Below, one piece after another: positions 1-64,000 of a DNA stretch of 64,000 bases. A model generated the notes under the pieces. It saw only the letters and a program-made list of their open reading frames with translations. It was not told the DNA's origin and made no database searches. A program made the translations under genes and the position numbers. Source of the DNA: Bacteroidetes bacterium GWC2_46_850 (GTDB taxonomy: Bacteria > Bacteroidota > Bacteroidia > Bacteroidales > Dysgonomonadaceae); assembly GCA_001768325.1 (NCBI GenBank), contig MENQ01000011.1:62001-126000 (forward strand). Reading direction: 5' to 3'. Numbering within the stretch: the stretch's first letter is position 1; every line of letters starts with the position of its first letter.

Positions 1-1280
1 ATCTGTTTTAACTGCTCACTGGCAGTAGTCTTAAAAGCAGCTTCACCCGTGAAATAGCCCGCAATATAACCAGCAGTAATGGGCATCTCATGTGCATAGC
101 TGGCTGTTGTCTGCGTCATGACATCTGTCAGTGCGGCTTTCACCCCCGACTCATAATAAGCCTTGGCGTCGCCCGAAATCCATCCTTTCAGTACAGCTTC
201 TGCCAAAATCAGTTGCTGCTCGGCAAAAGAAACCACTCTCAACGGTTCACACGCCTCCTGCTGCAAATATCTTTTGTTCAGTAATGAATAGAGATTGTTG
301 CTATGCCCGGTGTTCATCACAGCATATTCAATTTCCACATCCACACCTTCATAAGCATCCGGATCAGAGGGTGTTTTGCCGGCTGCTATTTTTGCACCTG
401 CCGGTTCGCCATAATAGAAGAGCCGCCGGTCATTGAGCGATTTTAATTGGTTGACGAGAAGAGAGCTGAGAATTGTACGACTTGTAAACAGGTCATTCGT
501 GCCCGAAAGCGGATGACGGTTCTTGGAGGAGTACATCAGCCCGTAATAGCCGGTAGAGGCGTCCATGATATTTCCGGCCGAAACGATCTCTGCAAACCGG
601 GTTTTCAGATTGATCCCGCCAATGGTCTCTTTCTTGCTGACCGTCATCAATACTTTCAGTGCAAAAGCGTTGACTGCTTTTCTCCATTTCACCGGATCTC
701 CTTTGTAGGGTGTGGGATCGCCATCGAAAGTACGTCCTTTTGCAAAGTACTGATCTGCTGCCTGTAGTTCATCCAATACACTCTTTAAGACCTGTTCCTG
801 GGTGTCGTACTTCACTTTGTAAACCCCTTCTGCCCCTAAACCGGCTTCACTGTAGGGTATATCTCCCATTTTCACGGTGAGCGTGTAAAAGGTGTATGCT
901 TTGGCAAACGCTCCTACCCCGCGATAGGAATCTTCCATGACACTGCCTCCCGCATATTCAATCATTTTTTGAATGTTGGGAAGAATTGTCATTGCATCAA
1001 AATAACCACTACCGATTTTGTTATATTGCTGGTCCATCTGCCCCTCATTGGCATATCCCACATATTTGGGAAGGGCATTGTCGGCAATCAGTGATTTGCC
1101 ATCCCTTCCTGCAAACTTGGTATAATGCAGGATCACATTGGTTGCCAGAAGCGATGCACTGACACTCGTTGTGTCATCGGGATTGGTGTTTATATCTTCG
1201 AAATTATTGCATCCAAAAAGAATTAGTACAGATAAAACAGCCAAGCCTGTGTAGCGTATGTATTTATTGATTCGTTTCAT
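1..1280 (-). CDS. SusD/RagB-family outer-membrane lipoprotein (3' end outside window)
   Basis: The surface lipoprotein partner of the SusC transporter encoded just upstream. SusD proteins bind the ligand and close over the SusC barrel. The minus-strand frame opens at the ATG ending at 1280 and stays open to the window edge, so the C-terminus is missing and about 426 residues are visible. The N-terminus is MKRINKYIR, a hydrophobic stretch, then the lipobox LFGC followed by NNFED, typical of a Bacteroidota lipoprotein. Residues typical of the SusD_2-like branch follow, such as DALPKYVG-like early helices and the late segment FAEQQLILAEA. The gene starts 34 bp after the susC stop codon, the usual SusC-SusD arrangement. 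The substrate cannot be read from sequence; the nearby peptidase suggests peptides rather than a glycan. Confidence 0.9.
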   Translation of the reverse strand, partial: MKRINKYIRYTGLAVLSVLILFGCNNFEDINTNPDDTTSVSASLLATNVILHYTKFAGRDGKSLIADNALPKYVGYANEGQMDQQYNKIGSGYFDAMTILPNIQKMIEYAGGSVMEDSYRGVGAFAKAYTFYTLTVKMGDIPYSEAGLGAEGVYKVKYDTQEQVLKSVLDELQAADQYFAKGRTFDGDPTPYKGDPVKWRKAVNAFALKVLMTVSKKETIGGINLKTRFAEIVSAGNIMDASTGYYGLMYSSKNRHPLSGTNDLFTSRTILSSLLVNQLKSLNDRRLFYYGEPAGAKIAAGKTPSDPDAYEGVDVEIEYAVMNTGHSNNLYSLLNKRYLQQEACEPLRVVSFAEQQLILAEAVLKGWISGDAKAYYESGVKAALTDVMTQTTASYAHEMPITAGYIAGYFTGEAAFKTTASEQLKQ

Positions 1281-1314
1281 ATCTGATATTTTTATATATA
1301 TGATAAACTGTTAG

Positions 1315-4300
1315 TTAAAATACAACCTTCAGATTGAATCCCAGATATCGGATGGATGGGTCACTGAAGTTTTCATACCCACCATCCGGGTCAGAGTACT
1401 TAAATTGTTTGGCCCATAAAAATACATTCTGCCCTACTGCCGATATCGATGCACTTTTGGCTTTAAACCTGTTGCTCAAGGCTGCCGGCAGGTTATAAGT
1501 GAGTGAAATTTCCCTTATCTTGAAGAATGTGGTTGAATAGGCGTCGAGTGTGGAAGGAGAGCCTCCCCATGCGGTCCCTCTATGGAGGTTATTTATATAG
1601 GTTTGATAGGTCACCGCCACATCATTCGGTGCATAGGTTCTTGTATCGCTCGTGATGTTGCCGTACGTATCATAGGTGGCTTCACCGGAGACTACCTTGA
1701 CCCCTTCACCGGTATAATTTCGTGTACCGGGATTGTTGGCATCGAGGAATCTTTCAGGCACGACCGAATTCGGATGCGAGCCGGCTCTCCACATATACAT
1801 TTCGGTGGTGGTCTGTGCAATTCCACCTACCCTGCCATCGAGTGAAATCCCAAAAGTAAAGTCCCTGAATCTTAAAGAACTGTTTATTCCCCACAACCAG
1901 TCGGGATCGGCATAGCCAAACAAGGAGGGATATTTGGAGTAGATCGGCAATCCATTATTGTGGATGATATTCCCTTCCGGATCTTTCTGATAATCACTCA
2001 GGGTATAGTGATCCACCCGCTCTCCAACAGCTACCCAAGGTTTGTCTGTAGAGTAAACCGAGTCGAGCTGGGTATAGTAGCGGGCATATTTTGACCAGTT
2101 CAGTGAAAGATCCCATTGCCAGTCTTTGGTCTTTACCGGTGTCCCCCCAACGGTTATTTCCACTCCTTTTCTGGTAATCTCTTCGTCGGTATTCACAAAA
2201 TTTGAGGTATAACCTGAGGCAGGACTAATGGAGGCCGATCGGAGGAAGTCATACATCTTCTTTTCGTAATAGGAAATATCGAATGAAGCCCTATTATTAA
2301 GGATGTTGATAGCTGTACCGACTTCAAACGTCGATGCCGATTCAGGTAGTACATCTGTTCCCTTTATCGATGAAGGAAAAGATGCGGAACTTAAGTCGCC
2401 CCATGCATTCGATGTGATTGAATAGACAGAATTGATCGAATAGATATCGGCTGGTGTTTTGGATGAGGTCCAGGATCCTCTGAGTTTCCACAGAGATAGC
2501 CAATCGTATGACGGCAACAATTCAGATACAATAAAACTTCCCGACACTGAAGGGTAGAGGTAGGAACGGTTTTCCTCAGACAGCGTGGAGCTCCAGTCAT
2601 TACGAAAGGTGGCTTCCGCGTAGAGCAGACTTTTCCATGAGAATCCCAGCCTGCCGTACAAACTGTTTACCTGCTGCTTGTACATGACCGATCTTACCGC
2701 TGCAGGATTCACCGATGCTTTCAGTGAATAGAAAGCCGGGATGGTCAGTCCACCTTGTGTTCTTGCTTCTATGCCATCGTCCTGCCTATAGTAAATTGTA
2801 CCTCCCACCAGGCCTTCCAGCCGGTAATCGCCAAATGATTTGTCCACAGACAACAGAAGGTCGTTGTTCAAGCTGTATCCTCTCCCCAATCCGATATTAA
2901 AGGAACCTCTTTGCGATTCACCCCATACTTGCGTACCTCCGCTCAGCACGGTTGAGCTTCCGGCACCCTGGAAGGAACCCTTGGAGACGGTGATATCCTG
3001 CCTGTCGCTATAGATGTCGAAACCGCTTCGTGCTGTGGCTTTCAACCAGTCGGTGAGGTCATAGTCAATGGAAACCGATCCGTTGAAGATGTCCCTGTCC
3101 TGGCTGTGTGTTCTTTCGTAACTGTCGAAGTAGGGATTGTTGTTGGTAGAGGTGTAGCTGCTGTTTTGCACTTCGTTGGGTACGACCCAGTAGTCCCTGT
3201 ACTGCCTGACATCCCAGTCGGGTGCAGACCAGATCAACATGGAGTACATGGGGTCATAACCTGTATATCCCCTGAACCCGGTGTTTGGAGTGGTTTGCTT
3301 GTTGTAAGTCATGGAGGCGGACAACAATAACTTGTCGATTTTCATATCGCCACCCAGTCCGAATGTTAGCTTATCATAAGTCGAATTGGGATACTGTCCC
3401 TTGTTGTTCACCCATGTGGCAGAAGTACGAAAACTTCCGAATTCGCCCTGCTGCGTAATATTTATGTTGTTGTTCAGGATATATCCTGTTTCCAGGAAAT
3501 TCTGGAAATTGTCCTTTCCGATGGGTAGGTAAGGCATCGGTTGCATCGATTTGGATATGGGATCCCATTGAATGATCTCTCTGCCATCCAGAGGCACTCC
3601 CCAGGAACCGTCTCCCGAACGTACATATTCCTGTTTACCGTTTGCGTTTGTCTTTACTACCCTGCCAAAACTCGATTGCATCTCCGGTATTGCCAGATAT
3701 CCTGCAGCAAACATGGTTCCCGAATTGATGGAAACCGAAAGGCCTTTGGCAGACAACCCTTTTTTTGTAGTCACCATGATCGCTCCGCTTGAGCCCCTGT
3801 AGCCGTATAGTGCGGATGCTGTGGCACCCTTTAAAACACTGAGACTTTCCACATCATCTGAAGGAACGTCGCGCAGTGTCATATTGGCATAAGGTACACC
3901 ATCTATCACCAACAGCGGTGCTTCACCACGGATCTGTATCGACGGTGCTTCGGTAAACTCTGTGCTGTTTCGCACCAAAAGTCCGGCCACCTTCCCCGAA
4001 AGAGAGGTGCCTACGTCTACTCCCTTCACTGTCTGTAGTCCATCCCCTTCAACCGATTGAACGGAATAGCCCAGTGCCTTCTCTTCTCTCTTGATGCCCA
4101 GCGCAGTGACAACCACTTCGCTCAGCATCTCGGTATTTTCTTCCATGACCACCGCGAACGAAGTTTTTCCGGCTGTGTTGAGGAGCACATCGCCGTATCC
4201 CAGATAGGTGATTTTCAGGTTTGCGCCCCGGTTCACATTGAGTGAAAAATCACCATTGTAGTCGGTAATGGTGCCATTACCAGGAACTCCTACCTCAATG

Positions 4301-4719
4301 ATGTTTGCTCCGATAATTGGTATCCCATTGGTGTCCAGTACCTGCCCTGTGATCATCACTTTGTTTTGCTGTGCCTGATTTGCCAGCTGATTGGCATCCT
4401 CCTTCACGGTTAAGGCAATGATGTTGTTCTCGCTGATTCTGTATGCAATGTTTGCATTCGCCAATAGCTGTTGTAGAGCCGCATCAATCGTGGCGTTTGT
4501 TAGCCGTAGCGTACTGTTCTTTTCTAATCCGGGGAGTGATTCGTTGTAAAAGAACTTGTATTGACTCACTCTCTCAATCTCTTTGAGCGCTTCCCGCAAA
4601 GGTTTGTTTTGGATATTCACGGTAATCTGTGCAAATGTTTGTGTTGCCACAACCATCAAAAGCAAGATCATGATAAGTTTTGCCTTTGGGCATCTCTTCA
4701 AAAACTGTTTTTGCCTCAT
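1315..4719 (-). CDS. SusC/RagA-family TonB-linked outer-membrane transporter with STN domain
   Basis: A 1134-residue TonB-dependent outer-membrane channel of the SusC family. Visible in order: signal peptide ending near residue 30 (TQTFA), a STN (secretin/TonB N-terminal) domain about 31-105, a carboxypeptidase-regulatory-like domain about 120-205 (start ITGQVLDTNGIPIIGANI), the plug (IRGEAPLLVIDGVPYANM, then VLKGATASALYGYRGSSG) and a long beta-barrel ending in an aromatic residue (FNLKVVF). The STN domain marks it as a transducer that can signal to a FecR-type anti-sigma factor. fecR and an ECF sigma gene lie directly upstream on the same strand, so the set is probably a cell-surface signalling system that induces its own transporter. 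The SusC/SusD assignment is firm; the ligand is unknown. Confidence 0.95.
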   Translation of the reverse strand: MRQKQFLKRCPKAKLIMILLLMVVATQTFAQITVNIQNKPLREALKEIERVSQYKFFYNESLPGLEKNSTLRLTNATIDAALQQLLANANIAYRISENNIIALTVKEDANQLANQAQQNKVMITGQVLDTNGIPIIGANIIEVGVPGNGTITDYNGDFSLNVNRGANLKITYLGYGDVLLNTAGKTSFAVVMEENTEMLSEVVVTALGIKREEKALGYSVQSVEGDGLQTVKGVDVGTSLSGKVAGLLVRNSTEFTEAPSIQIRGEAPLLVIDGVPYANMTLRDVPSDDVESLSVLKGATASALYGYRGSSGAIMVTTKKGLSAKGLSVSINSGTMFAAGYLAIPEMQSSFGRVVKTNANGKQEYVRSGDGSWGVPLDGREIIQWDPISKSMQPMPYLPIGKDNFQNFLETGYILNNNINITQQGEFGSFRTSATWVNNKGQYPNSTYDKLTFGLGGDMKIDKLLLSASMTYNKQTTPNTGFRGYTGYDPMYSMLIWSAPDWDVRQYRDYWVVPNEVQNSSYTSTNNNPYFDSYERTHSQDRDIFNGSVSIDYDLTDWLKATARSGFDIYSDRQDITVSKGSFQGAGSSTVLSGGTQVWGESQRGSFNIGLGRGYSLNNDLLLSVDKSFGDYRLEGLVGGTIYYRQDDGIEARTQGGLTIPAFYSLKASVNPAAVRSVMYKQQVNSLYGRLGFSWKSLLYAEATFRNDWSSTLSEENRSYLYPSVSGSFIVSELLPSYDWLSLWKLRGSWTSSKTPADIYSINSVYSITSNAWGDLSSASFPSSIKGTDVLPESASTFEVGTAINILNNRASFDISYYEKKMYDFLRSASISPASGYTSNFVNTDEEITRKGVEITVGGTPVKTKDWQWDLSLNWSKYARYYTQLDSVYSTDKPWVAVGERVDHYTLSDYQKDPEGNIIHNNGLPIYSKYPSLFGYADPDWLWGINSSLRFRDFTFGISLDGRVGGIAQTTTEMYMWRAGSHPNSVVPERFLDANNPGTRNYTGEGVKVVSGEATYDTYGNITSDTRTYAPNDVAVTYQTYINNLHRGTAWGGSPSTLDAYSTTFFKIREISLTYNLPAALSNRFKAKSASISAVGQNVFLWAKQFKYSDPDGGYENFSDPSIRYLGFNLKVVF

Positions 4720-4757
4720 ACATTTTAATTTTTAAAGGGTTGAATAAGGTTTACAGA

Positions 4758-4785
4758 ATAAAAAACCGGATAATTGTTCTTCCGG
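4758..4785 (-). terminator. Possible terminator/attenuator hairpin between fecR and susC
   Basis: On the minus strand a 5-bp perfect stem (CCGGA ... TCCGG, 10-nt loop, 4766-4785) is followed directly by a T-rich tract (4758-4765). It lies in the 193-bp gap between fecR and susC and could uncouple regulator and transporter expression. The stem is short. A second small inverted repeat (GCATG/CATGC, 4785-4800) abuts it. No convincing -7 element for susC was found downstream. Confidence 0.4.
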
Positions 4786-4912
4786 CATGTTTATTCATGC
4801 TGTTAATAAGAGTACAAAGAAGTGAAAAGAAACCACTAATCTGTCCATGTTAATTAATAATGTTAAAAGAAATAAGGCGCTAAATGTTGATCGGTTTTGT
4901 GTAATAGATAAA

Positions 4913-5884
4913 TTATTCATCGTAGTACAGTTCGATGACTGTACCGTTCATCTCATAATGCATTGAGGAAGTCAGTGAGAGGATGTCGAGTGCGTTGCGA
5001 ATGCTGCTATTGCCCAACGTCCCTGAAAATCGCATGGGTCGCAGTCTCTCTGATGCAAACCGGATTTCCACATTGAAAACGCGGGAGAGTGTATGGGCAA
5101 TTTCATCAAATGAACTGTTCTCAAAATAGAGGTTGCCATCCTTCCACTGTATAAAATCGACAGCAAAAACCTTGTCTATGGAGAATGTATGGATCTTCTT
5201 ATCAATGATTGCCCTTTGGTTTTCAGTAAGTATCCGTTGATGTCCCTCTGCATCTACTTTAATTTTTCCCTCTAACAGGACAGTTGAGACATTATTTTCC
5301 TCTTTGTATGCACGTACGTTAAAAGCGGTGCCAAGCGCTTCGATATCCATATCACTGGTATGGACAATAAAAGGGCGTTTCGGATCTTTGGCCACTTCAA
5401 AGTAGGCTTCACCTTCCAGAAATACCTTTCTTTCCTTCTGATTGAAAGCGTTGTCGTAGGTAAGCGACGAGCCGGAGTTAATCCAGACAAGGCTTCCATC
5501 GGCAAGTGTAATATTGGCTTTCTCCCCTTTGGGAGCATGAAAGGTCACATTGTCACCGGACAATGGATTAGATGTAAGGAAATAGACCAGTAACGCCGAT
5601 AGCAGGGGGAGCATGATCATGGCAGCCCATTGCATGGCTTTGCGGAAGGGAACTGTCTTGAAAAGCGATCTTTTTCCTTGTGCTTTTCCCGAACGGATAT
5701 GTTCGTACATCCGTTGTTCCGTTTCCTTATCCAGTTTCTGATCACTATTTTCAATCTGATTTTCCAGAAAGAGATCGATATCATTATCATGGCGGAGCAT
5801 GCTGAGAAGAAGCTGTTCCTCTTCCGCAGAAGCTTCGTTGCGTATATACTTTTCGAATAACAGGGTGTATTTCTTTTTTTTCAT
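4913..5884 (-). CDS. FecR-family anti-sigma factor
   Basis: A 323-residue single-pass membrane regulator. The N-terminal cytoplasmic part (about 1-85, KKKKYTLLFEKYIRNEASAEEE) would hold the ECF sigma factor. One membrane helix follows at about 87-107 (MQWAAMIMLPLLSALLVYFL). The periplasmic FecR domain then includes VTFHAPKGEKANITLADGS, VWINSGSSL and VFLEGEAYFEVAKD, and a C-terminal DUF4974 region (FENSSFDEIAHTLSRVF) is expected to contact the STN domain of the transporter. It lies 74 bp after the ECF sigma gene and 193 bp before susC. Length and domain order are normal for Bacteroidota FecR proteins. It most likely controls the adjacent sigma factor; no unusual features were seen. Confidence 0.95.
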   Translation of the reverse strand: MKKKKYTLLFEKYIRNEASAEEEQLLLSMLRHDNDIDLFLENQIENSDQKLDKETEQRMYEHIRSGKAQGKRSLFKTVPFRKAMQWAAMIMLPLLSALLVYFLTSNPLSGDNVTFHAPKGEKANITLADGSLVWINSGSSLTYDNAFNQKERKVFLEGEAYFEVAKDPKRPFIVHTSDMDIEALGTAFNVRAYKEENNVSTVLLEGKIKVDAEGHQRILTENQRAIIDKKIHTFSIDKVFAVDFIQWKDGNLYFENSSFDEIAHTLSRVFNVEIRFASERLRPMRFSGTLGNSSIRNALDILSLTSSMHYEMNGTVIELYYDE

Positions 5885-5957
5885 TTCTTTTTTTTCGGGA
5901 CGTATAAATGATACAATTAACGAGTCAATTATCCTGAATGTGATCGCCGATATTATT

Positions 5958-6536
5958 TTAAATTAACAGGAGAAGGCTTATTACAAATAGCTTATCGTAA
6001 TTTTTCTCCAACTCGCGACGCATAAACCGGGTTGCAAGAGAGAGTTGGGTCTCCACCGTACTTACTGAAATATGCATGATTTCAGCAATTTGTCTGGTCG
6101 ATAAATCATCCTTACGACTTAAGATAAAAATTTTTTTCCGTGACGGAGGCAATTGTTCTATAAGCTCATCAACAAAATCGGCAAGCCATTTACGGTCGAT
6201 CTCTCTTTCTGTTGTCGTATCGGAAGTGGGCTGTTCCCGCAATATAAACTCCTGGTACAGATACTCTATTGTCTGTCGTTGCAATTTGTTCAGCAACATG
6301 TTTTTTGCAATGACAGAAAGATAGGAATGGACCGATTTTTCGATATCTATCTGTTCACGTACTTCCCATAGCTTTATAAAGGCTGATTGTACAATTTCCT
6401 CCGACGTATAGCGATCCCCGTGCGAGAGGGTCATAACGAAGTTATAGAGCTTTCCGGCATAACGTTTATAGATTACCTCGAAAGCTTTATCCGAGCCTTT
6501 TCGTAGTGCGATCAGTTCGTTTACTTCATCATGCAT
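5958..6536 (-). CDS. ECF RNA polymerase sigma factor (Bacteroides expansion type)
   Basis: A 192-residue extracytoplasmic-function sigma factor. Region 2 is visible as the stretch with YKRYAGKLYNFV and EEIVQSAFIKLWEVREQI. Region 4, with the helix-turn-helix, is LPPSRKKIFILSRKDDLST followed by RQIAEIMHISVSTVETQLS. No other domain is present. It should direct transcription of the downstream SusC/SusD pair once released by FecR. The start (MHDEVNELIALRKGSD) lies only 12 bp from the stop codon of the S9 peptidase gene upstream on the same strand, so the peptidase and sigma gene may share a transcript. The C-terminus (LFVISLLLLI) is unusually hydrophobic. Confidence 0.95.
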   Translation of the reverse strand: MHDEVNELIALRKGSDKAFEVIYKRYAGKLYNFVMTLSHGDRYTSEEIVQSAFIKLWEVREQIDIEKSVHSYLSVIAKNMLLNKLQRQTIEYLYQEFILREQPTSDTTTEREIDRKWLADFVDELIEQLPPSRKKIFILSRKDDLSTRQIAEIMHISVSTVETQLSLATRFMRRELEKNYDKLFVISLLLLI

Positions 6537-6548
6537 CTTCGTTACATA

Positions 6549-9317
6549 TTATCGGTCAAATTCATACCCCCATGTTTTACCCTTTTGCAGAGTTGGAACG
6601 CCGCGTGTCATCCACACCGGTGCAGGATCTCCCTTGAGGTAGTGGTCGAAGAACTGCTGCAGACGGATGGAGAGGTCTTTGCTGTTGCGGCGCTGCACCA
6701 AGTTGTGTGCCTCATCGTTGTATTGTAACAGCCAGGTTGGTTTTCCCAGCCGTCGCAGGGTCATAAAGAGTTCGATGCCCTGATACCAGGGAACCGCTCC
6801 GTCCTTGTCGTTGTGCATGATCAGCAGCGGTGTTTCCACCCTGTTTGCAAAGAAAAGCGGAGAGTTTTCAATGTAGAGTTGCAAAGAATCGTTCATGGTG
6901 GATCCGATGCGTGACTGGGTCTGCTCATATTGAAACTGGCGGCTTCTTCCGGACTCCCACCTGATTCCTCCGTATGCACTGGTCATGTTAGATACCGGTG
7001 CACCGGCACCTGCTGCCTTAAACATCTTTGTTTGCGTGACCAGGTAAGCCACCTGATAACCTCCCCAGCTTTGCCCCTGTATCGCCATGTTTTCTTTATC
7101 CACCCAGCTATTTTCGGCAAGCGACTCGGCACCCGCGACAATCGCGTTGTAGGCATCCCTGCCCGGTTGTCCTACCGTATAGTGAATGTCGGGTGTAAAA
7201 ACCAAGTAACCGCGGCTGACAAAAAACGGAATGTTGATAGTCGAACGACTGGGTGCCGGTGTGAACCAGCGATAAAGGTCATCGGAATGCTTCTCGTAAA
7301 AATAGATCATCACCGGATACTTTTTTGCCGGATCAAAATCCTCCGGCTTGTAGAGAATACCCTGCAAGGGTATGCCAGTAAAAGATGTCCAGGAATAAAG
7401 CGCTGCGGTTCCCCAGTTGTAACTGCGCATTTGCGGGTTAATGTCTGTGAGTTTCTGTGCAGTTTTCCAGAAATCACGCGTAACATACAGATCGGGAGAT
7501 GTGTTGAAGTTGCTTTTTTGATACACGAAAAGATCAGCATCTTTCGCTTTCTCCAGTCCGGTGAAGCTGAATTTTTCAATTGTTCTTTTCCTGAGCGGAT
7601 TACGGCCTTTCTGTGAGAGGGTGTAGTACCCTCTTTCCTTGCTTACCTTGTTGAATGCCGAAAGAAGAAGCAGATCTCCCTCTTCAATAAATCGCTTTTC
7701 GGGATCGGTGTTTACATACCGGAACATGATGGAGTCGGTTCGTCCTGCATGCTGGGTTATATTTTCCGGTTTTTTTGTTCCGTTAGGATCAATTTTCCAG
7801 ATATCAAATGCATCGTTGATCAGCACATATGCATCATGCTCACCCCAGGCAGCGATACCATATGATCCAACCGGAGAGGGGGTATCGTGCAACTCATCCC
7901 AGAAGTTTACCGGCAGGGTTTCGGTCAGATTACGCAACGTACGCTCCCTGTTGTCATATGCAAACCAATGCTGCAGGCCCGCATCCCACCAAATGGTATA
8001 ATTACCCTGTGGTGACAGGGAGGGTCTCCCGTGCAGCGGCTTTGCCACTTCATTGAGACTGCCTGTCTGCAAGTCTTTTATCCACACATCCTGTTTTGAG
8101 GAGATGTCCCACTGACTTTCCAGTTGATAGGGCTTGTCGGTCCACAGTAGTGCATATCGTCCGTTGCCTTCATCGCCCACCGATGCGTTGGGCATCTCCT
8201 CGGTGGCCAAAGGCAGGAACCGGTTCCTGCGCCCTGGATAGACAATGCCTGTGTAGGTGCGGTTTTCCTCTCTTTTCAATTCTATTTGTTGCTGTGGCGG
8301 GGTCAGCGACTCCTGCCAGTGCCAGATATCGAGTCTGGCCATTTCAAAATCGACGATGGTGGTATCCTTTGGTGCCTTTGCGGGTGCGGCTCCCACAAGG
8401 ATCCGTTGGCTGTCTTTGCTGAAGGAGGGCGCGGCATGTTCGTTAAAAATCCAGTTCTCCGGCAATCCCGATGCGTTTCTGTCGACGAGAATCACGGCCG
8501 AGTCGGCGCCGGCAAAATAATAACGCAGGTCGTACACCTTTTGCAATACCTTTGAGGTATCGGCTGTAGCCAGGTAAACCAGCTGATTTCCGGGTTCATC
8601 GAACGCGAGCGACTTGTATGCTATTTTTTGGTGGGAGATAATCTTTTGTGCGTTGTCTCTCAGATCAACAAATACTACACGGGACAAATCGGTTGAATCT
8701 TTTTTATCAGGTTGTATGGCCATTGCAAAACTGTTGCCAAATTTGTTGAAAAGATGTTCTTTGACATTTCTGAAGCTGTCCTCTCTCTGGGTCAGCAGGT
8801 TTCGTAACAGCACGATCTCTTTTTGTTGGTTGTTCTTTTTCTCTGTCGTATCTTTGGGCAGGGTGCGTGTATATGCCACATGAGAACCCGGTTCCTGTGC
8901 TGCTTTATACGATTTCGCCCCGGGAATCTTTTCTATCGCAAACGTGTAATTATCTACAATGAGCAAAGAGTCTTCGGGCATCTCATCGGCTTTCTTCTTG
9001 TCGATAAGTGCTTGTCTGCGCAGAGCATAAGGTGCTTTGATGAGGCCCACAGTCCACCTTCCGTTGGGAAAGAGCTTGTAGTTTTTCACCCGCTCCACGG
9101 TGATCGAGCGCTCATTGCGGGTATCCCTTATGTACAGGGTTGTATCGCCCTCTTGTGGAGAAATAAGTACTCCCACAAATCTGCCATCCTCACTGACGGT
9201 GGTATTCGACAGGCTTTTCCAGTTATCGTATACCGTATGGTCGAGTGATTTCTTCTGGGGAAGGAGAATGAATGAGGTTAAGAGAAAAGTAAGCGATAAA
9301 AAGAGAGACTTGTGCAT
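6549..9317 (-). CDS. Secreted S9 (prolyl oligopeptidase-family) serine peptidase
   Basis: A 922-residue exported peptidase. The N-terminus has a signal sequence (MHKSLFLSLTFLLTSFILL), then a long beta-propeller-like region of about 600 residues and a C-terminal alpha/beta-hydrolase domain. Catalytic residues can be placed: the nucleophile in GQSWGGY (Ser about 750), the acid in HNDKDGAVPW (Asp about 839) and His in NDEAHNL (about 871). I start it at the ATG at 9317 because the signal peptide begins there; 15 upstream in-frame residues fall in the divergent intergenic region. It may act as a dipeptidyl- or oligopeptidase in the periplasm or on the surface. Proximity to an ECF/FecR/SusCD set suggests peptide scavenging, which is inference. 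Exact specificity within S9 cannot be told. Confidence 0.9.
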   Translation of the reverse strand: MHKSLFLSLTFLLTSFILLPQKKSLDHTVYDNWKSLSNTTVSEDGRFVGVLISPQEGDTTLYIRDTRNERSITVERVKNYKLFPNGRWTVGLIKAPYALRRQALIDKKKADEMPEDSLLIVDNYTFAIEKIPGAKSYKAAQEPGSHVAYTRTLPKDTTEKKNNQQKEIVLLRNLLTQREDSFRNVKEHLFNKFGNSFAMAIQPDKKDSTDLSRVVFVDLRDNAQKIISHQKIAYKSLAFDEPGNQLVYLATADTSKVLQKVYDLRYYFAGADSAVILVDRNASGLPENWIFNEHAAPSFSKDSQRILVGAAPAKAPKDTTIVDFEMARLDIWHWQESLTPPQQQIELKREENRTYTGIVYPGRRNRFLPLATEEMPNASVGDEGNGRYALLWTDKPYQLESQWDISSKQDVWIKDLQTGSLNEVAKPLHGRPSLSPQGNYTIWWDAGLQHWFAYDNRERTLRNLTETLPVNFWDELHDTPSPVGSYGIAAWGEHDAYVLINDAFDIWKIDPNGTKKPENITQHAGRTDSIMFRYVNTDPEKRFIEEGDLLLLSAFNKVSKERGYYTLSQKGRNPLRKRTIEKFSFTGLEKAKDADLFVYQKSNFNTSPDLYVTRDFWKTAQKLTDINPQMRSYNWGTAALYSWTSFTGIPLQGILYKPEDFDPAKKYPVMIYFYEKHSDDLYRWFTPAPSRSTINIPFFVSRGYLVFTPDIHYTVGQPGRDAYNAIVAGAESLAENSWVDKENMAIQGQSWGGYQVAYLVTQTKMFKAAGAGAPVSNMTSAYGGIRWESGRSRQFQYEQTQSRIGSTMNDSLQLYIENSPLFFANRVETPLLIMHNDKDGAVPWYQGIELFMTLRRLGKPTWLLQYNDEAHNLVQRRNSKDLSIRLQQFFDHYLKGDPAPVWMTRGVPTLQKGKTWGYEFDR

Positions 9318-9451
9318 AGCGAATGTATCGTTTGGTCGTGCAATATAAATATGAATTAACAAAAATACAATTTTTTTACGTGTTTCAAATCCGATATATT
9401 CATTTTTTGAACCTTACCTTTTTACAATTGTTCTTAATCAGGAAAGGAAAT

Positions 9452-11875
9452 ATGAATATGACAACAAACAACAGGTACGATATACGATTGAAAGACGGAA
9501 ACATGCCGCAGCCGGACGCTATAGAAAAAATCGGAGGCATAGCCTCCGTTTGGTACGACAACAAGGAAAACAACCTATCACTCACCATTGACGGGAAACA
9601 TGCCGATGATGCAGCCGAGATATTGCAGGAGGTTGTTTCAACCATACGCCTCTCCGGAGGCGAAGTGCTCACGGAAAAGATCGTTCAGCCAGTGCTCAAC
9701 ATGACCTGCGCTGCTTGTGCATCGAGCACGCAAAACATTCTCTCCTTTGTTCCCGGCGTGTTGAATGCCTCGGTTAACTATGGGAATGGAAAGGGAAATA
9801 TTGAATTTCTTCCCGCAGTCACGACACCTGCTGAGATGAAAACGGCGTTGCAGGAGATTGGCTACGACCTTCTTATCGATGAAGAAGAGTCCTCGTTTGC
9901 GCATGTGGCGAAAATAGAGAAGGAGAATTACAAAAAACTGCGCCGTCATACCATCTGGTCCATCCTGCTTGCCATTCCGTTGGTGATCGTCGGCATGTTT
10001 TTTATGGGTGCCCCTTACGCCAATGAGATCATGTTGATCCTGGCAACCCCCATTCTGTTTGTTTTCGGCAAGCGTTTCTTTGTCGGTGCCTGGAAGCAGG
10101 CCAGACACCGTTCAGCCAATATGGATACGTTGGTGGCACTGAGTACGGGTATTGCCTATTTGTTCAGCCTCTTCAATATGTTTTATCCCCAATTCTGGGA
10201 GAGCAGAGGCCTGGAGGCCCATGTTTACTTTGAGGCCGCCGGGGTGATCATCGCCTTTATTTTGCTCGGAAAGATGCTGGAGGCACGGGCAAAAGGAAAT
10301 ACGTCCGATGCCATAAAAAAGCTGATGGGGCTGCAACCCTCCACCGTGGTGGTATTCCGTGACGAAAAACCGGTAGAGATACCCATTGCCGAGGTGATGA
10401 TCAACGATACCGTGCTGGTGAAGCCGGGTGATAAAATTGCCGTGGATGGCGAGGTGACCGAAGGCATCTCCTTCGTAGATGAGAGCATGATCTCGGGAGA
10501 ACCCATTCATGTGGAAAAGAAGCCGGGAGAGAAAGTATTTGCCGGCACCATCAATCAGAAAGGAAGCTTCCGTTTCAGAGCGCAGAAGGTAGGAAAGGAC
10601 ACGCTCCTGGCACAGATCATCAAAACGGTGGATGAGGCACAGGGAAGTAAAGCCCCGGTACAGGGACTGGTGGACAAGATTGCCGGCATCTTCGTGCCGG
10701 TGGTCATCGGTATTGCGTTGCTCAGCTTTGTGATTTGGATCCTCTTTGGCGGTGAAACCGGATTTGTATACGGATTGATGGCCATGGTGACGGTACTGGT
10801 CATTGCTTGTCCCTGTGCGCTGGGACTGGCTACGCCCACAGCCATCATGGTGGGAATAGGCAAAGGTGCTGAAGAGGGAATCCTGATCAAGGATGCAGAG
10901 AGCCTTGAGGCAGCAAGGGATATTGATGTGGTGGTACTCGATAAAACAGGGACAATCACCGAAGGTAAGCCAGTAGTGAGTAACATGGTCTGGTCGCTCG
11001 ATGCCACACCACTGCATCGCGATATCCTATACAGTATTGAATACCGTTCTGAGCATCCATTGGCAGATGCGATCACCGAAGCATTGAAAGAGAACAGTAC
11101 CCTGCTAGATGATGTAACGGTGCAGCAGGTGAGTGGCAAGGGCATTGAAGGGGTCCATGAGGGGAAGCGATATTACATTGGAAATCTAGATTATCTGGCT
11201 TCAAAAAATGTGGCTATTCCTGCCGACCTGAAACAGCAGGCCTATCTTGAACTGGATGCAGCACATACGGTGTCGTTGTTTGCCGATGAGCAGATCGCAC
11301 TGGGTGTGGTGGGTATTACCGACAAGATGAAACCTACCTCAAAGGCGGCTATCAATCAGTTACGCAGCATGGGCATCGATGTCGCCATCTACACCGGAGA
11401 TCATGAGAAAGTGGCTGCCGCACTGGCTGGCGAGCTGGGCATCACCCACTTCAAGGGAGGGGTATTGCCAGAGGAGAAAGCCGAACTGGTGAAGGCTTTG
11501 CAACAACAAGGAAAAAAGGTGGCGATGGTGGGCGATGGCATCAACGACAGTGGCGCCCTGGCTCAGGCCGATGTGAGCATTGCCATGGGTGCGGGGAGCG
11601 ATATCGCCATGGATGTGGCCAAGATGACCATCATCTCGTCCGACCTGAATAAAATTCCCAAGGCAATCCATTTGTCCCAATTCACGGTACGCACGATTCG
11701 TCAGAATCTTTTCTGGGCATTTATTTACAATGTGATCGGTATTCCTATTGCTGCAGGACTGTTGTACCCCTTCACCGGGTTCCTGCTCAATCCCATGATC
11801 GCCGGAGCCGCCATGGCGCTCAGTTCTGTAAGTGTGGTGACCAACAGCCTGCGGTTGAAGGGCAAAAAGATATGA
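9452..11875 (+). CDS. copA: Copper-exporting P1B-type ATPase (CopA-like)
   Basis: An 807-residue heavy-metal P-type ATPase in the inner membrane, expected to export Cu(I). Motifs: HMA metal site MTCAAC (Cys86 and Cys89), membrane metal site CPC (Cys453-Pro-Cys455), phosphorylation motif DKTGTITEG (Asp497), the HP signature SEHPLADA, and the hinge GDGINDSGALAQADVS with GAGSDIAMD. About 75 residues before the HMA domain resemble a second ferredoxin-like metal-binding fold but lack a CxxC. The start at ATG 9452 is preferred (an alternative ATG is at 9458); the frame remains open further upstream to 9323, but that stretch reads as AT-rich non-coding sequence. The gene is divergent from the S9 peptidase. 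A small HMA chaperone is encoded 1.8 kb downstream. Confidence 0.95.
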   Translation: MNMTTNNRYDIRLKDGNMPQPDAIEKIGGIASVWYDNKENNLSLTIDGKHADDAAEILQEVVSTIRLSGGEVLTEKIVQPVLNMTCAACASSTQNILSFVPGVLNASVNYGNGKGNIEFLPAVTTPAEMKTALQEIGYDLLIDEEESSFAHVAKIEKENYKKLRRHTIWSILLAIPLVIVGMFFMGAPYANEIMLILATPILFVFGKRFFVGAWKQARHRSANMDTLVALSTGIAYLFSLFNMFYPQFWESRGLEAHVYFEAAGVIIAFILLGKMLEARAKGNTSDAIKKLMGLQPSTVVVFRDEKPVEIPIAEVMINDTVLVKPGDKIAVDGEVTEGISFVDESMISGEPIHVEKKPGEKVFAGTINQKGSFRFRAQKVGKDTLLAQIIKTVDEAQGSKAPVQGLVDKIAGIFVPVVIGIALLSFVIWILFGGETGFVYGLMAMVTVLVIACPCALGLATPTAIMVGIGKGAEEGILIKDAESLEAARDIDVVVLDKTGTITEGKPVVSNMVWSLDATPLHRDILYSIEYRSEHPLADAITEALKENSTLLDDVTVQQVSGKGIEGVHEGKRYYIGNLDYLASKNVAIPADLKQQAYLELDAAHTVSLFADEQIALGVVGITDKMKPTSKAAINQLRSMGIDVAIYTGDHEKVAAALAGELGITHFKGGVLPEEKAELVKALQQQGKKVAMVGDGINDSGALAQADVSIAMGAGSDIAMDVAKMTIISSDLNKIPKAIHLSQFTVRTIRQNLFWAFIYNVIGIPIAAGLLYPFTGFLLNPMIAGAAMALSSVSVVTNSLRLKGKKI

Positions 11876-11920
11876 TAAATTCACTTTCCGGGAAAATCTA
11901 CCATAAGCAAGAAGGTCTGC

Positions 11921-12337
11921 CTAAAATACCACACCCACGGGGCGGTGGTCCAATATGGGAATCCGCAGGACCTGTTCTACATATTGAAAGTAATAGAACA
12001 GCTTGTGGTTCAGTTCAAAACCATAATCTTCACCCGGTTCATAACCCATAATAGTCTGGAAGAACGACCTTCTTCCGGGCTGTGTGGCCAGATAATTCCA
12101 GGCCGATACATATTGCTGGTTCCATCCTTCGTAATACTCTTGTGAGCGATACCTGGCCGGTGTGTTTTGAAGCATATACCACGTTTCGAAACCCGGATCC
12201 ATCACAATCAGTTCATATTCCAGGGAATCTTCCGGTGCTGCCTCATTGCCGTTCGGTTCAATCTTTACCATTCCTCTGGGACCCGAACAGGCAATCATGA
12301 ATGATACAGCTGCAAATAAAAATAATAACTTTTTCAT
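11921..12337 (-). CDS. Small lipoprotein, DUF6146-like
   Basis: A 138-residue predicted lipoprotein. The signal ends in a lipobox (SFMIAC, Cys at about 17) followed by SGPRGMV. The mature part contains aromatic-rich stretches (DPGFETWYMLQNTPARYRSQEYYEGWNQ in pieces, then FELNHKLFYYFQYVEQVL). This pattern matches the uncharacterised DUF6146 family as I remember it; the function is unknown. It is convergent with copA, 45 bp away, and 69 bp downstream of the DUF3810 gene on the same strand. The family name is from memory of its conserved W/Y pattern and is less certain than the lipoprotein call. Confidence 0.75.
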   Translation of the reverse strand: MKKLLFLFAAVSFMIACSGPRGMVKIEPNGNEAAPEDSLEYELIVMDPGFETWYMLQNTPARYRSQEYYEGWNQQYVSAWNYLATQPGRRSFFQTIMGYEPGEDYGFELNHKLFYYFQYVEQVLRIPILDHRPVGVVF

Positions 12338-12406
12338 TGGATTATCTTTTTAAATTATAACAGCTGAATCAAACTTTAGTTAGCTGGCGTTTCAGGCATC
12401 GCGGTG

Positions 12407-13465
12407 CTATTTTTTAATGAAGGTATCGTAGCTTGAAATCAGCAAACCCACCACTTCGGAGTAGTTCTCACGCCCCGAGCTTACTTTGTTCGTTTTCAGA
12501 TAAGCATCGTAGGCCTTGTCCTGCACTTCCGAGAGTGACCTGTTTCTTACAGCCAGCCAGTGTTCCCTGTTTCTTCTCAAATCAGCGATTATTTCCGGTC
12601 GTATCGCCGATGTCAACGAATCCACCTCCTCCGGCAGAAATTCAGCTGCATCATTCACCAGATAGAGCAGTGTCAAGAGATAAGCGCTGTACCGGATTCG
12701 TTCATCTTCGCTTTGCATACACACAATAAAAGCATACAGGTTGGCTTCCGACTCGTGCGCGATGCCGAACTGATGGGCCATCTCATGCGCCAATGTGAAA
12801 GGGTATGTGGTATCCAGGCTGTAGTTGTTCACATGAATTTCATTGAAGAATGGGCCGAAATATCCGGAGACGCCCATTTTCGAATAGAGCGATTCAAACA
12901 ACATGGGTTTTGCTCTTCTTTTGCCATTGGGATAATCAATACCCAGTTTCTCATGTAATGCGTGATAAGATTCTTCAAGATCCTGTCGGACACCCGCTCT
13001 GTCCATCACATCGAAATCCACATACGCTTCGTTGGCATCTGCAACAAAACGGATGACGAATTTTTTGAGATTTTCAGCATCAAATGTGGTTTCTTTCAGA
13101 TCGCTCTTCGCATAAAAATCTTCCCTGAAATAGGAGATGCCCCATGCGAAATAAAACCAGACAACCAGCATCGTCACAAAACGAATCAGCGAATAGAGAA
13201 ACTTTTTAAAACTTGTCTTTCTGAAGATTAAAAACAGAATCAGCACGATCAAATAAAGTGATGCCACCAGGATAAACAGGTCGTAGAGTGAAAAGGGGAA
13301 AAGACCCGAAAGCGTGGACAGGATGATTGCAACCGCAGGATAAATGTGCTGCATGTACCATTCGGAGAGGGTTGTACTGCGACTGAAAATTATAATTACA
13401 CCAAAAAGTATCGCTGCGATGATCAGCAGATGCGTGAATTTTTGTCTGTTTTGTTTCTTTGCCAT
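12407..13465 (-). CDS. DUF3810 membrane protein with HExxH-like site
   Basis: A 352-residue integral membrane protein of the DUF3810 family. Three hydrophobic segments lie in the first 120 residues (LLIIAAILFGVIIIF; IILSTLSGLFPFSLYDLFIL; MLVVWFYFAWGISYF). A soluble region follows with the motif LAHEMAHQFGIAHE, which contains the HExxH zinc-binding signature of metallopeptidases plus a nearby His/Glu. A further SEANLYAFIVC segment follows. DUF3810 members are widespread in Bacteroidota and are suspected metallopeptidases; the substrate is unknown. The start at ATG 13465 (MAKKQNRQK) is preferred over the TTG two codons upstream. The gene is transcribed away from the small HMA protein gene. Confidence 0.85.
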   Translation of the reverse strand: MAKKQNRQKFTHLLIIAAILFGVIIIFSRSTTLSEWYMQHIYPAVAIILSTLSGLFPFSLYDLFILVASLYLIVLILFLIFRKTSFKKFLYSLIRFVTMLVVWFYFAWGISYFREDFYAKSDLKETTFDAENLKKFVIRFVADANEAYVDFDVMDRAGVRQDLEESYHALHEKLGIDYPNGKRRAKPMLFESLYSKMGVSGYFGPFFNEIHVNNYSLDTTYPFTLAHEMAHQFGIAHESEANLYAFIVCMQSEDERIRYSAYLLTLLYLVNDAAEFLPEEVDSLTSAIRPEIIADLRRNREHWLAVRNRSLSEVQDKAYDAYLKTNKVSSGRENYSEVVGLLISSYDTFIKK

Positions 13466-13538
13466 TCCCAAAAATAATGCATTTATTGTGAATCTTTTCG
13501 TTCTGCTCCCGCCAAATTATCGCATCGATTCAATTCCG

Positions 13539-13568
13539 TTGGTCTTTTGAAAAAAAGAGCTATATTTG
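13539..13568 (+). promoter_or_regulatory. Promoter of the small HMA protein gene
   Basis: A -7 element TATATTTG (13561-13568) matches the Bacteroidota TAnnTTTG consensus, with TTG (13539-13541) 19 nt upstream as the -33 element. This predicts a leader of roughly 65 nt before the ATG at 13638. Confidence 0.6.
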
Positions 13569-13637
13569 TCTTTGATAGTTGATAGTTTTATGTTTCAAAG
13601 GACATTGACTTCAATAAAATTTTAATAAAGAAATAAA

Positions 13638-13847
13638 ATGGGAACAATCAAATTCAAAACCAATATAAACTGCTCAAACTGTGTGGCTAAAGTGACTCCC
13701 TTTCTCAACAAGAAAGAGGGGATCACCTCCTGGCGTGTGGACATCGACAATCCGGACAAGATACTTGTTGTGGCGACCAACGACCTCTCGGCAGAGGATA
13801 TTGTGAAAACCGTGAAACGTACCGGTTTTGAGGCGGAGCCCATTTAG
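13638..13847 (+). CDS. Small HMA-domain metallochaperone
   Basis: A 69-residue soluble protein made of one heavy-metal-associated domain. Both metal-binding cysteines are present in INCSNCVAKV (Cys14 and Cys17), followed by the expected beta-alpha-beta-beta-alpha-beta pattern ending in VKTVKRTGFEAEPI. Proteins of this size shuttle Cu(I) to P1B ATPases, and a CopA-like ATPase is encoded 1.8 kb upstream on the same strand, so delivery to that pump is a reasonable inference. It has its own promoter. The position before the first Cys is Asn rather than the Met of the common MxCxxC motif, which is less usual and may tune metal affinity. Confidence 0.88.
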   Translation: MGTIKFKTNINCSNCVAKVTPFLNKKEGITSWRVDIDNPDKILVVATNDLSAEDIVKTVKRTGFEAEPI

Positions 13848-13881
13848 GAGTATTATGCCACTCATAAAGTTGGATTTTTAT

Positions 13882-14991
13882 TTATTCTCCGTTGATCGTA
13901 GAAATATCTTCTAAAAATGTTCCATCGTCGGAAAATAGCAAGGTTAAATAATCACTCGAAGCATTTTTTCTTACTTTGAACATGACTTTATCTGCTTCCC
14001 ATTTTTTAAGGAAGAAGTGATTTGTGTCCGTGATATTAGCCAAAGACAATATTCCCGCTTTACCCAAATGGGCATTGTTGTCATCTTTATTCAAAAAGAG
14101 AACATCTCCACCGAGAATTTGCCAAAATGATCGTGAGGAATCTTTTGAACCAATTTCATTGCTATAACGGAGCGCCACTGCTATACCCTTTGCAGTATGA
14201 ATTAAATTCACATTGTCTGGTATAATGGACCTGATAAAATAAGCGTCATTTCCACCATAAATTGGTATGGTTCGATTGAATGACTCGTTATTTGTCCATT
14301 CATTTATTTTTTTATCTGTTTTTTCATTAAATAGGCCAACCCATATTTTATTATTATTAAAACCGGTGAAGAGGGTAGAGTCGCCGATGATACATCGGCT
14401 TGCATCTGAAACAGTCACCCCTTGCCGTGATATGAAAAGGTCACGAAAAACAGGAGATCCTTTTCCTTCATTATGAATGTAGATGAAACTATCATAACTC
14501 TTCAGATGAGGTATATCATTGAGATTATCAGGTCCCCTATCTTTTACAAGCCAGTCTTTCTCGGTAAGAGTATACACCAAATCCACAACCTCTTTATCGT
14601 TATCTGCAGCTATAATATATCCATTTTTTGAAACTGGATCAGCATTCGTACGTCGCGCATAAAACAGGAATCCTGTTGGAGATTCAACAGGCCATTGGAT
14701 GGCATTGTATTCGGCACCTTGGGGCAGGTTCCATTGCTTTATCAATTTAAGGGTTGATGTATGATATAGTCGTAACCAGTACTTATTGTCCTTTCCGCCC
14801 ATAAGCCAGGCTTCATTATCCCCTTCTACGTAACTGTAACCTTCGTCAATATCACCAATTTTAATACCATATTTTCCCAGGTAGATGTGATATTTTTCTT
14901 CAACAGGTAGTTCTTTCTCATCGTTATTACATCCTGTAATGAGAATGAGAGCGAGCAGAATTGAAAGAGTAAGTATTCGTTTCATATTCAT
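13882..14991 (-). CDS. Lipoprotein of unknown function
   Basis: A 369-residue protein I do not recognise. It begins MNMKRILTLSILLALILITGC with a clear lipobox (LITGC), so it is probably an envelope lipoprotein. The mature part has repeated short beta-strand-like segments with W and Y at intervals (YWLRLYHTSTLKLIKQWNL; KIWVGLFNEKTDKKINEW; SFWQILGGDVLFLNKDD), compatible with a beta-propeller, but no catalytic motif is visible. Local base composition is more AT-rich than in the genes around it. It is convergent with the HMA gene (34 bp) and divergent from the restriction-modification island, so it marks the left edge of that island. A second ATG at 14985 is an alternative start. Confidence 0.75.
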   Translation of the reverse strand: MNMKRILTLSILLALILITGCNNDEKELPVEEKYHIYLGKYGIKIGDIDEGYSYVEGDNEAWLMGGKDNKYWLRLYHTSTLKLIKQWNLPQGAEYNAIQWPVESPTGFLFYARRTNADPVSKNGYIIAADNDKEVVDLVYTLTEKDWLVKDRGPDNLNDIPHLKSYDSFIYIHNEGKGSPVFRDLFISRQGVTVSDASRCIIGDSTLFTGFNNNKIWVGLFNEKTDKKINEWTNNESFNRTIPIYGGNDAYFIRSIIPDNVNLIHTAKGIAVALRYSNEIGSKDSSRSFWQILGGDVLFLNKDDNNAHLGKAGILSLANITDTNHFFLKKWEADKVMFKVRKNASSDYLTLLFSDDGTFLEDISTINGE

Positions 14992-15234
14992 CGATTTGTG
15001 TGATTGATTCTCATAAAAAAAGTATTGACACCTTAGTTAAGTGGGGGAATATTCCGTTTTAACAATGCATGCAAATTAGAAGTAAGATTTCTATTTTGCA
15101 CAAAAATAAAGTTTTTTTTTAGAACGTCCTAAAATCATTTCGGTTTTCACACAATAAAATAGGAAGAAAATAAGTTGTAAAGAGTTATCCGTAATTTATT
15201 TACTGAAATATTTTTTTTAATTGGAGAAATACTT

Positions 15235-15242
15235 TATATTTG
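15235..15242 (+). promoter_or_regulatory. -7 element of the restriction-modification operon
   Basis: TATATTTG matches TAnnTTTG exactly. It lies in a very AT-rich stretch 29 bp before the ATG of the first gene, and a T-rich tract stands where a -33 element would be. It is the only good promoter seen for the seven-gene operon that follows. Confidence 0.55.
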
Positions 15243-15243
15243 T

Positions 15244-15262
15244 TTCGTAATTTGATTACGAA
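15244..15262. promoter_or_regulatory. Perfect 19-bp palindrome, operator candidate
   Basis: TTCGTAAT-TTG-ATTACGAA has two perfect 8-nt arms around a 3-nt centre. It begins one base after the -7 element and ends 8 bases before the first ATG, so it covers the expected transcription start. That is the place for a dimeric repressor site or a 5' hairpin. No regulator gene is adjacent. Confidence 0.6.
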
Positions 15263-15270
15263 GCAAAATA

Positions 15271-15846
15271 ATGCATGCACTAATTAAAGAAATTGCAACT
15301 GTTCAGTCTGGAATCTATCAAAAGGAATTTCCGGATGGAGATGTAATTTATCTGCAGGTGAATGATTTTGAGGATACCACACTCAAAGAGAAACAACTGC
15401 ATCCTTCGTTATTGTATGCAGAAAATCTGAGCGGACATCTTTTAGAGGAGGGAGATTTGTTGTTTGCCGCAAAGGGAACTTCCAATTTTTGTGCGCTTTA
15501 CCATGATAAAACAGGGAAGGCGGTTGCCTCATCCGCTTTTTTCGTTATTAGAATCAAAGACAAAGATTCGCTACTCCCCAATTTTTTATACTGGTATCTC
15601 AATCATCCTGCAATATTGGTTTTGCTTAAATCGCAGGCTGTGGGAAGCACCATCCCTTCCATTACCAAGCGTATGCTGGAGGAGCTGAAGATCAATTTGC
15701 CGGACAAGGAAACGCAGCGCAGGATTGTTGAAATAGGCCGATTGCAACAGAGGGAAAACAGACTTCGACAATCGATTGCCGCAAAAAGAGATTTGCTGCT
15801 GCATGCATCTTTGTATAAAATCATAAAACCAAATAATAATATATGA
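15271..15846 (+). CDS. Half-length type I restriction specificity subunit (single TRD)
   Basis: A 191-residue HsdS-like protein with one target-recognition domain, against two in a normal S subunit of about 400 residues. The TRD-like part runs from about 1-150 (IATVQSGIYQKEF, LQVNDFED, LEEGDLLFAAKG, NFLYWYLNHPAI, GSTIPSITKRMLEELKINLP). A coiled-coil spacer follows (ETQRRIVEIGRLQQRENRLRQSIAAKR). It is the first gene of the operon and overlaps hsdM by 4 bp (ATGA), so it is translationally coupled to the methylase. Half-S proteins can work as homodimers; alternatively it may modulate the full-length S made later in the same operon. An intact small protein is more likely than a truncation, because it ends cleanly after the spacer helix. 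Confidence 0.8.
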   Translation: MHALIKEIATVQSGIYQKEFPDGDVIYLQVNDFEDTTLKEKQLHPSLLYAENLSGHLLEEGDLLFAAKGTSNFCALYHDKTGKAVASSAFFVIRIKDKDSLLPNFLYWYLNHPAILVLLKSQAVGSTIPSITKRMLEELKINLPDKETQRRIVEIGRLQQRENRLRQSIAAKRDLLLHASLYKIIKPNNNI

Positions 15847-17375
15847 CACCCAAAACAACCCAACAAGATATCAACCGCATCGTCTGGAAGGCGTGTGATA
15901 CATTTCGTGGCGTAATAGATCCATCGCAGTACAAAGATTACATTCTTACCATGCTGTTTGTAAAATACGTGAGCGACGTAAATAAAAGCAAGTATGCCGA
16001 TTACCTGGAGCGTTATGAGGGAGATGTTGAGCGTGCCGACAGGGCCATGCTCAGGGGAAGATTTATTGTACCAGAAGAGAGTCGCTTTGATTATTTGTAT
16101 GAAAACCGCAATGCCGGTAATATTGGGGAACTGATCAACATTGCGCTTGCTTCGCTGGAAGAAGCCAATCGGGAGAAGATGAGCAGCGAAGACGGGACTA
16201 ATGTCTTCCGCAATATCGATTTCAACAGTGGCAATCTGGGGGACACGAAAGACAAAAATGCCCGGTTGAGAAACCTGCTGACCGATTTTTCAGACAGCAA
16301 ATTGAATTTTGAGCCTTCGCACCTCGAAAACAGTGATGTGATTGGAGATGCGTATATGTATCTGGTCTCCACTTTTGCCAGCGAGTCGGGCAAAAAGGCT
16401 GGTGAGTTCTTTACCCCTGCCGAGGTCTCCTCATTGCTGGCAAAACTGACCAGGAGTAAACCCAATTCCCGTATCTGTGATCCTACTTGTGGATCAGGAT
16501 CGTTGTTAATTAAAGCCGGACAGGAGGTGGGAAGTAACAATTTCTCTCTCTACGGACAGGAAGTGAATGGAAGTACCTGGGCATTGGCGAAAATGAATAT
16601 GCTGCTGCATGGATTTGAAGATGCCACCATCCGCTGGGGTGATACATTGCGCAATCCGAAACTGAAAGAAGGCGATGCGCTGATGAGGTTCGACACGGTG
16701 GTGGCCAATCCGCCGTTCAGTCTCGATAAGTGGGGGGCTGATGGAGCTGCAGACGATCCCCATAATCGTTTCTGGCGAGGTGTGCCGCCCAAAAGTAAGG
16801 GTGATTGGGCATTTATCAGTCATATGATAGAAACAGCATATGAAGGACGTGGTAAGGTGGGCGTGGTCGTTCCCCATGGTGTGCTTTTCCGTGGAGCAGC
16901 TGAAGGAAAGATCAGACAGCGAACCATCGAGGAAAACCTGCTTGAAGCAGTTATAGGACTACCTTCCAATCTTTTTTACGGAACCGGTATCCCGGCAGTA
17001 ATCGTTCTCTTTAACAAGGGTAAGAAAACCGGAAATGTGCTGTTTATTGATGCGAGCAAAGAGTTCGAGAATGGAAAAAACCAAAATAAACTTCGCGAGA
17101 AGGACATCAAACATGTCGTAGATACTTACAGACGGTTTGTAGATGAAAACATTCCGGCCGGTGTGATGGAGGAAAAATATGCTTATGTGGCTTCTTCCGA
17201 CGAAATAAGGGAAAATGATTTCAACCTGAATATTCCACGCTATGTGGATACCTTTGAGGAGGAGGCAGAGATCGATGTGCAAGCGGTACAGCGCGAAATT
17301 GAGGAGCTGGAAACAGAATTGAAAGCCGTACAGGCAAAAATGAACGACTATCTGAACGAACTGGAATTATTGTAA
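15843..17375 (+). CDS. hsdM: Type I restriction-modification DNA methyltransferase subunit
   Basis: A 510-residue N6-adenine methyltransferase subunit. The N-terminal helical HsdM domain (about 1-130) includes FRGVIDPSQYKDYILTMLF. The catalytic domain has the SAM-binding motif DPTCGSGS (from residue 213) and the catalytic NPPF (Asn289). The C-terminus is a charged coiled coil (EEEAEIDVQAVQREIEELE) that normally packs on HsdS. Length and motifs are those of the common Bacteroidota HsdM. It overlaps the half-hsdS by 4 bp and is 19 bp from fic. With HsdS it would protect host DNA; with HsdR it forms the restriction complex. Confidence 0.97.
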   Translation: MTPKTTQQDINRIVWKACDTFRGVIDPSQYKDYILTMLFVKYVSDVNKSKYADYLERYEGDVERADRAMLRGRFIVPEESRFDYLYENRNAGNIGELINIALASLEEANREKMSSEDGTNVFRNIDFNSGNLGDTKDKNARLRNLLTDFSDSKLNFEPSHLENSDVIGDAYMYLVSTFASESGKKAGEFFTPAEVSSLLAKLTRSKPNSRICDPTCGSGSLLIKAGQEVGSNNFSLYGQEVNGSTWALAKMNMLLHGFEDATIRWGDTLRNPKLKEGDALMRFDTVVANPPFSLDKWGADGAADDPHNRFWRGVPPKSKGDWAFISHMIETAYEGRGKVGVVVPHGVLFRGAAEGKIRQRTIEENLLEAVIGLPSNLFYGTGIPAVIVLFNKGKKTGNVLFIDASKEFENGKNQNKLREKDIKHVVDTYRRFVDENIPAGVMEEKYAYVASSDEIRENDFNLNIPRYVDTFEEEAEIDVQAVQREIEELETELKAVQAKMNDYLNELELL

Positions 17376-17394
17376 CGATTGAAATTTATATCCC

Positions 17395-18774
17395 ATGAAT
17401 AAAATCCAACAATTATTTGATGAATGGCAGCGATTGCAGCCATTGAAGCCGGAGGATCAAACCCGACTGACTCAAAAATTTATGCTTGAGTTTAATTACA
17501 ACTCCAACCATCTTGAAGGGAACACACTCACTTATGGTCAAACCAAATTGCTTTTGATGTTTGGAGAAACACAGGGTAGCGCAAGCCTGAAAGATTATGA
17601 AGAGATGAAAGCGCATAATGTGGGACTTGAAAAGATAAAAATTGAGGCTCTGGATAGAGAGCGACCGCTGACGGAGAGCTTTATTCGTGATTTAAACAAA
17701 ACAATCCTGGTAGAGAATTATTGGGAAACGTCCAGAACAGAAGAGGGTCTACCTACCAGAATAGAGATTAGAGTAGGAGAATATAAATCACGTCCAAATT
17801 CCGTCATCACCCCAACAGAAGAAGAATTTACATATGCTGCTCCCGAAGAAACAGCCTCTATGATGACAGCTCTTGTGGAATGGTGTAACAAAGCGATGGC
17901 GGAGGGGAAACTTACCCCAATTGAAATTGCGACCTTATTCCATTATCGGTTTATTAGAATTCATCCGTTTCAAGATGGTAATGGGCGGATAGCCCGTTTA
18001 ATTGTAAATTTTATCCTGCACAGGTTTGGATATCCCATGGTCATCATACATTCGGAAGACAAATCAAACTATTTAAGTGCACTGCGGCAAAGTGATGTTG
18101 AAGTAGGATTTAGCCCTTCCGACGGGGCAAACGCGAGTCTGGTTCAGGTACAACCGTTCTTAAAATATATGGTGACGCAATTGGAACGCAGCCTGGAATT
18201 ATCCATAAAAGCTGCCAAAGGCGAAAGTATCGAGGACGATAGCGATTTTAAAAAACAGTTGACTCTGTTGAAACAGAAAGCGCAAAAAGAGAAAAATTCT
18301 CCGGCGCTTGATACTCCTCAGAATAAATTGAATGTGTATAATTTGTTTCATCGTTTTTTTGCCATTGAATTGAAAGCCGCATTGATTCCTGCGTCAGATT
18401 TTTTCAATACTTATCATTTCTTTTATTTTTTCTCAAAGGATATCGGGCAAATCAGTGGCAATGGTTTTTTCTCCTTAGAGGAAATGAAAGATCTTTCGTC
18501 CGAGCTGTTAACAGACAAACAGAAAGATATAGTGGTCAATTCTCAGTCAATCATGCTGAAAATTGGATTACAGGGTATAAGAGGTGGACTAAAAATGAAA
18601 GATATCAGTATTCATCACGACGCAGGTGTCACATTTGAAAGAGGGTATTATTTTTTTAATGGGAAAAGCTTTGTTTATGGCACTTATCCTTCCGAGGAAG
18701 AAACGAAGTTGGTCATTGATGCCATCAAAAAAGATGTGCTGCTAAAAATTCAAAATGCAATTCATGAAGACTGA
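17395..18774 (+). CDS. Fic-domain protein (class II, putative AMP transferase)
   Basis: A 459-residue Fic protein that probably transfers AMP or another nucleotide moiety to a protein target. The active-site motif is complete: HPFQDGNGRIAR beginning at His190. An N-terminal autoinhibitory motif of the class II type, [S/T]xxxE[G/N], is present as SNHLEG (Ser37, Glu41), so the enzyme is expected to be held inactive by its own helix. The C-terminal 200 residues carry no motif I recognise. It sits inside a type I RM operon, 19 bp after hsdM and overlapping hsdS by 11-20 bp. Fic and DOC genes inside type I loci recur in bacterial genomes; the target here is unknown. Confidence 0.92.
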   Translation: MNKIQQLFDEWQRLQPLKPEDQTRLTQKFMLEFNYNSNHLEGNTLTYGQTKLLLMFGETQGSASLKDYEEMKAHNVGLEKIKIEALDRERPLTESFIRDLNKTILVENYWETSRTEEGLPTRIEIRVGEYKSRPNSVITPTEEEFTYAAPEETASMMTALVEWCNKAMAEGKLTPIEIATLFHYRFIRIHPFQDGNGRIARLIVNFILHRFGYPMVIIHSEDKSNYLSALRQSDVEVGFSPSDGANASLVQVQPFLKYMVTQLERSLELSIKAAKGESIEDDSDFKKQLTLLKQKAQKEKNSPALDTPQNKLNVYNLFHRFFAIELKAALIPASDFFNTYHFFYFFSKDIGQISGNGFFSLEEMKDLSSELLTDKQKDIVVNSQSIMLKIGLQGIRGGLKMKDISIHHDAGVTFERGYYFFNGKSFVYGTYPSEEETKLVIDAIKKDVLLKIQNAIHED

Positions 18775-20068
18775 GATACCAGAAGGATACAAAAACTCAC
18801 CTGTGGGGATTATTCCTGAGGAGTGGGAGGTGAAACGATTAGAGGAAATTGCAGAAATTAAATCAGGAACGACGCCTCTGCGATCCATAGAGGATTATTT
18901 TTTTAAGGGAAATATTCCTTGGGTCAAGACTACAGATTTAAATAATGGTTTGCTGTATGAAACAGAGGAGAAAGTAACACAAAAGGCGTTAGATGAAACA
19001 TCACTAAGAATACTACCAAAGGGAACAGTGCTCGTTGCAATGTATGGAGGGTTTAACCAAATAGGGAGAACAGCATTGCTGACATTGGACGCAACCATTA
19101 ATCAAGCACTTTCTGCTCTGTTGTTAAACAAAACTATTGCTGATAACTTATTTATTTTATATTGGCTTAATCACAATGTTGGATCATGGAAAAGATATGC
19201 TGCGAGTAGCAGAAAAGATCCAAATATAACAAGTCGAGACGTTGCCTTATTTCAGACTCCTATTCCTCCTTTAAATGAACAGCAAAAGATAGCCGAAATT
19301 CTTTCGGTGTGGGACGTTGCCATCGAGAAGCAAACCCTGCTGATCGAAAAACTAGAACTTAGAAAACGTGCCTTGATGCAGCAATTACTTACCGGGAAGA
19401 AGAGACTGAAGGGTTTTGACGGAGAGTGGAGAAAAGTATGCTATTCTGAAATAGTTAAGGAAATTAATAGTAAATTGAAATGGAACGATGAAGAGCTCTA
19501 TAAATTGGTAAGTGTTAGAAGAAGGTCGGGAGGATTGTTTGAGCGTGAGAGCCTTTACGGTAAAGAAATACAAACAAAAAATTTACGTCCAATTATTACA
19601 GGAGATTTCCTAATTTCAAAAATGCAAATAGTTCATGGCGCTTCTGGATTGGTAACTGAAGAATTCAATGACATGAAAATATCAGGATCGTATATTATTT
19701 TAAATTCAAAAAATAAAAACATCTTGGACATGTGTTATTTTAATCTTTGGTCTCAAATGCCACATTTCTATCGCCAAGCATTCATTTCTAGTTACGGGGT
19801 TCATATTGAAAAAATGACATTTTCTTTAGATACATTTTTATCATTTGGTATGACACTTCCACCAATTAAAGAGCAAAAAGCAATAATTAAAGTTATTTCA
19901 GTAGTTGATAAAGAAATCCATATTGCCAAAGAAAAACTGATGCAACTCAAGAAGCAGAAAAAAGGGTTGATGCAGGTTTTATTGATCGGGAAGAAAAGAG
20001 TAATTACCACAACAAATACCCAAACAAATGAAAACATCAGAAATCAGAAATCTATTCGAGCAGTTTGA
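18755..20068 (+). CDS. hsdS: Type I restriction specificity subunit, two TRDs
   Basis: A 437-residue S subunit that sets the DNA sequence recognised by the methylase and nuclease. Two TRD units are visible: TRD1 about 10-175 (PEEWEVKRLEEIAEIKSG start) with a central conserved helix (NEQQKIAEILSVWDVAIEKQ, LMQQLLTGKKRL), and TRD2 about 225-375 with the distal helix (IKEQKAIIKVISVVDKEI, LMQVLLIGKKRV). The two helices are clear internal repeats. The gene is AT-rich compared with hsdM and hsdR, common for exchanged specificity genes. It overlaps fic at its start (ATG 18755 or 18764) and dinD by 41 bp at its end. No inverted S copy or recombinase is nearby, so inversion switching is not suggested. 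Confidence 0.95.
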   Translation: MQFMKTEIPEGYKNSPVGIIPEEWEVKRLEEIAEIKSGTTPLRSIEDYFFKGNIPWVKTTDLNNGLLYETEEKVTQKALDETSLRILPKGTVLVAMYGGFNQIGRTALLTLDATINQALSALLLNKTIADNLFILYWLNHNVGSWKRYAASSRKDPNITSRDVALFQTPIPPLNEQQKIAEILSVWDVAIEKQTLLIEKLELRKRALMQQLLTGKKRLKGFDGEWRKVCYSEIVKEINSKLKWNDEELYKLVSVRRRSGGLFERESLYGKEIQTKNLRPIITGDFLISKMQIVHGASGLVTEEFNDMKISGSYIILNSKNKNILDMCYFNLWSQMPHFYRQAFISSYGVHIEKMTFSLDTFLSFGMTLPPIKEQKAIIKVISVVDKEIHIAKEKLMQLKKQKKGLMQVLLIGKKRVITTTNTQTNENIRNQKSIRAV

Positions 20069-20861
20069 ACAGGCAGCTACCGTGGTGAATAAGGTGGAGT
20101 GCTGGAGTGCGAGAGAGCTGCAATCCTTGCTGGGCTATAGCAAATGGGAAAACTTTGAAAAGGTGATCGTTAAAGCGAAAGAGTCGTGTGAGAATGCGGG
20201 ACAGAATATTTCCGACCATTTTCCTGACGTCGGGAAGATGGTTCAGATTGGCTCGGGTGCTGAAAAAGAGATACCCGACATGCTGCTTACCCGCTATGCC
20301 TGCTACCTGATCGCACAAAACGGGGATAGCCGGAAAGAGCAAATTTCATTCGCACAAACTTATTTTGCCGTACAAACCCGTCGTGCGGAGCTGATAGAAC
20401 AGCGTCTGCTGGAAACTGAGCGAGTGAAAGCAAGGTTAAAACTTCAGGAGACCGAGAAGAAATTATCGGGTGTGATCTATGAACGGGGTGTCGATGACAA
20501 GGGATTTGCCATTATCCGCTCCAAAGGTGATCAGGCACTGTTTGGTCTCTCCACATCAGTTTTGAAAAGCAGGATGAATGTACCTGAAAGTCGTCCCGTA
20601 GCCGATTTCCTGCCCACAGTAAGCATCAAAGCCAAGGATCTGGCTGCCGAAATGACCAGCGTGAATGTGCAATCGAAAGATCTAAAAGGTGTGAACCCTA
20701 TTACCCATGAACATGTGGATAATAATGCGGCTGTACGAAGTATGCTTATCGACAGAGGAATCGTTCCGGAGAAATTGCCACCTGCCGAAGATGTGAAAAA
20801 AGTAGAGCGGCGACTGAAAAGTGAAGAGAAGAAAGCCCTGAAAAATAGGAGTCAGAAATAA
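20028..20861 (+). CDS. dinD: DinD-family protein (DNA damage-inducible protein D)
   Basis: A 277-residue DinD homologue. The N-terminal half has the Bro/KilA-N-like features of the family (WSARELQSLLGYSKWENF, KMVQIGSGAEKEI, LTRYACYLIAQNGDSRKEQIS). The middle is a coiled coil (AELIEQRLLETERVKARLKLQE). The C-terminal part contains GVDDKGFAIIRSKGDQALFG and EMTSVNVQSKDLKG, after which ITHEHVDNNAAVRSML is the family hallmark. E. coli DinD is SOS-induced and antagonises RecA filaments; whether that holds here is unknown. The gene overlaps hsdS by 41 bp and ends 3 bp before hsdR, so it is built into the RM operon rather than being a free SOS gene. Confidence 0.93.
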   Translation: MKTSEIRNLFEQFEQAATVVNKVECWSARELQSLLGYSKWENFEKVIVKAKESCENAGQNISDHFPDVGKMVQIGSGAEKEIPDMLLTRYACYLIAQNGDSRKEQISFAQTYFAVQTRRAELIEQRLLETERVKARLKLQETEKKLSGVIYERGVDDKGFAIIRSKGDQALFGLSTSVLKSRMNVPESRPVADFLPTVSIKAKDLAAEMTSVNVQSKDLKGVNPITHEHVDNNAAVRSMLIDRGIVPEKLPPAEDVKKVERRLKSEEKKALKNRSQK

Positions 20862-20864
20862 TAT

Positions 20865-23800
20865 ATGAATGCGATACCCATGAATCTCTCCTTTAAAGAA
20901 GACCATATCAGCCAGATTCCGGCTTTGATGCTGCTGCAAAAACTGGGTTACACCTACCTCACACAAGAGGAAGCGCTGCTACTGCGGGGTGATAAAACAA
21001 CGGGCGTGTTGCTTGAGCCAGTTTTGCGGGAGCAGTTGAAGAATATAAACTCTATCTCTTTGTTGGGTGGTAAGGTGGAGCCTTTCTCGATGCAAAATAT
21101 TGATAACGCGATTGAAGCAATACGCAACCTGCCATTGCAGGAGGGCTATATTGCAGGTAACGAATATGTCTATAATCTGATTACACTGGGTAAAGCCATG
21201 GAGCAGAGTATCGACGGAGACAAGAAAAGTTATACACTAAATTACATCGACTGGAATAATCCGAGAAACAATATTTTTCATGTTACCGAGGAGTTCACGG
21301 TTACCCGTACAGGTGTAAACGATACCTATCGCCCCGATCTGGTGCTGTTTGTGAATGGGATCCCGCTGGTTGTAATAGAATGCAAGCGGCCCGACGTGAA
21401 AAATTCGTTGCAGCAGGCTCTTTCACAGCATCTGCGAAATCAACACGAGGATGGAATCAGGGCTTTGTATGGTTATTCTATGTTGCTGCTTGCACTCTCG
21501 AACAATGAGGCCAGTTACGCTACGACAGGTACTCCCGGTAAATTCTGGAGTGTTTGGCGGGAACAATACGTCGACAAGATAGAGGAAGCCGAATTTGAGC
21601 GAAGAATGGTTTCCTTGATAAACACGCCGTTGAAAACAACTGATCGTGATAAGCTTTTCTCTACCCGTTTTAAATACGTGAGACAATATTTTGAAGAACA
21701 GGAGATGCACGGTATGCAGGTTTGCGAACAGGATAGGTATCTGGCCGGACTTTGTACGCCAGAAAGATTACTGGATTTGATATTTAACTTTATCGTGTAC
21801 GATGCAGGCATAAAGAAAATCGCCCGTTACCAGCAGTATTTTGCCATTAAAAAAACAACCGAACGTGTCAGACACCTTGAAGACGGACGGCGCAAGGGAG
21901 GCGTGATATGGCATACACAAGGCAGCGGCAAATCGCTTACCATGGTGATGATGGCGCAGGCAATAGCTCTGCATTTGAAAAATCCAAAAATTCTACTGGT
22001 GACAGATCGTACGGAGTTGGACAAACAGATAGCGGGTACATTCCGTAAATGCGGGAAGTATGTGGAACGTGCCACTTCGGGAGCGGATCTGTCCCGCCTC
22101 CTTGAAAGCAATTCCGATGCGATCATTACCACAGTGGTGAATAAATTTGAGAATGCCGTAAAACGGATGAAAAGGCCACTGCCAAGTCCAGATATTTTTG
22201 TTCTGATCGACGAAGGACATCGTACACAATATGGTGAACTGAATGTTCAGATGCAACGTGCATTACCCAACGCCTGTTTTATTGCCATGACTGGTACCCC
22301 ACTAATGAAAGCAGAGAAGAATACGGCGACAAAGTTTGGCGGTATTATTTTACCAGTTTACACGGTAAATCAGGCAATTGCTGATAAGGCAGTGCTCCCG
22401 TTGCTTTACGAAGGAAGGGTGGTGCCGCAACAGGTAAATGAGAGCTCAATTGACAGCTATTTTGAAATGGTTTGCGAACCATTGTCCGACTACGAACGTG
22501 CCGATTTAAAGAAGAAGTTTAACCGTTCAGATGTAATCAATCAAGGAGAACAGCGCATATATACCATTGCTTGGGATATATCGCTGCATTATAAAAAAAA
22601 TTGGCAAAACACCGGCTTCAAGGCACAACTGGTTTGTCCTAAAAAGCTGGTGGCCATCCGTTATAAGAAAATATTGGATGAAATAGGAATTATTTCAACG
22701 GAAGTACTCATTTCTTCTCCCGATGACCGCGAAGGCGAAGATACGGCATACGGGGAGACATCGGATACGATCAAATCATTCTGGAAGAAAATGATGGACG
22801 AACATGGTACTCCGAAAAAGTATGAAGATAACCTGATTAGTCGTTTCAAGAATAGCGATAAACCAGAAGTAATAATCGTAGTAGATAAGTTGCTGACCGG
22901 TTTTGATGAGCCTAAAAACGCGGTGATGTACCTCGACCGTTCATTGAAAGATCACTCGCTTTTTCAGGCAGTGGCTCGCGTAAACAGGGTGAGTGAAGGG
23001 AAAGATTTTGGGTATATCATTGACTACTATGGCGTATTAAAAGAGTTAAACGATGCCATTACACTCTATGGGGAGTATGAACCTTCTGAAATTGAGGGCA
23101 CCATGACCGATGTGCGGGAGGAAATTGATAAACTTCCACAAAGGCATTCTGAGGTGTGGAATATTTTTAAAGCAATTGCCAATAAAAAAGATCTGGAAGC
23201 TTATTCCCAACTTTTGCGCGACGAGATCACGCGTCAGCTGTTTTACGAGAAGTTGGCGGCTTTCGCAAGAAGTATGAAAGTTGCATTATCTAGCATGACT
23301 TTTTTCCGTAACAATTCGGATGAAGAGATTAAAAGGTATAAAGAGGATCTGACACTGTTCCTGAATCTGCGGGGTGCAGTACAAAAACGTTATTCTGACG
23401 CTGTCGACTACAAACATTATGAAGCGCAAATACAGAAACTGATGGATGCACATATCCAAAGCGGTAAAGTGGAGATCATCACCAAACTGGTGAATATTTT
23501 CAATGAAAAAGAATTTGCCGAAGAGGTGGAAAAGGTGGTTGGTAAGGCTGCTAAAGCTGACACCATCGCCAGCCGTACAGCAAAGCATATCACTGAGAAC
23601 ATGGATATGGACCCCGCTTTTTACAAAAAATTCTCGCAATTGCTCAAGGAGACAATTGCAGCTTATGAACAGGGTCGTATCGATGAAGTGGAATATCTGA
23701 AAAAAGTGATGCAGCTGAAAGAGGATGTTCTGTCACACACCGACAGTGACATCCCCAAAGAGTTGCATGATAACAATCCCGCGAAAGCCTATTTCGGAAT

Positions 23801-24089
23801 AAGCATTGAGTGCTACAAGCGGATCGATACAGAAAACAGGAGACTGAAGGAGGTCGCAAAAGAAACCGCACTTGCTTTTGATGAAATAATTTGCAGTACG
23901 GTACTGCACGAGGGAGATCCGGTCATTGACTGGCAGTCGAAAACGAATCTGATCAATCCGATGAAGTTAAGGATGGAAGATTATTTAATTGATGTGATCA
24001 AACGCGAACGAGAAATACCAATGACGTTCGACGACATGGATTTGCTAATTGATCAGTCGGTGGAGGTTGCAAAAAAATGGTTGAGATAG
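20865..24089 (+). CDS. hsdR: Type I restriction endonuclease subunit (motor/nuclease)
   Basis: A 1074-residue HsdR, the translocating nuclease subunit. The N-terminal PD-(D/E)xK nuclease domain has the acidic residue in YRPDLVLF and the ECK motif (Glu172-Lys174). The SF2 helicase domains carry Walker A TQGSGKS (Gly353-Ser357), motif II DEGH, motif III TGTP, and the later motifs DKLLTGFDEP and QAVARVNR. A C-terminal helical region of about 350 residues binds the methylase core. No lesions were seen; length is normal. It begins 3 bp after dinD and overlaps the metallopeptidase gene by 13 bp, so the nuclease is made from the same transcript as the protective methylase. Confidence 0.97.
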   Translation: MNAIPMNLSFKEDHISQIPALMLLQKLGYTYLTQEEALLLRGDKTTGVLLEPVLREQLKNINSISLLGGKVEPFSMQNIDNAIEAIRNLPLQEGYIAGNEYVYNLITLGKAMEQSIDGDKKSYTLNYIDWNNPRNNIFHVTEEFTVTRTGVNDTYRPDLVLFVNGIPLVVIECKRPDVKNSLQQALSQHLRNQHEDGIRALYGYSMLLLALSNNEASYATTGTPGKFWSVWREQYVDKIEEAEFERRMVSLINTPLKTTDRDKLFSTRFKYVRQYFEEQEMHGMQVCEQDRYLAGLCTPERLLDLIFNFIVYDAGIKKIARYQQYFAIKKTTERVRHLEDGRRKGGVIWHTQGSGKSLTMVMMAQAIALHLKNPKILLVTDRTELDKQIAGTFRKCGKYVERATSGADLSRLLESNSDAIITTVVNKFENAVKRMKRPLPSPDIFVLIDEGHRTQYGELNVQMQRALPNACFIAMTGTPLMKAEKNTATKFGGIILPVYTVNQAIADKAVLPLLYEGRVVPQQVNESSIDSYFEMVCEPLSDYERADLKKKFNRSDVINQGEQRIYTIAWDISLHYKKNWQNTGFKAQLVCPKKLVAIRYKKILDEIGIISTEVLISSPDDREGEDTAYGETSDTIKSFWKKMMDEHGTPKKYEDNLISRFKNSDKPEVIIVVDKLLTGFDEPKNAVMYLDRSLKDHSLFQAVARVNRVSEGKDFGYIIDYYGVLKELNDAITLYGEYEPSEIEGTMTDVREEIDKLPQRHSEVWNIFKAIANKKDLEAYSQLLRDEITRQLFYEKLAAFARSMKVALSSMTFFRNNSDEEIKRYKEDLTLFLNLRGAVQKRYSDAVDYKHYEAQIQKLMDAHIQSGKVEIITKLVNIFNEKEFAEEVEKVVGKAAKADTIASRTAKHITENMDMDPAFYKKFSQLLKETIAAYEQGRIDEVEYLKKVMQLKEDVLSHTDSDIPKELHDNNPAKAYFGISIECYKRIDTENRRLKEVAKETALAFDEIICSTVLHEGDPVIDWQSKTNLINPMKLRMEDYLIDVIKREREIPMTFDDMDLLIDQSVEVAKKWLR

Positions 24090-24784
24090 ATAAACGGATA
24101 TTGAATATGGGAGAGGTGCAATTGCCATACAGGTTGATATATGCAGAGAGAAAAACTCTCGGTATATCCGTCAACCCGGAAGGATCGGTGTGGGTAAAAG
24201 CACCATTAACTGCCACCATGGAACAGATAGAACAAAAGTTGCGGAAACGTGCCGGGTGGATCATCCGGCAACAACGTTTTTTTCGGTCGTTTGGAGAGGC
24301 TTCACCCAAGCGCAGGTATGTCAGCGGTGAGTCGCATCTCTATTTGGGAAGACAATACATATTGCGAGTTACTGAGGGAAAACGCAATGAAGTAAGGTAC
24401 AGAGGTCATTGTTTTGAAGTGGAATGTACCAGTAGGGATAAAGTGGAAAGCTTGATGAATGAGTGGTATCATGCACGGGCCAAACTGAAATTTCCGGAAA
24501 TCGCAGAACCGATCCTGCAGAAATTCGAATTATATTATGTGTCTCCCCAAGGACTTTACATTCAGAAGATGCAACATAGATGGGGAAGTTGTACACGTTC
24601 CGGTAAAATTATCCTGAACAGAGAACTGATAAAAACCCCGCGTCTCTGTATTGAATATGTGATTGTGCATGAGATGTGTCATCTAGTCCATCCAAACCAT
24701 ACTAAGGAGTTCTACCATTTGTTGGAGAAGATCATGCCAGATTGGGAAAAATGGAAAAATAAGCTAGAGAGAATAATGAGATAG
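24077..24784 (+). CDS. YgjP-like (M48/DUF45) zinc metallopeptidase
   Basis: A 235-residue protein of the YgjP/SprT-like family. The zinc motif is HEMCH (from His198), with a downstream PNHTKEFYHLLEKIMPDW segment that supplies the third ligand. The upstream KMQHRWGSCTRSGKI stretch is the family signature (WGSC). The first 13 bp overlap the 3' end of hsdR. A gene of this family directly after hsdR is a recurrent arrangement in type I loci, so it is probably a functional companion, possibly turning over HsdR or other DNA-bound proteins. That role is inference. It is the last gene of the operon; 86 bp separate it from the trp leader. Confidence 0.9.
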   Translation: MVEIDKRILNMGEVQLPYRLIYAERKTLGISVNPEGSVWVKAPLTATMEQIEQKLRKRAGWIIRQQRFFRSFGEASPKRRYVSGESHLYLGRQYILRVTEGKRNEVRYRGHCFEVECTSRDKVESLMNEWYHARAKLKFPEIAEPILQKFELYYVSPQGLYIQKMQHRWGSCTRSGKIILNRELIKTPRLCIEYVIVHEMCHLVHPNHTKEFYHLLEKIMPDWEKWKNKLERIMR

Positions 24785-24818
24785 TGAGAAGTCATTAAAG
24801 TTAAAAAATAAAAAAGAG

Positions 24819-24849
24819 TTGTTTTTTGTTTTTTGATCACATACATTTG
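24819..24849 (+). promoter_or_regulatory. trp operon promoter
   Basis: TTG (24819-24821), a 20-nt spacer and TACATTTG (24842-24849) fit the Bacteroidota housekeeping promoter. Transcription should start around 24855, giving a leader of about 190 nt before trpB that contains the leader peptide and the terminator. Confidence 0.7.
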
Positions 24850-24870
24850 CATCGAAATAAAAGTGAAATA

Positions 24871-24927
24871 ATGAATTTACTTAACAACGGATATTGGTGG
24901 CGCTACTTACAACCCAAAAAGTCGTAA
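24871..24927 (+). CDS. trpL: trp leader peptide with tandem Trp codons
   Basis: An 18-codon open frame, MNLLNNGYWWRYLQPKKS, with two adjacent TGG codons at positions 9 and 10 (24895-24900). It lies just downstream of the trp promoter and 47 nt upstream of a strong intrinsic terminator. Two Trp codons in 18 is far above expectation and is the hallmark of ribosome-mediated attenuation: stalling at these codons when charged tRNA-Trp is scarce would prevent termination. The stop codon is TAA at 24925-24927. No other credible product is encoded in this leader. Confidence 0.8.
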   Translation: MNLLNNGYWWRYLQPKKS

Positions 24928-24935
24928 GGAAGAAC

Positions 24936-25010
24936 AGCCGTGTCTTGAAGTAAGTATAAACAATATAATTTAAGAGCCTGTCGCAATCCTGCGACAGGCT
25001 TTTTGAGTTT
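24936..25010 (+). promoter_or_regulatory. trp attenuator region with alternative pairing
   Basis: The 3' part of the leader holds the terminator hairpin (24975-25000). An upstream segment, AGCCGTGTC (24936-24944), partly copies its 5' arm. It can pair with the 3' arm GACAGGCT (24993-25000) with 8 bp and one bulged G, which would prevent the hairpin. A ribosome finishing the leader peptide at 24927 would cover this segment; one stalled at the Trp codons would leave it free. This geometry fits attenuation, but the alternative helix is weaker than the terminator. Confidence 0.55.
24975..25004 (+). terminator. Intrinsic terminator (attenuator) upstream of trpB
   Basis: A perfect 11-bp stem, AGCCTGTCGCA / TGCGACAGGCT, with a 4-nt loop (ATCC), followed by TTTT, then GAGTTTT. 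It is 45 bp upstream of trpB and downstream of the operon promoter, so it must be read through for the operon to be expressed. That position makes it a regulatory terminator rather than the end of the restriction-modification operon, although it could also stop read-through from that side. Confidence 0.88.
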
Positions 25011-25048
25011 TAAGGGATAGATGAAAAAACAATTAAAGCAAAGATGAT

Positions 25049-26239
<1,191 letters not shown>

Positions 26240-26292
26240 GACACAAGAGCAGATAATTAAACGCTGTACTAAACAAGTTTCGGGATAAAAGA

Positions 26293-26334
26293 GCTAATCG
26301 CTGACAGCTGGATCCTGAAAGCTAAAAACTGACA
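26293..26334 (+). repeat. 7-nt-period CTGA/CTAA array before trpE
   Basis: Six consecutive 7-nt units with no insertions: GCTAATC, GCTGACA, GCTGGAT, CCTGAAA, GCTAAAA, ACTGACA. After the last unit come ATT and the trpE ATG. The period of 7 rules out a coding array. The same unit occurs at four other sites in the window. Confidence 0.8.
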
Positions 26335-26337
26335 ATT

Positions 26338-27744
26338 ATGCAATACAAATTTCAAACGAACAGCAAGAAGATCATGGGCGACCTGCACACACCCGTGAGC
26401 GTTTACCTGAAAGTAAGGGACACCTTCCCCCAGTCGGCACTGCTGGAGAGCTCCGACTTTCATGCCAATGAAAACAGTATCTCCTATCTGGCGCTGAAAC
26501 CCATTGCCCGGGTGGAGGTGAACCGGGGTGTGTGTCATTTTCTGTTTCCCGACGACAAGGCGGAAAAACAGGAATTGTCTGAAAGCTTCACCATCTCCGA
26601 TGCGTTAAACCATTTCATAGGTCGGTTTGAGGTTGTCGGCAACGAGATGGAGCAGTGCGGATTATTCGGATACTCCACTTTCAACTGTGTAAAGTATACC
26701 GAGAACATTGCCATCCGCGAAAGCAAGGAGGAAAGAAACGATGCGCCCGACTTGCTGTACATCCTCTATAAATACCTGCTGGTGTTCAATCACTTCACCG
26801 ATGAGATCACCCTGATTGAGCTGCAGGGTGAGGGTGAAATGAACAACCTGATGAAGGTGGAGTCGCTGATCAACCAACGCAACTTTGCCACTTATAACTT
26901 TTTTACCGAAGGTGAGGAATACAGTACCATCACCGACGAACAGTTCAAGGAGCATGTGCGCGCCGGGGTGCAGCACTGCCTTCGGGGCGACGTGTTTCAG
27001 ATTGTGCTCTCGCGAAGGTTCGTACAACGTTTCACAGGCGACGACTTCAAGGTGTACCGTGCGCTGCGTTCCATCAATCCCTCTCCCTATCTTTTTTATT
27101 TCGATTTCGGCGGATATCGTATTTTTGGCTCATCGCCCGAGACGCACTGCAAGATCAACGGATCACAGATCAGTATCGACCCCATAGCGGGGACAACCAA
27201 ACGGAGCGGCAACCATCAGGAAGATATGAAGGCGGTGGAGTTTCTGCTGAACGATCCCAAGGAAAACGCGGAACATGTGATGCTGGTGGACCTGGCGCGG
27301 AACGATCTGAGTCGTCATGCCCACGATGTGGCGGTCGATTTCTACAAGGAGCCGCAGTTCTATTCTCACGTGATCCACCTGGTCTCGCGCGTGAGTGGCA
27401 CGCTGAATGAAGGCACCGACCGCATTCGTGCCTTCTTCGATACCTTCCCTGCCGGCACCCTCTCTGGTGCACCCAAGGTGCGGGCCATGCAGCTGATCTC
27501 GGAAATAGAATCGCACAACCGGGGAGCTTACGGTGGTTGCATCGGTTTTGTCGGACTGAACGGCAACATCAACCAGGCCATCACCATCCGCACGTTTGTC
27601 AGCCGCAACAACGAGTTGTGGTATCAGGCCGGAGCAGGCGTCGTTTCACAGAGCGACGATGCTTATGAACTGCGCGAAGTGAACAGCAAGCTGGGAGCAT
27701 TAAAGAAAGCCATCGACAAGGCTGCCACCCTCTACAATTCATAA
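26338..27744 (+). CDS. trpE: Anthranilate synthase component I
   Basis: A 468-residue chorismate-utilising enzyme making anthranilate with TrpG. The N-terminal part carries the feedback-inhibition signature LLES-x10-S (QSALLESSDF ... ISYLALKP), so the enzyme is probably inhibited by tryptophan. The C-terminal catalytic domain has GSSPETH, DPIAGTTKRSG, VDLARNDLSRH and FPAGTLSGAPKVRAM. Length is normal for a TrpE without fusion. It is preceded at 3 nt by a heptamer repeat array and followed after 10 bp by trpG. Confidence 0.97.
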   Translation: MQYKFQTNSKKIMGDLHTPVSVYLKVRDTFPQSALLESSDFHANENSISYLALKPIARVEVNRGVCHFLFPDDKAEKQELSESFTISDALNHFIGRFEVVGNEMEQCGLFGYSTFNCVKYTENIAIRESKEERNDAPDLLYILYKYLLVFNHFTDEITLIELQGEGEMNNLMKVESLINQRNFATYNFFTEGEEYSTITDEQFKEHVRAGVQHCLRGDVFQIVLSRRFVQRFTGDDFKVYRALRSINPSPYLFYFDFGGYRIFGSSPETHCKINGSQISIDPIAGTTKRSGNHQEDMKAVEFLLNDPKENAEHVMLVDLARNDLSRHAHDVAVDFYKEPQFYSHVIHLVSRVSGTLNEGTDRIRAFFDTFPAGTLSGAPKVRAMQLISEIESHNRGAYGGCIGFVGLNGNINQAITIRTFVSRNNELWYQAGAGVVSQSDDAYELREVNSKLGALKKAIDKAATLYNS

Positions 27745-27754
27745 ACAGACAAAG

Positions 27755-28333
27755 ATGAAAACGAATAAGATTCTAATTTTCGATAACTACGATTCATTTA
27801 CCTACAACCTGTTGCACGCTGTAAAGTCGTTGGGATACAATGAGGTGGATGTGATTCGGAATGACAAGATCGATCTCTCTACCGTGGCGCAATACGACAA
27901 GATCATCCTCTCCCCCGGACCCGGCTTGCCGGAAGAGGCAGGCCTGCTGATGCCGCTTATCAGACAGTATGCAGAAACGAAAAGCATGCTGGGTGTGTGC
28001 CTTGGTCATCAGGCCATGGGGGAGGTCTTCGGGGCGAAGCTGGAAAACATTCCGTTCGTCTTTCATGGGGTGCAGACGCCAGTGGATATTATTGCAGGTG
28101 ATTACCTCTTTGACGGTATCCCGAATGAGATTCTGGTCGGTCGGTATCACTCCTGGATTGTATCCGAAGAGCATTTTCCTGCCGAGCTGGAGATCACCGC
28201 AGTGGATAAGGCAGGTGACGTGATGGCGATGAAACACAGGCAGCTCGATCTGCACGGCGTGCAGTTTCACCCCGAATCGATACTCACCCCGGAAGGGATT
28301 CGCATCATGCAGAACTTTCTGCAACATGCATAA
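27755..28333 (+). CDS. trpG: Anthranilate synthase component II (glutamine amidotransferase)
   Basis: A 192-residue class I glutamine amidotransferase that supplies ammonia to TrpE. The nucleophile is in GVCLGHQAMG (Cys82), and the His-Glu pair is in VQFHPESILTPEG. The N-terminus IFDNYDSFTYNL is the standard start of this family. It is separate from trpE and trpD (no fusion), 10 bp after trpE and 23 bp before trpD. In some bacteria the subunit is shared with aminodeoxychorismate synthase; nothing here decides that. Confidence 0.97.
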   Translation: MKTNKILIFDNYDSFTYNLLHAVKSLGYNEVDVIRNDKIDLSTVAQYDKIILSPGPGLPEEAGLLMPLIRQYAETKSMLGVCLGHQAMGEVFGAKLENIPFVFHGVQTPVDIIAGDYLFDGIPNEILVGRYHSWIVSEEHFPAELEITAVDKAGDVMAMKHRQLDLHGVQFHPESILTPEGIRIMQNFLQHA

Positions 28334-28356
28334 ACAGGTAAAACAGGACAGATCTT

Positions 28357-29352
28357 ATGAAAGAAATACTCTATAAATTATTCGATTATCATTATCTCTC
28401 GCGTGAGGAAGCCAAAGAGGTACTCTTTGCCATTGTGAAGGGAGATATACCCGATACGCAGGTTGCATCGCTCATTACCTCCTTTCTGATGCGTAGTATC
28501 TCGGTGGACGAGATCCTCGGTTTCCGCGATGCACTGCTCGATATGCGGGTCGCGGTCAATCTCTCCGATTATGCTCCCCTGGATATCGTAGGTACGGGTG
28601 GCGATGGAAAAAATACATTCAATATATCCACCGCCGCCTGCTTTGTGGTGGCCGGTGCGGGATACAACGTGGTGAAGCACGGTAACTATGGCGCCACCTC
28701 CATCAGCGGGGCCAGCAACGTGATTGAGCAGCAGGGTGTGAAGTTTTGTACCGATAACGATCAGCTTCGGAGGAGTCTCGACAGTTGCCATATTGCCTAC
28801 CTGCATGCGCCGCTGTTTAGTCCCGCATTAAAGGCTGTAGCCCCGGTAAGAAAGAGTCTGGGCGTACGCAATTTCTTCAATGTGCTGGGGCCGCTGGTGA
28901 ATCCGGTACAGCCGGAGTATCAGATGCTGGGGGTCTACAACCTGTCCATGTCGCGGTTGTATAGCTACATTTATCAGGAGGAGAATAAAAAGTTCTGTAT
29001 CGTCCACAGCATGGACGGGTATGATGAGGTCTCTCTCACCAGTCAGTTTAAGGTGGTATCCAACAAAGGGGAGCAGTTATTTGTTCCTGAAGAACTGGGT
29101 TTTAAACGGATCGGACAGGAGGAACTCTATGGAGGGAACACGCCGGAGGAGGCGGCTCAGATTTTCAGGGATGTGCTGCATGCCCGGGGTACCGAAGCAC
29201 AGATGAATGTAGTACTGGCCAACGCTGCATTCGGCATCCAGACCATCGAGCAGAATAAACCCATCGAAGAATGTATCGAAATTGCCAGAGATTCCCTATA
29301 CGGTAAAAAGGCGTTGAAAGTATTGGAGAAGTTTATTAAAATCAATCGATAA
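28357..29352 (+). CDS. trpD: Anthranilate phosphoribosyltransferase
   Basis: A 331-residue enzyme transferring phosphoribose from PRPP to anthranilate. The PRPP loop is GTGGDGKNTFNIST, and KHGNYGATSISGASNVIEQ is the second conserved segment. The N-terminal helical domain starts MKEILYKLFDYHYLSREEA. Length is normal and no extra domain is fused. The gap of 153 bp to trpC is almost entirely a heptamer repeat array, in contrast to the tight spacing between trpE, trpG and trpD. Confidence 0.97.
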   Translation: MKEILYKLFDYHYLSREEAKEVLFAIVKGDIPDTQVASLITSFLMRSISVDEILGFRDALLDMRVAVNLSDYAPLDIVGTGGDGKNTFNISTAACFVVAGAGYNVVKHGNYGATSISGASNVIEQQGVKFCTDNDQLRRSLDSCHIAYLHAPLFSPALKAVAPVRKSLGVRNFFNVLGPLVNPVQPEYQMLGVYNLSMSRLYSYIYQEENKKFCIVHSMDGYDEVSLTSQFKVVSNKGEQLFVPEELGFKRIGQEELYGGNTPEEAAQIFRDVLHARGTEAQMNVVLANAAFGIQTIEQNKPIEECIEIARDSLYGKKALKVLEKFIKINR

Positions 29353-29370
29353 AAGAATAATTTACTTATC

Positions 29371-29502
29371 TCTGAAAGCTGATCGCTGAATCCTGAAAGC
29401 TATAAACCGCTGAATTTATAACATTTCACAAATGAAAGCTAAAAGCTGATCGCTGAATCCTGAACGCTAAAAACGCTGAATCTTGAAAACTAAGAACTAA
29501 CA
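29371..29502 (+). repeat. 7-nt-period CTGA/CTAA array before trpC (two blocks)
   Basis: Block 1 (29371-29405) reads TCTGAAA, GCTGATC, GCTGAAT, CCTGAAA, GCTATAA. After a short break, block 2 (29438-29502) reads GCTAAAA, GCTGATC, GCTGAAT, CCTGAAC, GCTAAAA, a 2-nt insertion, GCTGAAT, CTTGAAA, ACTAAGA, ACTAACA. Then ATT and the trpC ATG. The run GCTGATC-GCTGAAT-CCTGAA(A/C) occurs in both blocks, suggesting local duplication. Confidence 0.8.
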
Positions 29503-29505
29503 ATT

Positions 29506-30300
29506 ATGCAAGATATACTGAGTGAGATTGTGGCTCACAAAAAGAAAGAGGTAGCCATGCAAAAGGAACGGGTTCCGTTTACGGAGCTGGAGAAGCTACT
29601 GCCACAGATGGAAGTTCCTTTCTGGTCTTTGAAGAAAGCATTGCAACTTTCGCCGACGGGAGTTATAGCCGAGTTCAAACGTCGTTCACCCAGTAAGGGG
29701 TGGATTAACCAGTCGGCCCGTGCCGACGAGGTGACCCGTGCTTACGAGGCGGCCGGCGCAGCGGCATTGTCGGTGCTCACGGACGAGACTTTTTTCGGAG
29801 GCACCCTGGTCGATTTGCAAAAGGTGACGCAAGCGGTACACATTCCGGTGATGCGGAAAGAGTTTATCGTGGATGCCTATCAGCTTTTTGAAGCGAAGCT
29901 GGCCGGTGCCGGTGCGGTACTGCTTATCGCAGCCGCAATCACTACGCATGAGTGCCGGCAGCTCACTGAGTTGGCTCATCAGCTGCAGTTGGAGGTATTG
30001 CTGGAGCTACACGATGAACGGGAAACGGAGTATATCACGCCCATCAACAAACTTATCGGGGTGAACAACAGAAACCTTGGCAGCTTTGTGACCGACCTGC
30101 AGAAATCGTTCCGGATGGCTGAATTGTTGCCGCAGGATGCTATATGGGTCTCCGAGAGTGGTATCTCCGATCCAGTCATCCTGAAAGAGTTACGCCACGC
30201 TGGCTACAAAGGATTTCTGATTGGCGAGAATTTTATGAAAACTGCCGATCCGGGGGAGAGCCTCAGGAATTTTTTGCGGGAAATTGAAAGCGACCGCTAA
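29506..30300 (+). CDS. trpC: Indole-3-glycerol-phosphate synthase
   Basis: A 264-residue TIM-barrel enzyme closing the indole ring. Seen: GVIAEFKRRSPSKGWI (catalytic lysine and substrate loop), VLTDETFFGG, PVMRKEFIVDAYQ, LLELHDERE, GVNNRNLGSF and ESGISDP with the terminal phosphate loop GFLIGENFM. Not fused to TrpF, which has its own gene 77 bp downstream. The ATG at 29506 follows the heptamer array by 3 nt. Confidence 0.97.
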   Translation: MQDILSEIVAHKKKEVAMQKERVPFTELEKLLPQMEVPFWSLKKALQLSPTGVIAEFKRRSPSKGWINQSARADEVTRAYEAAGAAALSVLTDETFFGGTLVDLQKVTQAVHIPVMRKEFIVDAYQLFEAKLAGAGAVLLIAAAITTHECRQLTELAHQLQLEVLLELHDERETEYITPINKLIGVNNRNLGSFVTDLQKSFRMAELLPQDAIWVSESGISDPVILKELRHAGYKGFLIGENFMKTADPGESLRNFLREIESDR

Positions 30301-30339
30301 AAAACAACCCGCTAAACTTGCTACATTTTACAAACCAAA

Positions 30340-30374
30340 GCTGACAGCTTATTGCTGACAGCTGAAAGCTAAAA
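30340..30374 (+). repeat. 7-nt-period CTGA/CTAA array before trpF
   Basis: Five units: GCTGACA, GCTTATT, GCTGACA, GCTGAAA, GCTAAAA, followed by ATC and the trpF ATG at 30378. Same unit, orientation and 3-nt spacing to the start codon as at trpE and trpC. Confidence 0.8.
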
Positions 30375-30377
30375 ATC

Positions 30378-30989
30378 ATGATCATCAAAGTATGCGGCAT
30401 ACGCGATGCAGCCAACATAAAAGAGCTGGAATTGCTCGATATCGACTGGATGGGATTTATTTTTTACCCCGGTTCACCCCGCTACGTGGGAAGAAGCTTG
30501 GGTTATATCCCTTCAAAAGTAAAGAAAATCGGCGTATTTGTCGACCAGGATCCCCAGATCGTACGGGAGCGGGCAGCGCAAAATAAGTTGGATGCCATTC
30601 AACTTCATGGGAGTGAGCCGCCCTGGTATTGCATCAATTTACGCGAAGAGGGATATAAGGTAATCAAGTCATTCGGAATAGATGAAGATGATTTTATACC
30701 CATTGCACAACTGGATGCTTACGAAGGGAAATGCGATTATTTTCTTTTCGACCGGAAAACAACTCTTCACGGCGGCTCGGGAAGGAAGTTCGACTGGAAC
30801 AGGCTGGCCGACTATCAGGGTGATACCCCTTTCCTGTTGAGTGGCGGTATCTCGCCAGGAGACGTGGAGAAAATTAAATCATTCGTTCATCCCCGGTTTG
30901 CAGGAATCGATATCAACAGCCGTTTTGAGATCGAACCGGCGTTGAAAGATATTGAAATGATTAAGACATTTATAAAACAATTGGGTTAA
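30378..30989 (+). CDS. trpF: Phosphoribosylanthranilate isomerase
   Basis: A 203-residue TIM-barrel isomerase. The catalytic cysteine is in KVCGIRDAANI and the acid in FLFDRKTTLHGGSGRKFDW; LSGGISPGDVEKI and GIDINSRFEIEPALKD form the phosphate-binding end. Its strand 2 segment DWMGFIFYPGSPRYVG is typical. Stand-alone, as expected when TrpC is not fused. The 92-bp gap to trpA holds the same repeat unit in the opposite orientation. Confidence 0.96.
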   Translation: MIIKVCGIRDAANIKELELLDIDWMGFIFYPGSPRYVGRSLGYIPSKVKKIGVFVDQDPQIVRERAAQNKLDAIQLHGSEPPWYCINLREEGYKVIKSFGIDEDDFIPIAQLDAYEGKCDYFLFDRKTTLHGGSGRKFDWNRLADYQGDTPFLLSGGISPGDVEKIKSFVHPRFAGIDINSRFEIEPALKDIEMIKTFIKQLG

Positions 30990-30994
30990 AAAGG

Positions 30995-31022
30995 AGTCAG
31001 GATTCAGGGATCAGGAATCAGC
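30995..31022 (-). repeat. 7-nt-period array between trpF and trpA, reversed
   Basis: Four exact-period units on the minus strand: GCTGATT, CCTGATC, CCTGAAT, CCTGACT (plus-strand AGTCAGG, ATTCAGG, GATCAGG, AATCAGC). Unlike the other arrays it points against transcription and is 59 bp from the trpA ATG. Confidence 0.7.
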
Positions 31023-31081
31023 TGTTTAGGAGGGTTGATGTTATTGTATGAAATATAAAATAAGAAGTTAGAATTAAATAT

Positions 31082-31858
31082 ATGAACAGAATCGACAAAC
31101 TATTTCAGGAGAAGGGAAACAATATATTATCGGTTTATTTTACTGCGGGGTATCCCGAGCTAGACGATACAGTGAAAGTGATGCAGGCGCTGGAGAAAAA
31201 TGGGGTGGACATGCTCGAAATTGGTGTGCCATTCAGTGATCCCATGGCCGACGGTCCTGTGATTCAAGCATCGGGAACGCAGGCACTGCGTAACGGCATG
31301 CGAGTGAAAACTCTTTTTTCACAATTGGCCGATGTACGACAGTCGGTTTCCATTCCGCTTGTGCTGATGGGTTATCTCAATCCGATCATTCAATTCGGTT
31401 TTGAGAATTACTGCCGTGAAGCAGCAGAGTGTGGGGTAGACGGATTCATTATACCCGACCTACCCTTTGCCGAGTATAAGGAGTCATACAAGCCGGTTGC
31501 TGAAAAATATGGGTTACACATGATTATGCTGATTACGCCCGAAACATCGGAAGAGCGGATCAGGATAATCGATCAGCATACTTCCGGCTTCATCTATATG
31601 GTTTCATCTGCCTCGGTTACCGGAGCAAAGAACCGGTTCAGCGATGAGAATCTGGCTTATTTCCGCCGGGTGAATGCAATGCAACTGAAAAATCCACGGC
31701 TGATCGGCTTCGGAATATCCAACAAGGAGACATTCGATGCAGCCTGCCGTGAAGCATCGGGGGCCATCATCGGCAGCAAGTTTATCTCGCTGTTGGGAAG
31801 TGAGAAATCAATTGACGAGGCAGCCAAAAAGCTAATCATTGCGATCGATCCAAAGTGA
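31082..31858 (+). CDS. trpA: Tryptophan synthase alpha chain
   Basis: A 258-residue TIM-barrel enzyme splitting indole-3-glycerol phosphate; it channels indole to TrpB. The catalytic Glu is in MLEIGVPFSDPMADGP and the catalytic Asp in VDGFIIPDLPF; the N-terminus YFTAGYPELDD is typical. Last gene of the operon. A 17-bp A/T-only hairpin (31877-31893) lies 18 bp downstream but has no T-run, so it is not a good terminator. Confidence 0.97.
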   Translation: MNRIDKLFQEKGNNILSVYFTAGYPELDDTVKVMQALEKNGVDMLEIGVPFSDPMADGPVIQASGTQALRNGMRVKTLFSQLADVRQSVSIPLVLMGYLNPIIQFGFENYCREAAECGVDGFIIPDLPFAEYKESYKPVAEKYGLHMIMLITPETSEERIRIIDQHTSGFIYMVSSASVTGAKNRFSDENLAYFRRVNAMQLKNPRLIGFGISNKETFDAACREASGAIIGSKFISLLGSEKSIDEAAKKLIIAIDPK

Positions 31859-31959
31859 GAACAACTTATGTCATGATTATTATAAAGTAATAACCATAAG
31901 ATAATAATGCGAAATAGTAATATCTGGAATGAAAAATGAATAAATCGGTTTACAGATAT

Positions 31960-31967
31960 TACCTTTG
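31960..31967 (+). promoter_or_regulatory. -7 element before the EamA transporter gene
   Basis: TACCTTTG matches TAnnTTTG and lies 43 bp before the ATG at 32011. No clear -33 element stands at the right distance, so confidence is limited. Confidence 0.4.
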
Positions 31968-32010
31968 CACATCGTTTGTGGTGGAACCCTAAAAACAGAC
32001 GACCTGCTTC

Positions 32011-32895
32011 ATGCTTTTTGAAACACACATTGGTGAAATTGCCTCTTTGCTGACGGCGGTTTGCTGGACACTGAGTGCCATTTTTTTCGAGAAAGCCGGC
32101 CGGCGTGTAGGCTCGTTGTCGGTGAATATCATTCGGATCTTTCTGGGAATCCTCTTTCTGGGAATGACTACACTGTTTACGCGTGGCATGTTTTTCCCAA
32201 TGGATGCCACTCCCTATAACTGGCTTTGGCTGGGTATATCGGGCATCGTTGGCTTTTTTCTGGGTGATCTGTTTTTATTCAGATCTTATCTCATCATTGG
32301 ATCCCGTACTTCACAACTGGTGATGAGCCTTGCGCCCATGATCACAGCAGTTATCGGATGGTTTTTCCTGAATGAGATTCTGTCACCCAAGAGCATATTG
32401 GGTATTGTGGTGAGCGTGGTAGGAATCATGATTGTGGTGGCCGGGAAAAAACTGAAACTGAATGTGCCGCTCCGGGGATTTTTATACGCATTGGGAGGTG
32501 CATTGGGACAGGCAGTCGGCCTGATTCTCAGTAAAAAGGGGATGGGTGATTATGATGCTGTGGCGGCAACACAGATTCGCGCCATCTTCGGGTTCGCTGC
32601 TTTTTCCCTGCTGGTTACTTTTATGGGCAGGTGGAAGCGGGTTTTTCTGGCTGTCGGCGACAAAGAAGGGATGAAGGGGATTACCGTGGGTGCTATTTTC
32701 GGACCTTTTGTCGGTGTAGCCTTGTCGCTCTATGCGGTGCAGCACACCGAAACAGGCATCGCTTCGGCACTGATGGCGCTGACGCCCATCTTCATTATCA
32801 TGCCTTCGGCCATCATGTTCAAAGAAAAGATCACCGCCCGTCAGGTAATCGGTGCGGTGATCAGCATCGCCGGAGCGACTATCTTCTTTTTATAA
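32011..32895 (+). CDS. EamA/DMT-family transporter
   Basis: A 294-residue inner-membrane protein with about ten hydrophobic segments in two EamA repeats (first about 7-140, second about 150-294). The second repeat begins near GFLYALGGALGQAVGL and ends VIGAVISIAGATIFFL. EamA proteins are drug/metabolite transporters; the family cannot be assigned a substrate from sequence. It follows trpA by 152 bp but has its own -7 element, so an amino-acid exporter linked to tryptophan is possible only as a guess. It is convergent with the broken rhuM gene. Confidence 0.88.
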   Translation: MLFETHIGEIASLLTAVCWTLSAIFFEKAGRRVGSLSVNIIRIFLGILFLGMTTLFTRGMFFPMDATPYNWLWLGISGIVGFFLGDLFLFRSYLIIGSRTSQLVMSLAPMITAVIGWFFLNEILSPKSILGIVVSVVGIMIVVAGKKLKLNVPLRGFLYALGGALGQAVGLILSKKGMGDYDAVAATQIRAIFGFAAFSLLVTFMGRWKRVFLAVGDKEGMKGITVGAIFGPFVGVALSLYAVQHTETGIASALMALTPIFIIMPSAIMFKEKITARQVIGAVISIAGATIFFL

Positions 32896-32970
32896 AATAA
32901 AAAAGGAAGTACTCAAATAGCTCAATACTAATCTCGGCCTATCTATTCTGTTTTCCTAAAGTTAGAATTT

Positions 32971-34014
32971 TTAATCATCAGTCTTATTGCGCTTACCTAC
33001 AATACGCTTTATTTCCTTGTCAAAATCGGATTCAAATAAGCGATCTTGAATAATGCGGTATTTTTCAAACTCGCTTTCAGCACTTATTTTTGCCATTTGT
33101 GCGGTAATCTTTCCACTGTTCTGCAAGATATCGCGGTCATCGGCTTCCAAAAACCTGTCAAGGCGTATCGCCCAATCTTCCATTGTCATTGGAATATGTC
33201 TTCTTGCACGGTCTTCAGCCAAATCCAGATAAGCATTGACAATACGCCCCAACGATTCCAGTTCGGTCTTGGTTAGATAGTTTTTTGCAATGGAAACATC
33301 GGTTTTTACAATTTTCCCGTCGGGGCTTTTCTCCTATGAGATCAAACCCATATGTTCTTTCTCTGCGTTGGCTCTTGATAGAATGAACTCGGCAGCGGTA
33401 TGACCATGTACAGCATAATGTAACTTGTTTTGAACTTTGGCGAAGAATTCTTTTGTGGTAACAGCATCTTTGTTGTAATCCATTGCCGTGGCATAAATAT
33501 CCGTTATCTTTTGGTAGAATCGACGCTCACTCAATCGAATTTCCCGGATTTCGGCAAGTAGGTGTTCAAAATAATCTTCGCCGAGAAACGTACCGTTTTC
33601 CATGCGTTTTTTGTCGATAATATAACCACGAATGGCATAATCGCGTAAAACGGTCGTTGCCCACTGTCTGAATTGCGTTGCTCTTTGTGAATTAACGCGA
33701 TAACCTACTGAAATGATAGCATCTAAGTTGTAAAATTCAATATCGCGGGTAACTTGTCTAGTCCCTTCGATTTGAACTTGTGCAAAAATTGCACAAGTTG
33801 CGTCTTTGATCAGTTCACCTTCCTGATAAATGTTTGCCAAGTGCTTGGTAATAACACTCCGATCTATATCAAATAATGATGCAATCAGCTTTTGAGTGAG
33901 CCATACCGTATTATCTTGGATGCGTACTTCGATTGTATCCTCTCCTGATTGAGAGGTAAATACCAAAAATTCAGCGGTACTGTTGCGTATTTGCAGGGGC
34001 CTCGTTTTTTCCAT
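32971..34014 (-). pseudogene. RhuM-family gene interrupted by an in-frame amber codon
   Basis: A 348-codon RhuM-family reading frame (PF13310) broken by one TAG at 33334-33336. The 5' part (33334-34014, 226 residues) includes TVWLTQKLIASLFDIDRSVITKHL and NLDAIISVGYRVNSQRATQFRQW, the family signature. The same frame continues after the stop with EKSPDGKIVKTDV and ends in a 93-residue piece containing ARRHIPMTMEDWAIRLDRFL. The context GLIS-stop-EKSPDG fits a Trp codon (TGG to TAG) in the parent. No frameshift is present, so the lesion may be recent, or the protein is made as a shorter form. RhuM homologues often accompany type I restriction loci; one lies 9 kb away. Confidence 0.85.
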
Positions 34015-34208
34015 GCTTACTTTCCTTCCTGTAATAAACTTTATAAAACTCTCTTTTCATCCTCGCCTTACACTATGTACTTTTGGCCTCCTTATAGCTT
34101 ATGCAAGCCCATTTGGTTAGCTTTGGAAACTTTAAAATGTTGAGATATCTCGTTTTTGACAATGTTTTTGCATTCTTTATTCGCAACATTGATTCCAAAT
34201 GTATTATG

Positions 34209-34216
34209 CAAAGGTA
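34209..34216 (-). promoter_or_regulatory. -7 element upstream of rhuM
   Basis: On the minus strand TACCTTTG matches TAnnTTTG, about 195 bp before the rhuM ATG. No gene other than rhuM follows on that strand. The rest of 34015-34246 is AT-rich and shows no reading frame. Confidence 0.35.
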
Positions 34217-34246
34217 TTGATTTCAGTTAATTTGTCTAACTATTTG

Positions 34247-35434
34247 CTATCTTTTTGGAACCCTGTTTTCTCCTCCGGGAAATGGAGGCGTGTTGATTTG
34301 TACCTTTGCTGTAGATATTGAACCCACGATGCCGATGCCATTCTGTACGTTGCTGTAGGTTATTTCGGGTTCGGAAATCAATTCGAACGACTCTTCATCG
34401 CTTTGGGGATCATATTCTCCTTTCCGGAAATAGGGATATAATTCAGGTGAAATAAGTGTGAACTGTACCTCAAGGGGTGGATTCAATACTTCCGTTTTTA
34501 TCGGCACGTAGATGGGTTGTCCCCACTCTGATGTTTCCCCGGTCTTCTCATAGGTGGTAAGAGTCGGGTAATAGTCGGTAATGGAGAGGTCGATTGTGTA
34601 GCTGTTATTCCGGAACAATTTATTTGAGAAGATGGCTGAATCAAAATATTTGAATCCCTCATAGGAAGAACCCTCGGTTATGATATCTTCCAGGAGGCTT
34701 TTTCGGTAACTCTCCCTGAAAATGGGATCATCGTCTGTATACAATCCGAGAAAGTATCCGTTCAGATCGGGGTGATCTGACACCAGGTTGTTGTTGCATC
34801 GCAATCTTAGCATGAAATACTGTGATGCATCGGATGGCTGGGTGGTGATTCCTACCCTGATACGCATGTTGCGGTATAATTCCTCTTCATAGATGCTGTC
34901 GGGGTAGCGGGGCACATAGCCACCATATCCGGCATTAATCTGTCCCATGATTCTTTGTCGGGTAAAAAAGGTGGCTGTGTCAATCCGGGTAATCTGTGGT
35001 GGTACCGGTATGGTAGTCTCGGCCCAGGCAGGTTTGAACCCCTCTGCCGTAGCTTCGATGCGGATCCAGTCTCCAGTTTGAGGGCGTACTGTAGAACGAT
35101 AGAGAGCCACCACAGCGGTATATTGGAGCCCAAGCCGGTCGTTATCGGTATGTCGCTCGTAACCGGTCATCATCATTTTTTCTCTCTCTTTTCCGTTGAT
35201 ATATAAGGTCAGGGATGCATTTTTCAGTCGACTTTTGTCAGTAAACGTATCGGTATAGAGGAAGCTTTTGCTGACCCTGATTTCAATGAGTGAATCGGGT
35301 GATATGATGCCATTCATCACGATCCGGGGTCTGTAGTCACCCAGATCAAGTCTGATCTCTTTCTCACAGGCGGTAAAAATGAGAGTCCAGATGATCAACA
35401 CAACGATCGGATATTTTTCTCGGAGTATCTTCAT
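34247..35434 (-). CDS. DUF4249 lipoprotein
   Basis: A 395-residue predicted lipoprotein of the DUF4249 family, which accompanies TonB-dependent receptors in Bacteroidota. The signal is MKILREKYPIVVLIIWTLIFTAC, with the lipobox Cys followed by EKEIRLDLGDYRP. The mature part opens with RIVMNGIISPDSLIEIRVSKS and is rich in beta-strand-like segments. The start at ATG 35434 sits 5 bp after the receptor stop codon; the open frame extends further upstream but overlaps the receptor gene and lacks a signal peptide, so it was not used. It is probably an outer-membrane partner of the receptor, by analogy with SusD. Confidence 0.88.
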   Translation of the reverse strand: MKILREKYPIVVLIIWTLIFTACEKEIRLDLGDYRPRIVMNGIISPDSLIEIRVSKSFLYTDTFTDKSRLKNASLTLYINGKEREKMMMTGYERHTDNDRLGLQYTAVVALYRSTVRPQTGDWIRIEATAEGFKPAWAETTIPVPPQITRIDTATFFTRQRIMGQINAGYGGYVPRYPDSIYEEELYRNMRIRVGITTQPSDASQYFMLRLRCNNNLVSDHPDLNGYFLGLYTDDDPIFRESYRKSLLEDIITEGSSYEGFKYFDSAIFSNKLFRNNSYTIDLSITDYYPTLTTYEKTGETSEWGQPIYVPIKTEVLNPPLEVQFTLISPELYPYFRKGEYDPQSDEESFELISEPEITYSNVQNGIGIVGSISTAKVQINTPPFPGGENRVPKR

Positions 35435-35438
35435 TTTG

Positions 35439-38180
35439 TCAGAATTTATAGGTGTAGGAGAACGATGGAATGATGGGAAAGAGGTTGTAGCTCTGGTATG
35501 TGGGATAACGCTTCTCCGTAAATCCGGCTGAGCCGTAAGGAGCCAGGGTGTATCTTTCGGAGGGTAATACCAGAAAGGAGTTGTGATGTGCATAGACGTT
35601 GTAGATGCTAAAGTTCCAGATACCCATTCTGCCATTCCTTTTATGGCGGTAGTAATTAAAGCTCAGGTCGAGTCGCTGATAAGCCGGCATCTGGTAGTTG
35701 TTTCGTTGGTGGATGTATGGTTCTTTTACACCTTGCATGTTGATGTACTCTTCTTCCGGCAGGGTTGTCCAGTTCCCGGTAGCGTAGACCCAGGAAAGGT
35801 TCAGGTCGAATTTCCGGTTGAATTGATGTAAAATTACGGCGTTGATCTTATGTCGATTGTCATACTTGGTAGGATAGCTTTTCCCCTGATTGATTTCTCC
35901 ATTGGGAAACTGCCGGTCGGTCCATGAAAGCGTGTAACCGACCCATCCTGAGGTATTGCCAAAACTTTTTTTAGTCATCAGTTCCAACCCGTAGGATGTG
36001 CCGATCCCCTGTGCGATACGATCTTCCCATTTGCTGTTGCCTGTGAGGATGCTGGCCCCCTCTTTGTACTCCACCTGATTCAACGATTTCTTGTAGTAAG
36101 CCTCCGCCGAAAGGTCAAAACCACGGTGCCGGCCAAAGATGCCGGCGGCTATCTGATCAGAAGAGAGTGGCTTCACATTTTTGGTAATCGGTACCCATAA
36201 ATCATTTGGCGAACTGAGGTAGCTGCTCTGCAGCAAGTGTACATACTGGCTCATCCTGCCGTAGGATGCTTTCAGCGAAATATCGTCCGACAAGCGGTAT
36301 CGTGCCGATAGGCGGGGCTGAGCACTAAGATAGGATTTTCCCTGTACGAAGAATCCCGATAGGTGCAGGCCCACATTTACCCGCAGGCGTTGGCCTATAT
36401 GCATTTCATCTTCAGCATACAGAGATATCTCTTGTACGTTGATTTGTTCATCGGCGTAGGTGATGGTATCATTTCTCTTTTTTGACCCATCATCATCTCT
36501 TCGATAAATGCGGCTTTCTTCGGGTCGGAAGTTATGATGTAACAAGGCAGATCCGAAGCGAATCAGGTGATTGTTGTTGTATGCATAATCAAAATCGAGG
36601 CGATAACCGCTGTCCTCGATGCCTGATCGGTATACGGGGTTATAAAATTGGTAGGTGCTCACAAGCTCTTTTGTGCCTGTCTGCGAATCTGTGGTCGTAT
36701 AGAAGTTTTCATTTTTGGTGTAAAGTGAAACATCCGACTGGAAACGGCTATATACCAATGTGGAATTAGCAAACAGTTTGCTGTTCACGGCATATGCCCA
36801 GTTGAGGGAAGCCATGCGTGTTCCCCAGTCTATGTCGATGTTTGCCGTTTCGGTATTGTGTGCTGCGGTGGGATATGTCTGTGCTTCCGATGGTTCCGTT
36901 GCACCGGATGTGTCGACAGATGGATAGGTGTTTCCGTATCTTGATTCATTGTTGAAAAATAGTTTATCTTTTCCGCTGTACAAGCTTAGGTAGAGTCGGC
37001 TTTTGTCAGAAAACCTGTGATTGACCTTTGCGTTGAAATCATAAAAATAGTAACCGAAATCAACTTCGTCGTAGTTCTCAGGGTCTTCTTTTTTGTATTT
37101 TCTGTTCATGAAATACATTGCGGGACGGGTAAGCAAGTCGAGATAAGTACGACGGAGCGAGACCGAATAGGATGTCTTGTCCTTCACGATGGGACCCTGG
37201 AGGTTCAGGCGGGAGGATATCAATCCAATGGAGGCCGTACCCGATGTTTTCTTCATGTCGCCGTCGTTCATCCGTACATCAACCACCGACGAGAGGCGAC
37301 CCCCATACCGTGCTGGAAAACTTCCCTTGTAGAAGTCCATTGTTTTTACTGCTTCGGGATTGAAGGTGGAGAAAAGACCCAACAGGTGGTGTACATGGTA
37401 CAGGGGATTCCCGTCAACTAGATAGAGATTCTCATCGGCATTGCCGCCACGTACATAGAGCCCGGCCATTGCGTCGGTACCCACTGCCACACCGGGCATC
37501 TGCTGCAATGCTTTAATGACATCACTTTCGCCCATAAATGCCGGTATTGCTTTCAATGTGGCAGCATTGAAGCTTATCTTACCCGCATCCACATGTTGTA
37601 CTGGATTCTTTACTTCCCCCTCCACCACGACTTCATTCAGGAGTGAGGAGGGTTGCAGAAAAAAATGGATCACCGTATCTTGCGTGGTGGCAAAAGAATA
37701 GGCTTCCGCGGTATATCCCACGTAACTCGGGCGAAGTGTTGTATTGCCGGGCGGGAGAGAGATGCTGTAAAATCCGAAATTGTTGCTGACAGTACCCTGT
37801 CCTGTAACGAGATCAATCATGTTGGCAGAGATCAGCGATTCGTGTGATTCCCGGTCGTAGATAAATCCACTGATGGTGATTTCCTTGGGCTTTCTTTTCA
37901 GGATGACATGCTTCGCACGCATAATAAACTGAATATCGGTCTTGGCGAAAATTATTTCAAGTACTTTTTCGATGTTTTCATCCTGTATCTGAAGTGACAA
38001 AGGAGGAATATTTTTCAGTAATTCCGGGTTGTAAGAAAAGCGATAGTCGGTCTGCATCTCAATTTCCTTGAGTATTTCGGCGACTGGTTTCTGCTCCATG
38101 CGCAGCGTGATTTTTTGTTGTCCGGATGTCCCTGTGCAGAAACAAATGAGTAGCAGTGAAAAAAGTGTGTAGTGTTTCAT
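35439..38180 (-). CDS. TonB-dependent receptor with STN and carboxypeptidase-like domains
   Basis: A 913-residue outer-membrane receptor. Signal peptide to about 20, STN domain about 22-95 (ITLRMEQKPVAEILKEIEMQ), carboxypeptidase-regulatory-like domain about 100-185 (ITISGFIYDRESHESLIS), plug (VIKALQQMPGVAVGTDAMA, GLYVRGGNADENLYLVDG) and a beta-barrel ending SFSYTYKF. It is shorter than SusC proteins and is paired with DUF4249 rather than SusD. The STN domain plus FecR and ECF genes upstream suggest self-induction by ligand. Ligand unknown; peptides or metal chelates are possible. Confidence 0.93.
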   Translation of the reverse strand: MKHYTLFSLLLICFCTGTSGQQKITLRMEQKPVAEILKEIEMQTDYRFSYNPELLKNIPPLSLQIQDENIEKVLEIIFAKTDIQFIMRAKHVILKRKPKEITISGFIYDRESHESLISANMIDLVTGQGTVSNNFGFYSISLPPGNTTLRPSYVGYTAEAYSFATTQDTVIHFFLQPSSLLNEVVVEGEVKNPVQHVDAGKISFNAATLKAIPAFMGESDVIKALQQMPGVAVGTDAMAGLYVRGGNADENLYLVDGNPLYHVHHLLGLFSTFNPEAVKTMDFYKGSFPARYGGRLSSVVDVRMNDGDMKKTSGTASIGLISSRLNLQGPIVKDKTSYSVSLRRTYLDLLTRPAMYFMNRKYKKEDPENYDEVDFGYYFYDFNAKVNHRFSDKSRLYLSLYSGKDKLFFNNESRYGNTYPSVDTSGATEPSEAQTYPTAAHNTETANIDIDWGTRMASLNWAYAVNSKLFANSTLVYSRFQSDVSLYTKNENFYTTTDSQTGTKELVSTYQFYNPVYRSGIEDSGYRLDFDYAYNNNHLIRFGSALLHHNFRPEESRIYRRDDDGSKKRNDTITYADEQINVQEISLYAEDEMHIGQRLRVNVGLHLSGFFVQGKSYLSAQPRLSARYRLSDDISLKASYGRMSQYVHLLQSSYLSSPNDLWVPITKNVKPLSSDQIAAGIFGRHRGFDLSAEAYYKKSLNQVEYKEGASILTGNSKWEDRIAQGIGTSYGLELMTKKSFGNTSGWVGYTLSWTDRQFPNGEINQGKSYPTKYDNRHKINAVILHQFNRKFDLNLSWVYATGNWTTLPEEEYINMQGVKEPYIHQRNNYQMPAYQRLDLSFNYYRHKRNGRMGIWNFSIYNVYAHHNSFLVLPSERYTLAPYGSAGFTEKRYPTYQSYNLFPIIPSFSYTYKF

Positions 38181-38217
38181 ATTCTTCCTGATCGATCAAC
38201 TCGTTATCAATGAACGG

Positions 38218-39039
38218 TCAATTTGTAATTTGTATTTGTGTATCCAATGTGAAATTGATGATGTTCACAATTTCAAAGATGCCTTGACCTGAGAATGAGG
38301 TTGTGAGCCGTAACTGCAATTCCTCCGCAGGAGCATCCAGCTTCACATCATAGAATTGAGAAAGCAGCAGGATTACCTGTTCGAGTGGAGCGTTGTTGAG
38401 TGTGAGCGTATTTTGTCCGGCACTGTAGAGGATGGATGAGTCGTCAGCGTATACATTGATTTCTTTTCCCTTCATCTTGTAATCTATGCGCATTCCGGAG
38501 GTACAAAGAATCTGTACAGCGGGTGATTCCGGTGTGAAGAGTACCTTACCCGAAATCACCGACAGCGCTGTGCCCTCACCGTGCTCTGACACGTCGAATA
38601 CAGTTCCCAAAACTGTGATATTCGCTGTGGGCGTGGAAACAATAAAGGGTTTGTTTTTGTCGTGTGCCACGCTGAAACGGATATTCCCGCGCATGGAGAC
38701 ATGCCGTGACTGGTCGCCGAAATGGCGGTCGTATGCCAGTGCTGCCCCTTCCTGCATCACTATTTCTGTCTGGTCGGGGAGGGTAAACGCCGTGTTGTCT
38801 GATTGTGCGAACAGTTGTTTGGGACGGTTCACCATCATCAATATGCCAACTCCTGTGATCAGTAGTAGCAAAGCTGCAGCGGCCACCCGTTTCAGGAGCG
38901 ACAGATGTCCTGCTCGTCTGAATTCGGGGAGGGTATCACCCAGTCTTCTCCAGCCCGTGGTGGGATCAAACAATCCTTTTTGGTAGTGCTGTGCCACAAA
39001 GCGGACCGATTCATCCAGGTTATGCCTGTTTTTCTTCAT
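38218..39039 (-). CDS. FecR-family anti-sigma factor (second locus)
   Basis: A 273-residue FecR-like membrane regulator. N-terminal cytoplasmic region about 1-50, one membrane helix about 52-70 (AAAALLLLITGVGILMMV), periplasmic FecR domain (FTLPDQTEIVMQEGAALAYD, RHVSMRGNIRFSVAHDKNKPF, ITVLGTVFDVSE) and a C-terminal DUF4974-like segment (LTLNNAPLEQVILLLSQFY). It is shorter than the FecR at 4.9 kb, and the cytoplasmic arm is also short. It lies 37 bp before the receptor and 72 bp after the sigma gene. Likely controls the neighbouring ECF factor. Confidence 0.92.
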   Translation of the reverse strand: MKKNRHNLDESVRFVAQHYQKGLFDPTTGWRRLGDTLPEFRRAGHLSLLKRVAAAALLLLITGVGILMMVNRPKQLFAQSDNTAFTLPDQTEIVMQEGAALAYDRHFGDQSRHVSMRGNIRFSVAHDKNKPFIVSTPTANITVLGTVFDVSEHGEGTALSVISGKVLFTPESPAVQILCTSGMRIDYKMKGKEINVYADDSSILYSAGQNTLTLNNAPLEQVILLLSQFYDVKLDAPAEELQLRLTTSFSGQGIFEIVNIINFTLDTQIQITN

Positions 39040-39111
39040 GCAATGATTGTCAATGTCATTTATGAATATGACGCAAGAAATGAGAAATCACTCATCCCGA
39101 AGCAGAAAAAA

Positions 39112-39621
39112 TCAGGCAAAAAAGAAAAGATATGCCTTGAAATCCTTGGAGCGAAGTGATTGCATGGCCCGGAAGATGTGGTTTTCAATGGTTTTAACCG
39201 TCAATCCTGTTTTTTCGGCAATTTCTTTATAGTTCATTCCGTCACGCTTTGCCATCAGAAAGATTTGACGGCGACGTTCCGGAAGCTCGTCAATCATTTT
39301 CCAGATGCGGGCTTCCATTTCGACGCGTTCTTCCTGTTCCTCTTCCGAAAGCAATTCTTCGGGCGTAATTCTGTCGATGGAGGTGGTGGGTTTCGCATCG
39401 CGAATGCGTGTCAGGCAATTGTTGCGGACAGCTTTGTAGAGATAAGATTTTACAGAGCCTACTGTTTCCAACCGTTCTCTTTTGTCCCATAAATGAACGA
39501 ATATCTCCTGCACCACGTCTTCCGCATCCTCGCTGTTTCCCATAAAATGAAGGGCATGCAGACAGAGCTGGCGATAGTAGGTTTCGAAATACGCTGAAAA
39601 TTGTTTTTTGGATACTTGCAT
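39112..39621 (-). CDS. ECF RNA polymerase sigma factor (second locus)
   Basis: A 169-residue ECF sigma factor. Region 2: YRQLCLHALHFMGNSEDAED then VVQEIFVHLWDKRERL. Region 4: LPERRRQIFLMAKRDGMNYK with the HTH KEIAEKTGLTVKTIENHIFRAM. First gene of the ECF-FecR-receptor-DUF4249 set and presumably its activator. It has no anti-sigma overlap and no extra domain. Its closest relation in the window is the factor at 5958-6536, but the two differ enough to expect different promoters. Confidence 0.94.
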   Translation of the reverse strand: MQVSKKQFSAYFETYYRQLCLHALHFMGNSEDAEDVVQEIFVHLWDKRERLETVGSVKSYLYKAVRNNCLTRIRDAKPTTSIDRITPEELLSEEEQEERVEMEARIWKMIDELPERRRQIFLMAKRDGMNYKEIAEKTGLTVKTIENHIFRAMQSLRSKDFKAYLFFFA

Positions 39622-39689
39622 TGATGAGGAAGCAGTAGCAAGAGTAATTTTCCTGCTACTGCTGGTTTTTTCATTGATCTAATGATTCA

Positions 39690-40751
39690 CTATTTGATTG
39701 CGATGGTTCTTTTTTCCTTGCTGCTCTGGAATGCGAGTTCAATGATTTGCATCACGTTGCGGGCCTCTCCCGGTTTGACGGCTATCTCCGTTTTACCCAG
39801 TATGGCGTCGCGCAGGTTGATGAAGTAATCGCGATAGTCGCCCTGCTCACTCTCCAGTTTGCCTTTTATTTTCACTCCTTTGTATTCGGCGTCGATGCTT
39901 CCCCAGATGCTTTCCGGTTCCCGTCCCCAGTCCTTTCCCTGTGGGATGGCGCCCCCGTCGAGGGTGGCTTCCTGCACGTCGAGTCCATACTTCACATAAG
40001 AGCCGTTTGTGCCGTGCAATAGAAAGGTGGGGCCCGGGATGCGGCAGATCATGCCCGATTTCAATGTGGCGGTGAAGGTGGGGTAGTGGAGGCGTACGTC
40101 GAAATGGTCGTCTGCTTTCGCCCATGCACGTTGTGCGTTGATCTCGGCTGTCACAGCCTCCGGCATGCCAAAGAACCAGAGGGCCTGGTCGACGAGGTGA
40201 GACCCCAGGTCGTAGAAGATACCCGATCCGGGCAGGGGTTGTTCGCGCCAGGCGCCATTAGGACGAGGGTCGGTACGGTACCGGTCGAAGTGAGATTCGT
40301 AATCCACAATTTCGCCCAGCAGGCCACTCTCGAGTAATTTCTTGACGGTGCGTGTGTCGCTCGTAAAACGTCGGTTATGATAGACAGTGAGAATCTTTTT
40401 CTGTCTTGCGGCCAGTTCTATCAGTTCATCGGCTTCAGCCACGTTGACGGTGAACGGCTTTTCCACCACCACATGCTTGCCAGCTAGCAGTGCTTCCCGG
40501 GCCCAGCGAAAATGATCGGTATTGGGGGAGGTGACAATGACCAGATCGATTTCAGGGTCATCGATGATGCTCTTTCCGTCGGGCACGACTGCCGTCACAG
40601 GGTAACGCTCATCGATGAGTGCAATGCTTTCGGGTTTGGCGGTACTGATCTTGGTCAGTTCATATCCTTCCACCACATCAATAAAGGGGGCATGAAAAAC
40701 CCGGCCGGAAAGCCCGTAACCGATAATGCCCGTGCGAATGTTGGTCGACAT
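39690..40751 (-). CDS. Gfo/Idh/MocA-family oxidoreductase
   Basis: A 353-residue NAD(P)-dependent oxidoreductase. The N-terminal Rossmann fold begins GIIGYGLSGRVFHAPFI; the conserved EKPF motif is in VVVEKPFTVNVAEADEL. The C-terminal domain includes GSGIFYDLGSHLVDQALWFFG, typical of the YdhF/YvaA-like subgroup acting on sugars or cyclitols. Substrate not decidable. It is 69 bp upstream of the ECF gene in position but reads in the same direction, so read-through into the regulatory genes is possible. Confidence 0.9.
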   Translation of the reverse strand: MSTNIRTGIIGYGLSGRVFHAPFIDVVEGYELTKISTAKPESIALIDERYPVTAVVPDGKSIIDDPEIDLVIVTSPNTDHFRWAREALLAGKHVVVEKPFTVNVAEADELIELAARQKKILTVYHNRRFTSDTRTVKKLLESGLLGEIVDYESHFDRYRTDPRPNGAWREQPLPGSGIFYDLGSHLVDQALWFFGMPEAVTAEINAQRAWAKADDHFDVRLHYPTFTATLKSGMICRIPGPTFLLHGTNGSYVKYGLDVQEATLDGGAIPQGKDWGREPESIWGSIDAEYKGVKIKGKLESEQGDYRDYFINLRDAILGKTEIAVKPGEARNVMQIIELAFQSSKEKRTIAIK

Positions 40752-40838
40752 AGGTTATTATTTTTGGTGTTATTGAATGTACGTCTCCAAAGATAGGCAA
40801 TTTTGTGAAAAGAAAGAAGTGACAGACGGGAAACGCTT

Positions 40839-41417
40839 TTATCGTTCGGTCAGAAATTGTGCCAGCTGATGGGTAGCCAGCGCGCGGTGGCTTATCTGAT
40901 TCTTCACATCGTTGCCCAACTCTGCGAATGTCTGATCCTTTCCTTCAGGAACAAAAACAGGGTCATATCCAAAGCCTGCTTCCCCTCTTTGCTCTTCGAT
41001 GATCCGTCCATTGACCACTCCTTCAAAGAAGTGCATTTCATCACCGATCAGCAGTGTGATCACCGTACGAAAACGGGCGTTGCGGTTTTTCACTCCTGCC
41101 AGTTCATGGAGAAGCTTTGCCATATTGTCTGCCGGGTTGCATGCCTCACCGGCATAACGTGAGGAGTAAACTCCCGGGGCGCCGCCGAGTGCTTCCACTT
41201 CCAGGCCTGTGTCATCGGCAAAACAGTCGTAGCCATATTTCTCTTTCACATAGCGTGCCTTGAGAAGCGCATTTTCCTCCAGGGTGGTGCCCGTTTCCTC
41301 AATCTCATCTTCACAATGAATATCGGCAAGACCGAGAATTTGCAAAGATCCATCTGTGATTTTACGGATCTCGTCGAGCTTGTGTTTGTTGTTGGTCGCG
41401 AATACTATTTTCTTCAT
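40839..41417 (-). CDS. rdgB: Non-canonical purine NTP pyrophosphatase (RdgB/HAM1)
   Basis: A 192-residue house-cleaning enzyme that hydrolyses dITP and XTP to keep them out of DNA. Start motif [13 protein letters not shown], central [20 protein letters not shown], and the C-terminal substrate motif ISHRALA are all present. The start is placed at ATG 41417 ([10 protein letters not shown]); upstream in-frame codons lie outside the conserved fold. Length is normal for the family. Confidence 0.95.
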
Positions 41418-41496
41418 ACGATTATTACATTTTTCATTTTGGTGTATGGAACTCGCGACAATCATGTTCTTGAATGTGACTGTTTACCAGTTTTCT

Positions 41497-42852
41497 TCAT
41501 TGTCGTTGTTGTCTGCGTATTTGTTTTTCCCGTTGTTGTTCTCTCTGTTTGATGGTAGCTTCCCTTTTACGTTGCCGCTCCCGGAGTTCCTTCTCGCGTT
41601 GGCGAATCTTCTCCTTTCTTTCTTTTTCCCGTTCTTTTAACAGTTTCTCCCGGCTTTTGTTTGTGGTGGTTTGCTGATTTTGTTGCAAAGCTTCGGCTGT
41701 TTTTTGTTCAAGCTGCACCTTCAGTTCCTCCATTGTTTTCGGTCGGTGAATCACCGACGGCGGTTGTGCTGACTTGGGACTGGTCGTTTCTGGATGCGGT
41801 GAAGGTCGGGGTACGGAGTCGGTCACCGCCGCGTCGTAGGAGGAGCGTTTTAGATAAGCCTGGTAATAGTCCTGAAAGTGGTGTGTTTGTTTCGGATCGG
41901 TTAACAGCGTGGAATCGCTGCTCAGTTCATTGGCTAGCGGATCGGATTTAATGGTCGGATTGGGTTTGTCTCGCAACGCCAGTTGTGCCAGGCTGGCCTG
42001 CCTGTTGAATTCTGCCGGTGTACTGAGTCCCTTCACATCCTCAAAAGCCTGCCAGGCAGTTGTTTTTTTACCGTGGAGCGCATAGATTTGCCCAAGTAAA
42101 TATTGGAGACGTTTTTTTTGTCGAAAATTTCTCTCCCGGTCAATGGTTTTTTTTAGCCAGGGGATGGCGGCATCATACTCCTTTTTATGAATGAGCCTGG
42201 CAGCATATGTTTCCGTATAAAGATCGTTCAGACGGGTCGGTATTATTTTGCTTTGTAATGCATATAGCATGTTCTCCGCATCATACTCCCTCCCCAACTC
42301 CGTGTAGGTGCGTAACAACCAGATCTCGGTTTCGGTGATCAGCTCCTTGTCCTGATTGAACAGTTGTTTTATTTGCATGAATGCTGCCAACGCCGTGTCA
42401 TAGTCTCCATTTTGCAGATGGGCTTTGCCCAGCAACAACCAGGCGTTGTGGATAAAAGGGTTGAACTCCTCCTGCCGGAGCCATTGCCTGAATGCCTGTG
42501 TCTGCGGTTGCGACGGATCGCGTCGTGGTTTGGTTGAGATGGAATGCTCCCGGATAGCCCTGGATGTCTTTTCTACTACCGGATCGAAAGGTCCTCCGTC
42601 TATTTTTTTTTCCTGCATGGGTGAGGCAGGATAAAAAGGGAGCAAGGTAGTATAGTCTTCCGTAAAGTCTTCCGACTGATTCTCCAGAATCTCGTTGTAG
42701 GCCTTCTCGGCATTGTAGTAGATGTTATAACGGGTGGTCAGTTCATGGTAGGCACGTGTTCCCGGCGTATTCCTTTGGGTGGAACAACCCATACCGAGCA
42801 TCATTCCATACAGGATCATCACACAATATATGGGATTTATTTTTGCCGTCAC
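41497..42852 (-). CDS. TPR lipoprotein related to the N-terminus of PorW/SprE
   Basis: A 451-residue lipoprotein with lipobox GMGCS and a TPR-like middle. The segment after the lipobox (RAYHELTTRYNIYYNAEKAYNEI) resembles the conserved start of the PorW/SprE proteins of the type IX secretion/gliding machinery. TPR-like repeats lie around 130-290 (NAWLLLGKAHLQNGDYDTALAAF). The last 80 residues are an extreme K/R/E/Q coiled coil (repeats of REKERKEK and QQREKQ). It is shorter than typical PorW. No other type IX genes or C-terminal sorting domains were seen in the window, so a role in secretion is only suggested by the N-terminal similarity. Confidence 0.7.
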   Translation of the reverse strand: MTAKINPIYCVMILYGMMLGMGCSTQRNTPGTRAYHELTTRYNIYYNAEKAYNEILENQSEDFTEDYTTLLPFYPASPMQEKKIDGGPFDPVVEKTSRAIREHSISTKPRRDPSQPQTQAFRQWLRQEEFNPFIHNAWLLLGKAHLQNGDYDTALAAFMQIKQLFNQDKELITETEIWLLRTYTELGREYDAENMLYALQSKIIPTRLNDLYTETYAARLIHKKEYDAAIPWLKKTIDRERNFRQKKRLQYLLGQIYALHGKKTTAWQAFEDVKGLSTPAEFNRQASLAQLALRDKPNPTIKSDPLANELSSDSTLLTDPKQTHHFQDYYQAYLKRSSYDAAVTDSVPRPSPHPETTSPKSAQPPSVIHRPKTMEELKVQLEQKTAEALQQNQQTTTNKSREKLLKEREKERKEKIRQREKELRERQRKREATIKQREQQREKQIRRQQRQ

Positions 42853-43009
42853 TGTTTACCTGTTTTGCCGAGCTTTATTTCTCTTACATCATAACTCGAA
42901 AAATAGGATTTTATTGTTTAAAGAATCCAGGGTTGGTGAAATCACCTGAAAAGTATATCTTGCACTGTTGTTGTGTCATGCAGGATATGACCAGTATGGA
43001 ACTTTCAGC

Positions 43010-43179
43010 CGATATATTTATGATCGTACATCAATAGAAGTATTTATCGATAATGGAGCGTATTCCTATTCCATGGAAAGAAACCGGATCACAATAATAA
43101 GGAGGGCTTCCATTTCTGGGGGAACAACATTGAGGTAAAAGACCTGAAGGTCTTTTCTGTAAAATCGATATGGAATTAA
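43010..43179 (+). pseudogene. Remnant of the C-terminus of a GH32 fructan hydrolase
   Basis: Two overlapping frames spell the C-terminal beta-sandwich end of a glycoside hydrolase family 32 enzyme. Frame A gives YDRTSIEVFIDNGAYSYSME (from 43019); frame B gives KPDHNNKEGFHFW, then IEVKDLKVFSVKSIWN and TAA at 43177-43179. The (D)RtSiEvFxNdG and KSIW signatures are characteristic of GH32. The shift between frames falls near 43072-43085. The rest of the gene is gone; upstream sequence to 42853 shows no further homology I can see. It stops 22 bp before a fructokinase gene, which fits a decayed fructan- or sucrose-use locus. The remainder of the 349-bp gap holds only the TPR gene's upstream region. 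Confidence 0.68.
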
Positions 43180-43201
43180 ATTATATCAAAGACAAACTAT
43201 T

Positions 43202-44053
43202 TTGAAGAAAAAACCTATTATCATCGGTATTGGTGAGTTGCTCTGGGATATGCTTCCCTCCGGAAAAAAAGCAGGAGGCGCTCCTGTTAACTTTTCATTC
43301 CATGCCTCCGTAGCGGGAGCGGAAAGTTACGCAATAAGCGCTGTGGGCAATGATTTGCTTGGAGATGAGATTATGAATGAAATTGAAAAGATCGGCATTC
43401 ATCATCTCGTGGAACGGGTCGACTATCCCACCAGCACAGTTCGGGTGGAGTTGAAGGATGGCATACCCAACTATACAATTATTGAGCATGTGGCCTGGGA
43501 TCATATGCCACTGACTGAAGCCATGATGGAATTGGCAGGAAGAGCTGATGCTATTTGTTTCGGTACGCTGGCACAGAGGTCGGTAGAATCCAGAAATACT
43601 ATCCAGACAATGCTATCATTGGTTCCCGTGAGTGCTTACCGCATATTTGATATAAACTTGCGGCAGCATTTTTTCTCCAGAGAAATTATCATTGACTCAC
43701 TCAATCAATGCAATGTGTTTAAAATTAACCAAGAGGAGCTGGCGATTGTGGAAGAGATGTTCGATGTCCCGGAATCGGACGAAAAAGAGAGCTGTAAGTG
43801 GTTTATGAAAAAATTTGACTTGGAATTCATGATTTTAACTGCCGGAGCAGATTACAGCCTGATTGTTACCTCTGAATCTGACTCCCTGATTAACACTCCG
43901 CATGTAAAGGTAGTGGACACCGTGGGCGCAGGCGATTCGTTTACAGGTGCATTTATATCTGCCATTTTGGGTGGAAAGTCGCTAATAGAAGCGCACCAGT
44001 CGGCGGTCGACCGATCAGCTTTTGTTTGTTCACAAGCAGGTGCCTGGGTTTAA
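43202..44053 (+). CDS. PfkB-family fructokinase-like carbohydrate kinase, TTG start
   Basis: A 283-residue sugar kinase of the PfkB family. The N-terminal GIGELLWDMLPSGKKAGGAPVNF is the pattern of fructokinases, and the C-terminal ATP/catalytic motif is VGAGDSFTGAF (catalytic Asp245). The ORF begins with TTG at 43202; no ATG precedes the first beta-strand, so TTG is the best start. A decayed GH32 gene ends 22 bp upstream, so phosphorylation of fructose released by that enzyme is the likely original job. The gene itself looks intact. It overlaps the convergent ABC permease gene by 4 bp. Confidence 0.9.
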   Translation: MKKKPIIIGIGELLWDMLPSGKKAGGAPVNFSFHASVAGAESYAISAVGNDLLGDEIMNEIEKIGIHHLVERVDYPTSTVRVELKDGIPNYTIIEHVAWDHMPLTEAMMELAGRADAICFGTLAQRSVESRNTIQTMLSLVPVSAYRIFDINLRQHFFSREIIIDSLNQCNVFKINQEELAIVEEMFDVPESDEKESCKWFMKKFDLEFMILTAGADYSLIVTSESDSLINTPHVKVVDTVGAGDSFTGAFISAILGGKSLIEAHQSAVDRSAFVCSQAGAWV

Positions 44054-44868
44054 TCGACCTTTCTCCCGACGGCCTTCACAGCTTTGGCAATAAAAAACAT
44101 GATGATGAGTACGAAGATGATGAATGCCCCCGACGGCACATTCAGGTAATAGGATAGGAGCAGGCCTGCCACGCAGCCCACGAAGCTGAGGATGATAGAG
44201 AGGTAGATAATTTTCGAATATTTTACGGTAAACAGGTTGGCTGTCATCTGCGGTACGGTGATGAGCGACATGAGCAGAACAATGCCCACCAGGCGGATAC
44301 TCAGTACAATGGTGACGGCGATGAACAGCATCAACGTGTATTCGATGAACTGGGTGGGTATACGTCGGGTTTGTGCAAACTCGGTGTCAAAAGAAACAGA
44401 AACGATGTCGTGATAAAATAGAGCAAAGAAGAGTACCAGCGTCAGCGATAAAACTGCCAGCGACACAATGTCCGTCGGTGTGATGGTGAGGATATTGCCA
44501 AACAGATATTCCGACAGATTGGGGGCGTATCCGGGTGTGAGAAAAGTGAGCATGATGCCCAGCGCCATGCCCAGCGACCAGAAGACGGCAATGGCGGAGT
44601 CTTCCCGCACGCCCTGCTTGCGGGAGAGCCACTGAATGCCGAAGGCAGAAAAGATCGAGAAGACCATGGCCGACAGGATGGGCGGAAGAGAGAAATAAAA
44701 ACCGATACCCAGCCCCCCAAAAGAGGCATGTGTGATGCCGCCGCTGATAAATACCAGCCTGCGCGAGACAATGTATGTGCCGATGATACCACAGGCTATG
44801 CTGGCGAAGAGACTCCCCAAAAGAGCATTCCGAAAGAAAGCATACTCGAGCAGTTCCGGGATATTCAT
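44050..44868 (-). CDS. ABC-3 family metal-ion transporter permease
   Basis: A 272-residue inner-membrane permease of the ZnuB/MntB type with seven to nine hydrophobic segments. Conserved features: FRNALLGSLFASIACGIIGTYIV, FISGGITHASFGGLGIGFY, and VGIVLLMSLITVPQMTANL. Such permeases need an ATPase and a binding protein; neither gene is adjacent here, so the partners must be elsewhere. Zn(II) or Mn(II) import are both possible. The gene is 11 bp after a small membrane protein gene in what looks like an aroA-led operon. Confidence 0.9.
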   Translation of the reverse strand: MNIPELLEYAFFRNALLGSLFASIACGIIGTYIVSRRLVFISGGITHASFGGLGIGFYFSLPPILSAMVFSIFSAFGIQWLSRKQGVREDSAIAVFWSLGMALGIMLTFLTPGYAPNLSEYLFGNILTITPTDIVSLAVLSLTLVLFFALFYHDIVSVSFDTEFAQTRRIPTQFIEYTLMLFIAVTIVLSIRLVGIVLLMSLITVPQMTANLFTVKYSKIIYLSIILSFVGCVAGLLLSYYLNVPSGAFIIFVLIIMFFIAKAVKAVGRKVD

Positions 44869-44879
44869 CTCTTCCTGGT

Positions 44880-45311
44880 TCAGGCGTGCATTTTATGCGC
44901 TCTCAATTCATTCACAAACATCAACACTTCGTCTTTGAGTTGATCGGGTAGAGAGATCCCTCTCATCTGCAGACTGCGTACCCAGCGTGGTTTCTCCGCA
45001 TCGAGGACGGAGTAAAAGACATCCCGGAACTCATCTGCTTCGCGAGGAGTATATTGAGCCGAATCACGACGGACAAACTTGTCGAGCTCCTCGTCATCGA
45101 AGTACTCCGGTTTTTCCACAAACGCGGCTATGAGACTGTCTTTTTCGCACACTTCGTGTGCACCGCAACAACCACCTTCTCCCAGATCTATGGAGGGAGG
45201 TGGCATCACACGGGTTGTTGTATTACCTTTTCTTCGCTGGATAAAATTGGTGATGGCCAACGCCAGCACAAAAAAGAGAATAATTCCAAGAAATAATACA
45301 ATGACTTGCAT
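44880..45311 (-). CDS. Small single-pass membrane protein, unknown function
   Basis: A 143-residue protein I do not recognise by name. One N-terminal membrane helix (MQVIVLFLGIILFFVLALAI), a basic stop-transfer (QRRKG), then a cysteine-rich stretch GGCCGAHEVCEKDSL that could bind metal or an iron-sulfur cluster. The rest is soluble and acidic-aromatic (EKPEYFDDEELDKFV, YTPREADEFRDVFY, EKPRWVRSLQMRGISLP). It lies between aroA (7 bp) and the ABC-3 metal permease (11 bp), so a link to metal handling is a guess. The start at ATG 45311 is chosen over an upstream TTG that would overlap aroA. Confidence 0.75.
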   Translation of the reverse strand: MQVIVLFLGIILFFVLALAITNFIQRRKGNTTTRVMPPPSIDLGEGGCCGAHEVCEKDSLIAAFVEKPEYFDDEELDKFVRRDSAQYTPREADEFRDVFYSVLDAEKPRWVRSLQMRGISLPDQLKDEVLMFVNELRAHKMHA

Positions 45312-45318
45312 AATTAAA

Positions 45319-46548
45319 TTACCTTTCTTCAATATTAAAGCCTGCTCTCTTCAAATCATCCCAGAAGTTTGGATAGGATTTTGTCACCACTTCGGGATTG
45401 TTGATGTTCAGTGTGCGAAAAACCATCGCTCCGGGTGCAAAGGACATGGCCATGCGATGATCATCGTAGGTGTCTATCGCCGGTTCCTTCACCGGAGTAC
45501 AACGTTCGCCATCCCATTCGAGCATGCCGATTTCAGTTTCTTTGAGTATAAAGCCCAACTTCTTCAATTCGTTGATCAGGGCCTGCACACGATCTGTTTC
45601 CTTGATCTTCAGGCTTTGTATGCCCGAGAATAGAAACGGTACACCCATAAAACAACAGGTTGCGGCAAATGTTTGCGCCAGGTCGGGTTCGTTGACAAAA
45701 TCGTGAAAGAATTTTCGTGCTTTTCGTTTTGTGTGACGAATGACGGCTCCCTCTTCCACAAATTCCGTGGTTACGCCCAGGTCGCTGAACAGGTTGGCCA
45801 CGTTGGCGTCGCCCTGAAGGCTTTTTTTATGTAGTCCCAACAGTGTCACCTGTGCACCGGGCGTTAGTGCGACCAGCTCGTACCAGTAGGAGGCTGCAGA
45901 CCAGTCTGTTTCTACTGCTAGCTCAATGGCCTGATACTGCTGTGGTTTTATCAGGATATCATTGCCGGCCCATTTGACAACGACCCCACACTGTGCCATC
46001 ATGGCCATGGTGAGGTCGATATAGGGTTTGGAGACAATCTTTTTTTCGATGTGCATGATCAACCCGTTTTCCATGAGCGGAGCGACCATCAACAAGGCTG
46101 AGATAAACTGCGAGCTGATATTGCCGGAAAGATATACTTCTCCTCCTTTCAGTTTTCTCCCTTTGATGCGCAAAGGAGGAAAACCTTCCTTCTCCAGATA
46201 TTCAATCTCAGCACCCAATGCTGTGAGTGTTTCCACAAGCGGATGAATGGGACGTTCATGCATTCTTTTGGATCCTTTGATGATCCACTCTCCTTCCATA
46301 CCTGCCAGGAAAGCTGTCAGAAAACGCATGGCAGTACCGGCGCCTTTCACGTCGAACACATTGGAATCGGAGTTAAAGGCATCGATGATGACCCGCGTAT
46401 CTTCGCAGTCGGAAAGATTCCTGATGTTGTAGGTGCTTAAGCTCAGTGCGTTGAGAATAAGTGCCCTGTTACTCATGCTTTTTGATGCAGGGAGCTGTAC
46501 GGTGGTGTGAATTGCATCAGGGGGTGAAATTTTATATCGCAATTGCAT
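45319..46548 (-). CDS. aroA: 3-phosphoshikimate 1-carboxyvinyltransferase (EPSP synthase)
   Basis: A 409-residue enzyme of the shikimate pathway. Motifs: PASKSMSNRALILNAL, the GTAMRFL phosphate loop, IKGSKRMHERPI, ISSQFISALLMVAP, KETDRVQALI and DDHRMAMSFA. Length is slightly below the usual 425-430 but motifs are intact. It supplies chorismate, the TrpE substrate, but is 14 kb from the trp operon. Head of a probable operon with the small membrane protein and the permease. Confidence 0.96.
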   Translation of the reverse strand: MQLRYKISPPDAIHTTVQLPASKSMSNRALILNALSLSTYNIRNLSDCEDTRVIIDAFNSDSNVFDVKGAGTAMRFLTAFLAGMEGEWIIKGSKRMHERPIHPLVETLTALGAEIEYLEKEGFPPLRIKGRKLKGGEVYLSGNISSQFISALLMVAPLMENGLIMHIEKKIVSKPYIDLTMAMMAQCGVVVKWAGNDILIKPQQYQAIELAVETDWSAASYWYELVALTPGAQVTLLGLHKKSLQGDANVANLFSDLGVTTEFVEEGAVIRHTKRKARKFFHDFVNEPDLAQTFAATCCFMGVPFLFSGIQSLKIKETDRVQALINELKKLGFILKETEIGMLEWDGERCTPVKEPAIDTYDDHRMAMSFAPGAMVFRTLNINNPEVVTKSYPNFWDDLKRAGFNIEER

Positions 46549-46706
46549 CGTTGTGTAACATTTTCGCTAAAGTTTGACTTTTGTTCATTGCTGCTCAATG
46601 CAAAAGTGATACAAAAATAATCATTTAAAATGAAGACAAGGCAGTTTCTTTTCTGTTTTATGTTGTTTAAACTCCTTTAATGAATTTTCGGCACCTTGCA
46701 GGACGA

Positions 46707-48041
46707 TCATCCCATTAGTCCGTAGATAAATATGGCGAGGATGGCGGGAGGAACAATGTATCGCAACAGGAAGATGTAGGCTCTCAGAAAGCCGACAGTC
46801 ATTTTCAAGGTGCCCTGGTTGGTCAGTTGGGCATATACCAGTTTTTTATCCAGATACCATCCCACGAAAAGGCTGATAAAGAAGCCCCCTGCGGGAAGCA
46901 TAAACTTGGCAGAGCTAATGTCAAGCAGATTGAAGAAAGAAGGGGAAAGTGAGGAAATTACCCCTAGTATGATGACGCCCGTGGTGACAAGGAGGGTACT
47001 CATTTTTCGGGAAAGGCGATATTCTTCATGCAGGTAGAGCGTCACTACTTCCATCAAAGAGATGGTGGATGTGATTGCGGCGAGTGTCAGCAGACAGAAA
47101 AACATCGCTGCCCATAGCGCGGAGGCCGGCATCTGATTAAACAATCCCGGAAGGGTGATAAACAGCAGTCCGGGCCCTCCTGCAACCAGCTCATCGATGA
47201 TGGTTCCCGGGTTGGCAGTCAATGCAAAGGCCGCAGGAAAGATAATCACTCCCGCGAGTATGGCTACCAGTGAATCGAGCATGGAGACCTGTACCACTGT
47301 TTTGGTGAGGTTGATGCGATTGTTGAAGTAGGAGCCATAGGTGATCATACAGCCCATGCCGATGGAGAGTGAGAAGAAGGCCTGGCCCATTGCATCGAGG
47401 AAGACGGTCGGCTTCACATGTTCCAGGCTGGGCATAAAGAGGAAGGAGAGACCACCGGTTGCACCTTCCAGCGTGACAGCCCGTACCGCAAGAACAATGA
47501 GTAGCAGAAAGAGCATCGGCATGAGAATCTTCGACGATTGCTCAATTCCTTTTTTTACACCAGAGAGGATAAAGAATGCCGTCAGCAAGGTAAAGAGTAT
47601 CATCCAGAAGATCTGTCGCAACGGGTTGCTTAATAATGAGGAGAAGTTCGCTGAAAAATCATCCACCGTGTGCAGGTTGCCTGTGACAGATTGCATCAGA
47701 TAGTCCAGGGTCCAGCCACAGACAACCATATAGAATCCCATGATCACGAAACCGGTGAGCACACCCAGCCGACCCACCCATTTCCAGTGTGTGCCGGGTG
47801 CCAGCTTATGAAAGGCTCCTGCTGTATTGGCCTGGGATGATCTGCCCACAAGAAACTCGCTGGCCATCAGTGGAATGCCGAAAAATAAAATACATCCGAT
47901 ATAGACCAGAATAAATATGGCACCGCCACCATCGGCTGTCTGGCTGGGAAAGCGCCATATATTGCCCAGGCCGACGGCAGATCCTGTTGCCGCGGCAATT
48001 ACTCCAACTTTGGAAGCAAATGTTATCCGTTTTTCGTTCAT
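46707..48041 (-). CDS. Neurotransmitter:sodium symporter (NSS/SNF) family transporter
   Basis: A 444-residue sodium-coupled transporter with 11-12 membrane segments. The signature ATGSAVGLGNIWRFP in TM1 (unwound region with sodium ligands) and GGGAIFILVY in the following loop are clear. Bacterial members such as LeuT and TnaT move amino acids, including tryptophan. The start at ATG 48041 (MNEKRITFASK) is chosen; the frame upstream reaches 48071 but has weaker start context. It has 11 bp to yaaA upstream. Confidence 0.92.
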   Translation of the reverse strand: MNEKRITFASKVGVIAAATGSAVGLGNIWRFPSQTADGGGAIFILVYIGCILFFGIPLMASEFLVGRSSQANTAGAFHKLAPGTHWKWVGRLGVLTGFVIMGFYMVVCGWTLDYLMQSVTGNLHTVDDFSANFSSLLSNPLRQIFWMILFTLLTAFFILSGVKKGIEQSSKILMPMLFLLLIVLAVRAVTLEGATGGLSFLFMPSLEHVKPTVFLDAMGQAFFSLSIGMGCMITYGSYFNNRINLTKTVVQVSMLDSLVAILAGVIIFPAAFALTANPGTIIDELVAGGPGLLFITLPGLFNQMPASALWAAMFFCLLTLAAITSTISLMEVVTLYLHEEYRLSRKMSTLLVTTGVIILGVISSLSPSFFNLLDISSAKFMLPAGGFFISLFVGWYLDKKLVYAQLTNQGTLKMTVGFLRAYIFLLRYIVPPAILAIFIYGLMG

Positions 48042-48052
48042 ATGTGACTCCT

Positions 48053-48814
48053 TTATCTCACAAAGACCCACTCATTTTCTTTTGATAGGGCAGGATAATA
48101 GAAATATTCTTCATAATGAAAACCTTTCACATCCTCTGTATTGGTGAGCCTGTTTTTGATGATATAGCGGGCCATCAGCCCCCTGGCTTTTTTTGTGTGG
48201 ACGACAATTTGTTTAAAATCATTGTGCTCCAGTTGTAAAAACCGGATGTCGATGATGCGTACACCTTCAGGTAGTGCACTTCTCTGCACTGCCTTTGCAT
48301 ATTCGGCGGAGGCGACATTGATGATTGTTTTGTCTTCCTTTTTGAACCGGGTCGCGAGCTGTCTGTTTACCGTCTCCTGCCAGAATTCATAGAGCGTGCG
48401 ATACCCTGGGGGTACGATTTGTCTTTGCATCTCCAGTCGATAAGGTCTGATCAGATCAAATGGGCGTAACATGCCATAGAGGCCCGAAAGGATATTGAGG
48501 TGTCTCTGGGCGAATGCAACGTCGTCATCCGAAAAATCATGCGCATTTAATCCCGCATAGGCGATCCCGTTGTAAGCCAACGCTGCAGCACGCGTGGGGG
48601 TGGAGTTGAAGTAAAAGGTCTGAAACTGTTCATAGACATTGCGTGCCATTTTGGGGTTGATCTTCATGATTGTTCCAATTTCTTTTTCAGACAACTGTTG
48701 ACAAACTGTGATCAATTCCTTCGTTTTATCCGGAAATAGTGGTTTCGTAGTTTTGAACCGGTCTTTCTTCTCCGGAAATGAAATCAGTTTCGCCGGTGAC
48801 ATCAGTATTTGCAT
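48053..48814 (-). CDS. yaaA: Peroxide stress protein YaaA
   Basis: A 253-residue YaaA (DUF328) homologue. E. coli YaaA lowers free iron during peroxide stress. The N-terminus MQILMSPAKLISFPEKK, the middle segment NILSGLYGMLRPFDLIRPYRLEM and KTIINVASAEYAKAV are the conserved blocks. The start ATG 48814 lies 2 bp after the cysS stop codon. Length is normal. Confidence 0.95.
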   Translation of the reverse strand: MQILMSPAKLISFPEKKDRFKTTKPLFPDKTKELITVCQQLSEKEIGTIMKINPKMARNVYEQFQTFYFNSTPTRAAALAYNGIAYAGLNAHDFSDDDVAFAQRHLNILSGLYGMLRPFDLIRPYRLEMQRQIVPPGYRTLYEFWQETVNRQLATRFKKEDKTIINVASAEYAKAVQRSALPEGVRIIDIRFLQLEHNDFKQIVVHTKKARGLMARYIIKNRLTNTEDVKGFHYEEYFYYPALSKENEWVFVR

Positions 48815-48816
48815 GG

Positions 48817-50295
48817 TTACAGCCTCCACTCTACACCTTCTTTGGTGTCTTTCAGTGTAACGCCGGCTTCCTTCAGGGCATCCCTGATCTTGTCTGAGGT
48901 AGTCCAGTCCTTGTTGTCACGGGCCGACTGACGGATGTCAATGATTAGCCGCATCAGTCCCTCTATTACATCACTTCCGGCCATTTGTTTTGTCTCATCC
49001 ACCAGCCCCAGCACCTCGAAGATGAAGGTCTGCATGATCTTTTTCAACGTGGCCAGGTCTGCAGCTGTGAGGGTTTCTTTTTTGTCGAGCGCCGAATTAA
49101 TGATACGCACTCCCTCAAAAAGGTGGGCAATGAGGGTGGGACTGTTAAAGTCATCATTCATCGCCGCATAACAGCGTTGTTCCAGTTCGTCGATATTTAC
49201 CGAAGAGAAGGCAGAGGGTGTAATCTTTTCCAGCGCAGAAAGGCTCTCCATCAATTTCTTATATCCCTTTTCAGCAGCCTGCAATGCCTCATTGGAGAAG
49301 TCGAGCGTGCTCCGGTAATGCGACTGGGCCATAAAGAAACGGACCGTCATGGGAGAGTAACCTCTTTCCAGCAGCGGATGGTCACCGGTAAAGAGTTCTT
49401 TTGGAAGGAAACCGTTGCCGGCACTCTTCGACATGCGCGTCCCGTTTACGGTGAGCATGTTGGTGTGTACCCAGTATTTGGCGGGTTCAGTATGATTGCA
49501 TGCCTGCGATTGGGCAATCTCGTTGGTGTGATGGGTGGCCTGCAGGTCCATACCCCCCCCGTGAATGTCAAAGGTTGTTCCCAGATACTTGGTGCTCATG
49601 GCAGAACATTCGATGTGCCACCCGGGAAACCCCTGTCCCCAGGGTGAGGGCCACTGCATCAGTGTCTCGGCCTTTGCTTTGATCCAGAGGGCAAAGTCGA
49701 GTCGTCCTCTTTTTTCGTCTTGGCCGTCCAGCTCCCTGGTTCCTTCCATCAGGTCTTCCAGTTTTCGGTTGGTGAGCGTGCCGTAATCATGTTCCCTGCT
49801 GTATTTCTCCACATCAAAATAGACAGAGCCATTCACCTCATAGGCGTAGCCGGCTTTCAGGATCATCTTTATCATCTCTATCTGTTCCAGGATGTGGCCA
49901 GTTGCTGTGGGCTCAATACTGGGGGGGAGGGTGTTGAAAAGTGCCAGCACCTCATGAAATCCAAGGGTGTATTTTTGCACGATCTCCATCGGTTCCAGTT
50001 GTTCCAGTTTGGCTTTTTTTGAGAACTTATCCTCTCCCTCATCCCGGTCGCCTTCCAGATGTCCTGCATCGGTGATATTCCTCACATAGCGCACTTTGTA
50101 GCCGAGGTGTAGCAGATAGCGGTAAATCAAATCAAAAGAGATGAACGTGCGGCAATTGCCCAGATGAATATCGCTGTAGACAGTGGGTCCGCATACGTAC
50201 ATGCCCACGAGGGGCGGGTGGAGCGGCTCAAAAGCTTCTTTCCTGCGACTGAGTGTGTTGTAAATGACCAAATTGTTTGCCTTTTCTGTGTCCAT
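48817..50295 (-). CDS. cysS: Cysteinyl-tRNA synthetase
   Basis: A 492-residue class I aminoacyl-tRNA synthetase. The zinc/active-site start GMYVCGPTVYSDIHLGN contains the HIGH-like motif (HLGN) and first Cys ligand; GWHIECSAMS and HTNEIAQSQA give further ligands; the KMSKS-like loop is RMSKSAGN. The C-terminal DALR-type helices follow. The start at ATG 50295 (MDTEKANNLVIYN) is chosen over the upstream M at 50331. Confidence 0.97.
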   Translation of the reverse strand: MDTEKANNLVIYNTLSRRKEAFEPLHPPLVGMYVCGPTVYSDIHLGNCRTFISFDLIYRYLLHLGYKVRYVRNITDAGHLEGDRDEGEDKFSKKAKLEQLEPMEIVQKYTLGFHEVLALFNTLPPSIEPTATGHILEQIEMIKMILKAGYAYEVNGSVYFDVEKYSREHDYGTLTNRKLEDLMEGTRELDGQDEKRGRLDFALWIKAKAETLMQWPSPWGQGFPGWHIECSAMSTKYLGTTFDIHGGGMDLQATHHTNEIAQSQACNHTEPAKYWVHTNMLTVNGTRMSKSAGNGFLPKELFTGDHPLLERGYSPMTVRFFMAQSHYRSTLDFSNEALQAAEKGYKKLMESLSALEKITPSAFSSVNIDELEQRCYAAMNDDFNSPTLIAHLFEGVRIINSALDKKETLTAADLATLKKIMQTFIFEVLGLVDETKQMAGSDVIEGLMRLIIDIRQSARDNKDWTTSDKIRDALKEAGVTLKDTKEGVEWRL

Positions 50296-50385
50296 GTCGG
50301 GGCTGATAATTTTAAAAAGGCAAAAATACAAATTTATGCGTTAAGATCGTTCATCCGGATGAAAAAGAGGAGAAAGTCATGCGTG

Positions 50386-50420
50386 TTTGATGGAGGTTTA
50401 CCAATATTTTGATACTTTTG
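50386..50420 (+). promoter_or_regulatory. Possible promoter of the DUF5020 gene
   Basis: TACTTTTG (50413-50420) matches TAnnTTTG; TTTG (50386-50389) is 23 nt upstream, a little far for a -33 element. It favours the starts at 50447/50459 over the first ATG of the frame at 50387. Confidence 0.4.
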
Positions 50421-50446
50421 TCATTTCTTTAAATAAACTAACCTTT

Positions 50447-51166
50447 ATGCATGTTTTTATGTCACGTAAAATTTCTGTTATACTTCTGTTCTTCTGTGTG
50501 CTTGGAGCTGTCAGGGCACAAAATCTGCAGTTACATTTCGATCCGCGTCATTCCTTGTACGGCGATGATGTAGCCCCTGCGAATTATCTTACCGCAACCT
50601 TTGAGATGTTTAAGCCGGACCGGTGGGGGAGTACGTTCATGTTTGCGGATTTCGATTTCAATCACGACAAAAAAAATATCGGACTTGTTTATGCTGAAAT
50701 TGCCCGGGAATTTAAAATCGCTGATTTTCCATTGCTTCCTCATATTGAATTTAATGGAGGTCTGGGAAATGGGTTCTCCATTCCTTCCTCTTATATGGCC
50801 GGCGTTGGTTATCCCTTTCGACTGGGTAATTTCTACATGAGTACCTATGTGGTATATAAGCTGAATGCATTTCAGAAAGTAAGCAACGATGCCCAATGGA
50901 CGGTAACATGGAACGCTTCGCTGGCAGATGGTAAGCTCTCCCTGGGTGGATTCGCGGATCTCTGGACTGAGGATAAATCTTTTACGGAAGGAAGCGATGC
51001 CAGCGGGAAAAAAATGATTTTCCTGAGCGAGCCCCAGATATGGTATAACATCACGCCCAACTTCTCGCTGGGCAGCGAGATTGAACTAAGTTATAATTTT
51101 GTGAATAAATTTACCGAGAGTAAATTTTATGTCATTCCTACCCTGGCCACAAAGTGGAATTTTTAA
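50447..51166 (+). CDS. DUF5020 (Tsx-like) outer-membrane protein
   Basis: A protein of about 239 residues with a signal peptide (SVILLFFCVLGAVRAQ) and a beta-barrel-like pattern throughout. The mature N-terminus NLQLHFDPRHSLY and strands such as STFMFADFDFNHDKKNIGL and PQIWYNITPNFSLGSEIEL match the DUF5020/Tsx-like nucleoside-channel family, ending ATKWNF with a terminal Phe. Start at ATG 50447 or 50459; the latter gives the best signal peptide. It lies 18 bp before an NCS2 purine/xanthine-type permease, so an outer-/inner-membrane nucleobase or nucleoside uptake pair is a reasonable inference. Confidence 0.85.
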   Translation: MHVFMSRKISVILLFFCVLGAVRAQNLQLHFDPRHSLYGDDVAPANYLTATFEMFKPDRWGSTFMFADFDFNHDKKNIGLVYAEIAREFKIADFPLLPHIEFNGGLGNGFSIPSSYMAGVGYPFRLGNFYMSTYVVYKLNAFQKVSNDAQWTVTWNASLADGKLSLGGFADLWTEDKSFTEGSDASGKKMIFLSEPQIWYNITPNFSLGSEIELSYNFVNKFTESKFYVIPTLATKWNF

Positions 51167-51184
51167 TGTATAAGACGAACAATT

Positions 51185-52495
51185 ATGTTGGAAAAGATTT
51201 TCAAGTTAAAACAAAATAGAACTACAGTACGTACTGAGTTTGTAGCCGGAATCATCACTTTTCTCACCATGTCTTATATTCTGGTGGTGAATCCCAATAT
51301 ACTGAGTGCATCGGGAATGGATAAAGCTGCACTGTTTACCGCCACGGCACTCGCCAGTGTGCTTGGAACGCTTTTTATGGCGTTCATCCCCAACCTGCCC
51401 ATCGCACAGGCACCGGGCATGGGGCTAAACTCTTTCTTTGCTTTCTCGGTGGTGCTCGGTCTGGGATATTCTTGGCAGATGGCGCTCACAGCTGTTTTTA
51501 TAGAAGGTATTATCTTCATTATCCTTACTTTCTTTAATGTGCGTGAAATGATTGTAAAAAGTATCCCCACAACGATAAAAAATGCCATTCCGGTGGGAAT
51601 AGGTCTTTTCATCACTTTTCTCGGCTTGCAGAATGCCGGACTCATTGTCAGGGATGAAAATACAATGGTTACACTGGGAGCCATGTCGAACCCACATGTG
51701 TGGGTTGCTTCATTGGGACTCATTCTTACGGCAGCACTCTATTATAAAAAAGTACACGGTGCCTTTCTGATCGGCATTGTGGTGGCCACTGTTTTCGCCA
51801 TTATTCTGGGATTGGTGCAGTTGCCATCGGGAACCCTGGTCTCTCTGCCACCCAACATTTCTCCCATTTTCATGCAGTTTGAGTGGGATCACATCTTCAC
51901 CCTTGATATGCTGATCGTGGTATTTACTTTCCTTTTTGTAAATCTGTTTGATACAATTGGTACGCTGTTGGGTGTTGCCTCAAAAATTGGGATAACCGAC
52001 AAGGATGGTAATTTCCCGCAGATTAAAAAAGCGCTCTTTGCCGATGCACTTGGAACAACTTTCGGTGCGGTACTGGGTACCAGCACGGTGACCTCCTATG
52101 TGGAAAGCGCATCGGGCGTGGCTGTGGGTGGACGTACCGGCTTAACGGCACTGTCAACGGCGACCATGTTTACCCTTGCCCTGTTTCTGGCACCACTCTT
52201 TCTGATGGTTCCCGCATCTGCTACCGCACCGGCACTGATTCTTGTCGGGTTGTTCATGATCACGGCGGTGGTGAAGATCAACTTCGACAACATGACGGAG
52301 GCGCTGCCCGCCTTCCTCACCATCGTGATGATGCCCTTCGCCTTCAGTATTGCACAGGGAATTATTTTTGGTATGTTGTCATACGTGTTGTTGAAAGCAT
52401 TAAGCGGAAAATGGAAACATATCTCGGTGACCATGTGGGTTATCTTCGTGCTTTTTATCGGTAAGTTGGTACTCGATGGAATGAACGTCTTGTAA
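51185..52495 (+). CDS. NCS2-family nucleobase permease (AzgA-like)
   Basis: A 436-residue inner-membrane permease with about 12-14 hydrophobic segments. The family blocks TEFVAGIITFLTMSYILVVNP, IAQAPGMGLNSFFAFSV, LFVNLFDTIGTLLGVASKIG and TSTVTSYVESASGVAVGGRTG are present and match the AzgA/GhxP branch (adenine, guanine, hypoxanthine). 18 bp after a Tsx-like outer-membrane gene and 10 bp before the GT39 gene. Confidence 0.94.
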   Translation: MLEKIFKLKQNRTTVRTEFVAGIITFLTMSYILVVNPNILSASGMDKAALFTATALASVLGTLFMAFIPNLPIAQAPGMGLNSFFAFSVVLGLGYSWQMALTAVFIEGIIFIILTFFNVREMIVKSIPTTIKNAIPVGIGLFITFLGLQNAGLIVRDENTMVTLGAMSNPHVWVASLGLILTAALYYKKVHGAFLIGIVVATVFAIILGLVQLPSGTLVSLPPNISPIFMQFEWDHIFTLDMLIVVFTFLFVNLFDTIGTLLGVASKIGITDKDGNFPQIKKALFADALGTTFGAVLGTSTVTSYVESASGVAVGGRTGLTALSTATMFTLALFLAPLFLMVPASATAPALILVGLFMITAVVKINFDNMTEALPAFLTIVMMPFAFSIAQGIIFGMLSYVLLKALSGKWKHISVTMWVIFVLFIGKLVLDGMNVL

Positions 52496-52505
52496 ATAGC
52501 CGCTT

Positions 52506-54233
52506 ATGTTGAACCCGCTTGCAAAATACAACGTGCAGCCCGGTCCGCTTTTCTTGCTGATGTTGTTTTTATGGTTTCTGTTGAATGTTGTTCAGTCTTT
52601 TTTCATGGAAATCGGAAACGATGAGGCCTATTACTGGGTGTACGCTCAGTTTTTAGATTGGGGCTATTACGACCATCCGCCCATGGTGGCGCTGGTAATA
52701 AAAATGGGGACTTTGCTGGCAGGTGACACCACCCTGGGCGTGCGGTTTTGTGTGATGCTGATGCAGCTATTCTTTCTGATCATCCTTTTTCGGCTAAGCA
52801 GGGTGGCCCATACGCGGCCCAACATTATTCTGTTCTTTTTGGTTGCTTTTTCCGTGGTGATGATACAGGCATACGGGTTCATTGCCACACCTGACGCACC
52901 GCTCTTGCTGTTCACGGCGTTGTTTCTGTGGAGTTACCACTATTTCCTGGAAACCGCATATTCACTAAAGGGAGCGCTACTGATGGCTTTTTGTATGGCG
53001 GGACTCATGTATAGCAAGTATCATGGTGCCCTGGTAATCGTCTTTGTTTTGCTCTCCAATCTGAAGCTCCTGAGAAGACCCACTTTCTATCTGTCGGTGC
53101 TGTTGGCCGTGAGCCTGTATATTCCCCATATATTGTGGCAGCTAAACAACGATTTCCCCTCGATAAAGTACCACCTCGTGGAGCGGTCGAAAGGTTTTCG
53201 GTGGAATTATTTCCCAGACTTTCTGGCCAATCAGTTACCTGTTTTCAATCCCTTTACGTTGGGTGCCGGTATATACGTTTTTTTTCGGAGGAAAGAGACG
53301 GACCTGTTTGAGAGGGCATTGAAATTTCTTTTTGCCGGTTTCTTGATTTTTTTTACTCTCTGGAACTTCAAGGGGAGGGTAGAGCCGCACTGGACCATTG
53401 CAGCAGCTGTGCCGATGATTATTCTGATTGTACGTGAGGCTGCCGGAAGCCCAAAACTGAGAAATTATCTTTACAAGGTTGTTGCTCCTTCCATCGTCCT
53501 GCTGTTGGCAGCCCGTCTTTTCCTGATGGTGGATATACTTCCAGTGCGAACCGAGTGGCATGGTGACAAACAGCGGGTGGCCGATCTTGAGGCAATTGCC
53601 GGCAATCGTCCCGTAATCTTCACCTCCGGTTTCCAGATGCCGTCGAAGTATCGTTTTTATACGGGTCGTGAGGCACATGCCATGGGAGCCTTGAACTACC
53701 GGAATACACAGTACGATATCTGGCGTTTCGATGAAAACTACCTGGGAAAACCTGTGGTGATCGATTTCCGAAATGATTCTACCGGCGTGGTACCTACCCG
53801 TCGGGGGAATTCGGTTTTTTGTTTGAAAGAAATAGCTGCTTATCAGTCTTACAAATTACTCAAAGTGGTACCGATTCTGCCGGAGAGTACGTTCATCATC
53901 GGCAGGGAACAGGTTGTTACCGTGACGGTGAGCAATCCATATCCTGAAACGTATGTAATAAATCATTCGGCTATGCCGCTGGAGGTTTCGTTGGTGTTCA
54001 TGGTAAAAAGGAATGAAGGCTTCACCCGGGAGAAAATATCTACCCGATCGTCCTTCAACCGGCAAGAGATTGCCTCGGGCGAGCATGTGACCGGAGAAAT
54101 CAGTTTCTTTCTGCCCGATATGCCACCAGGTGAATACTCAGTGTATTTTGCAGCAGGCAGTCCGGGCATATATCCAGCCACGATTGAGAGGCCAGTAAAA
54201 ATATTTTTCAAAGATGATAGCATTACTCAGTAA
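52506..54233 (+). CDS. GT39-family membrane glycosyltransferase (ArnT-like)
   Basis: A 575-residue polytopic glycosyltransferase. The N-terminal loop GNDEAYYWVYAQFLDWGYYD carries the catalytic acidic residue of the GT39/ArnT (PMT_2) family, followed by HPPMVALVIK. About 9-10 hydrophobic segments fill the first 340 residues; the C-terminal 230 residues are soluble and probably periplasmic. It would use a polyprenyl-phosphate sugar donor. The next gene encodes a GtrA protein and overlaps by 20 bp, so the pair may modify surface glycan or lipid A. Confidence 0.88.
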   Translation: MLNPLAKYNVQPGPLFLLMLFLWFLLNVVQSFFMEIGNDEAYYWVYAQFLDWGYYDHPPMVALVIKMGTLLAGDTTLGVRFCVMLMQLFFLIILFRLSRVAHTRPNIILFFLVAFSVVMIQAYGFIATPDAPLLLFTALFLWSYHYFLETAYSLKGALLMAFCMAGLMYSKYHGALVIVFVLLSNLKLLRRPTFYLSVLLAVSLYIPHILWQLNNDFPSIKYHLVERSKGFRWNYFPDFLANQLPVFNPFTLGAGIYVFFRRKETDLFERALKFLFAGFLIFFTLWNFKGRVEPHWTIAAAVPMIILIVREAAGSPKLRNYLYKVVAPSIVLLLAARLFLMVDILPVRTEWHGDKQRVADLEAIAGNRPVIFTSGFQMPSKYRFYTGREAHAMGALNYRNTQYDIWRFDENYLGKPVVIDFRNDSTGVVPTRRGNSVFCLKEIAAYQSYKLLKVVPILPESTFIIGREQVVTVTVSNPYPETYVINHSAMPLEVSLVFMVKRNEGFTREKISTRSSFNRQEIASGEHVTGEISFFLPDMPPGEYSVYFAAGSPGIYPATIERPVKIFFKDDSITQ

Positions 54234-54627
54234 GTTTATCAAGTTCGGCCTGGTCGGATTGTCGGGTATGGTGATTGACTTTTTCTTTACCTGGCTTTGT
54301 AAGGAAAAGCTTCGATGGAATAAATTCATATCCAACTCCATTGGGTTTATACTTGCTGCCACCTCCAATTATGTACTCAACAGAGTATGGACCTTTGAAA
54401 GCGATAATCAACAGGTGGGACGTGAGTTCATCTCTTTCTTTCTCGTCTCATTGATTGGTCTTTTGCTGAATAATCTGCTTCTCTATTTTTTTCACGAGAA
54501 AGTAAAACTGAATTTTTATCTGGCAAAGGCCATTGCCGTAGCCCTGGTCACCATTTGGAACTTCCTGGCCAACTATTTATTTACTTTTCAGCAGGTAGCA
54601 GGCTATTCTCTTGCTTTTTACCGATGA
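54214..54627 (+). CDS. GtrA-family membrane protein
   Basis: A 137-residue protein with four membrane helices. LIKFGLVGLSGMVIDFFFTWLC at the start and FILAATSNYVLNRVWTF form the GtrA signature; the last helix is AIAVALVTIWNFLANYLFTF. GtrA proteins are thought to flip polyprenyl-phosphate sugars; overlap with the GT39 gene by 20 bp supports a shared glycosylation role. Confidence 0.92.
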   Translation: MIALLSKFIKFGLVGLSGMVIDFFFTWLCKEKLRWNKFISNSIGFILAATSNYVLNRVWTFESDNQQVGREFISFFLVSLIGLLLNNLLLYFFHEKVKLNFYLAKAIAVALVTIWNFLANYLFTFQQVAGYSLAFYR

Positions 54628-54641
54628 ATTGACTACTTTTG
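54611..54641 (+). promoter_or_regulatory. efp promoter
   Basis: TTG (54611-54613), 20-nt spacer, TACTTTTG (54634-54641): full match to the Bacteroidota pattern. The -33 element lies inside the end of gtrA. Start of transcription near 54647, about 40 nt before the efp ATG. Confidence 0.7.
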
Positions 54642-54685
54642 CGCTCTCATACAAAACATTATAAAATAAATTAGAACAAATATTT

Positions 54686-55252
54686 ATGGCAACAACCGCT
54701 GATTTCAGGAACGGCATGTGCATCGACCTGGACGGACAATATTATGTTATTGTTGAATTTCTTCACGTAAAACCCGGTAAAGGTGCTGCTTTTGTGCGCA
54801 CTAAACTAAAAAATGTGACCACGGGCCGCATTCTGGATAAAACATTCAACTCGGGTGTGAAGGTAGACGAAGTTCGCATTGAACGTCGCTCTTTTCAATA
54901 CCTGTATCGTGACGATATGGGATACAATTTCATGAACACCGAAACCTTCGAACAGATTCCTATTCCGGGAGAACAAATAGAAGGTGTACAGTTCCTGAAA
55001 GAGGGAGATGTGGTGGAAGTACAGATTCATGCCGAAAGTGGTACCATCCTGACTGCAGAAATGCCCACGCATGTGGTGCTGGAAATTACTTATACCGAAC
55101 CGGGAATTAAAGGAGATACAGCAACCAATACATTGAAACCGGCCACCCTTGAAACTGGTGCGGAAGTACGCGTGCCCCTGTTCATCAACGCAGGAGAAAA
55201 GATCAAGGTAGATACACGCAACGGATCCTACGTGGAACGCGTGAGAGAATGA
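54686..55252 (+). CDS. efp: Translation elongation factor P
   Basis: A 188-residue EF-P, which relieves ribosome stalling at polyproline. Three beta-barrel domains are visible; the tip loop [13 protein letters not shown] carries a lysine at position 32 in the place where other EF-Ps are modified. No epmA/epmB genes are in the window. The C-terminus is normal ([13 protein letters not shown]). Own promoter directly upstream. Confidence 0.97.
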
Positions 55253-55267
55253 TGTGGTAACAAATTG

Positions 55268-55298
55268 TTTGTTACTTCGTTATTTCTTTGTAAGTTTG
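55268..55298 (+). promoter_or_regulatory. radC promoter
   Basis: TTTG (55268-55271), 19-nt spacer, TAAGTTTG (55291-55298), ending 28 bp before the radC ATG. Full consensus match. Confidence 0.7.
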
Positions 55299-55326
55299 TT
55301 TCGTTTTATGCCTGAAATGAAACATC

Positions 55327-56016
55327 ATGAGCAAGTTGAGTATCAAACAATGGGCCGAGGAAGACCGTCCGCGTGAAAAATTACTGCTGAAAGGTGTATC
55401 GGCCCTGTCCGACTCCGAGTTAGTGGCCATTTTGATTGGCTCAGGCAACGCAGAAGAAAGTGCTGTAGAATTGGGGAAGCGCATCCTGTTGAAAACGGGC
55501 AATGATTTGAATGTGCTGGGAAAGATGGGCGTCTCCGACCTGACAAGTCAGTTCAAGGGCATTGGACCGGCGAAGGCAATCACATTGATTGCTGCACTGG
55601 AACTGGGAAGAAGACGCAAATCCACCGAGGCCACTGAAAGGAAAAAAATTGGGTCATCACGAGACGGGTATGATCATTTCTATCCGATTCTGGCAGATCT
55701 GAATCACGAAGAGACCTGGGCGCTGTTGACAGATCGTTCCAACAAGGTGCTGACAACCATGCAGGTGAGTCGTGGTGGCATCTCCGGCACAGTGGTCGAT
55801 ATTCGTCTGATTCTCAGGGAGGCGCTCAACCATTACGCTTCAGGCATCATTCTGGGGCATAATCATCCCTCTGGCAACTGCAGGCCCAGTCCGCAGGATA
55901 CACAGATCACGAAGAAACTGAAAGAAGCTGCCCAGTGGATGGATATTACGCTCCTCGACCATATCATTGTATGTGGAGACATTTATTTTAGTTACGCCGA
56001 CGAGGGAATCATCTAA
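55327..56016 (+). CDS. radC: RadC-family JAB/MPN+ domain protein
   Basis: A 229-residue RadC. The N-terminal helix-hairpin-helix-like part (LLLKGVSALSDSELVAILIGSG, FKGIGPAKAITLIAALELG) is followed by the JAMM metalloprotease fold with HNHPSG (His178-Gly183) and the downstream Asp in CRPSPQDTQIT. The biochemical role in repair remains unsettled in the family. Chromosomal copy of normal length, not associated with a mobile element here. Confidence 0.95.
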   Translation: MSKLSIKQWAEEDRPREKLLLKGVSALSDSELVAILIGSGNAEESAVELGKRILLKTGNDLNVLGKMGVSDLTSQFKGIGPAKAITLIAALELGRRRKSTEATERKKIGSSRDGYDHFYPILADLNHEETWALLTDRSNKVLTTMQVSRGGISGTVVDIRLILREALNHYASGIILGHNHPSGNCRPSPQDTQITKKLKEAAQWMDITLLDHIIVCGDIYFSYADEGII

Positions 56017-56065
56017 TGACATTAAACATTATGCCTGAAAATCGGTTTAATAAAAAAAGCAGATT

Positions 56066-56383
56066 ATGAACGAAGAATTACAAGCGTTACAAGATAAAAT
56101 AGTGGTTATGCTCCGTACATGTTATGATCCGGAGATACCGGTAAATATTTACGATTTGGGAATGATCTACGATGTGGACATCGATGACCACAACAACGTG
56201 ACCATCGAGATGACCTTTACATCGCCCAGCTGTCCCGCAGCAGATTTCATCCTGATGGACGTACAGATGAAGGTGGAATCCATCCCGGAAGTGAACAGCC
56301 TGGATCTCAATCTTACTTTTGATCCCCCCTGGGATCGTTCCATGATGAGTGAAGAGGCGCTGTTGGAGCTGGGGATGATGTAA
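56066..56383 (+). CDS. DUF59/MIP18-family protein (SufT/PaaD-like)
   Basis: A 105-residue protein of the MIP18/DUF59 family linked to iron-sulfur cluster maturation. Family features: CYDPEIPVNIYDLGMIYDVDID, MTFTSPSCPAADFI with the conserved cysteine, and the terminal FDPPWDRSMMSEEALLELG. 14 bp before lpxH. No suf genes are adjacent. Confidence 0.9.
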   Translation: MNEELQALQDKIVVMLRTCYDPEIPVNIYDLGMIYDVDIDDHNNVTIEMTFTSPSCPAADFILMDVQMKVESIPEVNSLDLNLTFDPPWDRSMMSEEALLELGMM

Positions 56384-56397
56384 TTCTTGCGACGACT

Positions 56398-57171
56398 TTG
56401 AACAGCATAACCGTGAGTAAGAAAGTCTATTTTCTCGCCGATGCCCATCTGGGATCCATATCACATACCAACACAATTGATGCAGAGCGAAAGTTGTGCC
56501 GATGGCTTGATGCTGTGAAGCAGGATGCATCGGAAATATATCTTTTGGGTGATATCTTCGATTACTGGTTCGAATACAAACATGTGGTGCCGAAGGGGTT
56601 CACCCGTCTGTTGGGTAAGCTGGCAGAGGTGACTGATGCCGGGGTAGAAGTTCATTTTTTTATCGGGAACCACGATATATGGCTCACCGATTACCTTGCA
56701 AAAGAATGTGGAATGATTCTTCATTTCGGGCCACTGACAACCGATATACAGGGGAAAAGATTTTTTATGGCGCACGGCGATGGCCTGGGAGATGAATCAC
56801 GGTTGTTTCATCTACTGCGGAAAATATTTCACAATAAGTTTCTGCGCAAATGCTTCTCTGCCATACATCCCCGATGGACGATTCCGTTGGCGCATGCCTG
56901 GTCGAACAGCAGCCGTGAGAACGGCGGTGTACAGGAGTATCTGGGGGAGGAGCGGGAATACCTGATCCGTTTTGCAAAGGAATACCTGACTGCGGCACCC
57001 GATATCAACTATTTTGTTTTCGGACACCGCCATATTTTGCTTGATCTTTCCATCGCAGAGCAGAGTCGTGTTGTCATGCTGGGTGATTGGATCACTTTTT
57101 TCTCCTATGCAGTATTTGATGGAAAGACAATGAGGCTGGAGCAGTTTGAAGGAACTACTTCAACTTACTGA
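56398..57171 (+). CDS. lpxH: UDP-2,3-diacylglucosamine diphosphatase
   Basis: A calcineurin-like metallophosphoesterase of about 257 residues making lipid X for lipid A. Metal motifs: FLADAHLGS, LGDIFDYWFEY, GNHDIWLTDY, MAHGDGLG and FGHRH. There is no ATG at the N-terminus: TTG at 56398 or GTG at 56413 must be used; the conserved fold begins a few codons after the GTG. The 3' end overlaps the convergent SpoU methylase gene by 17 bp. Confidence 0.92.
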   Translation: MNSITVSKKVYFLADAHLGSISHTNTIDAERKLCRWLDAVKQDASEIYLLGDIFDYWFEYKHVVPKGFTRLLGKLAEVTDAGVEVHFFIGNHDIWLTDYLAKECGMILHFGPLTTDIQGKRFFMAHGDGLGDESRLFHLLRKIFHNKFLRKCFSAIHPRWTIPLAHAWSNSSRENGGVQEYLGEEREYLIRFAKEYLTAAPDINYFVFGHRHILLDLSIAEQSRVVMLGDWITFFSYAVFDGKTMRLEQFEGTTSTY

Positions 57172-57688
57172 AGAAATCCCAGATGACGATGCCTGCCGTG
57201 ACCGACACATTGAGTGAGTGCTTGGTGCCATACTGAGGGATTTCAATGCAGCCATCGGCAGCATCTACCACAGATTGTTGTACCCCATGTACCTCATGGC
57301 CGAAGATCACGGCATATTTTTTTTCTCTTTCCAATAGAACCGATTCCAGAGAGATGCTGTTTTCTGCCTGCTCAATGGCAAAAACGGTAAAGCCGGCAGA
57401 TTTCAATGCCTGTACCGCCTCCAGTGTTTCTTCGAAATAGTGCCATCTGACCGCATCTTCAGCTCCGAGAGCTGTTTTATGAATCTCCACGTTGGGTGGC
57501 GTTGCCGTGATGCCGCACAGCAGAATCTCCTCCACCCGGAAGGCATCGCTCGTCCGGAAAACCGACCCGATATTATGCTGGCTGCGGACATTGTCGAGTA
57601 CTATAATTAATGGAATTTTCCTCGCTTCACGGAACTCATTTACGCTGATGCGGTGCAGCTCCTCCAATTTCAGTTTTCGTCGTTTCAT
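57155..57688 (-). CDS. SpoU/TrmH-family RNA 2'-O-methyltransferase
   Basis: A 177-residue SPOUT methyltransferase. Motif 1 is LDNVRSQHNIGSVFRTSDAF, motif 2 VIFGHEVHGV, and motif 3 IPQYGTKHSLNVSVTAGIVIWD, which forms the knotted SAM site. Short length without an N-terminal extension resembles TrmL or small TrmH types; tRNA or rRNA target not decidable. Its ATG is preceded at 2 nt by a heptamer repeat array like those in the trp operon. Confidence 0.92.
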   Translation of the reverse strand: MKRRKLKLEELHRISVNEFREARKIPLIIVLDNVRSQHNIGSVFRTSDAFRVEEILLCGITATPPNVEIHKTALGAEDAVRWHYFEETLEAVQALKSAGFTVFAIEQAENSISLESVLLEREKKYAVIFGHEVHGVQQSVVDAADGCIEIPQYGTKHSLNVSVTAGIVIWDFFSKLK

Positions 57689-57690
57689 AA

Positions 57691-57718
57691 TTTTAGCGTT
57701 CAGCTGTCAGCAATCAGC
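57691..57718 (-). repeat. 7-nt-period CTGA/CTAA array before the SpoU methylase gene
   Basis: On the minus strand: GCTGATT, GCTGACA, GCTGAAC, GCTAAAA, then TT and the ATG at 57688. Four exact-period units in the coding orientation of the gene. It shows that the element is not restricted to tryptophan genes. Confidence 0.75.
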
Positions 57719-57770
57719 TCTTATTGATAGTATTATCTGTCTTGTTCAGTTTGACAAAGTCACTCTTAAA

Positions 57771-58499
57771 TTATTTCAGTATGGCCCGTATTGCAAACCA
57801 AATATGATGCAGGAAGGTGGATATTTGTCCGTAATAGTGTGCCATGATGCGGTAGCGCTCTTTCAGGGACGCTTTTCGGTTGACGGTGGTCATTCCCTCA
57901 TGCAGGTAATTGATGAGGGTGAGATGTGTGTTATGCAGGTTCTTTGATTTCTTCATCATGCGGATACACCAGTCGAAATCGGATGAAAAACGGTACGACA
58001 GGTCGTAAGGTTCAAACAGCTCCCTCTTCACAATAAATGCCTGGTGGCACACCAGCATTCCCTGCCTGAAGCTTTTCCAGGTGAGTTTCTCCGGTGCATG
58101 CAGCCTGCGCATGTGTAAAAAGGTTCCATTTTCATCCACGATGGCTGTCTCGCCGTAAATAATGTCAGGTGCTTCTCCCTCCTCTATGGTACGCATCATC
58201 TCCTCCACACTGTCGGGTGCGAAAAATGTATCGCCTGCATTCAGGAAGCAGAGGTAGTCGCCCCCCGCTATCCGGGCAGCCTTGTTCATCGCATCGTAAA
58301 GTCCGTTATCCTGCTCACTAAGCCAAGTCATGTGCTCATTTTCAGACCTCTTTATCAGTTGGATCGTTCTATCTGACGACTTCCCATCCACGATAATATG
58401 CTCGATGCTGGGATAGGACTGCTCACCGACGCTTCTCAATGTTCGTTCAAGCGTAAGTTCGGCATTGTACGTGACGGTAATGATAGATAATTTTTTCAT
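57771..58499 (-). CDS. Family 2 glycosyltransferase
   Basis: A 242-residue GT-A glycosyltransferase. KLSIITVTYNAELTLERTL is the N-terminal nucleotide-binding start; IIVDGKSSDRTIQLI and the DxD-like FLNAGDTFFAP follow. It resembles WcaA/amylovoran-type transferases. Start at ATG 58499, overlapping the methyltransferase gene by 4 bp; the longer upstream frame is not used. Last gene of a four-gene minus-strand set. Confidence 0.9.
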   Translation of the reverse strand: MKKLSIITVTYNAELTLERTLRSVGEQSYPSIEHIIVDGKSSDRTIQLIKRSENEHMTWLSEQDNGLYDAMNKAARIAGGDYLCFLNAGDTFFAPDSVEEMMRTIEEGEAPDIIYGETAIVDENGTFLHMRRLHAPEKLTWKSFRQGMLVCHQAFIVKRELFEPYDLSYRFSSDFDWCIRMMKKSKNLHNTHLTLINYLHEGMTTVNRKASLKERYRIMAHYYGQISTFLHHIWFAIRAILK

Positions 58500-59218
58500 T
58501 TTCTCGCGTATATGGCAATATAGGGGGATAAAAATTTCCCTTTCACAGGAAATAATTTGATGGCATAACTCAGCATCTTCACCCATTTTCTCCTGTTACG
58601 GTGTTCCGGTTTCGGCTCCAGCCAGATCATGGGCTTTCCGATATAATCTATTGAAATGTCACGAAGACCAAATGATTGCATGATCTCTTTCAAGTGAGGT
58701 ATTTCCATCGATCGCAGATTGTGGGCCAGCAGATTCTCCCTGTCGTACCATTTCTGAAATTTCCCGTTTAACCCCAGAAAATTGGGTATCAGCACCAGGA
58801 GTTGTCCTCTTTCGGAAAGGAGATCTATGTGGCGACTGATCACATCCCTTGTGTCTTCGAAATGCTCGATAAAACCGGAGGAGAAGACCACCTCATATTT
58901 TCTGTCAGGGGAGAATGCGAAAAAATCACACTCGATACAATGGATAACACCTTCCGGCAGTTTGTTGGTTTTCTCGAGATTTCGGACAATGTCTGTGTTG
59001 ATATAGAAATCGAGTATCGTTACGTCACGTATCCCACGTTGGTAGAAACAGGCGGCAGATATACCGGGAAAGCCACCAATCTCGATGAAACTTTCACCTT
59101 TCACCAACCTGGGGATAAACTGTTCGAACACTACTTTATCGGGTATCCTGTCATATCGGTAGTTACTCCAATAATTATCCCAGTATTCCTTATCGGTTAT
59201 TTTGTTGTTCTCCTTCAT
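58496..59218 (-). CDS. Class I SAM-dependent methyltransferase
   Basis: A 240-residue predicted methyltransferase. The SAM motif is an altered glycine loop, FIEIGGFPGISAACF, followed by VTILDFY (acidic residue) and VVFSSGFIEHFED, the motif after strand 4. In a glycosyltransferase operon it probably methylates a sugar or lipid-linked glycan; target unknown. It overlaps the upstream GT4 gene by 29 bp and the GT2 gene by 4 bp. Confidence 0.85.
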   Translation of the reverse strand: MKENNKITDKEYWDNYWSNYRYDRIPDKVVFEQFIPRLVKGESFIEIGGFPGISAACFYQRGIRDVTILDFYINTDIVRNLEKTNKLPEGVIHCIECDFFAFSPDRKYEVVFSSGFIEHFEDTRDVISRHIDLLSERGQLLVLIPNFLGLNGKFQKWYDRENLLAHNLRSMEIPHLKEIMQSFGLRDISIDYIGKPMIWLEPKPEHRNRRKWVKMLSYAIKLFPVKGKFLSPYIAIYARK

Positions 59219-60470
59219 GCAATTGAATTTTGCAGTCTACTTCTGCATCGTAGATAGCCCGGTATTGTTGTATGACTTTCTCCTGAGCATATTTCTCCAG
59301 CACTTTTTTGCGAGCCTGGACGGAAAGCGCTTCGTAATCGGCTTGAAATAATATCCAGTTCAACCCTGCTGCCAGATCCCGTGCATTCTTGTATTCGGCC
59401 ACATATCCGTTAAGCCGGTGATCGATCATTTCAGGGATGCCCCCGATGGAAAAACCCAGGCAGGGTGTTCCGCAAGACATGGCTTCCATGATGGTGTTGG
59501 GCAGATTTTCCTGTAGGGAGGGGGTGATAAACAGGTCGGAGGCGTTGTAAAGTTCCGGCATCTGTTGGGGAGAGAGGTATCCCATGCTTCTTGCAGGCAG
59601 TGGAAGCTGCTGTTTTACTTCTTCACCTAGCTTTCCGGCAATCAGAAAAAGCAAGTCGTCTGAACGATGTGCCATCAGCCTGGCCGCTTCCACCAGGTAG
59701 TCTGTTCCTTTGCGTTTATCGGCAGCCTTCACTGCAGCGAACAAGACAATCTTCTTGTCGAGTGGTAGATCCAGTTTTCTGCGTATCTCCTTCCTGTCCA
59801 TCGGCCGGTAGATTCCCGTATCAATGGGATTGGGGACAGAAACCAGATGATGGTTCAAGGTAAGCGGACTCTTTTTGGCCAGTTCTTTTAACCAGTTGCT
59901 GCAGGCGACAAAGGTAATCTTTCTCCCGTGATAGGCTGATTCTTTCCTGCGGAAAATGTTGCGGGAGAGGTCGTTATGAGACGGCGTTTTCAGGTAGGGA
60001 CAATGGCCGCAACCATTTTCGTAGTGATCGCATCCGGCCGCATGATGGCATATACCGGTAAACGACCACATGTCATGCAGGGTCCATACTACCTTTTTCC
60101 CCGATTTGAGTATCTTTTCAATCTCACTGATCGATAACATACCTTGATTGATCCAGTGTAGATGAATGATATCCGCCTTTTTATATTCTTCCATTTCCGT
60201 AATGGATACCCCTCTATTGGCGATGGAAATATCGAAAAGATTGCCACGTGAAAGTCGGTTGTGCAGAAATATCATTCCGCGTTCATGGTAAAAGTTCCAT
60301 CGGTTTTTGTATCGGTTACCAACCGGAATCACATCCGGATTATCGGAGCGTTTTTCGCGTACAACCATTTTTACGTTCTCCCCTTCCGATTTTAACGCAC
60401 TCATCAGGCGGAAAGCGGCAATGGCAGCTCCGCCACCTGTGTCTGATGTGCTGATTATAAGGATATTCAT
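59190..60470 (-). CDS. Family 4 glycosyltransferase
   Basis: A 426-residue GT-B glycosyltransferase. N-terminal ISTSDTGGGAAIAAFRL, acceptor domain with HLHWINQGML and WTLHDMWSFTGICHHAAGC, and the C-terminal donor domain with SLQENLPNTIMEAMSCGTP (EX7E motif) and IPEMI. A cysteine-rich segment (CDHYENGCGHCPYL) is typical of this GT4 branch. The gene overlaps its neighbours by 4 and 29 bp. Confidence 0.93.
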   Translation of the reverse strand: MNILIISTSDTGGGAAIAAFRLMSALKSEGENVKMVVREKRSDNPDVIPVGNRYKNRWNFYHERGMIFLHNRLSRGNLFDISIANRGVSITEMEEYKKADIIHLHWINQGMLSISEIEKILKSGKKVVWTLHDMWSFTGICHHAAGCDHYENGCGHCPYLKTPSHNDLSRNIFRRKESAYHGRKITFVACSNWLKELAKKSPLTLNHHLVSVPNPIDTGIYRPMDRKEIRRKLDLPLDKKIVLFAAVKAADKRKGTDYLVEAARLMAHRSDDLLFLIAGKLGEEVKQQLPLPARSMGYLSPQQMPELYNASDLFITPSLQENLPNTIMEAMSCGTPCLGFSIGGIPEMIDHRLNGYVAEYKNARDLAAGLNWILFQADYEALSVQARKKVLEKYAQEKVIQQYRAIYDAEVDCKIQLHEGEQQNNR

Positions 60471-61369
60471 GAGCCAACGGTTCTTTGTATGCGGTTAATC
60501 CTCCTTTTTGCTTTTGCTAAAAAGGAGTTTGTTCTTCCATAATATTGCTCAAATACTTTTCGTACTGTTTTGTCTTCACGAACATCAGCAATATCAATAT
60601 TCAAATTCCCTTTGTGCAGATGAGTGGTATATATTTCATCGCTTCCACTGTGTACACCACTTCCGTCAAAACCGATATTTTGAATGAGCGACTTTCCTGC
60701 ATTCAACGATAGCATATCTTTCAGAAAAAGAGATGCATTCCATCGAATTGCCCAGGAGTCGTTTTCACCTTTAACCTGCCTTTTGAGCATACGAGTGTAG
60801 GGATATTTGTTGTTAAAATCAAACTCTCTTGAAAGTTTGCGACTTTTAATTTCCTGCAACAATGCTTCGCCGTCGGGATTGAAATGCTGCCATGCCCTCT
60901 TCCATGTCCCCCAGCCCCAACTGCCGACCCATTTTATGAAAAAAACATCCGGGATATCCTCTAAAGGATAACAATATCCATGAACATGACCAATTTTCTC
61001 TTCATTTTCGAATTGATCAAGTGCATCGTTCATAAAAGTTAGAAACCGGGGCGATGTAATGAGATCGTCTTCCAGAACAATCACTTTCCCGTACTCGTTT
61101 ACAATGTTGGAAACTCCTTCAATTACATTGCTAGCCAGTCCTATATTGTGAGGCCGTTCGATAATATGAATATTTTTGAATCCATTGATTGAATGAATCA
61201 GCCTGCGTACACTCAGAACCTCATTCTTATCAGAGTTATCACTGAAACCATCTGAAAAGACAAATAATTCTGTTGTATTGCATTGCTCATTGTTCATTAA
61301 AGCTTCCAGGGTTTTTTGTGTATGGGAGGGACGATTGTACGTGAATAAGAGAACAGGAGCTTGCGTCAT
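60467..61369 (-). CDS. Glycosyltransferase, GT2/GNT-I-like
   Basis: A 300-residue GT-A-type glycosyltransferase. LLFTYNRPSHTQKTLEAL starts the fold; ERPHNIGLASNVIEG and VIVLEDDLITSPRFL (EDD acidic motif) resemble GNT-I-type transferases, and the WGWGTWKRAW segment is characteristic of the bacterial group. First gene of the surface-glycan set 57.8-61.4 kb, 27 bp after the MBL hydrolase. Confidence 0.9.
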   Translation of the reverse strand: MTQAPVLLFTYNRPSHTQKTLEALMNNEQCNTTELFVFSDGFSDNSDKNEVLSVRRLIHSINGFKNIHIIERPHNIGLASNVIEGVSNIVNEYGKVIVLEDDLITSPRFLTFMNDALDQFENEEKIGHVHGYCYPLEDIPDVFFIKWVGSWGWGTWKRAWQHFNPDGEALLQEIKSRKLSREFDFNNKYPYTRMLKRQVKGENDSWAIRWNASLFLKDMLSLNAGKSLIQNIGFDGSGVHSGSDEIYTTHLHKGNLNIDIADVREDKTVRKVFEQYYGRTNSFLAKAKRRINRIQRTVGS

Positions 61370-61396
61370 AATAACCGGATTAAGAAAACTGAGAAA

Positions 61397-62221
61397 TCAG
61401 AATTCAACTTTTGGTGATAATATATTTCTTTCGAGCACATGCAGGGCTACGTGTCTGCCTACTTCGATTCCTTTCAGCGAAAGTTGGAGCTTCGTCGTGT
61501 TGAAGGCCAGCTCCGGGTTGTTATTGTCTCCACTCAAATGACAGAGCCAAATATTGCGAAGATCAGAAGTGAAATTGTTTGCCAGGAACTCAGCTGTCTG
61601 ACGGTTGCTCAGATGGCCTGTTCCGGAGGTAATTCTCCGTTTCAGATGCCATGGATAACGGCCGTTTTGCAGCATCTCCTCGTCGTAGTTGCTCTCAATC
61701 ACCAGGTGATTTGCCTTGCAGATATAAAAGGCCACTTCATCTGTGATGGCGCCCACATCGGTTGCCAGTGTCATCCTTTGTCCGTCGAATTCGAAGAAAT
61801 AGCCGGCATTGTCGTTGCTGTCATGGGGTACATCAAATGCTGTAATCTTAAAATCCTCGATCTGAAAAGGTTTTCCTTTTTCGATATATTTTGTTGAACC
61901 GTTGAGGTTGTTGTGGATCATGGGACAGTTGGAGATGCCACGATGTACCTCACGGGTGGCATAGACGGGAATGTGCAGTTTTTCCCCGAGATATCCGGCC
62001 GATTTTATGTGGTCGTAATGATCGTGTGTGATGAGGATAGCCATGATAGACGAAAGTTCGATTCCATGTTCAGCAAGTCGTTTCCTGATCACACGCGGGC
62101 CAAGGCCGGCGTCAATAAGAATACCGTAATGCGCATTGCCCAGGTAGTAGCAGTTGCCGCAACTGCCGCTGCTTAGGCTGAAAAAAGAGATCCGGTCTGC
62201 CTGGAATAGTTTGTACTGCAT
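61397..62221 (-). CDS. MBL-fold metallohydrolase (YycJ/WalJ-like)
   Basis: A 274-residue metallo-beta-lactamase-fold protein. The metal site is ITHDHYDHIKS; further ligands in HLVIESNYDEEML, GTGHLSNRQTAEF and WLCHLSGDNN. The N-terminus FFSLSSGSCGNCYYLG is typical of the YycJ/WalJ group, putative exonucleases. Own role here unknown. 38 bp from the next gene upstream. Confidence 0.9.
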   Translation of the reverse strand: MQYKLFQADRISFFSLSSGSCGNCYYLGNAHYGILIDAGLGPRVIRKRLAEHGIELSSIMAILITHDHYDHIKSAGYLGEKLHIPVYATREVHRGISNCPMIHNNLNGSTKYIEKGKPFQIEDFKITAFDVPHDSNDNAGYFFEFDGQRMTLATDVGAITDEVAFYICKANHLVIESNYDEEMLQNGRYPWHLKRRITSGTGHLSNRQTAEFLANNFTSDLRNIWLCHLSGDNNNPELAFNTTKLQLSLKGIEVGRHVALHVLERNILSPKVEF

Positions 62222-62259
62222 AGTGGATGCAAAGATAATAAGTTTTTGAAAACTATCTT

Positions 62260-63210
62260 TTAAAACGTTTTTACCGATAAGTTGACCACGGTCCGGTTAT
62301 AGTCGTCAATCATCTCTTTTATTACCTGTGCGGCCGGAATCACCTGTTTGATGTGCGATGCGATCTGGCCGATCTCCAGCTCTCCCTGCGTAAGATCACC
62401 CTCGAAGATTCCTTTCTTTGAGCGACCCCTTCCCAGCAATGTACGCAGCTCGTCGGGTGTGGCCCCACGGTCTTCCAGCTCCTGTATTTGCTGATAGAAT
62501 GCATTCTTGATCATTCGGGTGGGACTTACTTTCTTGAGTGAAAGGAGTGTGTCTCCCTCGTTGAGTGAAAGGCATTTCTGTTTGAAAGCCTCACTGGCAG
62601 AACTCTCTTCGGTCAAAGCAAAACGCGTTCCGACCTGTACCCCCTCGGCACCCAATGCCAACATGGCGGCCATTGCACTGCCTGTAGCAATCCCGCCGGC
62701 AGCAATAAGCGGCAACGTCACTGCCTGCCGCACCTGGGGAATCAGTGTGAGGGTGGTTGTTTCTTCCCGCCCATTGTGGCCTCCCGCTTCAAATCCCTCA
62801 GCCACGATTGCGTCTACGCCTGCTTCTTCAGCTTTCAGGGCAAATTTAGAGCTGGATACGACATGGGCGACAAGCATCCCGTTCTCTTTTAATCTGGTAG
62901 TCCATGTTCTGGGATTACCTGCCGAAGTAAAGACAATGGGTGCCTTTTCCTCCATTACAATCTGCATGATCTCCTCAATTTGAGGATACATGAGGGGTAT
63001 ATTTACACCAAACGGTTTTTTTGTTGCGTTCTTACATTTCACGATATGCTCCCGCAACGTGTCGGGATGCATTGATCCGGCCCCTATGAGTCCCAGTCCG
63101 CCTGCATTGCTCACTGCCGCTGCCAGCCGCCAGCCGCTGCACCATACCATTCCTGCCTGTATAATCGGATAGCGGATGCCGAAGAGTGTCGTAATCCTGT
63201 TTTTATTCAT
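62260..63210 (-). CDS. Nitronate monooxygenase / FabK-like flavoprotein
   Basis: A 316-residue FMN TIM-barrel protein. The start TTLFGIRYPIIQAGMVWC, the segment AAAVSNAGGLGLIGAGS, VAEGFEAGGHNGREE and AAGGIATGSAMAAMLALGAEGVQVGTRF are the NMO/enoyl-ACP reductase II family blocks. Nitronate oxidation and trans-2-enoyl-ACP reduction cannot be separated from sequence here. The start at ATG 63210 is supported by a -7 element at 63226-63233 that lies inside the longer frame starting at 63246. Confidence 0.9.
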   Translation of the reverse strand: MNKNRITTLFGIRYPIIQAGMVWCSGWRLAAAVSNAGGLGLIGAGSMHPDTLREHIVKCKNATKKPFGVNIPLMYPQIEEIMQIVMEEKAPIVFTSAGNPRTWTTRLKENGMLVAHVVSSSKFALKAEEAGVDAIVAEGFEAGGHNGREETTTLTLIPQVRQAVTLPLIAAGGIATGSAMAAMLALGAEGVQVGTRFALTEESSASEAFKQKCLSLNEGDTLLSLKKVSPTRMIKNAFYQQIQELEDRGATPDELRTLLGRGRSKKGIFEGDLTQGELEIGQIASHIKQVIPAAQVIKEMIDDYNRTVVNLSVKTF

Positions 63211-63225
63211 TTCTCTAAATTTATG

Positions 63226-63233
63226 CAAAGGTA
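63226..63233 (-). promoter_or_regulatory. -7 element of the nitronate monooxygenase-like gene
   Basis: TACCTTTG on the minus strand matches TAnnTTTG. Transcription would start about 10 nt before the ATG at 63210, a very short leader. No clear -33 element. Confidence 0.45.
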
Positions 63234-63283
63234 ACATTATCTCCATTTTTCACCATCTAATCTCTGGTTTAGATTTTTTTTAG

Positions 63284-63291
63284 TAGCTTTG
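63284..63291 (+). promoter_or_regulatory. -7 element of purD
   Basis: TAGCTTTG matches TAnnTTTG, about 70 bp before the purD ATG. The -33 position is AT-rich without a TTG match. Confidence 0.45.
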
Positions 63292-63360
63292 CACATCATT
63301 GCCCATTGTATCTGCATCGGCATTAAACTTGAATTTCAAAATTGATTTATTTCAGACATT

Positions 63361-64000
63361 ATGAATGTCCTTCTTCTTGGCTCCGGAGGCCGCGAACATG
63401 CCATGGCATGGAAGTTACGTAAAAGCAATTATCTGAATAATCTGTACATTGCTCCTGGTAATGCCGGCACGGCGATGGTTGGCACAAACGTGCCCATCGG
63501 GGTGACCGATTTTGAAGCGATGAAACAGTTTTCACTCAGCCACGATATTGACATGATTGTCGTGGGACCCGAGGATCCGCTGGTGGAAGGTGTCTATGAT
63601 TTTTTTCATAAGGACGAAGACATTTGTCATATTGCCGTAATAGGACCTTCCCAGAAAGGAGCCCTATTGGAAGGAAGCAAAGATTTCGCCAAGCAGTTCA
63701 TGTTGCGTCATCATATTCCCACAGCACGCTACAAGAGTGTTACACTCGACAACATTGTGGAAGGAAACGAATTCCTCGATAGCCTTCCTTCGCCATACGT
63801 ATTAAAGGCCGATGGTTTGGCTGCAGGGAAAGGTGTTCTCATCCTCCACGATGTGGATGAAGCCAAACAAATGCTTCGGGAGATGCTCGATGGAAAGTTC
63901 GGGGTGGCCAGCAGCAAAGTGGTAATTGAGGAGTTTTTGTCGGGTATAGAATGTTCAGTCTTTGTGTTGACGGATGGCCAATCTTATAAGATACTACCCG
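63361..64000 (+). CDS. purD: Phosphoribosylamine-glycine ligase (3' end outside window)
   Basis: The first 213 residues of PurD, which makes GAR in purine synthesis. NVLLLGSGGREHAMAWKL starts the N-terminal domain; the ATP-grasp part shows VVGPEDPLVEG, FAKQFMLRHHIPTARY and VLKADGLAAGKGVLI. The frame remains open to the window end. The gene is divergent from the nitronate monooxygenase-like gene, with 150 bp between their start codons. Confidence 0.95.
   Translation, partial: MNVLLLGSGGREHAMAWKLRKSNYLNNLYIAPGNAGTAMVGTNVPIGVTDFEAMKQFSLSHDIDMIVVGPEDPLVEGVYDFFHKDEDICHIAVIGPSQKGALLEGSKDFAKQFMLRHHIPTARYKSVTLDNIVEGNEFLDSLPSPYVLKADGLAAGKGVLILHDVDEAKQMLREMLDGKFGVASSKVVIEEFLSGIECSVFVLTDGQSYKILP

Follow-up and report, generated by a model that had tools for sequence, protein, structure and literature searches.

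Heptamer arrays in a Bacteroidota trp operon as probable solo arms of a mobile family carrying PF05635 genes

MITEs and RAYT-associated REP elements are small intergenic repeats scattered through genomes; they have inverted arms and depend on a mobiliser to which they are not linked. Direct repeats of the heptamer TAACTGA have a patchy distribution in Beggiatoaceae, cyanobacteria and Bacteroidetes, and in Beggiatoaceae they were proposed to be binding sites for the ribosome (S1-like) or for an RNA-binding protein (MacGregor 2015, PMC4679880). In that paper neither S23 nor intervening nor four-helix bundle protein occurs as a term. The intervening sequences (IVS) of 23S rRNA genes contain an S23p ORF between stem-forming terminal inverted repeats and have been proposed to be mobile (PMC4990558, PMC11270868).

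We analyzed heptamer arrays in the trp region of a 64,000-nt stretch of DNA (the window) from Bacteroidetes bacterium GWC2_46_850, whose genome is referred to as G000. The genes trpE, trpC, trpG, trpD, trpF and trpA are supported by Pfam, and the ORF at 25049 encodes a PALP enzyme and is presumably trpB. A preliminary description had reported period-7 CTRA arrays at a constant distance from the ATG of trpE, trpC and trpF. These arrays are real (Table 1), and the distance was confirmed as 5 nt from the CTRA core, equivalent to 3 nt after the NCTRANN unit. However, the single array of 14 units reported before trpC is in fact two arrays 42 nt apart with a conserved leader between them, the second of which is degenerate toward its end. 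The orientation was also said to be fixed, but an array of the same type lies antisense just past the trpF stop. No array was found directly upstream of the trpG, trpD or trpA starts in the window.

Table 1. Heptamer arrays and their leaders in the window
Feature	Position	Strand	Remarks
Leader of the trpE array, AAACGCTG...AAAAGAG	26259..26293	+	Sequence; 0.19% of 20000 positions drawn at random in the window reach its leader score
Sense heptamer array 5' of trpE	26294..26332	+	Ends 5 nt before ATG 26338
First of the sense arrays between trpD and trpC (4 units); no leader recognizable	29372..29396	+	
Leader of the second trpC array, AAACCGCTGAATTTATAACATTTCACAAATGAAAG	29404..29438	+	Score reached by 0/20000 random positions
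Second sense array 5' of trpC, 3' end degenerate	29439..29500	+	Ends 5 nt before ATG 29506
Leader of the trpF array, CAACCCGCTAAACTTGCTACATTTTACAAACCAAAG	30305..30340	+	Score reached by 0/20000 random positions
Sense array 5' of trpF	30341..30372	+	Ends 5 nt before ATG 30378; close congeners carry orthologous arrays
Antisense array 7 nt past the trpF stop (ORF end 30989)	30997..31021	-	
Array sense to a SpoU-type methylase ORF (57155-57688, minus), 4 nt upstream of its ATG	57693..57717	-	

A conserved leader of about 35 nt lies 5' of most arrays. The leader of the trpE array starts 19 nt past the preceding trpB-like ORF (end 26239), and that of the antisense array at the trpF stop (minus strand, ~31022-31060) has a score reached by 0.025% of random positions. 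The trpC start is independent of the stop codons that the array contains, since 28 of the 30 trpC loci in the genus, a good number of which have no array, align from residue 1 (the remaining 2 are cut or masked).

The pattern CTGA(N3)CTGA(N3)CTGA occurs 267 times in the 3.75-Mb host genome (136 forward and 131 reverse) compared to 2 matches for the reversed pattern, bearing out the earlier view that the arrays are not random. In a 464-kb sample of this genome, with gene calls from our own crude scripts (also used for the arm-end tests below), 21 of 35 arrays had their 3' end no more than 12 nt from a CDS, and 0 of 35 had their 5' end that close to one. For the 3'-end count, simulation with a 40-nt leader gave a mean of 11.2 and a maximum of 18 over 2000 trials; a single array of the 49 in the placement analysis lies in no gap. 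Which codon adjoins an array follows its orientation, a start if the array is sense and a stop if it is antisense, and both kinds are present in the trp operon. Among outermost arrays facing a start codon (n = 23), 10 stop 3-6 nt short of it and 11 end no farther than 12 nt away, while 10 of the 12 facing the stop of an opposite-strand gene end no more than 10 nt from that stop. A genome scan of distance and orientation had been suggested as a check on the start-codon link, which on these counts is not a coincidence. A reading that assigns the arrays to the translation start region is nevertheless too narrow with 12 of 35 facing stops, and a start-codon element alone is insufficient because it does not predict antisense arrays next to stops.

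The unit consists of CTGA, two non-G bases and G or C, and among 219 units the variable triplet reads TAA twice. ATG was observed 3 times inside arrays compared to 24.6 in shuffles, and the last core is CTAA in 29 of 49 arrays (13 of 223 at other unit positions). The 49 solo arrays showed no unusual folding (mean z 0.15).

Translational control could explain the arrays that stop just short of an ATG if they were single-stranded mRNA sites bound by the ribosome (S1-like) or by an RNA-binding protein, and TAACTGA repeats are placed alike (MacGregor 2015, PMC4679880). In close congeners, identity in the trpC-trpF gap is 0.87-0.94 of aligned columns compared to 0.67-0.80 at fourfold sites, although free gap placement inflates the gap figure. 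Conservation at or above that of fourfold sites could mean function, but because of this inflation we do not lean on it as proof. Against translational control stand the stop-facing antisense arrays and the comparison with other congeners, which carry different units or none at the same genes; a CTRA array is absent from 20 of the 30 trpC loci of the genus. At the trp genes, presence and absence were seen only between diverged species. We regard translational control as unlikely to be the main explanation, although the arrays may influence how the gene behind them is translated.

We consider it probable that each leader and trp array together represent a solo arm of a mobile family, in which a PF05635 gene (S23, four-helix bundle) sits between inverted arms at gene junctions. 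Inverted arms of 7- or 8-nt units flank PF05635 genes in 34 of 51 loci compared to 3 of 112 control ORFs (Fisher p 6e-19); arms were called at an inverted-repeat score of at least 16, and 17 of the 51 loci fell below this threshold. The controls were other ORFs from 22 of the PF05635 loci, all from genome-contig searches. The highest-scoring control ORF (L121) adjoins a palindrome that is not heptad-like. Three loci picked for their arrays (L051, L053 and L061) are excluded from the 34/51 count, L128 and L134 were left out of the scoring (contig edge, partial match), and three loci appear under two names in different sets (L072/L111, L073/L112 and L055/L113). In one search, 2 of the 3 query sequences came from loci with arrays.

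Loci with inverted arms span several phyla and include 21 of 29 PF05635 loci in the window's genus (L052 was left out for its short flank) and all 12 cyanobacterial plasmid loci, sampled from 30 records. Identity within arms was 0.54 at lag 7 and 0.52 at lag 14 compared to 0.31 when shuffled, and some arms have a period of 8. The left arm ends at a stop and the right arm at a start in 19 of 34 elements, compared to 8 of 1020 random placements that could fall anywhere in the loci, genes included. In each of the four elements folded, the paired arms come together, with 24-34 of the first 45 nt pairing with the last 70 nt. At a thiolase junction in flavobacteria the element is present in eight genomes and absent in one (L205), with three loci unreadable by script and the sequences too diverged for an empty-site comparison. 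CTRA arrays were found in 71 of 116 PF05635-positive and 5 of 32 negative genomes, 12 of the negatives having been found by subtraction; because phylogeny is uncorrected and some genomes also give high counts for the reversed-pattern control, we treat this cross-table as weak support.

Six sites on cyanobacterial plasmids were found both with and without the element, which is therefore mobile. At one site, occupied (L184/L185) and empty (L196, L197 and L203) alleles have flanks 98-99% identical and a 13-nt gap, and three further matches share the 773-bp span of this comparison. One of the five further sites has an overlapping TAATG stop/start, and both codons are kept when it is occupied. At another of the six sites (L187 compared with L224), the element interrupts the upstream gene ~30 nt from its 3' end, and the gene then terminates at a new stop. 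There was no consistent target-site duplication at the occupied and empty plasmid sites (GTAA at one and ATG at another). Relic, arm-arm and nested forms (L198-L200 and L202) were recognized by eye: L198, a relic at one of the six sites, retains the left arm with a gene remnant, L199 has both arms and no gene, and L200 has an armed insert within the element's gene.

The arrays might instead be plain intergenic simple-sequence repeats grown by slippage, with their distance to the start set by selection favoring short gaps and starts that are A-rich and unstructured. Units are lineage-specific, and lengths change in steps of a unit: the left arms of L184 and L185 differ by 14 nt, the trpF array of G031 has two units fewer, and an array at an orthologous gene has 17 units in G000 and 24 in G031. 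Slippage does not account for the leader 5' of most arrays, for the strict asymmetry of 3' and 5' ends toward the CDS, or for the coupling of heptamer arms to PF05635 genes and the clean occupied and empty alleles, and we find it improbable. A trp-specific attenuator or TRAP-like site array, already disfavored, would fit the regular spacing within the trp operon but is very unlikely given arrays genome-wide, no Rfam match at E 0.1 across 26000-32000 and the trpC loci without a CTRA array; the array before the SpoU-type methylase ATG shows that the link is not to trp.

Several observations connect the trp arrays to PF05635 elements. In G031, the PF05635 gene at locus L053 is flanked on either side by outward-pointing leader and array modules whose units and leader are as in the window. 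The window arrays match L053 and L051 in arm unit, leader and orientation, as judged by eye and by leader score, although L053 is not a clean element but a cluster in which further arrays point at the gene. The trp arrays also share with PF05635 elements an arm end a few nt from a stop (antisense) or a start (sense). They are, however, single direct arms without terminal inverted repeats; an S23-type ORF would not fit into the short trp gaps of the window and none is present there, and a full element was not found in the trpD-trpC or trpC-trpF gaps of the 30 loci.

The host genome has only 2 PF05635 genes despite its many arrays. The three arrays around its PF05635 gene all point in the same direction and the direct match of the flanks (29) exceeds the inverted match (20). 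Among the nine array-rich genomes of the genus (100 or more matches: G000, G006, G017, G020, G025, G026, G031, G034 and G037), PF05635 is absent from G017 (99% complete) and G034 (87%). Two candidate drivers were considered. RAYT (Y1 transposase, PF01797) is present in 6 of 39 genus genomes and 2 of the 9 array-rich ones, reverse transcriptase (PF00078) in 18 of 39 and 3 of 9, and neither correlates with array number. Because so few array-rich genomes carry them, they do not explain the arrays.

A full element comprises one S23 / 23S_rRNA_IVP gene (PF05635) and two inverted arms, and occupies an intergenic gap with each arm end a few nt from a stop or start codon. The paired arms may form an RNA stem or cruciform DNA that holds the stop and start codons close, so that insertion would be nearly neutral for both genes. 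Solo arms such as those in the trp operon could arise by loss of the remaining element or as gene-less copies that are themselves mobile. They may be tolerated because their units carry stops, rarely ATG, and have an A-rich end just before the start. That the trp arrays derive from such elements is a step we infer from the orientation and placement rule observed in the window's genome and shared with the elements.

More broadly, we lean toward a single S23/four-helix-bundle family with inverted heptad or octad arms that inserts at operon stop/start junctions in many phyla, usually sparing both genes, probably by folding out of the mRNA. It would move without a transposase of its own, and its paired and solo arms would explain a substantial part of the heptamer arrays in Bacteroidota and cyanobacteria that so far lack an explanation. 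Junction elements of this kind have been little noticed so far. If this is true, heptamer arrays of unsettled purpose and the many small S23/four-helix-bundle genes lacking a known function would be united as one mobile family, which would call for a fresh look at how start regions evolve in these phyla, at their operon gaps and at spurious low-complexity ORFs. Movement without a recognized transposase would be testable at known occupied and empty sites.

These elements differ from MITEs and REP elements in their tandem heptad arms and junction placement, with RAYT in just two of the array-rich genomes. Avd (bAvd) of diversity-generating retroelements belongs to a related four-helix-bundle family, and the G000 protein has a weak, below cut-off match to PF22296. 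However, annotation of the 12 plasmid regions shows no reverse transcriptase within 1.5 kb, and reverse transcriptase and arrays are uncorrelated in the genus. TAACTGA repeats are likewise CTGA heptamers, mostly intergenic, and in the best-studied genome they are mostly sense and end a few nt from starts. The window unit, in contrast, is variable and rarely has TAA, and the arrays described here also lie antisense at stops, have a leader and are linked to PF05635 elements. The IVS share the small S23/23S_rRNA_IVP ORF within stem-forming inverted repeats, but the window arrays lie in trp operon gaps and each of the 12 annotated plasmid elements has protein-coding genes, not rRNA, on its two sides. 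The arms of the elements described here are made of 7-8-nt units and also occur solo, and occupied and empty alleles are shown at six plasmid sites.

Heptamer arrays with a CTGA or CTAA core (CTRA) precede trpE, trpC and trpF in the window, as the preliminary description had reported, and Pfam supports the names of the trp genes. At each of these three genes the core closing the last array lies 5 nt from the ATG. The same account had held the orientation of the arrays to be fixed; a further array of this type behind the trpF stop, absent from that account, is antisense and contradicts this.

Heptamer arrays in the window
Feature	Coordinates	Remark
Array before trpE	26294-26332	period 7, core CTGA/CTAA
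First array before trpC	29372-29396	period 7, core CTGA/CTAA
Second array before trpC	29439-29500	period 7, core CTGA/CTAA
Array before trpF	30341-30372	period 7, core CTGA/CTAA
Antisense array, same kind	30997-31021	7 nt behind trpF stop
Array before SpoU-type methylase	57693-57717	minus strand

A scan of the host genome and its relatives, as proposed in the preliminary description, showed that the host genome (3.75 Mb) is rich in arrays, with 136 + 131 matches to CTGA(N3)CTGA(N3)CTGA versus 2 for the reversed pattern. The pattern is present in 24 of 39 genomes of the genus, the host included (range none to 385). In some Bacteroidota (G063, G094 and G174) the reversed pattern used as control is also abundant, which points to additional heptamer families. 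To describe placement and anatomy, we used 464 kb of the host genome, comprising the window and 20 stretches mostly chosen for holding arrays. For placement we took the outermost arrays, 35 of them spread over 31 gaps. The array 3' end lay within 12 nt of coding sequence in 21 of these and the 5' end in none, and the smaller gap was on the 3' side in 31. Sliding arrays within their own gaps with a 40-nt leader gave 11.2 such cases on average and never more than 18 over 2000 trials, against the 21 observed. Of the 23 arrays that face a start codon, 10 finish 3-6 nt short of it, and 10 of 12 stop-facing arrays, which are antisense to their neighbor, end at most 10 nt from the stop. Because starts and stops are both abutted, the rule is that the array 3' end faces the edge of a coding sequence and not that it precedes a start codon. 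The proposal that the arrays belong to the translation start region fits the spacing at the trp genes and the group ending 3-6 nt before a start, but is too narrow, as it does not predict the antisense arrays that end close to a stop. Stops within arrays could bias gene calling toward a start directly behind the array; homologues confirm the trpC start, with 28 of 30 loci aligning from residue 1.

The sample held 49 arrays of at least four units, none within a gene as called by a crude gene caller. Among 219 units, G was rare at positions 1 and 2 of the variable triplet (7 and 3 cases), and position 3 was G or C in 203. CTAA was the last core in 29 of 49 arrays versus 13 of 223 other unit positions, and arrays contained 3 ATGs versus 24.6 in shuffles. 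Most arrays have a 5' leader with the consensus aaACcgctg...TtccAC.ac.AAAG. The leaders of the second trpC array and the trpF array outscored all 20000 random window positions, and the trpE leader outscored 99.8% of them; no leader was found by score at the first trpC array. We looked for unusual RNA structure in solo arrays and found none. At one host locus (L045, G000:C7:330001-350000, 7994-8233), a 79-nt unit of leader and array is repeated three times in tandem (96-98% identical) between divergent genes, so these modules also undergo tandem duplication. RAYT and RT were rejected as explanations of the arrays, as neither explains them.

Across the genus 30 trpC loci were compared, counting that of the window; 10 have a CTRA array (at least three units, within 1.5 kb). 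The same trp gaps hold CTGA arrays in close relatives and different short tandem units or nothing in others. At trpF the variable units are identical in the host and G006, a member of the genus, and G031, another, is short by two units; arrays are thus passed on by descent and change by whole units at a time.

A gene within an array cluster of the host genome belongs to PF05635 (23S_rRNA_IVP), a family with solved relatives 2gsc and 2rld; the host has two such genes. CTRA arrays of at least four units occurred at 6 of 30 genus PF05635 loci fetched, with species-dependent units. With an inverted-repeat score of at least 16, inverted flanks were present at 37 of 54 PF05635 loci (three of them array-selected) versus 0 of 53 distant pairs, and at 34 of 51 loci without array-based selection versus 3 of 112 other ORFs; the genus set gave 21 of 29. 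The arms have a period of 7, sometimes 8, and the loci with this score or more include Bacteroidota, Chloroflexi, Patescibacteria, Acidobacteria and Edwardsbacteria. The gene and its two arms form an element that fits between genes: the left end was within 10 nt of the upstream stop in 26 of 34 elements (random placements, 36 of 1020), the right end at most 13 nt from the downstream start in 21 (121 of 1020), and both held in 19 (8 of 1020, span kept). At a flavobacterial thioesterase-thiolase junction (L204, L206-L212), eight genomes from three genera carry a four-helix-bundle element whose arm units vary from species to species, which suggests concerted change of both arms. In G164 (L164-L170), one PF05635 element (L168) fills a stop|start gap; elsewhere in that genome, in longer gaps, several arrays of its unit resemble self-inverted hairpins without an ORF.

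Cyanobacterial plasmids provided both occupied and empty sites. Inverted arms were found at all 12 loci fetched from 30 plasmid hits (score 17-38 versus 8-12 for distant pairs), their short units include GGAGTCA, AGTAGGG and TTAGCTT, and several of these elements are located in conjugation, CRISPR-Cas or ribonucleotide reductase operons. PF05635-type genes within CRISPR-Cas operons (L188, L189 and L193; cas10|cmr3, cas6|cas4) may mislead annotation of cas-associated genes. At the Trichormus variabilis plasmid C junction, the empty allele reads stop, 13 nt, start; in the occupied allele the element separates the stop from these 13 nt. Occupied and empty alleles were found at five further plasmid sites, at one of which stop and start overlap as TAATG in the empty allele and are both still present in the occupied one. 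In Nostoc C052 the left arm remains together with a remnant of the gene, and Brasilonema has an arm-arm form in which the gene is missing. We take these alleles and partial forms to prove that the element moves and that its decay can yield solo arms. Nostoc N6 plasmid pNPM1 (L200) shows a nested insertion: at about 860-1210 an insert that has these heptamer arms but lacks a gene splits a four-helix-bundle gene. At another of the five further sites (L187), the element sits within the upstream gene, about 30 nt from its 3' end, and this gene then terminates at a new stop codon. The annotated ORF behind the element in L195 (1855-1940) begins within the right arm, its first residues being translated array; the true start is probably a later ATG.

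The trp arrays connect to this family through a G031 locus (L053), where leader and array modules built from the window's units flank a PF05635 gene on either side and face away from it; the left module starts right behind the upstream stop. Other arrays at this locus are aimed at the gene, making it a cluster and not a clean element. Because the trp modules match those of L053 in leader, units, orientation and placement, we infer that they are solo arms of the PF05635 element family. Such solo arrays may be tolerated at gene edges owing to their few ATGs, A-rich end and lack of unusual structure.

TAACTGA repeats have been described before start codons (MacGregor 2015, PMC4679880), and two listed papers name the PF05635 family (PMC3936711, PMC10053308). 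Among the matches listed from the open-access literature, the titles and abstract openings did not tie PF05635 genes to heptamer arrays or junction insertion, which is no proof of novelty. When four full elements were folded, 24-34 of the first 45 nt paired with the last 70 nt. Folding out of the insert would bring stop and start side by side, by analogy with an rRNA IVS held in a stem, and such IVSs in rRNA are described as carrying S23p or 23S_rRNA_IVP (PMC4990558, PMC11270868).
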